Program-made: the position numbers and the translations under genes
Shown here: piece after piece, positions 1 through 24,275 of the stretch
How positions within the stretch are numbered: the stretch's first letter is position 1
Layout of the letters: every line of letters begins with the position of its first letter
Virus record (IMG/VR): IMGVR_UViG_3300027980_000094
Coordinates: 1 to 24,275 of that record
Source: a virus
Reading direction: 5' to 3' (one strand)
DNA: 24,275 bases
The notes under the pieces: model-generated
What the model saw: only the letters and a program-made list of their open reading frames with translations
Told to the model about the DNA's origin: nothing
The model's database searches: none

Positions 1-56
1 TAAAATCGAAAACAAATCAATTTCAAGTGAGGCAGAAATTCAAGTTTGAAAAATAA
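1..56 (+). other. Possible 3' end of an incoming gene (uncertain)
   Basis: Two forward frames are open from the window edge. One reads from position 2 to a TGA at 47-49 (tail ...SEAEIQV). The other reads from position 3 to a TAA at 54-56 (tail ...KFKFEK). Either could be the last codons of a rightward gene beginning outside the window, which would then converge on the leftward terminase unit. About 15 codons are too few to separate coding from chance, and no family can be named. Confidence 0.15.
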
Positions 57-115
57 AAAATTAAATTCAAAAATTAAATTCAAAATTCAAAACTCAAAAT
101 GACACAATCATGTGT
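50..115 (-). terminator. T-rich terminator of the leftward terminase unit
   Basis: Read leftward, a short hairpin (ACACA/TGTGT arms at 102-106 and 111-115, 4-nt loop) is followed by about 50 bases of repeated T-runs (100 down to 50). Archaeal RNA polymerase is known to stop at T-tracts in the non-template strand, so this fits termination of the terminase transcript, whose last stop codon lies about 110 bases upstream. The tract contains an exact 13-bp tandem duplication (56-68 and 69-81). Confidence 0.55.
56..95. repeat. AT-rich short tandem repeat (2 x 13 bp plus partial units)
   Basis: The unit AAAAATTAAATTC occurs at 56-68 and again at 69-81 without a mismatch. Two shortened relatives follow: AAAATTC at 82-88 and AAAACTC at 89-95. 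The repeat coincides with the T-rich terminator read on the minus strand. It may simply be slippage in a low-complexity tract, and nothing else points to an origin. Positions 116-225 contain no ORF or RNA gene that I recognise. They hold only a direct repeat of TCAGTATCTCA (198-208 and 226-236) that straddles the terminase stop codon. Confidence 0.6.
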
Positions 116-225
116 GATCTAAATGTCTCAGGGGCATCTATTGATTCTATCCATTAGACTTCATACTCTACCTATTAAACTATAGTTAATATGGCCTTCA
201 GTATCTCATGATGCTGATATACTTC

Positions 226-1785
226 TCAGTATCTCAATATTCTGAACTCCTTCGGTTTATGTTTCAGTAATGGGTACCATGACAGCATATATGAGTCTGC
301 TCTATCATCTTTCAGTTTAGCGTTTGACGGTTTCAGTTTATCGTTCAGTCCTGCCAGTTGTTGGTTAAGTTCTTTAATTGCTGGTATTCTTGCTTTGTTT
401 GCTGTTAGCGCATCTCTTAGTAGGTCATATCCTTCTTGTTTTTCCGTTGTAAAGTTGAACGGTTGCACTCTTGATTTTCCGAACATTTTTTCTAGTCTTG
501 GTATCATCCATCTTGCTCCTTTGTTATCTGGCACTACCCACTTCATTGGGTACCTTGTTTTCAGTTTAGCCAGGTCTTTTTCTAGATATATCAGGTCTTC
601 CCCTACTGGGTACGCCTTTTGATATATTGTTTTTGGTCTATCTTCCGGTTTGGTCGTCCATTCCGTTATGGTTATCACTGTTTCTGACTTTGCTGACCCT
701 CCCCAATCAATTCCCATTGCGCATGGTATTTGTGAGTAGTCCTTTTTATATTTGTCATCTTGCCTATCTTTCAGCAGTTGCGAGTCGAAGTATGGGTCTG
801 ATATTGTTTCAAATGACGCTTCATACTCTTGCCTGAACATTGGCAGTCGCTTTTTTCTGATTGCGTCCGCTTTAGTTCTCTTCATTTCCGTTTGCCACTG
901 CTCATCATTACGTACCTGCCATGGGTACCATACCTTGACGTAGTTATTGTTAGGGTCTTCCCCTTCCGGATCAAATATTAGTTTAGCGAACATGTCCTGA
1001 TCTCCTTCCGGTGTAGTCAGGAATATTGCTTTCAGGTGTGGCTTATCTTTTTTAATTGCGATTAGCTGGTCATAGAAGTTGAACTCATCTTTACACTTCG
1101 GGTTATTTTTCCATTTCGATACTTCATCTCCGATTATGTTACCTTCTCTACCGATTGCTTTGTTTGTTGGCGGCATGGTGTTAATACGGCAAATTTGTCC
1201 GTCCTCCATTTTGAACGAAATCTGGTTAACCCTTACCTTACCTGATTTATCCCTACGTGTCACTAGTGAGTCTGTAAAGAAATTAGTACCTAGGAATCCG
1301 TTAAAGTTCTTAGCTACTACCTGGTCACCCTTCTCCATCATTTCATGTATTGGCTCTATGTACAGTGAGTTAGCTATTTCCTGGTCTTGCAGTAGTACGT
1401 TCCACGTGGTTCCAGTTAGGTCTCCCGGTAGTGTGTTGAACCTTGCTGAGTGCAGCATAAATATCTTGGTTACCGTTGATTTACCTGTACGCCTGCTCCA
1501 CGCCATTGATACATCGTTATGCTTCCTCATTAAATCTATTGCTACTCGTTGGTAGTCACGTAGTGTAATTCCTAACATCCAGTATGCGAATATATCTATG
1601 TGTTGTTTGCATGCTTCGTACAGTATTTTGTAAGTTAGTTTCTCTACCCCCATCCGGTCCATTACATACTTCTTGGTAGATACTAGGTGCTGAGTACGTC
1701 TGTATGAATCAGGTATCCTGGTGTAGTGCCGTTCATGTCTTAGTAATTCATCATATAAAAGATTCCTGTCTACTGCCTCCACCAA
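226..1785 (-). CDS. terL: Terminase large subunit (TerL), ATPase-nuclease
   Basis: This is the DNA-packaging motor that docks on the portal, pumps the genome into the procapsid and cuts the concatemer. The 519-aa length is normal for TerL. ATPase half: Walker A-like WSRRTGKST at residues 96-104, Walker B NIIGDE at 216-221 with Glu221 as the likely catalytic carboxylate, and the coupling motif TTP at 257-259. RNase H-fold nuclease half: acidic residues in GIDWG (Asp360), VVPDNKG (Asp420) and DDRADSYM (Asp497). The start is a TTG (1785) or the adjacent GTG (1782). A GAGGTGA ribosome binding site inside the last codons of the upstream gene suits either. The gene runs opposite to the portal, which is an unusual arrangement. 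Function is confident; the exact start is not. Confidence 0.95.
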   Translation of the reverse strand: MVEAVDRNLLYDELLRHERHYTRIPDSYRRTQHLVSTKKYVMDRMGVEKLTYKILYEACKQHIDIFAYWMLGITLRDYQRVAIDLMRKHNDVSMAWSRRTGKSTVTKIFMLHSARFNTLPGDLTGTTWNVLLQDQEIANSLYIEPIHEMMEKGDQVVAKNFNGFLGTNFFTDSLVTRRDKSGKVRVNQISFKMEDGQICRINTMPPTNKAIGREGNIIGDEVSKWKNNPKCKDEFNFYDQLIAIKKDKPHLKAIFLTTPEGDQDMFAKLIFDPEGEDPNNNYVKVWYPWQVRNDEQWQTEMKRTKADAIRKKRLPMFRQEYEASFETISDPYFDSQLLKDRQDDKYKKDYSQIPCAMGIDWGGSAKSETVITITEWTTKPEDRPKTIYQKAYPVGEDLIYLEKDLAKLKTRYPMKWVVPDNKGARWMIPRLEKMFGKSRVQPFNFTTEKQEGYDLLRDALTANKARIPAIKELNQQLAGLNDKLKPSNAKLKDDRADSYMLSWYPLLKHKPKEFRILRY

Positions 1786-1786
1786 C

Positions 1787-2053
1787 TTACTTCACCTCAA
1801 CATCAGCTAGTTTCTTCCGCGTAGCGGACTCAGGTAGTTGTGACTCCACCTTCATCTTATCTAGTTCATGCTTCATCAGGAACTTATAGAAATCTAGTTT
1901 ATCTTTGTATGTCTGCCTTACTTCCTGTAGAATCTTAATGTCTATTGGTTCGTTGTTAGCTTGTTTAGATTTAATGTCTTCAATCAGGTTTTCTGTTATC
2001 TGATCAAGGTCATCACTTAGTTTGTCAATTGTTAGAACGTTATTTTCTGTCAT
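1787..2053 (-). CDS. Small helical protein upstream of terL, possible small terminase subunit
   Basis: An 88-aa acidic/basic, mainly helical protein encoded just before terL and probably co-transcribed with it; its stop codon is one base from the TTG start of terL. Residues from about 40 onward (LQEVRQTYKDKLDFYKFLMKH) look like long amphipathic helices, as in TerS oligomerisation regions, but I see no clear helix-turn-helix. Assignment as TerS therefore rests mostly on position. An in-frame TTG at 2077 would extend it by 8 residues, but it overlaps the region between the predicted TATA box (2080-2087) and transcription start (~2057). I therefore choose the ATG at 2053, which has GGAG 8 bases before it. 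Confidence 0.5.
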   Translation of the reverse strand: MTENNVLTIDKLSDDLDQITENLIEDIKSKQANNEPIDIKILQEVRQTYKDKLDFYKFLMKHELDKMKVESQLPESATRKKLADVEVK

Positions 2054-2090
2054 TTCATATACTCCATCATACCACAACGTTTATATAGGT
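2054..2090 (-). promoter_or_regulatory. Archaeal-type promoter for the leftward terminase unit
   Basis: Read leftward, the sequence CCTATATAAAC (TATA core at 2087-2080) lies so that a start site 26-27 bases downstream would fall near 2057, leaving a leader of only about 4 bases before the ATG at 2053. This spacing is typical of archaeal TBP/TFB promoters with near-leaderless messages. It is inferred from spacing and composition only. Confidence 0.5.
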
Positions 2091-2110
2091 TGTAATACAT
2101 ATACTATAGT

Positions 2111-2148
2111 ATGTATATATTATAAAAGTTACTAAAAGTGTAATAAAA
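2111..2148 (+). promoter_or_regulatory. Archaeal-type promoter for the portal gene, probably leaderless
   Basis: An AT-rich box (TATATATTATAAAAG, 2114-2128) is centred about 25-28 bases before the portal ATG at 2148, the usual archaeal TATA-to-start-site distance. There is no GGTGA-type ribosome binding site before this ATG, unlike most other genes here. Transcription beginning at or next to the ATG, giving a leaderless message, fits both facts. The promoter diverges from that of the terminase unit, with the two TATA boxes about 35 bp apart. Confidence 0.5.
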
Positions 2149-3431
2149 TGTCAAAAACTTCAAAGAAACAATCAAATTCAACGGATAACATCAAAAAAAT
2201 CACAAAAAAACCTACTGTTATCAAGGTCTTAAAGCGTAAGATACAAGAGTACAGCAATGGGATTAAGACTGATTCTCATGGTTTTAAAGATACTGCTTCT
2301 AATATATTAGAGCAAGTGCGTACTGATGTTGTTTTGAGGTCAGCTCTTGGTATTAAGTACAGTACAATTCGTACTGCTGGATATTATTGGACTGGTAAAG
2401 TTACTCAACAAAAGCTAAACAGACTGAAGGACCTACGTTTTAACAGATGGTATGGTAAGCAGTGGTGGCAAACTCTAATGTACAAGAACGTATTTAGCGA
2501 GTTAAGCCGTGATAGCTCTAATTCAGTTACTAAGCTTGGTATTGTAAAAACTGACACTATGGAGATTGTTAACGATGATCGTGGTAACATAGCTGGTTAT
2601 TTACAGGTAGTTGATAATCCTGAATCTAAGGTTCAGCGTGTTGAGTTCTCTAAAGAAAATATTGTACACTTTGCATATGACACTATTGGTAACTCATTAT
2701 GGGGAGAGTCTGAGATCACAGTGCTTGGTAGAGTATTATATAATAAAGCTCTTGCTGAAGGATTTTTATCCTGGCTATTAGAATCAAACCAGTTTAGATC
2801 AGTAATTAAAATACCTGATAGTATTAATGAGGATGATATTGAAAATTATCTACAGATGCTTAAAGGTGGTATGATTGATCGTACTAATTTTTTAGTAATT
2901 CAAGGTGACGAAGCTGAGGTAAAACAGCTACGTGAAATTGAAGGGTTCAAGGAGATACTTGATTACATCCACGCAATGCGTATGGAAGCATTATCAGTAT
3001 TACAAGTTCCTCCATTATTGGTTGGTATCACTGACAACAGTAACCGATCATCATCAGAGTATCAAATTAGGTACAATTTCTACACACACATTTATTCATT
3101 ATTCAGAGAGTCTGAAGACGAAATTAATAACGAACTACTTCCAGCACTAGGTATAAAAGATATGGAGCTGAAGCACGGAATTATTGATGCACAAGGTAAA
3201 AAGGACGTTCTGGAAATTGCACAAAAACTAGCTAGTATTGGAGCTAACGTCAAGAAATTGAATAAATGGTTAGTAGAGAACGGTATGGATATACCTACTG
3301 ATTTGCTTGAAGAGTTGGATGTTATGGAAGATCAGGCTTCTCCAGGGTTAAAACTGGATAAGAATGATAATCAACAGCCAAGCAGAAAAGCAACTGAGCA
3401 AGACTTCGCAGGGGGTAGTCGTACCAAATGA
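2148..3431 (+). CDS. Portal protein
   Basis: This would form the dodecameric ring at one capsid vertex through which DNA enters and leaves, and the docking site for terminase. The 427-aa length is normal for HK97-type portals. Family signs: an N-terminal region in which an early helix (VRTDVVLRSALGIKYSTIRTAG) precedes the wing, and the C-terminal stretch EALSVLQVPPLLVGI (about residues 278-292). The latter is the familiar 'P-P-x-L-x-G' turn of portals, followed by SSSEYQIRYNFY and a long helix (stem/crown) ending in INNELLPALGI. The last 30 residues are polar and probably disordered. It is the first gene of the rightward unit. The start is the only sensible ATG and has no ribosome binding site (see the promoter entry). 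Its stop TGA overlaps the ATG of the next small ORF. Confidence 0.9.
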   Translation: MSKTSKKQSNSTDNIKKITKKPTVIKVLKRKIQEYSNGIKTDSHGFKDTASNILEQVRTDVVLRSALGIKYSTIRTAGYYWTGKVTQQKLNRLKDLRFNRWYGKQWWQTLMYKNVFSELSRDSSNSVTKLGIVKTDTMEIVNDDRGNIAGYLQVVDNPESKVQRVEFSKENIVHFAYDTIGNSLWGESEITVLGRVLYNKALAEGFLSWLLESNQFRSVIKIPDSINEDDIENYLQMLKGGMIDRTNFLVIQGDEAEVKQLREIEGFKEILDYIHAMRMEALSVLQVPPLLVGITDNSNRSSSEYQIRYNFYTHIYSLFRESEDEINNELLPALGIKDMELKHGIIDAQGKKDVLEIAQKLASIGANVKKLNKWLVENGMDIPTDLLEELDVMEDQASPGLKLDKNDNQQPSRKATEQDFAGGSRTK

Positions 3432-3601
3432 TGTATCCTCAAGTGTTCAAGTACAGGTATAAAACCATTAGCGACTTAAACAAAAAACTAGAGGAAATTG
3501 TTGGGTGGAATCCTCAGTTTAATGTTATACTAAACGTTCAATATCCAAGTAAGAACATTGCGATGATATTAGCTAGAGTGAGTGCGGAGAGAGGTGAATA
3601 A
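3428..3601 (+). CDS. Small hypothetical protein (57 aa) coupled to the portal gene
   Basis: A 58-codon ORF overlapping the portal stop in an ATGATG/TGA arrangement and ending two bases past the GAGGTGA ribosome binding site of the next gene. The product begins MMYPQVFKYRYKTISDLNKK, is basic in its first half, and has the helical tail MILARVSAERGE. The tight overlap at one end, the shared ribosome binding site at the other and the lack of any other gene in this interval support real translation. No family is recognised. It fills what would otherwise be a 170-bp gap in a densely packed operon. Confidence 0.65.
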   Translation: MMYPQVFKYRYKTISDLNKKLEEIVGWNPQFNVILNVQYPSKNIAMILARVSAERGE

Positions 3602-3931
3602 ATGGTAACTATGCTTGCTGCAGAATACCAATCTGGACTTAGGCGAACACAAGGTGAGATTACTGTTAGTGGTGGTACTGGCTCAGTTACCGTTGAGAAG
3701 GTTTTTATTAAAACTGGCATACTTGCAGTAGAGGGACCAAGTGGTAACGAGACTTTTAAAATTGAAATACGAGATTTAGAAACTAATGTATTATTATCTG
3801 AATTTCAATCACGTTCTGGCAACCAAGGTAATGCTAGAAGTAAATCTTTACAAACTCCGTTATGGAGTTGTACAATCACAATTATTGATGCGTCCGCTGA
3901 TGGCGTATATACATACTTATTAATGGGTTAA
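3602..3931 (+). CDS. Hypothetical beta-rich protein (109 aa)
   Basis: A 109-aa protein with alternating hydrophobic strands (GSVTVEKVFIKTGILAVEG, TFKIEIRDLE, CTITIIDASADGVYTYLLMG), which suggests a small beta-sandwich such as a virion decoration or fibre-associated domain. A strong GAGGTGA ribosome binding site sits 5 bases before the ATG. The rhythm 'induce-strand, FKIxIxD, Y-terminal strand' is loosely like that of the protein encoded at 17313-17705, but I cannot show homology by eye. It lies directly before the giant surface protein (2-base gap), so the two may be co-translated and may act together. The function is unknown. Confidence 0.7.
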   Translation: MVTMLAAEYQSGLRRTQGEITVSGGTGSVTVEKVFIKTGILAVEGPSGNETFKIEIRDLETNVLLSEFQSRSGNQGNARSKSLQTPLWSCTITIIDASADGVYTYLLMG

Positions 3932-3933
3932 AA

Positions 3934-6900
3934 ATGGAAGAATCATATAAATTATTAGGTGCATTGTTAATCATCGTAATGGCTACAGGTGGAGGATCAT
4001 ATTGGATGATGACAAACTCATACGACCTTTGCGTTGTTGATGGTGTTTACGGCACATGGGAGCCAGTTGATGGCTTTTTTAATTATCAATGCTCAGTAGA
4101 CAATGTAACACAACGATGTTGGGACATTAGAGATTGGGGTGCTAACTCCAATTCGAGGTGTATGAAGTACATACATGTTGGAAACTTTACCAACTTTAAC
4201 GAAGGACATGCAGTCGGAGTATTGGACGACAGTTTAAAGATTACTTTTATGCCAGAGACAATTGAGTGTAATGTAAAAGGTAGATGCGATTTTGAGTTCA
4301 CTGTAGAAGATTACTTACAGGAAGATGCTTGCTACAATGTATCTAGCGTATACTTTACTGTTGTAAACACTACTGATATAAATGATATTGGTACTAACTT
4401 AGAGATTACTTACACTAACATTGCAGATTATGATTCTTATATTTATGTCGAAAATGATACTGGGTTAAACCTTACTGGATATACTCCAACTGAAGCATAC
4501 CAAGAGTATTTAGATACTGGTATTATTTGTAACGACAATCATACTAAGACTATCGAAGGTTACTTTAATATTGATGAGAAGTCAGGTAAGTTCGATTCAT
4601 ACTTCCCATTCCTAGGTAAATTATATTATATTGATCCATACTGGAACATATCCACTACTGGATTTAATAACGGTACATATAACAGAACTCAATTATATGA
4701 TGACAATAGAGTAAAGTCCTCAGTAGCGACATTAGACGATGTAGGTACTACGACTTCATGGTTGAATAGTAGCGATTTAATTATTCATTATAAACTTAAT
4801 GAGGCATCAGGAACATTAGAAAACTATGTCGCTGGCTCGCCAAATAATGCAACATGTACTAATTGCGTATATAGTAAGCAAGGTATTAACGATGACGCCA
4901 TAGGTCTTGTTGGTTCTAGCTCAGCACGTATATCTCAATCATATGGTTCAACACTACCAGGTGCAGGTCAAACACCGTTCACATTACTTATGTGGGCTAA
5001 ACCAACAGATGGGTTAACGTCATACTTAGCTGGATGGGGACAGTCAGGATTCGAGTTCTCACCATTCATAAATAGTGTAGGTCAAATAGGTATCACTAAT
5101 GAAGATGGTATCGCTTATTATTATGGGCTTAACACAGTATCTTATGATACATGGCACTTGTTTTCATTTTCATATAATGGTACGACGATGTGTCTTGGGT
5201 ATGATGTTGAAGATCAAACTAGATGCGTTGATGACGTATTTGATCCAGATGGTTCGACATTTTATATCGGGCGTCGAGGTATTACAGCCACATATGCAAC
5301 AATGGATGTTGATGAAGTATATTTATTCAATAGAAGTTTAAGTTTACCAGAAATAATAGAGTACTATAATTACAGTAAACATGGTTATTATGAATCAGAA
5401 ATATTTGATGGTTCAACATTAAGTTCATGGGATAACATCACATTTAATATTACTGCTGGAGGTCATTTACCAGCTAATGGAACTATTGAGACAGGATATT
5501 TAGACTATGGTGTTGATATGAGTGGAACTTCTGTATTAGTTTACTTTGAAGAAGACAATGTAACTAACTTAGTAGACAGCTCAGGTAATAGTAATTCATT
5601 CACTGAAGTTGGAAGTTCAGTTGCATACCAGGATCAAGGTGTAATTCATTATGGTTTAGGGTATTCAGAAACAGGTTACATTCAAACAACACCTAGTTAT
5701 AATTTTACAACAGGTTTCACTACAGGTGGTTGGTATAATTATAATAAAACTGGTACAAGGTTCTCATTTTCAACATTAGGTACAGCTGCATCAGGATGGG
5801 AATTTAGATTACATCCGTCAGCTTATATTGAGTACTTTTTGAATGGTGCATCATACAACACTAATGGTGTTTATGTGATGCCTCCTTACAAGTACCACCA
5901 TATAATGATGACTGCTGATATAGATAATAATCAAACTAGAGTTTATGTTAATGGTGTTAATGTATATAATAACAGTTATACAGGTGGAACTATCGCAGAC
6001 GGAAAAATATGGTATATTGGCTCAAGATATGGTGCTTATACTTGGTCAGGGAATATTGATGAAGCCTTTCTAAAAGGAGGACCTATTGATGATGCTGAGG
6101 CTATAGATATCTATAAACATCAGCGTGCTAAAGTTGAAAGCATTGAGGTCAAATCATGTAATGACGCCTTATGCTCAGGCGAAACTTATACTCCATTAAA
6201 CGTAACTCCAGATACTCAATCAATGAGTTTGGATGATAATCAATACTTCCAATACAAGGTTACTTACGATAGTGATTTCTTCGACTTCCCAGCTGAGATG
6301 GCTGACGTGAGCGTAGAGTATAGCGAGGCTATACCTGAATATACTGCGATTAACCATTTTGATGTTGTCATTCCTGATATTATATTTGATTCAGCTACTT
6401 ACACTACAATATTTAACACTACGTTTAATTTAACTACTGCCGATACATTGTATCCGCATGGTAGCTTAAACATTAAAAAACAAACATTACCTCAAGCATC
6501 AGACGTTTATATGAAGTTTTCGTTGAATGGTGATGACTTATTTGATTCAAAACTACGTACAGTACAATCAACATCTGACATTGGTGCAGTTACTATACCA
6601 CTATCAAACAAAACAGGATCTATCGGTGAAAACACTGGAGTAATTCAAGTACGAGATACTGGTAATGGTGCAATATCATTATCTAATTTCGAGGTACACA
6701 CATTAACTGATAAATCAGAACGTGGTGGCTCAATACAGATTAATACACAAACTACATCATTCAGTTTTGCTAATCAACCTACGTATGTTAATGTTGCAAA
6801 CTTTACTGTTCCTGTTACTGGTAATGGTTCAATATATGTTGACGTAGGACATAAGTTTAACGGTACTGGAGCTACAACACCGACATGTTATGTCACTGAT

Positions 6901-8229
6901 GGCGTTACGACTAGTGCAGAATATTCAAGTGCTATCACTGGTACAGGTCAAACTAAATCATCAGGTACACAATCATGGGCGAACACTTCATACTCAAGCG
7001 ATGTTGACTTTATGGTGTACTGTAAAAATGATAACACTGAAACAGTTGGTAACACAGTATCAGTATTATCATTTGTTGCAGCTGATGGTGATGGTAGTAA
7101 AATTAAAGGATTCAATAACTTTAACTCTAGCGTAACCCCTGCAACACCTCAGACATTAACTGCTGGAACTTACAATTTATTACAAGAAGATAACTATTTA
7201 GTTCAAGCTGGTGACGAGGTTGAGATATCATTTACTTTGGTAGCTCAATCAACATCAGGTTCGCAGACTGCTTACATTTATGTGAACGCTACTAATGGTA
7301 TCACTACATTATCTAAAAACTTAAGTAGATACTATGCAAATAATGCTGACATTGGAACTAGCAAGCTAGTCACATCAATTGATGTTGATACTCTTGATAC
7401 ATACAACATTTCAGCATGGCTAGTTGTTCCTGCTGGTGAAACACTTAACGTGTTATCAGAATCAATGGCTGGATTTGAGGTTACAAACTTAAACTTAACA
7501 CAAGGTAACGTACCGCCTATTGTGGATATAATAACTCCTACTGATAACTCAATAGTATTTAGTGCAGCTGGAACTATAGCATATACTGCTATTGATCCTA
7601 ACGATAACTTAGACGAATGTGGTCTTACATTAACTAACTCTACTGGTACTACTTTTATTGTAGGAACTAACACAACTAGCCCTGTTAGTATTGATTGGAC
7701 TGTATATGCTCAAGGTGATTACAACTTAACATTAACTTGTAACGATACTTTAGGTTTATCAGCTAGCAACACGCATAACGTTTCAGTAACTTTTGGTGAT
7801 ATTAGTTCAGCATACATTATTACTAATTTAACTGAGAATGTTCAAAGTGAGTTTTTCTTGATTGAATATAACTTTACTTGTAACGGTTACGATTGTTATA
7901 CAGTAAAGCGTAACTTAACTAGTGATCTGAACGAATGTACTATCCGTAGTGACCAAGAGTCATTAAAAAGCTATGGGACAATTAATAGCTCTACTACTGT
8001 AGAGGGCAATGTCTCATACCAATGTACTATTGCAAACGCTAATCCAACATTTACATTAAGCGTATACAGTAGCACGCTGGTAGCTCAAACTGATACTGAA
8101 TCAATTTCAATAATAAGTGTTATGGACGACTTAGATGAAAATCTGAATTATAGTAAGATTGCTGATTGTGTTTGGAACGAAGATGGAAGTGGTTGTTGGA
8201 ACTACAAAGAAATAGACAATATAAGGTGA
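3934..8229 (+). CDS. Giant membrane-anchored LamG/Ig-like surface protein (1431 aa)
   Basis: Domain order: a single hydrophobic helix at residues 7-26 (LLGALLIIVMATGGGSYWMM) with no clear cleavage site, so an N-terminal anchor; a Cys-rich segment (about 30-270); a LamG/concanavalin-like domain (about 280-475, starting IIHYKLNEASGT, ending DVDEVYLFNRSLSLPEI); a second one (about 535-730, including GNIDEAFLKGG); beta-sandwich regions; an Ig-like domain (about 1192-1290, PPIVDIITPTDNS, with the paired-Cys pattern ECGLTLTN...LTLTCNDTLG); and a Cys-containing tail. I count more than forty N-x-S/T sequons, consistent with archaeal N-glycosylation outside the cell. LamG plus such Ig-like repeats is a common plan in DPANN surface proteins. 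The role is inferred: adhesion, or modification of the infected cell's surface, or a virion spike. Its place between portal and protease genes is odd for a tail fibre. The start lacks a good ribosome binding site, so coupling to the gene before is likely. Confidence 0.85.
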   Translation: MEESYKLLGALLIIVMATGGGSYWMMTNSYDLCVVDGVYGTWEPVDGFFNYQCSVDNVTQRCWDIRDWGANSNSRCMKYIHVGNFTNFNEGHAVGVLDDSLKITFMPETIECNVKGRCDFEFTVEDYLQEDACYNVSSVYFTVVNTTDINDIGTNLEITYTNIADYDSYIYVENDTGLNLTGYTPTEAYQEYLDTGIICNDNHTKTIEGYFNIDEKSGKFDSYFPFLGKLYYIDPYWNISTTGFNNGTYNRTQLYDDNRVKSSVATLDDVGTTTSWLNSSDLIIHYKLNEASGTLENYVAGSPNNATCTNCVYSKQGINDDAIGLVGSSSARISQSYGSTLPGAGQTPFTLLMWAKPTDGLTSYLAGWGQSGFEFSPFINSVGQIGITNEDGIAYYYGLNTVSYDTWHLFSFSYNGTTMCLGYDVEDQTRCVDDVFDPDGSTFYIGRRGITATYATMDVDEVYLFNRSLSLPEIIEYYNYSKHGYYESEIFDGSTLSSWDNITFNITAGGHLPANGTIETGYLDYGVDMSGTSVLVYFEEDNVTNLVDSSGNSNSFTEVGSSVAYQDQGVIHYGLGYSETGYIQTTPSYNFTTGFTTGGWYNYNKTGTRFSFSTLGTAASGWEFRLHPSAYIEYFLNGASYNTNGVYVMPPYKYHHIMMTADIDNNQTRVYVNGVNVYNNSYTGGTIADGKIWYIGSRYGAYTWSGNIDEAFLKGGPIDDAEAIDIYKHQRAKVESIEVKSCNDALCSGETYTPLNVTPDTQSMSLDDNQYFQYKVTYDSDFFDFPAEMADVSVEYSEAIPEYTAINHFDVVIPDIIFDSATYTTIFNTTFNLTTADTLYPHGSLNIKKQTLPQASDVYMKFSLNGDDLFDSKLRTVQSTSDIGAVTIPLSNKTGSIGENTGVIQVRDTGNGAISLSNFEVHTLTDKSERGGSIQINTQTTSFSFANQPTYVNVANFTVPVTGNGSIYVDVGHKFNGTGATTPTCYVTDGVTTSAEYSSAITGTGQTKSSGTQSWANTSYSSDVDFMVYCKNDNTETVGNTVSVLSFVAADGDGSKIKGFNNFNSSVTPATPQTLTAGTYNLLQEDNYLVQAGDEVEISFTLVAQSTSGSQTAYIYVNATNGITTLSKNLSRYYANNADIGTSKLVTSIDVDTLDTYNISAWLVVPAGETLNVLSESMAGFEVTNLNLTQGNVPPIVDIITPTDNSIVFSAAGTIAYTAIDPNDNLDECGLTLTNSTGTTFIVGTNTTSPVSIDWTVYAQGDYNLTLTCNDTLGLSASNTHNVSVTFGDISSAYIITNLTENVQSEFFLIEYNFTCNGYDCYTVKRNLTSDLNECTIRSDQESLKSYGTINSSTTVEGNVSYQCTIANANPTFTLSVYSSTLVAQTDTESISIISVMDDLDENLNYSKIADCVWNEDGSGCWNYKEIDNIR

Positions 8230-8234
8230 AATTA

Positions 8235-8471
8235 ATGGACGATGAAATTCAGCAATTTAAGCAACATAATGGAAATGTAACATACTCAGTAAAGGAGCTA
8301 ATTGGAGCTCTACACACTAAACTAGACAAGATTGATGAGAAGCTTGAGGGTATGGTGTGCAAAACAGACTGTACTAATAGTCATGGTCGTATGAGAAACT
8401 ACGTCCACATGTTATTTACAATACTATTTACATTAATAGGCGGATTAGCTACTTACGTATTTGGGTTATAA
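8235..8471 (+). CDS. XhlA-like small membrane protein (78 aa)
   Basis: A short protein with a polar, helical N-terminal half (VKELIGALHTKLDKIDEKLEG) that probably forms a coiled coil, a pair of cysteines (VCKTDC), and one C-terminal hydrophobic helix (MLFTILFTLIGGLATYVFGL) that ends the protein. This is the plan of XhlA-type phage proteins, which sit in the membrane and work with holins during lysis; here it is a resemblance in architecture only. The start at 8235 follows a GGTGA ribosome binding site that overlaps the stop of the surface-protein gene. An upstream in-frame start at 8166 would lie inside that gene and is less likely. A holin-like gene follows at 8525. Confidence 0.65.
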   Translation: MDDEIQQFKQHNGNVTYSVKELIGALHTKLDKIDEKLEGMVCKTDCTNSHGRMRNYVHMLFTILFTLIGGLATYVFGL

Positions 8472-8479
8472 TAGTAACG

Positions 8480-8512
8480 TTTAAATATACATAGTACGTT
8501 ATATATGTTATA
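8480..8512 (+). promoter_or_regulatory. Internal archaeal-type promoter before the holin-like gene
   Basis: The interval contains a TTTAAATA box (8480-8487) and an AT-rich element, TACGTTATATATGTTATA (8495-8512), which recurs exactly at 14218-14235. The first box would give a start site near 8510 and a 15-base leader holding AAGGT before the ATG at 8525. The second box would place the start site about on the ATG. I cannot tell which is used. The exact repetition in two intergenic gaps supports a shared regulatory element. Confidence 0.5.
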
Positions 8513-8524
8513 AAGGTTATAAGA

Positions 8525-8695
8525 ATGGTTAAAAAAATAAGTTACGATTGGAAAAAAACTGCAAAGAAGTTCTTGTTTAGTGCATTATATGTTGTACTAG
8601 CTGGAGCTGCCGTTGTGTACGCTGATAATCCAGTTTATATTGCTATAGCACCATTATTACATGCTGCTGAAAACTGGTTGAAACACAAAAAATAG
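8525..8695 (+). CDS. Holin-like small membrane protein (56 aa)
   Basis: A 57-codon ORF. The product has a basic N-terminus (MVKKISYDWKKTAKK), a hydrophobic segment (FLFSALYVVLAGAAVVYA, about residues 16-33), a short turn (DNP), a second hydrophobic stretch (VYIAIAPLLHAA) and a basic end (WLKHKK). Two membrane spans with charged ends in under 60 residues is the plan of small holins, and the 'PLLHAAENWLKHK' ending recalls small phage holins. It has its own promoter-like region, follows an XhlA-like gene and ends on the ribosome binding site of the protease gene. Lysis timing is the inferred role. No endolysin gene is visible nearby, which weakens this. Confidence 0.6.
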   Translation: MVKKISYDWKKTAKKFLFSALYVVLAGAAVVYADNPVYIAIAPLLHAAENWLKHKK

Positions 8696-8703
8696 GTGAA
8701 CTA

Positions 8704-9369
8704 ATGCCAATGGAATTACTAAACAAACTACCGAAAGAAGCAAAATCAATATTTGAATCTAACTATAAGTCAGCCAAATCAAGAGGACTAGGTCCTACTG
8801 CTGCGTCTAAGATCGCAATGGGTGCTGTTAAAAGAGGATTCAAGAAGACTAATAGTGGTTGGGCTAAAAAGAATACTAAAGCTAGACTAACTGCAGTTAA
8901 GAGTGGATGGTTTAGTAAAGATTATTTCTTCAACATTGAAATCGCTAACAACTTATGGGATGACGAAGATCAACGTGCATCAGAGTACTTGTTAAAACGA
9001 TTAAGTGATGAGGGCAAGATTTCTGCTATTGGTGATGTTGATCACGAGACTTACTTCAAAGCAAACGGCGCTTTAGACAAACGTGCAGTAATTAATACTG
9101 ATACTGGTACTAAAGGGCTGTATAAAATGTTAAATTACAACTTCAAGGATGGTAAGATTAATGCTACGATCCAACTAAATAAAGATCACAAGCTGTTCGA
9201 TAAGTATCTTAAGCTGCACAAGACAGGTAAGTACCTGTATGCAAGTCCTGAGTTTGAGAACTGCGAGATTTCTGATGATGGTACGTTCGTTGATGCCGAT
9301 AGGTTAAACTGGACTATCACTGATGAACCAGCAAACAAAACACTAGCTCCGATGAGTGCTATTGTATAA
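8704..9369 (+). CDS. ChaB-domain head maturation protease (Mu gpI-like)
   Basis: Two parts are visible. Residues 1-48 (LPKEAKSIFESNYKSAKSRG ... KIAMGAVKRGFKK) match the pattern of the ChaB family, small DNA/nucleic-acid-associated domains that recur in phage proteins. Residues about 70-221 show the layout of Mu gpI-type prohead proteases: GDVDHE (His114), then LYASPEFE (Ser181), then WTITDEPANKTLAP. In that family the Asp/His region and the Ser-Pro segment belong to the active site, so His114 and Ser181 are the likely catalytic residues; this is inferred. The enzyme would cleave scaffold and capsid proteins during procapsid maturation. Its place just before the coiled-coil/scaffold-like genes and the capsid gene supports this. 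AGGTGA, overlapping the stop of the previous gene, sets the start. Confidence 0.75.
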   Translation: MPMELLNKLPKEAKSIFESNYKSAKSRGLGPTAASKIAMGAVKRGFKKTNSGWAKKNTKARLTAVKSGWFSKDYFFNIEIANNLWDDEDQRASEYLLKRLSDEGKISAIGDVDHETYFKANGALDKRAVINTDTGTKGLYKMLNYNFKDGKINATIQLNKDHKLFDKYLKLHKTGKYLYASPEFENCEISDDGTFVDADRLNWTITDEPANKTLAPMSAIV

Positions 9370-9382
9370 TAAGGTGAATTAA

Positions 9383-9769
9383 ATGACTGAAAAAAGCAAG
9401 ACTAGATCCCCACAGGAAACAAAACACATGATTGCAACTGTGAGAAAAACTAAAACACAAGACATTAAAGTTCTTGAACTAAAAAAACAAGAACTAGAGC
9501 TAATCAAACAACTAAGATCGTTTGAGCATAACAACAATAGTGTAGATGAAACAGGTAAACCCAGCTACGCTAACATGCAAGAATATCACGACTTAGTTGG
9601 CCAATACAAAGACGTTCAGTTAAAGTATAAAGACATGGAACTTAATGATGCCATTTCACAACTTGAAGAACGTATTAAAGGTACTGATAAGATCATCGCT
9701 GAGATGAGTCGAGGTATTGATAATAGTATTGTTGAAGAAGCAATTGCGGAGGCTAAGCAAGATGAGTGA
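9383..9769 (+). CDS. Coiled-coil protein, possible scaffold or core component
   Basis: A 128-aa highly charged protein with long helical stretches (IKVLELKKQELELIKQLRSF; later VQLKYKDMELNDAISQLEER) that look like a coiled coil broken by a polar loop around residues 52-66. An AAGGTGA ribosome binding site precedes the ATG, and the 3' end overlaps the next gene by 8 bases. It sits between the protease and the putative scaffold, so an internal procapsid role (a second scaffold, or a portal-associated factor) is plausible. No named family is recognised. Confidence 0.7.
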   Translation: MTEKSKTRSPQETKHMIATVRKTKTQDIKVLELKKQELELIKQLRSFEHNNNSVDETGKPSYANMQEYHDLVGQYKDVQLKYKDMELNDAISQLEERIKGTDKIIAEMSRGIDNSIVEEAIAEAKQDE

Positions 9770-10253
9770 TTTACCTCCAACTCAACCACCTGTAGAGAAC
9801 CAGTCTGCAGAATTACAAACTAATACTCAAACTACAACACCACCACCAGCTCAGCAAGAAGATAGTTACAGCCAGATAGTAAAGGAAATTGAAAGTAACC
9901 AACAGAAAGAGAAGGCACAGTTGTTATCTGACATGGAGAAGATGATAGAGGCTAAATTCAGTAAAAAGGAAGAAGCATCTAAAGAGCAACTACAAGCATT
10001 AGAGAAACAACTTAAAGAAGTAGAAGCGAAAGCTGAAAGGGAGAAAGAGGAACTGATAAAGAAACAAAAGGAAGAGATGAAGAACAGTTTAGCTAACATT
10101 GACAAATTTATGTCAGAAAGTAAAGCTGTAGTTCCAAACTCTGACAGTCCTTACAGAAACAAACCAGAGGAACAAGTAGCGAAGACAGAGGGAGAGAGAT
10201 TGAACGAGTTTATGAACGCTCTTTATGCTAATGGGCGTGTTGGTGGCGCGTAA
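9762..10253 (+). CDS. Putative scaffolding protein
   Basis: A 163-aa protein with a Pro/Gln/Thr-rich disordered N-terminus (residues 1-35, including TTTPPPAQQEDS). A strongly charged Lys/Glu coiled coil follows (about 50-120, KEQLQALEKQLKEVEAKAER), then a short tail ending RLNEFMNALYANGRVGGA. This is a typical scaffold composition, and it lies directly between protease and major capsid genes, the standard place. I choose the ATG at 9762, overlapping the previous stop, with GGAGG 9 bases upstream; an in-frame start at 9717 would lie well inside the neighbour. The C-terminal helix is where scaffold proteins usually bind the capsid subunit. Confidence 0.75.
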   Translation: MSDLPPTQPPVENQSAELQTNTQTTTPPPAQQEDSYSQIVKEIESNQQKEKAQLLSDMEKMIEAKFSKKEEASKEQLQALEKQLKEVEAKAEREKEELIKKQKEEMKNSLANIDKFMSESKAVVPNSDSPYRNKPEEQVAKTEGERLNEFMNALYANGRVGGA

Positions 10254-10311
10254 TAATAATTTCATGATTTAGACTAAGTGATTTGAACCAAGAACTAGAG
10301 GAAAACAAAAA
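10254..10311 (+). promoter_or_regulatory. Leader of the major capsid gene
   Basis: The 58-base gap before the capsid gene has stop-like TAATAATAA at its left end and a purine-rich ribosome binding site (AGAGGA) about 9 bases before the ATG. There is no clear TATA box and no T-tract, so I see no separate promoter or terminator here, although the downstream product must be abundant. Confidence 0.3.
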
Positions 10312-11196
10312 ATGACAATAACAGAAAATATTTTTTCACGAAGTAGCACTGCTGCTGCTTACGTTTCACCTATTATATGGGATGATAAATTAGAAAAATA
10401 TGTTTATGATGCTGCAGTATTCCCTCGATTTGCTGTTAATGATACTAGACACCTGAACAAACCAGGAAGACAAGTAAATTACCAGTTCAACGCAGGATAC
10501 AGTATGGGTCTATTAACAGAAGGGATTGCAACACCAGTAAGTGAGTTAAGCTTCACTCAAGTAACATTAACATTTAATGCGTACGGAGATGCAAAACAAA
10601 TTACTGAAGAAGAGTTAGCTCAAGGATTCGATTACTTACTAAGTGATATTAAACAGAACGCAGTAGGATCAGCAATTGAAAACAGAGATGCTGTTATCGT
10701 AACAGAATTACTAACTTCATCTGGTACTGGTATTTACTCAAACGGTAAAGCATCAGGAACAATCTCTTCAACAGACACATTTAATACTGACATGGTTGCA
10801 GATTTAAAAGTTGCAATGGCTCAATCACAAGCTAAAGAGTGCCAAGGTATTGTAGTTCATCCAGAACAGTACGGAGATATGTTAAAACTACCTAACTTCG
10901 TGAACGCTTCTCAGTACGGTGACGGAAGAGTAATCAGATCAGGAGAAATTGGATCATACATAGGAATCCCTATTATGATGAGTAACCAAATTACTACTGC
11001 TAGTGAGAACTCAATCACAGTATACAAGGCTATCGCATTAGGTAGACGACCATTCGTATACGCAACAAAAAAGATGATGACTTTCGGTTTCGAGCAAGAA
11101 ACATTGAGAGACAGAACAATCACTGCTTCATGGTGGGAAATGTTTGGAGTTTCAATATTAAGAAATGACAGCGTTATCATTATGACATCAGCTTAA
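10312..11196 (+). CDS. Major capsid protein (HK97 fold)
   Basis: A 294-aa protein that would assemble the icosahedral shell. Family signs: an N-terminal arm before SPIIWDDKLEKYVYDAAVF; the E-loop region with LTFNAYGDAKQITEEEL; the long spine helix (FDYLLSDIKQNAVGSAIENR); and the P/A-domain pattern GIVVHPEQYGDMLKLPNF ... GEIGSYIGIPIMMSNQ, which is characteristic of HK97-type capsid proteins ('VxxPxxYxxL ... G.IG...G..I..S'). The C-terminal part (WWEMFGVSILRNDSVIIMTSA) is the usual closing strand pair. No large N-terminal delta domain is present, which agrees with a separate scaffold gene upstream. Neighbours on both sides are head genes. Confidence 0.93.
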   Translation: MTITENIFSRSSTAAAYVSPIIWDDKLEKYVYDAAVFPRFAVNDTRHLNKPGRQVNYQFNAGYSMGLLTEGIATPVSELSFTQVTLTFNAYGDAKQITEEELAQGFDYLLSDIKQNAVGSAIENRDAVIVTELLTSSGTGIYSNGKASGTISSTDTFNTDMVADLKVAMAQSQAKECQGIVVHPEQYGDMLKLPNFVNASQYGDGRVIRSGEIGSYIGIPIMMSNQITTASENSITVYKAIALGRRPFVYATKKMMTFGFEQETLRDRTITASWWEMFGVSILRNDSVIIMTSA

Positions 11197-11211
11197 GTGA
11201 GGTAAATTAAG

Positions 11212-11604
11212 ATGACTAAAACAATAATTGTAAGAATTGCAGAAGGACTTAAATCAGGTTCTGATGTTATACCTGCTACTGCTCACGCTGCTATTGCTGC
11301 AGGTAAAGTAGTACAGATTGCTGTTGCAACTGGCGCTACTGCCGCTCCTGCTGACAACGATAGACTAGGTCTATTTGGTGTAGCTTTAGAAGCTGTAGCA
11401 TCTGGTGCAGAAGGTAGATTTAAAATAGGAGGATACGTAGACGTAATGACTGGAGATACTTCAGCTATCGGTACATTCATGAACCCAATGGCTGACATGA
11501 TGGTTAACGCTCTAGGTACTCAAGCTGACGGTAACGGATTCTGTAAATTACTAGAAGCCGGAGTAGACGGATCACTTAAAAAAGCTTTGATCGTAAATCA
11601 GTAG
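11212..11604 (+). CDS. Capsid decoration/cement protein (DUF2190-like)
   Basis: A 130-aa Ala/Gly-rich beta protein. The pattern AAGKVVQIA ... LGLFGVALEAVASGAEGRFKIGGYVDV matches the short capsid cement proteins often annotated as DUF2190, which bind the outside of the shell after expansion. Its place directly after the major capsid gene (15-base gap, GAGGT ribosome binding site) is the usual one. Its role in stabilising the filled head is taken from relatives. Confidence 0.7.
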   Translation: MTKTIIVRIAEGLKSGSDVIPATAHAAIAAGKVVQIAVATGATAAPADNDRLGLFGVALEAVASGAEGRFKIGGYVDVMTGDTSAIGTFMNPMADMMVNALGTQADGNGFCKLLEAGVDGSLKKALIVNQ

Positions 11605-11613
11605 GTGAGTTAA

Positions 11614-12315
11614 ATGACCTACAAATATGATTACGATTTAGGTGGAATACTTAAGAGAAAAAGTATACAAGCTCAGTTAGATTTAACTAATCTTAACATT
11701 GTTGAAGCCGCAGGTCCATTGGTAAAAGCTGGTACAAGCGCATTACCTTTGACATCATCTGTTGCTGATACAAAGTTTTTCCAAGAATATGTTAAGTCAA
11801 CTGCTACATCAGGAGATAATCGTGCGAGATATTCACGATTATATTTAGCTGGTGCAGGAGGCGGTGGAGAGGCTTTAAGAGCATTCACTACTGTTCAGGC
11901 TGCTTGTGGTACTGCTCATGGTGCACATATATCCTTAAACTTCGCTGGTACAACTACTGGTGAACTATCAGGATTAGGTGTAGCAGGTAGATTCACATTA
12001 CACATCCCTGACGATGCTGCATGGGAAGGCGGAACATTATCAGCAGTTCAAGCTGAGATTTGGGCTGATGGTGCTGCTTCAGATCCTGATGGTTTAACTG
12101 AACTTTCAATGTTTAGAGCTGTTATCGGTGGTAACACTACTGGTGATGACGATATTGAAACTGATGTTGCTTTCCTATCAATTAGTACTGCTGGCGGTGC
12201 TGCCTCAGGTGCTATGGTTGATTCAGATATTACTGCATTAACTGGTAAAGCGGGATTACGTGTAAAAGTAAACGGTTCGTTATATGGTTATATACCAATT
12301 GTAACAGGATCCTAA
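11614..12315 (+). CDS. Conserved head-associated beta protein (233 aa), probable second decoration protein
   Basis: A Gly/Ala/Thr-rich protein with a tight glycine run (AGAGGGGEALRAFTTV, residues ~79-94) followed by AHGAHISLNFAG and GTLSAVQAEIWADGAASDPD. This arrangement recurs in proteins encoded just after capsid genes in many head-tailed viruses, where they are usually labelled hypothetical or decoration proteins. It would be a virion surface or head component, though I have no direct proof. AGGTGA sets the start. A strong T-tract follows the stop codon at once, suggesting that transcription of the capsid genes often ends here. Confidence 0.6.
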   Translation: MTYKYDYDLGGILKRKSIQAQLDLTNLNIVEAAGPLVKAGTSALPLTSSVADTKFFQEYVKSTATSGDNRARYSRLYLAGAGGGGEALRAFTTVQAACGTAHGAHISLNFAGTTTGELSGLGVAGRFTLHIPDDAAWEGGTLSAVQAEIWADGAASDPDGLTELSMFRAVIGGNTTGDDDIETDVAFLSISTAGGAASGAMVDSDITALTGKAGLRVKVNGSLYGYIPIVTGS

Positions 12316-12331
12316 TTTTTTTATTTTTTTT
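12316..12331 (+). terminator. T-tract terminator after the capsid/decoration genes
   Basis: A run of seven Ts, an A, and eight Ts begins at the first base after the stop codon. Archaeal polymerases terminate on such tracts without a hairpin. Downstream genes lie on the same strand with no obvious new promoter until about 14200, so termination is probably partial and lowers expression of the connector genes relative to the capsid genes. Confidence 0.6.
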
Positions 12332-12358
12332 AATTATTTATTATTATGAGATGAAAAC

Positions 12359-12667
12359 ATGGAATTGAACTTAAAAGACAGATTAATGATATTAAGAATA
12401 TTACCTAAAGAAGGTAATTTAATAACACTAAGGTTACTGAGAGAACTTATTACTAAACTTGGTATCACTGATGAAGAACATAAAGAATATGATATTGTTC
12501 AGAAAGATGGCAGAATATCTTGGGATGACCAGAAAGCTTCAGAGCTTAAGGAATTTGAACTTGGAGATGCTACCATGGGAGTTATCAAAGACGAGTTGAA
12601 TAAACTAAATAAACAGAATAAACTTGATATGGAATTATTGTCATTAGCTGATAAGTTTATTGATTGA
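12359..12667 (+). CDS. Conserved small head/neck-region protein (102 aa)
   Basis: A mostly helical protein: LKDRLMILRILPKEGNLITL at residues 5-24, then KDGRISWDD in the middle, and a Lys/Asn/Leu-rich C-terminal helix (KDELNKLNKQNKLDMELLSLADKF). The opening 'RLxILxILPKEGNLITLRxLRxL' is a pattern I recall from uncharacterised proteins of head-tailed viruses, so I treat it as conserved but of unknown function. The ribosome binding site is weak (GATGA before the ATG). It lies between decoration and connector genes, where a regulator or assembly helper is as likely as a structural part. Confidence 0.7.
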   Translation: MELNLKDRLMILRILPKEGNLITLRLLRELITKLGITDEEHKEYDIVQKDGRISWDDQKASELKEFELGDATMGVIKDELNKLNKQNKLDMELLSLADKFID

Positions 12668-12681
12668 AACGGTGATTTGAA

Positions 12682-13098
12682 ATGGATTATGCAGAGAAAC
12701 AAAATATATTAAGTTCAAGATTAAAGGCTAGCGGTATGAAAGTACCAATGGTAAGACAACGGTTTCCTATGACTGATGGTATTCAGCAGAAGGTAACTTT
12801 AAAATCAAAGATAACAGATACTTTCATGAACATTGGATTCATGGCTGGTATAGAGAACACAATCAACGGTAATGTTGCCGATAGATTATTGGATGATTAC
12901 GGAGACATATTTGAAGTAATTAAGGTTAACAACATTCCAGTAATGAAGGGCGCTAAAGACAACGAAAAGTCTAAGTTGGTTGATGAAGTACTATCTAAGC
13001 TAAAAGAACAATATGACTTTGTACCTAAGGATCAAAAGCCTTCAGGTCGAAGTCGTACTGAAGAACCAAAGTCAGAAAAGGTATCTCAAACTAAATGA
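12682..13098 (+). CDS. Hypothetical protein (138 aa)
   Basis: A 138-aa basic protein preceded by a GGTGAT ribosome binding site. The centre (TFMNIGFMAGIENTINGNVADRLLDDYGDIFEVIKV) looks folded. The last ~25 residues (DQKPSGRSRTEEPKSEKVSQTK) are polar and probably disordered. No family is recognised. Since the neighbours are decoration and connector genes, a minor head or packaging-related role is possible but unproven. Confidence 0.65.
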   Translation: MDYAEKQNILSSRLKASGMKVPMVRQRFPMTDGIQQKVTLKSKITDTFMNIGFMAGIENTINGNVADRLLDDYGDIFEVIKVNNIPVMKGAKDNEKSKLVDEVLSKLKEQYDFVPKDQKPSGRSRTEEPKSEKVSQTK

Positions 13099-13110
13099 GG
13101 TAAAAATTAA

Positions 13111-13788
13111 ATGTCACGTTACGTAACCCTATCCGATATAGAGGACCAATTAGATATTAGTATTAATAATACCGACTACCCTAAACAGTCGTTGGTAGAG
13201 CACTGGATTAAGTTGTCCGAGGATGAGGTTGACAGACTGACTGAATCTCGTTGGGATCTCCATAAGGTAGAGAACGAGTTGATCTATCCTGATGGTCAAA
13301 CCAACGAGTTTATTTTACGTAACCGACCGCTAAGTAAGATATTTAGTATCGAGGTTAATGGTGGTGATAAGTGGGACGAGAGTTGGACTACTTACGCTTC
13401 CACTAGCTATCGTATTGCTAAAGCTAACATTGCTAAGGTTGAGACTAAGGATTACTACTGGTTGGATGAACAACTTAGGGTTACTTACGAGGCAGGTTAC
13501 GAAACTATTCCTTCTTACATCAAGCAGTTAGTTCGACTACTGGTTGAGAAACATCATTTAATGGGTAGACTAGGTCAAGCTGCATCAGATACTGAGAACG
13601 TATCAGTTGCTGTTATCCGTATTAGTGATAAGTCTAACGCTAGCATGAAGTACAAGACTGACGTTCTACAGGAAGAGATTAATCATACTCTATCATTACT
13701 AAAGAAGATGAAGGCCAGAAACTTTAGAGTGTTTACTACTAACTGTGGTAACTTTAGTATGCGATACAGGTGTAATAATGGTTATTAG
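13111..13788 (+). CDS. Head-tail connector (adaptor) protein, gp6-like
   Basis: A 225-aa protein with the layout of portal adaptors of the HK97 gp6/SPP1 gp15 type: an N-terminal helix after YVTLSDIEDQLDI; a helix with KLSEDEVDRLTESRWD; a beta excursion (LIYPDGQTNEFILRNRPLSKIFSIEVNG ... LRVTYEAGYETIP); and then helices (SYIKQLVRLLVEKHHLMGRL). 'Nucleus of folded helices, then Y-x-A-G-Y-xx-I-P' is typical of this family. It would form the ring below the portal. GAGGT precedes the ATG. The 3' end overlaps the next gene by 11 bases. Confidence 0.8.
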   Translation: MSRYVTLSDIEDQLDISINNTDYPKQSLVEHWIKLSEDEVDRLTESRWDLHKVENELIYPDGQTNEFILRNRPLSKIFSIEVNGGDKWDESWTTYASTSYRIAKANIAKVETKDYYWLDEQLRVTYEAGYETIPSYIKQLVRLLVEKHHLMGRLGQAASDTENVSVAVIRISDKSNASMKYKTDVLQEEINHTLSLLKKMKARNFRVFTTNCGNFSMRYRCNNGY

Positions 13789-14194
13789 AGCTAAGACGTT
13801 CGAGAAGCTTAGGGATAAGCTTAACTCAGACATTATAGGTCCATATGGAACTGCATTAGGACTTGGTGTAGACTTAGAGGTAAGGAAGTATTCCTTCACT
13901 ACTAATGAATACGGTGATCGTATGGATGACGTGTATGTCAGCTCAGTGTTCGTTAAGGGTATTGTAGTTAATAGTTCTGACAATACAGATAGCCAGGTAC
14001 TTGATTTGAACGTGCGTGGCGGTGAACAGAGATTGTATGTACCTGTTGATACTGTTGTTGATGACACTGCTGATGATCATTATGAGTTTGTATTTGATGG
14101 CAATACATTTGTATTAGTGTTCAGTAATAAGATTGGTAACGTGGCTAATATGGGCGGAGTTATCAAAGAGATTACTTTAAAGCCAAAGAACTAA
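13778..14194 (+). CDS. Putative head-closure/neck protein (138 aa)
   Basis: A 138-aa protein with a long helical start (RAKTFEKLRDKLNSDIIGPYGTAL) and a beta-rich remainder (VDLEVRKYSFTTNEYGDRMD, then VFVKGIVVN and FVFDGNTFVLVFSNKIG). A helix followed by a beta barrel whose loop carries 'N-x-Y-G-D' fits head-closure (stopper) proteins that cap the connector after packaging. This is inferred from position and fold pattern. I use the ATG at 13778, preceded by AGGTG at 5 bases; an in-frame GTG at 13745 has no such signal. The gene ends just before the third promoter region. Confidence 0.6.
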   Translation: MVIRAKTFEKLRDKLNSDIIGPYGTALGLGVDLEVRKYSFTTNEYGDRMDDVYVSSVFVKGIVVNSSDNTDSQVLDLNVRGGEQRLYVPVDTVVDDTADDHYEFVFDGNTFVLVFSNKIGNVANMGGVIKEITLKPKN

Positions 14195-14200
14195 TAGATA

Positions 14201-14253
14201 GTTTTATATATGTACATTACGTTATATATGTTATAGACTACGTAAGGTCTATA
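14201..14253 (+). promoter_or_regulatory. Third promoter region with repeated element and inverted repeat
   Basis: This region has a GTTTTATATA box (14201-14210) and the 18-base element TACGTTATATATGTTATA (14218-14235), identical to 8495-8512. The inverted repeat TATAGAC/GTCTATA (14232-14238 and 14247-14253) follows at once. If the inner TATATAT (14223-14229) is the TATA box, transcription would begin near 14252 and give a 20-base leader with TAGGT before the ATG at 14272. The inverted repeat would then cover the space between TATA box and start site, a classic repressor position. This suggests separate timing of tail genes; it is inferred. Confidence 0.55.
14232..14253. repeat. Inverted repeat at the tail-gene promoter (possible operator)
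   Basis: Arms TATAGAC and GTCTATA (7 bp, perfect) flank TACGTAAG, whose first six bases are themselves a palindrome. The whole 22-bp segment is close to a two-fold symmetric site such as a dimeric regulator would bind. As RNA it could only form a weak AT-rich hairpin, so a DNA operator seems more likely than a terminator. Confidence 0.45.
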
Positions 14254-14271
14254 CAATAACGTAGGTCACGT

Positions 14272-14694
14272 ATGACAATAAGTAAAGCCACATTTAGAGC
14301 TAATGTATATAGCGATGTTAGATCCGTAATTAATACTAAAGTTGCAGACCCTAAATCACGAGGGAAACAATGGATTTTTTCTACTTTACCAGACCTTACT
14401 ACTAACTTTGTTGGATACCCAATAATAATAATTTCTCCTGCTAATCGGGACAAGACTAGAGAGTTGTTTGATAATAGTCACTATGACGATTCAACTCCAC
14501 TTACAATCACAATTTACGATACTAAGAAGGCTGACGTCGACACACTATCAGATAGTGTTGATGCTGTCATGATTCCTTCAAACTTTACACAATTTACATT
14601 TGGCGACTACGACGAAGACACTAATAACATCAAACTTAATGAGCAGAACGTTCATGCTAGGACGATGACATACTTCGTTGAGGTTGACTATTAA
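14272..14694 (+). CDS. Putative tail terminator/tail-completion protein (140 aa)
   Basis: A 140-aa alpha/beta protein. An N-terminal helix (SKATFRANVYSDVRSVINTK) is followed by FVGYPIIIISPANRD, then TPLTITIYDTKKADVDTLSDSV and the closing strand MTYFVEVDY. Tail terminator proteins (gpU, gp17 of SPP1) have this order: a helix, 'YP.I.I', 'L.I.I.......L...D.I' and a final strand. It would cap the tail tube at the head-proximal end. The start has TAGGT about 5 bases upstream. The stop TAA overlaps the next ATG. Function is assigned from pattern and place. Confidence 0.6.
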   Translation: MTISKATFRANVYSDVRSVINTKVADPKSRGKQWIFSTLPDLTTNFVGYPIIIISPANRDKTRELFDNSHYDDSTPLTITIYDTKKADVDTLSDSVDAVMIPSNFTQFTFGDYDEDTNNIKLNEQNVHARTMTYFVEVDY

Positions 14695-15173
14695 TGGCAC
14701 AACTTAAGGTTGACGAGAGATCACTTGCTAAGTTGAAAAACATAGTAAGAGATCAGATACTAGTGCCAAAACTAAATGAAATTAGTAGAGGAGTGCGTAA
14801 AGACATCAGTAATACTGCTGAAAAGTATCGTGGTGCAAGTGTACCTAGTATGGCTGACATTGGCGCTACGACTACAATTAAAGATCGTAGATCTACAAAA
14901 TATCGTGTTCAACCTATCCCAGGTACTGAGCACACATTCAAGATTAACCTAGAAGGTTACCAAGCAGATCAGTGGTTCGACATTGATCGTACTCCTGGCT
15001 TAAGGGCTTGGGTGGATAAGAAGATACCAAACTATGGAGCGAACAGGTTAAAGGTTCGTGGGAAAGGTAGTTCAGGATCTCCAGCTCCACTAGGTAGCCC
15101 TGATAGAGATATGTTTGGAATAGCATTCAAGAATTTGATTGGACGTGACAGAACTAAGTATGGACTAAAATAA
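14694..15173 (+). CDS. Putative neck/tail-completion protein (159 aa, HK97 gp10-like position)
   Basis: A basic protein starting with helices (DERSLAKLKNIVRDQILVPKLNEISRG) and followed by a beta region (RRSTKYRVQPIPGTEHTFKINLEGY) and a Gly/Pro-rich loop (GKGSSGSPAPLGSP). HK97 gp10-type proteins, which join connector and tail, start with a long helix and contain such extended loops. The gene shares one base with its upstream neighbour (TAATG), so translation is coupled. The assignment rests on position and general shape. The usual order gp10-then-terminator seems reversed here, which is a reason for caution. Confidence 0.5.
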   Translation: MAQLKVDERSLAKLKNIVRDQILVPKLNEISRGVRKDISNTAEKYRGASVPSMADIGATTTIKDRRSTKYRVQPIPGTEHTFKINLEGYQADQWFDIDRTPGLRAWVDKKIPNYGANRLKVRGKGSSGSPAPLGSPDRDMFGIAFKNLIGRDRTKYGLK

Positions 15174-15196
15174 ATTAACATGAGGTAAAACAAAAC

Positions 15197-16174
15197 ATGA
15201 CATTCGATCCAAGAAAAGGAATAAGAGCAAAACAGGTATTCTTATCATTTTGCGACTTAGTAAGAGATGGAAGTAAAATTGCATTCAGTAACGCTCAGTT
15301 CACTGCCAATAATATGGAGAAGTTCTGGGGAGCTTACTACGGCGACTGTACTGAGAACAGCGTACTATATAGTATCGTTGACTTAGGTTGGGACGGTACA
15401 TCCGTTACACAGAGCTTTGATTCTCAAGCATACGACACAATTGCAAGCATTACAACTACTGTAATCACTCTTACAACTAACACAACTATGACTCCTGACG
15501 CTTTAATAGGTAACTATGTAATCGTTAAGAAGGCTGATGGTAAGTTTAAGTACGCTAGAGTTACTGATAATGATGCAAGTACAATTACTACTGATACAGA
15601 CTTAGCTACTGATCACGGTGTAGCTGGCGCAGACACAATCATATTACTAGACGTTCCATTTGGACTTACTATGAAAGCATTCCATAGACTAGACCATATT
15701 GCTACTGATTTTAGTATTGAGATGCCTAGAACAGAAACTAACGATAACTACTTCCTTGGTTCATCTGATAGTGCTGGTTCACAGAACGTAAGTATTGACA
15801 GAGATCCGCAAACTAACCTATCAGGCTCAGTTACAATTAGAGGTGGAGTACAAGATCTATTAAGATTAAAGTATGCTACTGATTCTAGCGCTAATACTCC
15901 TACTGGTAGATATAGATATAACTTAGGTAGTGAGCTTAGTGAGAACGTAGCGTTTACTGCTGCTTGGGCTAGCGACACATCTGATCCTGATTCTGCTGAC
16001 GACATTGCTAAGTTCGTAATCTGTAATAATGTAATTATTACTAATGTTGGATTACTGGACTCAGTAAGTTCTGATGGACGTGGTGAAGCTTCAGTAGAGT
16101 TTGAAGTTAAGGGTGCTGACGTGCGTGTTGAAGTAATCAAAGATCAAGCTAATGATGCTGATGCAAACATTTAG
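15197..16174 (+). CDS. Major tail (tube) protein
   Basis: A 325-aa acidic beta protein. The middle segment (about residues 80-160: TTTVITLTTNTTMTPDALIGNYVIVKKADGKFKYARVTDN) resembles an inserted small barrel. The C-terminal half has the long-strand pattern of tube proteins (MPRTETNDNYFLGSS, LSGSVTIRGG, ASVEFEVKGADVRVEVI). It is the only large gene between the neck genes and the tape measure, and no sheath-sized gene follows, so it should form the hexameric rings of a non-contractile tube. GAGGT precedes the ATG by 10 bases. A tail-tube role is likely; the inserted domain may be exposed on the tail surface. Confidence 0.7.
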   Translation: MTFDPRKGIRAKQVFLSFCDLVRDGSKIAFSNAQFTANNMEKFWGAYYGDCTENSVLYSIVDLGWDGTSVTQSFDSQAYDTIASITTTVITLTTNTTMTPDALIGNYVIVKKADGKFKYARVTDNDASTITTDTDLATDHGVAGADTIILLDVPFGLTMKAFHRLDHIATDFSIEMPRTETNDNYFLGSSDSAGSQNVSIDRDPQTNLSGSVTIRGGVQDLLRLKYATDSSANTPTGRYRYNLGSELSENVAFTAAWASDTSDPDSADDIAKFVICNNVIITNVGLLDSVSSDGRGEASVEFEVKGADVRVEVIKDQANDADANI

Positions 16175-16183
16175 GTGATTTAG

Positions 16184-16555
16184 ATGGCTAAGACATTACA
16201 AGTAGTTGGAAATATAAAGGTGCTAGATGGTACGACAGAAGAATTTACAAAGGCATTGTCCGTTTCGGAGAACGTGTCAGAGTGGACTTTACAAACTCTT
16301 AGTTTGGATGCCTCTGCATCTGACGTTAGCGTTAGCTTCGGAGGGGTTAATGCAGATTCTCCTCTTGTTATTATTGTTCCCACTTATGTTTCTAGCGGTT
16401 ATATTACTGCAAAGGTGAACGGTGGAACTGATGCAATCCCAATCGGAAAGTTATTCGTGATTGGTGGTTCAGGTAGTAACGGAGTTGACGCAATTACATT
16501 ATCAAACCCTGACGCAAGTAATGCGGTTACGGTTAATGTATACATAGGGAAGTAA
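16184..16555 (+). CDS. Small beta-rich protein after the tube gene (123 aa)
   Basis: A 123-aa Ser/Val/Gly-rich protein made of short strands (LQVVGNIKVLDG, DVSVSFGGVNADSPLVIIVP, YITAKVNGG, AVTVNVYIG), most likely a beta-sandwich. TAGGTGAT, overlapping the stop of the tube gene, sets the start. A tail-decoration or head-fibre-like role is possible given its neighbour and composition, but I recognise no family. It is followed by a T-tract, so it may be the last gene of the abundant tube transcript. Confidence 0.65.
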   Translation: MAKTLQVVGNIKVLDGTTEEFTKALSVSENVSEWTLQTLSLDASASDVSVSFGGVNADSPLVIIVPTYVSSGYITAKVNGGTDAIPIGKLFVIGGSGSNGVDAITLSNPDASNAVTVNVYIGK

Positions 16556-16561
16556 TTCCCA

Positions 16562-16577
16562 TTTTTTATTATATTTT
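16562..16577 (+). terminator. T-tract terminator after the tube/accessory pair
   Basis: Six Ts, an A, TT, then ATATTTT follow the stop codon at 16555 within a few bases. As after the capsid genes, this is a hairpin-less T-tract of the archaeal type. The next gene begins only 16 bases later with its own GAGGT site and no visible promoter, so partial read-through is needed for downstream expression. Confidence 0.5.
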
Positions 16578-16593
16578 ATGAGGTAGAAAAAGA

Positions 16594-16848
16594 ATGACTG
16601 ATGATATTAAGTATTTCGTATTCAAAGCTAATGTGCCGTTGGATGACCACGAGCATATGTTAAGCTGGACTAAGAGTTGTCAAGCGAAGTGTCCTGTAGG
16701 ACATGGCGATTACCGATGGGGTAAGATCTTACATGATCACCTGTTCGTTGAGAGGTTCAAGCCAACACTGGACGCATTGACTGAAGAGATTAAGAAGCTT
16801 AGAAATGAGCTACAGAAAGAAAAAGATAATGGAGGCTTGTTTAAATGA
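16594..16848 (+). CDS. Small Cys/His-containing protein (84 aa)
   Basis: An 84-aa protein with a cluster of possible metal ligands in residues 16-50 (DDHEHM, CQAKC, GHGDYRWGKILHDH), followed by a Glu/Lys coiled-coil tail (LTEEIKKLRNELQKEKDN). The Cys-x3-Cys plus several His suggests zinc or other metal binding but fits no finger class exactly. GAGGT precedes the ATG. The stop overlaps the next gene as ATGA. Its place between tube and chaperone genes points to a minor tail component or an assembly factor. The function is unknown. Confidence 0.6.
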   Translation: MTDDIKYFVFKANVPLDDHEHMLSWTKSCQAKCPVGHGDYRWGKILHDHLFVERFKPTLDALTEEIKKLRNELQKEKDNGGLFK

Positions 16849-17027
16849 ACGAGTATGAAGTTGTTAAGCGTAAGTTGAAGTTAAATAACGTGGAGTACCA
16901 TCGTGGTGACAAGCTAATGCTTCATGAGGAAGTGTACATGTCTCACCAAGATAGCTTACGATTACTAGAAAAAATAATTAAAAAGAAAAAATCCAAGAGG
17001 GTAAAATCAGATGAAACTAATAATTAA
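16845..17027 (+). CDS. Small basic protein (60 aa)
   Basis: A 60-aa protein. Its first half (YEVVKRKLKLNNVEYHRGDKLMLHEE) resembles the 'V.....G....GD.l.l.....' pattern of small phage proteins that start like the next gene's product. Its second half is a helix ending in a Lys-rich run (KIIKKKKSKRVKSDE). It overlaps its neighbours on both sides (ATGA upstream, 17 bases downstream), which is strong evidence for translation despite the short length. The function is unknown. Confidence 0.6.
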   Translation: MNEYEVVKRKLKLNNVEYHRGDKLMLHEEVYMSHQDSLRLLEKIIKKKKSKRVKSDETNN

Positions 17028-17316
17028 ACAAGAAGTAAATTTAGGTGGTAATAAACACTTACCTGGTGACGTGATTGAGGTTAGTGACGAGTTAGGTTCT
17101 AACTTAATGTCTCACAGACCAGAATCATTTGCATCAAGATTGAAGGCTGTAGTGCCTAAAGTAGAGGTTAAGGTTAAACCAGAAGAGTTAGACTTAGATC
17201 TAAATAACGACGGTAAGGTTGACAAAGAAGACATTAGCTTAGCTGCTAAGGTACTGAATAAGGCTAAATCAATCCTTAAGAAGCCTGCTAAGAAGAAGTC
17301 AGGTAAGAAAAAATGA
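17011..17316 (+). CDS. Small protein with a dockerin/EF-hand-type calcium loop (101 aa)
   Basis: Residues 1-45 (LIIKQEVNLGG ... LPGDVIEVSDELGSNLMSHRPESF) have the common 'pGDvIeV...la..L....pe.F' pattern of small tail-region proteins. Residues 63-74 (DLNNDGKVDKED) form a perfect dockerin/EF-hand loop: acidic or Asn ligands at loop positions 1, 3, 5 and 12, Gly at 6 and a hydrophobic residue at 8. A helix follows (ISLAAKVLNKAKSIL), and the protein ends in a Lys-rich tail. Only one repeat is present; classical dockerins have two. Calcium binding is well supported by the motif. A virion docking role is inference. AGAGGGT lies about 9 bases before the ATG. Confidence 0.65.
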   Translation: MKLIIKQEVNLGGNKHLPGDVIEVSDELGSNLMSHRPESFASRLKAVVPKVEVKVKPEELDLDLNNDGKVDKEDISLAAKVLNKAKSILKKPAKKKSGKKK

Positions 17317-17705
17317 AGCCAATATTAAAACAATATGACAGTGGAATTATTACTGCAGCCGCAGCTAGTGAATCATTTAATACTGATATTATTAAGGGTG
17401 AGATTGCTCGTGTTGAGATACTTACTAGCGCAGCCACAGATTTCAAAATATATTGTGATGCTAGCGATGCAGGTAGTCCTTCGATTGTAGATAGATACAT
17501 CGTAGGTAGTGCAAGTACTGCTGTTACCGTTAATACTACGTTTAACCAGGTACCTGTTGAGCCAATGTACTTAGCTGCTGGAACAATTACTGATCCTGAC
17601 AACTACGTTAGACATGAGGTTAGTGAAGCGTTACAAGTTGATGTAACTAGTTTGACTGCTGCAGATACATACCGAGTGGTAATCTGGTACAAGGAGTACC
17701 AATAA
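17313..17705 (+). CDS. Hypothetical beta-rich protein (130 aa)
   Basis: A 130-aa protein with strand-like segments (IARVEILTSAATDFKIYCDASD, STAVTVNTTF, VDVTSLTAADTYRVVIWYKEY), probably a beta-sandwich of the type seen in phage decoration or minor tail proteins. The start overlaps the previous stop as ATGA, so its translation is coupled to the calcium-loop protein. It is followed by an AT-rich T-tract. No named family is recognised. Confidence 0.65.
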   Translation: MKPILKQYDSGIITAAAASESFNTDIIKGEIARVEILTSAATDFKIYCDASDAGSPSIVDRYIVGSASTAVTVNTTFNQVPVEPMYLAAGTITDPDNYVRHEVSEALQVDVTSLTAADTYRVVIWYKEYQ

Positions 17706-17728
17706 TTTTTATTATTATTATTATTGAT
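17706..17728 (+). terminator. T-rich tract with ATT triplet repeats
   Basis: TTTTT followed by repeated ATT units starts directly after the stop codon, ahead of the chaperone gene. It resembles the two other post-stop T-tracts but is broken by A at every third base, so it should be the weakest of the three. It may equally serve as an unstructured leader for the chaperone gene, whose GGTGA site follows at 17738-17742. Confidence 0.4.
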
Positions 17729-17747
17729 TAAAGTATGGTGAAAGAAT

Positions 17748-18134
17748 ATGATTAAAGGAGATATACATAAAGCATTAGGCATTAGCATAGTACAACTAAA
17801 CGATCACATCGAGATTGACTTTTCAAACTGCGACGCAGAAGACATTGTAAAGTTTCAAGAAATTCCAGCGAAAGCAATGGCTGGTAAGAAGAAGGATGAC
17901 TTTACTTATGAGGATGGTATGAGATTACAATCTACATACAGAAACTACTTCAATAAGTACTTCCTAGATAAAGATCCAAAGTGGTCTAGCGATAAAGAGA
18001 CATTAGCTAAGTTCGTAGTTCAAAACATGGAAAGATTACAGCGAGCGTTCACGATTGGTTTCGGTATTAAGTCTGAAGCTGAGTACGATAAGGACATAGC
18101 TGAAGCTAAAGAAAATCAGATCAAAAAAAACTAA
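17748..18134 (+). CDS. Tail assembly chaperone, short form (gpG-like)
   Basis: A 128-aa protein encoded immediately before the tape measure, the fixed place of tail assembly chaperones, which hold the tape measure before the tube forms around it. It is largely helical and acidic in its second half (LAKFVVQNMERLQRAFTIGF, then EAEYDKDIAEAKENQIKKN). GGTGA lies 5 bases before the ATG. The last codons, AAA AAA AAC TAA, contain the slippery heptamer A AAA AAC (18125-18131). Therefore a fraction of ribosomes should shift to the -1 frame and make a longer 227-aa form. The ORF stops three bases past the heptamer, as usual for such genes. Confidence 0.8.
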   Translation: MIKGDIHKALGISIVQLNDHIEIDFSNCDAEDIVKFQEIPAKAMAGKKKDDFTYEDGMRLQSTYRNYFNKYFLDKDPKWSSDKETLAKFVVQNMERLQRAFTIGFGIKSEAEYDKDIAEAKENQIKKN

Positions 18135-18170
18135 AGTCTCCTTCTGGTAAGAAACTTACTAGGGAGGAGA
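18125..18170 (+). promoter_or_regulatory. Programmed -1 ribosomal frameshift cassette
   Basis: Slippery site A AAA AAC at 18125-18131, in the zero frame of the chaperone gene; a 5-nt spacer (18132-18136, containing the zero-frame stop TAA); then a long hairpin at 18137-18170. Its lower stem pairs TCTCCT (18137-18142) with AGGAGA (18165-18170). Past one bulged G (18164), pairing continues through two wobbles to GTAAG/CTTAC (18147-18151 with 18155-18159), closed by an AAA loop. This gives about 15 pairs in total. Heptamer, spacer and hairpin are the three textbook parts of -1 frameshifting. Confidence 0.85.
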
Positions 18171-18430
18171 AACGTAGAGCTGCATTTGCTCGACTACATC
18201 ATGAGGCAAACTCTCGTGATATGGAAGAGTTTGGCAGTGCACTTGCATATACCATCATGACTTACGAAATGGAGTCAGGTATTGCTATTGATAGACACAC
18301 AAATGGCGTATGGTTAATTCAACGTTTGCGTATGCTACCGAGATACTTGGAGCAGAAATATGGTAAGAAAGATGACGGATTAGGTAATAAAACACCAACC
18401 CCAAAGAAAGGAAAACAACTATTAAGGTAA
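18131..18430 (+). CDS. Tail assembly chaperone -1 frame extension (T domain of gpGT-like fusion)
   Basis: After slipping, translation continues with CTA AAG TCT from 18131 and stays open for 99 residues to the stop at 18430. It adds a basic helical segment (KLTREEKRRAAFARLHHEAN) and EEFGSALAYTIMTYEMESGI, and ends in a Lys-rich tail (TPTPKKGKQLLR). The full fusion is 128 + 99 = 227 aa. The first ATG within this frame (18221) has no usable ribosome binding site, and coding-like sequence lies before it, so independent translation is unlikely. By analogy with lambda gpGT, the extension would recruit the tube protein to the tape-measure complex. The tape measure gene starts 4 bases after the stop. 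Confidence 0.8.
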   Translation, partial: LKSPSGKKLTREEKRRAAFARLHHEANSRDMEEFGSALAYTIMTYEMESGIAIDRHTNGVWLIQRLRMLPRYLEQKYGKKDDGLGNKTPTPKKGKQLLR

Positions 18431-18434
18431 AATC

Positions 18435-19946
18435 ATGGTAGACGCAAAATTATATATTGATGTGGAATTTAGGAATCTTAACAAACAGATGGATCAGATG
18501 AAGAGTAACATGCAGAAATCTGTTGGCAGTAGTAAAGCTATGACTGGAGCTATGTTTAATCTGAATGACATCACTGCCGCTAATAGAGGTCTAATGGATG
18601 TAGGTAAAACTTACAATAGATTAGCTGACGCAGGTATGTTAAACAACAGAGTAGTCGCTCAACTAAAAAGACAATTCGTTGAGTTAAGTAAGACTGCTGG
18701 TAACACTATAACTAATTTAGATAAACAATTTAAATCATTAACTAAATCACAGAAGACTTTTAATTTTAATTTCTTAACATTCTTGTTTGCTGGTATGATG
18801 CTTCAAAGAGTGTTCGGTGGAGCGTTGAGATCCATCATTGATTCTTATAAGAAGATGACTGGTATGAACAGCGAGTTCAATAAAGGAGTTCTGAAGCTTA
18901 ATGCAAGCTGGAACTTCCTTAAGTTTAGTATTGCTAATGCACTGAACAGCCCTGCAGTCATCAATGGACTACAATGGCTTACTGATGGTTTAGAGACTAT
19001 GGCTGACTTCTTTGCTGAGAACGAGTGGGCGGCCCAAGCATTACTAGGCACTATGGCTGGGTTGTTTGCTTTAGGTAGTATTTCGTTATTCATTGGATCA
19101 CTTATGCAAATGGGTATGATGCTTGACTTACTTTGGAAGGGTATACTTGGAATAAAAACTGCATGGATGGCTGTATCAGCATTTTTTGCAACATCTGCAG
19201 GTGCATCTATTTTAGCTGCACTAGGGTGGATTGCTTTAGCTGTTGGGTTCATAGCATTAACATGGCGTAAAGACTTTGATGATTTACTTGGATATTTATC
19301 TACTGGATTCAGTATTTTAATTGATCTTATGAAGTCATCTGTAGGAGTTATGGTTGCTCTTTTCTCAGGAGATATTGATGCACTGAAAGCTCATGCGATG
19401 AATATAATGGTTTCATTAACACAATTATCTGTACTGGTTGGAGAGTTTTTAGTTAGAACATTATTCAAGGTAATGAATACAATTGTTGATAGTTTTATTA
19501 CTGGATGGAGGCAAATATTAAGTGGATTCATATATTTAGTTAACGGTATGATTAATGTAGCAAATAAAATACCTGGAATTAATATTGGTTTAATTGATGA
19601 AGATTTCGGTCAAGGATTCTTTGATTCAATATTAAACTATGTTGATATGCCATTTAACTTACTAGACAATGTTCTTGAAACTGGATTAGCTAACTTTAGG
19701 TCATACTTAGGTGAGTTTAGAAATGAAGACATAGGTATATTTGGTAACCAAAACAATGAACTAATACGTAGTGTTGATTTAGTTAGCAACATGAATAATG
19801 ATTTAGATAGTCAAATACAGAAACAATCTACTATAAACAGCTTATTGAGAGAGCGTAATAGTATAATGTCTGTAAACCCTGCAAACAACAATCAATCATC
19901 AGTTTTTTCAGGCAATGGTAGCTTCAATACCACAACACAAGGGTAA
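18435..19946 (+). CDS. Tape measure protein
   Basis: A 503-aa protein whose length sets tail length; at roughly 1.5 angstroms per residue this predicts a tail of about 75 nm, short for a siphovirus. The N-terminal ~105 residues are polar and helical (NLNKQMDQMKSNMQKSVG; KRQFVELSKTAGNTITNLDK). Several hydrophobic helices follow (about 108-130, 198-228 and 242-277, with ALGWIALAVGFIALTW), as is typical of tape measures that insert in the host membrane during DNA entry. The C-terminus is Asn/Ser/Gln-rich. No peptidase or lysozyme domain is visible. Position after the frameshifting chaperone confirms the call. Confidence 0.85.
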   Translation: MVDAKLYIDVEFRNLNKQMDQMKSNMQKSVGSSKAMTGAMFNLNDITAANRGLMDVGKTYNRLADAGMLNNRVVAQLKRQFVELSKTAGNTITNLDKQFKSLTKSQKTFNFNFLTFLFAGMMLQRVFGGALRSIIDSYKKMTGMNSEFNKGVLKLNASWNFLKFSIANALNSPAVINGLQWLTDGLETMADFFAENEWAAQALLGTMAGLFALGSISLFIGSLMQMGMMLDLLWKGILGIKTAWMAVSAFFATSAGASILAALGWIALAVGFIALTWRKDFDDLLGYLSTGFSILIDLMKSSVGVMVALFSGDIDALKAHAMNIMVSLTQLSVLVGEFLVRTLFKVMNTIVDSFITGWRQILSGFIYLVNGMINVANKIPGINIGLIDEDFGQGFFDSILNYVDMPFNLLDNVLETGLANFRSYLGEFRNEDIGIFGNQNNELIRSVDLVSNMNNDLDSQIQKQSTINSLLRERNSIMSVNPANNNQSSVFSGNGSFNTTTQG

Positions 19947-19951
19947 TTACA

Positions 19952-20632
19952 ATGGGATATTTAGCAATGAAAGACACAGGATCAGTAAAGATCACAACAG
20001 AATCAGGAGTATTCACTAGCAGTATTGCTAGTCCTGATGGTACATTAAACCCAGGTGGAGACTATAACTTACTAAACTTAAAACCATTCAGCCTTAGCTT
20101 TAATACCGGTAACAACATGGATACTAAGTCTGGTATAGCAGGTAGAAGTACTAGGGTTAGTAAAGGTAGTAAGAAACCAATACCGTTCAGTATGGAAGCA
20201 ATGTATAACCGTAAAGAGTTTGTTGATTCTAGTAATAAGATTACTGACCGTGACATTAACTCAATCAGTTACTTGATGAGCTGGTCAAGGTCAAGAACAA
20301 TTATAATGTTATTTTGGATGCCAAATGATAACGATTCAAGTTTATTACGGTTCGGACAAGAACCGGATTTTTTCACGTCTCAACTACGTAGTTTGTATGA
20401 CAGTTTGTGGGACTTCAATACAAGTTCAAGTACCGCAGGTTATCAATCTACTACTTACGGTACTTATCATTACTCTGTCGCTATGGGCGGCTCTATAGGA
20501 GGATATAGCCCTTGCGCAATACCAGTAGTGATTGAGAACGTGGACGTTAAAGAGGTTGCTGATAGCTACCAAGTACGTGTATCAGTTAGTGGTTACGTGC
20601 TAGAGAACGAGCAACAAGAGAGTCAGATTTAA
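19952..20632 (+). CDS. Putative distal tail protein (226 aa)
   Basis: A 226-aa protein directly after the tape measure, where distal tail (Dit-like) proteins lie. Visible segments: LLNLKPFSLSFNTGNN, then a basic turn (GRSTRVSKGSKKPIPFSME), aromatic-rich RTIIMLFWMPND and the final strand pair PVVIENVDVKEVADSYQVRVSVSGYVLE. The ending with ENVDVKE...YQVRVSVSGY recalls tube-like folds, consistent with a ring at the tail tip. The ATG at 19952 is chosen; an in-frame ATG at 19967 is possible, and neither has a strong ribosome binding site. One base separates its stop from the next start. Confidence 0.55.
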   Translation: MGYLAMKDTGSVKITTESGVFTSSIASPDGTLNPGGDYNLLNLKPFSLSFNTGNNMDTKSGIAGRSTRVSKGSKKPIPFSMEAMYNRKEFVDSSNKITDRDINSISYLMSWSRSRTIIMLFWMPNDNDSSLLRFGQEPDFFTSQLRSLYDSLWDFNTSSSTAGYQSTTYGTYHYSVAMGGSIGGYSPCAIPVVIENVDVKEVADSYQVRVSVSGYVLENEQQESQI

Positions 20633-20633
20633 G

Positions 20634-22616
20634 ATGGGATATGCTAGTATAGATTGTGTTGATTATAGGATAGTATGGGTGCCTGCTAATGACCAGGGTA
20701 CATCAGTTGACATTACTAATTATGTCACTAGTCATACTGCTAACGAATCGCTTAACATCCAGAATGATAAGGTTGATCTGCAGTTCAAGCTGATACGAGA
20801 TACAATGACTAATACTGGCGTGCTAGCTCCGTTCTTTGTACAGCAAGCTGATGGTAGCTCACAACTTAAAACTGATTCAATACTACGGATTTACGTTAAG
20901 TACGTGGATGGTCCTACTAGTATTAATACTAATAGCCAGGACGATCTACTTAAGACTTATTCTGTTACTAACTGGGACGTATCTGAGCCTGATGAGGTAG
21001 TTACTATATCCGCTGTTAGCCTACAGTATAAGGTAGTGAATAAGGTTATTAGTAAGGTGTACGGTACATTATATAATGGTACTCCTACTTCAGCTACCGG
21101 AACTACGTTTACTGATAGTGGTGCTAGCTTTAAGACTGGTACTGCCAATAGTAACTACGAGCAGGGACTTTATTATTACACATTAGAGCTGGTTGATAAC
21201 AGTGGTAATGTTTACAATTATTTAATTACAGGTAATACAGCTACTACCTGTACTACGCATACAACGATCGCATCACCTAGCGGTGGCGGTTGGGCTTCTT
21301 ACCGTATAGGTTGGAGTAGCCCACAAGCTATATACGACGCGATACAGCGTACTTCTAAGTCTGAGCGTATGCAAGGCCAGGATAGCACTCAAGTTAAAGC
21401 AACGCGTGTTACTGATGTAGGAAACGACTACACATCAGGGATACAGATGTTGAGAGACATGGGTAGCGGTGCAACGCAAGCATTCCCAATAATTGATATT
21501 GGTGAGGCGTTCATGCCAGTATATAAGCTAATACAGGAAGCTAGCAGTATTGCTGCTTGTAACACTAGCGACGAGATCGTTACTAGAACTCCACCTATAC
21601 TACGTGACATGATTGATGTTATCACATGGGATAGCGCTACTAACCAATATGTAATTAACTGGTATTATGCTGCAGCACCTAACGTGGTTGACACTGATAC
21701 TATCTCTAGTATTAGCGGTAGCGTGATAACAGTAGGTAGCGGAGATTCAGGTAACCTAGGTAAGCTAGTTAAGATTAGTTTTGTACGTAATGGTTTAACA
21801 TACTCAAGGAAGTACACCATAACTGCCATTGCAGGTAATGACTATACATTATCAAGTAATGCAGAATCAGATGGTATACTTGCTGGTGACAGCATAGTTG
21901 TGTACGGCGCTGTTGACTTTATTTGGGATAATGACGAGGACTGGAAACACATTTACGCTTGGAAGTTAGGTGCTAAGGATGAGGAGAAGTTTAATCATAT
22001 CGCGTTTAATGGTGGTGCTAATAGAGTTGCAGGTACTGATGTTATCGGTCATTGGTTTAATGAACGTACTAGCAGCGATAGTCTGAAGGAGACAATGATT
22101 CCAATGACTAATGTTGGTAAGAAGATGATGAACTACTGTATTAAGACAGATCCTGTAATTAGACAAGTTGATGATGGATGGGAAGGTGCTGATGGAATTG
22201 GTGGATGGACTTCCACCGGTGCAGACTGGGACTTTACAACTACTTTCGGCACAGGAGTTACATATACTATTGCTAGCAGAACTGACTTCAATACTTACTT
22301 CCGTACAGCAGACAGGTTACAATGTTATCGTATAGCTGAATCATTATCATTAAGACAGAAAGAGAACACTTTAACTGGTACGTTCACAGTACGTGGTCAG
22401 AGGTTCACTAAACTTAGTTCAGGAAGTGAAGCAATTAAATGGTACCGAAAAGGTACTAAAATACTATTCAAACGACCGGAGAGTGCTCTAGCTAATAATG
22501 GCGGTACGTACTACACACTGGTAGTTACTAAGATTAGACACCAGATTGACGCCACATCATGGACGACGTTCATGGACGTGGAGTATGATTTGTATAATAC
22601 AAACGAGTTGATATAA
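20634..22616 (+). CDS. Putative tail hub/baseplate protein (660 aa)
   Basis: The N-terminal ~130 residues (VDITNYVTSHTANESLNIQN, VDLQFKLIRD, DSILRIYVKYVDGP, VSEPDEVVTISAVSLQYKVVNK) have the order seen in hub proteins of the gp27/Tal type, where a tube-like domain binds the distal tail ring. A central Gly/Ser/Thr-rich region follows (about 140-440). The C-terminal portion (LQCYRIAESLSLRQKENTLTGTFTVRGQRF, then YTLVVTKIRHQIDATSWTTFMDVEY) resembles the closing part of hub proteins. It would cap the tube and hold fibres. No clear catalytic motif for cell-wall lysis is seen. The stop is followed at once by the next ATG. Confidence 0.6.
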   Translation: MGYASIDCVDYRIVWVPANDQGTSVDITNYVTSHTANESLNIQNDKVDLQFKLIRDTMTNTGVLAPFFVQQADGSSQLKTDSILRIYVKYVDGPTSINTNSQDDLLKTYSVTNWDVSEPDEVVTISAVSLQYKVVNKVISKVYGTLYNGTPTSATGTTFTDSGASFKTGTANSNYEQGLYYYTLELVDNSGNVYNYLITGNTATTCTTHTTIASPSGGGWASYRIGWSSPQAIYDAIQRTSKSERMQGQDSTQVKATRVTDVGNDYTSGIQMLRDMGSGATQAFPIIDIGEAFMPVYKLIQEASSIAACNTSDEIVTRTPPILRDMIDVITWDSATNQYVINWYYAAAPNVVDTDTISSISGSVITVGSGDSGNLGKLVKISFVRNGLTYSRKYTITAIAGNDYTLSSNAESDGILAGDSIVVYGAVDFIWDNDEDWKHIYAWKLGAKDEEKFNHIAFNGGANRVAGTDVIGHWFNERTSSDSLKETMIPMTNVGKKMMNYCIKTDPVIRQVDDGWEGADGIGGWTSTGADWDFTTTFGTGVTYTIASRTDFNTYFRTADRLQCYRIAESLSLRQKENTLTGTFTVRGQRFTKLSSGSEAIKWYRKGTKILFKRPESALANNGGTYYTLVVTKIRHQIDATSWTTFMDVEYDLYNTNELI

Positions 22617-22958
22617 ATGTTATTAGAGCAAGGAATAAACGAATGGCGTGACCTGATTCACGATGAGATTGACGATGGTCAAATGGGTAACGACGGTACT
22701 GATGTTACTGAGGCTAACACTGGACTAGGTGGAGCTATCGCTGGTACTGTTGAGACTTTGGTTAAGACTAAGTTCAATAAAGGAATAAAGCTAAGCTATA
22801 CTACTGATTCTGGTGACGGTAGCGGTAGTACAGCACGTGAGTGGGTTGCTAATAACTCTACTAACGCAGCTTTACGTGTAGCCTTTCCTGAAGAGGAGCT
22901 AGGTGCAACAACAGTGATCGAGATTGATTCTCAGATCATATTCATACAAGATATTTAG
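22617..22958 (+). CDS. Small baseplate/tail-tip protein (113 aa)
   Basis: A 113-aa acidic protein beginning INEWRDLIHDEIDDGQMG and containing a Gly/Thr-rich loop region (DVTEANTGLGGAIAGT) and a closing strand pair (TTVIEIDSQIIFI). The pattern 'W...I.....  G....G....T..LG..' recurs in small tail-tip proteins that help attach fibres; I cannot name the family with certainty. It starts directly after the hub stop codon with no gap and no ribosome binding site, so its translation depends on the hub gene. Confidence 0.55.
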   Translation: MLLEQGINEWRDLIHDEIDDGQMGNDGTDVTEANTGLGGAIAGTVETLVKTKFNKGIKLSYTTDSGDGSGSTAREWVANNSTNAALRVAFPEEELGATTVIEIDSQIIFIQDI

Positions 22959-22967
22959 AGAGAGATA

Positions 22968-23657
22968 ATGGTAAGCTTACAAGAACAAATTGATGCTGCG
23001 ACAAGCACTAAACAGAACTTCGCCAATACTGATAACGACGTAGACTTAGTTCCGTTAGTAGATCGTGAGAAGCTAAGGGTATGGAATAAGATTACTCGTG
23101 TAGTTAAAGACAGTGTTGAGGTTGCGGTCATAATTCCGTTCGGTAAGTTCTTTGAGCCATTTTATAATGACTATGACATTGACGATACAGTTACCAACGC
23201 AGCAGAGTACGATTCCACTAATGGATATGTTAGATTATATCGAGATCCTAACGGTAATCGGAAGGTGCTACAAAGTAAAGTACTCGCATATGAATATAAC
23301 CGTAACTTTAGAAGCGTAACAGTTAATGTTAATGCTGAGTACGTTGATGGCAGTGATGCTATTGACGGTATTGATATTGAGATCTATAATGGTAATGAGT
23401 GGATTGCTATTAACAATAATGTCCGAGTGTTCATGCGTGAGTATAGTGGTTCCGACCTGGACGCTGACTTGGATGCTGATCTGTACGCTAGCTTAGGTAA
23501 CTTCGTTGGTGGTGGTACAGGGTTTGATTATGAGTTTGATTTTGATTTAGGTGGTTGGTTGTTCCAGAACCAGTTAAAGTATAGGGTTACTAGAGTTAGC
23601 GATGACGAGATTCGTGTAACGAAGGTAAAGATAGATCTGGAATGGGACCGAGCTTAA
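22968..23657 (+). CDS. Putative tail-tip/fibre-base protein (229 aa)
   Basis: A 229-aa acidic protein with a helical start (LQEQIDAATSTKQNFAN) and a beta-rich body (VEVAVIIPFGKFFEPFYNDYD, VTVNVNAEYVDGSDAIDGID, IEIYNGNEWIAI) and an Asp-rich repeat-like segment (SDLDADLDADLYASLG, about residues 162-177). The closing strands are YRVTRVSDDEIRVTKVKIDLEW. It lies between hub and fibre genes, so it probably belongs to the receptor-binding apparatus. AGAGAGATA precedes the ATG. The Asp repeats could bind divalent metal, but no recognised calcium loop is present. Confidence 0.55.
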   Translation: MVSLQEQIDAATSTKQNFANTDNDVDLVPLVDREKLRVWNKITRVVKDSVEVAVIIPFGKFFEPFYNDYDIDDTVTNAAEYDSTNGYVRLYRDPNGNRKVLQSKVLAYEYNRNFRSVTVNVNAEYVDGSDAIDGIDIEIYNGNEWIAINNNVRVFMREYSGSDLDADLDADLYASLGNFVGGGTGFDYEFDFDLGGWLFQNQLKYRVTRVSDDEIRVTKVKIDLEWDRA

Positions 23658-23686
23658 TTAGCTAGGATTAGAGAGCGTGATGATAC

Positions 23687-24275
23687 ATGGCAAACATTAA
23701 CATTAAAGAAAAAGATAAAACAAGTACAACTTATGATATAAAGAAGTTCCTTGATACTGACAGTAATCAGATTCGTGGAGCGTTACAGACAGCAGCGTAC
23801 GACATTAACACTGGTGATATTGCATCTACTGGATTAGTGGTAGATACTAACACACTGGTTGTAGACAAGGTTAACAACAGAGTAGGAATCGGTACGACTA
23901 GTCCAGGTAGAACTTTGCAAGTAGCTACAGCAGTATCATCAATTATTAATATTAAAGCGACAGGTGCGGCAGTATTATCACGTATTGAGTTTGGTGACGA
24001 TGCTGATATTGATGTAGGATATATTGATTATAAACACGATGATAACTCAATGAGGTTCATTGTTAATACTGCAACAGCTATGACTATCGATAGTTCACAG
24101 AACGTAGGAATTGGAACAACTAGTCCAGGAGCTAAATTAGAAGTAGTGGGTGGAGTTGAAATTACAACAGCCACAGATCATTTAAAATTCAGTATTGCTA
24201 ACGGTACTAACAAATGGATTCAGTATTTGTCTAGTGATGATTTGAGGTTTTATAACACAGGAGCTGCTCAAGTTA
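23687..24275 (+). CDS. Tail fibre protein, 5' part (runs off the window)
   Basis: The ORF starts at an ATG preceded by GTGATG, a match to the archaeal ribosome binding consensus, and is open to the window end (196 codons). The product contains two copies of VGIGTTSPG (residues 66-74 and 140-148), each followed by a short L-x-V strand (LQV, LEV). This is the repeat signature of phage and archaeal-virus tail fibres and host-interaction proteins, which often end in an intramolecular chaperone (S74-type) domain; that part would be outside the window. It should bind the host receptor. It is the last gene of the tail cluster seen here. Confidence 0.8.
   Translation, partial: MANINIKEKDKTSTTYDIKKFLDTDSNQIRGALQTAAYDINTGDIASTGLVVDTNTLVVDKVNNRVGIGTTSPGRTLQVATAVSSIINIKATGAAVLSRIEFGDDADIDVGYIDYKHDDNSMRFIVNTATAMTIDSSQNVGIGTTSPGAKLEVVGGVEITTATDHLKFSIANGTNKWIQYLSSDDLRFYNTGAAQV

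Follow-up and report, generated by a model that had tools for sequence, protein, structure and literature searches.

We conclude that a virus known from IMG/VR record IMGVR_UViG_3300027980_000094 very probably produces a lambda G/GT-type tail assembly chaperone by -1 frameshifting, a reading that is based on sequence. The entire 24,275-nucleotide stretch of DNA analysed is referred to here as the window. A pair of small open reading frames, termed G and T, is located immediately 5' of the tape-measure gene, and T overlaps G in a shifted frame without an early start codon (Table 1). The 3' end of G reads ATC AAA AAA AAC TAA, which places a slippery heptamer (A_AAA_AAC) in the zero frame directly against the stop codon. 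No stop interrupts the -1 frame between 18110 and 18427; the one at 18428-18430 closes it, leaving a gap of 4 bases before the ATG of the tape-measure gene. Reading after the predicted shift would proceed as KK-LKSPSGK..., with 99 codons following KK. A first-pass annotation of this DNA had described the heptamer, a 5-nt spacer, a hairpin of about 15 pairs, the 99-codon -1 frame and the 4-base gap, and our coordinates agree with it base for base. Zero-frame heptamers of the form X_XXY_YYZ (Y = A or T) occur 14 times in the 7573 codon positions of the window, and only the example at 18125-18131 lies where a gene ends and the -1 frame continues for a long stretch into the following gene.

Table 1. 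Coordinates of the G/T junction and of neighbouring tail genes in the window.
Feature	Position	Strand	Basis
Small conserved tail-module protein	16594..16848	+	tblastn match in G014 (E 5e-4), with weaker ones in G125 and G001
G, putative tail assembly chaperone (128 aa, read in the zero frame)	17748..18134	+	Open reading frame; just 5' of the tape-measure gene
Slippery heptamer A_AAA_AAC, in G frame	18125..18131	+	Sequence; zero-frame heptamers at the equivalent junction of relatives
T, -1 frame part of predicted G-T fusion, 99 codons plus stop	18131..18430	+	Codon log-likelihood, translation
G stop codon TAA, zero frame, abutting the heptamer	18132..18134	+	Sequence
Spacer TAAAG, 5 nt	18132..18136	+	Sequence
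Hairpin, 15 pairs, presumed frameshift stimulator	18137..18170	+	RNAfold
Tape measure protein	18435..19946	+	PHROG tail length tape measure (E 4e-4); tblastn to G001 and G014

Codon log-likelihood ratios, trained on the window's own genes, were used to establish which frame carries the coding signal on each side of the heptamer. The 99 codons of T score +18.5 in the -1 frame; the other two frames, where stops are penalised, give -49 and -59. A sliding scan reveals that the coding signal moves from frame 0 to frame -1 at the heptamer. Within T, the first 30 codons, which are located 5' of an ATG at 18221, score +9.8 in the -1 frame, and no ATG, GTG or TTG is present in this frame from 18110 to 18220. 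Initiation at such codons cannot reach the first 30 codons of T, and therefore translation must pass through from G.

The hairpin predicted by the first-pass annotation was also recovered by folding with RNAfold, as a stem of 15 pairs comprising 8 lower and 7 upper pairs (two of them G-U), with a bulged base at 18162 and an AAA loop. Its energy is -17.9 kcal/mol for a 50-nt segment, which is more stable than dinucleotide shuffles (z of -3.2 to -3.5). Only 14 of the 4845 50-nt segments on this strand fold equally well, and three of these (beginning at 18126, 18131 and 18136) cover the hairpin itself. Thus, a stable structure beyond chance expectation is present within the interval of about 5-9 nt downstream where a stimulator of -1 frameshifting would be sought. 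It is plausible that the hairpin drives frameshifting in the window. An Rfam search found nothing, and a role as a terminator was rejected because no T run follows the hairpin on its 3' side.

The name 'tail chaperone' was inferred in the first-pass annotation with no family match behind it, and we likewise found no Pfam or named PHROG match for G or T of the window. A fold search with G (low-confidence single-sequence model, pLDDT 62) yielded no match above background. The tape-measure protein of the window matches the tape-measure genes of two IMG/VR contigs, G001 and G014, with tblastn E-values of ~3e-12. G of the window is weakly similar to the G proteins of its relatives (hhalign E 0.011), and T likewise weakly resembles their T proteins. 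For two of these relatives, G290 and G353, the G protein matches Phage_TAC_7 with E-values of 0.008 and 0.003, which are under the family cut-off; these weak matches support the view that the gene at the G position encodes a chaperone. In G001, G014 and G125, the gene immediately preceding G is a homologue of the small conserved gene at 16594-16848; in the window three other genes intervene.

Single-protein searches identified no close homologues of G or T. No relatives were returned either when IMG/VR was searched with G, terminase and capsid, a phage collection with G and terminase, and genome contigs with portal. Distant relatives of the terminase were reached by a self-made masked motif alignment with motif variants typed in, which served for candidate finding only, and the candidates were then confirmed by tblastn. 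In ten of these distant relatives, a zero-frame heptamer is present at the same junction, followed by T in the -1 frame and then the tape-measure gene, and the identity of the heptamer varies. Among IMG/VR contigs, G001 carries A_AAA_AAG, and G013 and G014 carry A_AAA_AAT. An Aenigmatarchaeota contig (G125) and two Halobacteriota loci (G290 and G222) carry A_AAA_AAA. In a third Halobacteriota locus (G353), the heptamer is A_AAA_AAG and, just as in the window, the stop comes directly after it; unlike in the window, a GTG overlaps this stop. Three Thermoproteota loci carry C_CCT_TTC (G977), G_GGT_TTT (G1201) and A_AAT_TTC (G1001). An automatic search for G/T pairs at 37 further archaeal loci yielded three clear new heptamer cases; inspection by eye put its other matches down to chance or stop-start overlaps.

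The first-pass annotation had suggested asking whether heptamer and stem are conserved in homologues; a heptamer, of varied sequence, is retained at the junction in the ten distant relatives. A comparably strong stem right after the heptamer is absent from all distant relatives compared and is found in the window only, and we therefore rejected the hairpin as a group-wide conserved element. The frameshift reading itself is well supported by the coding switch at the heptamer, the start-less 5' portion of T and the shared architecture in relatives.

There are exceptions to this arrangement. G002, which is nearest to the window by terminase, has a T with its own ATG, and this ATG overlaps the G stop (L013:19182-19798); the shared ATGA, which follows AAA AAA, gives an apparent reinitiation alternative to frameshifting. 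By reading, a GTG that overlaps the G stop is available as a start for T of G320, and T of G245 (Halobacteriota) lies in the +1 frame. The chaperone-like pair of G245 (L167, reverse strand, ~13995-14600) appears to need a +1 shift, comparable to that proposed for the HSTV-2 and HF1 viruses. Because of these three cases, the lineage appears to use other solutions as well.

We propose that most ribosomes would terminate at TAA to produce the 128-aa G protein. A minority of ribosomes would be stalled by the hairpin that follows the 5-nt spacer; their two tRNAs, paired with AAA AAC (18126-18131), would slip simultaneously one base back onto AAA AAA, and translation would continue for 99 more codons. 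The product would be a G-T fusion of ~226 aa, made as a small share of the total. G and GT might then act as they do in lambda, coating the tape-measure protein and bringing in tail-tube subunits at a fixed ratio.

The main rival to a ribosomal shift is slippage during transcription, wherein polymerase would stutter on the eight A residues at 18123-18130, and one extra A or two fewer would fuse G and T. No other A run in the window is as long, and nine A residues stand at the equivalent place in G013 and G014. However, G001 has only six A residues before a G and retains the same gene arrangement, and the same arrangement accompanies the non-homopolymeric sites of Thermoproteota noted above, which argues against stuttering as the common mechanism. 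Moreover, a stable hairpin 5 nt downstream is a prediction of ribosomal shifting. We therefore regard transcriptional slippage as unlikely.

Less probable again is a separate translation of T, by internal initiation or reinitiation at the in-frame ATG at 18221, which would yield a 69-aa protein and make the overlap incidental. Although the ATGA overlap at the equivalent junction of G002 offers a precedent, the ATG at 18221 is not preceded by a clear ribosome-binding site, the 30 codons 5' of it carry a coding signal in the -1 frame, and T proteins of relatives (G1201 and G1159 among them) are alike from 5' of any start codon. The least probable explanation is an assembly or sequencing error in the A tract, whose true length of nine (or six) would make G-T one ordinary open reading frame; homopolymers are error-prone and the virus is known from a single metagenomic record, but G and T are offset in the same way, independently, in other records and in long genome contigs, and heptamer, stop and hairpin are placed exactly as for frameshifting.

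The host of the virus is probably an archaeon, with indirect support. A terminase profile (A2) was used to search genomes grouped by phylum, each phylum being named after the genome used as its centre. Matches were found in 22 of 247 Halobacteriota genomes (up to 216 bits), 53 of 250 Thermoproteota (up to 274 bits), 2 of 34 from the Nanohaloarchaeota phylum (up to 224 bits), 1 of 156 Aenigmatarchaeota (160 bits) and 6 of 243 Thermoplasmatota (up to 146 bits). The bacterial side of this comparison consists of two phyla, with matches in 5 of 247 Bacteroidota genomes (up to 54 bits) and, as a partial match, in 9 of 249 genomes from the phylum of a Lachnospiraceae genome (up to 146 bits). Some of the matching archaeal contigs are 1.6-2.1 Mb in length, and because several Halobacteriota matches are among them, these are integrated proviruses. 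The portal protein of the window also matches portals of Halobacteriota proviruses (E 3e-9 to 1e-8), several of which reside in chromosome-sized contigs. Relatives from the wider group are thus integrated in archaeal genomes, and the window is a distant member at ~22-30% identity. In the terminase tree, the window joins G002 (99/96) on a very long branch.

Ribosome-binding sites in the window are of the GGTGA type in 13 cases and of the GGAG type in 3. The corresponding ratios are 12:12 and 19:14 for two methanogen viruses, 16:20 for lambda and 3:11 for Lactococcus phage c2. Since the relatives G014 (1:6) and G007 (1:8) have mostly GGAG-type sites, this register is archaea-like for the window and not for the wider group as a whole. 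The capsid was dropped as a host clue because its identity of ~20-40% to both bacterial phages and an Altiarchaeum virus is too general. The description 'apparently archaeal' in the first-pass annotation therefore holds insofar as the terminase relatives are mainly archaeal and the ribosome-binding sites have this register, but the evidence is indirect and the identities reach only ~22-30%.

Several other genes were observed during this analysis. Positions 3934-8229 of the window encode a 1431-aa protein that may be a virion adhesin; it has LamG domains and an N-terminal membrane segment. A similar large LamG protein of 1423 aa is encoded by G002 (L013:12386-16657). The terminase subunits of the window (226-2077) are located on the minus strand, divergent from the remaining structural genes. 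The tailed-virus-like Aenigmatarchaeota contig G125 (L173:7838-11527) encodes a 1229-aa protein that reads like a methyltransferase fused to ligase-like parts, followed by a gene for what is by reading a 254-aa LigD-like protein.

The first-pass annotation overstated the novelty of an archaeal frameshift, given that four haloarchaeal viruses and the fucA1 gene are already on record in PMC5009743 and PMC8211752. According to a 2021 review (PMC8211752), one archaeal -1 frameshift had been demonstrated and four had been predicted in haloarchaeal viruses. A literature search in which few subscription journals were covered found no paper on chaperone frameshifts in methanogen, Thermoproteota or DPANN proviruses. 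Therefore, an archaeal tail-chaperone -1 shift is not new in principle, and what this analysis adds is a broader distribution among archaea, in a part of the tree with little documentation of such shifts, and a cassette that is unusually complete. The sites listed above carry the predicted cases into further archaeal phyla. On balance, we lean towards the view that tail-chaperone -1 frameshifting is widespread in archaeal tailed viruses (Halobacteriota, Thermoproteota, DPANN) with both bacterial- and eukaryotic-type heptamers, and that archaeal ribosomes would respond in the window to a hairpin-stimulated A_AAA_AAC of the eukaryotic type. The compact cassette of heptamer, stop, 5-nt spacer and 15-pair stem could show directly whether archaeal ribosomes resemble those of bacteria and eukaryotes in responding to an mRNA hairpin.

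The frameshift that yields the lambda tail assembly chaperones G and GT was reportedly described by Xu, Hendrix and Duda in 2004. This -1 shift is established for lambda (PMC5009743), and the strategy is well known among bacterial viruses. Like lambda, the window has a small open reading frame before the tape-measure gene, T in the -1 frame and an X_XXY_YYZ heptamer near the end of G. Unlike lambda, it has a different heptamer, a strong hairpin directly downstream and a probable archaeal host, and no sequence homology is detectable between lambda G/GT and the window.

The window is similar to haloarchaeal viruses HVTV-1, HCTV-1, -2 and -5 in having a predicted -1 G/T shift in an archaeal-type tailed virus. 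The predictions for the HVTV-1 and HCTV viruses are said to derive from Pietila 2013 and Sencilo 2013. These four cases are recorded in PMC5009743 and PMC8211752, and the HCTV-2 heptamer is given as A_AAA_AAC (PMC5009743), identical to that of the window. Unlike these viruses, the window represents another lineage, and the available portions of the same sources mention no stimulatory hairpin for the haloarchaeal four. The experimentally studied -1 frameshift of Saccharolobus solfataricus fucA1, as presented in PMC8211752, shares with the window a slippery heptamer and a putative stem-loop, but resides in a gene for a cellular enzyme rather than a virus tail gene. Finally, HF1-group haloviruses (PMC7230728) and HSTV-2 (PMC5009743) resemble the window in carrying two overlapping chaperone open reading frames before the tape-measure gene, and differ from it in that the shift proposed in these sources is +1.
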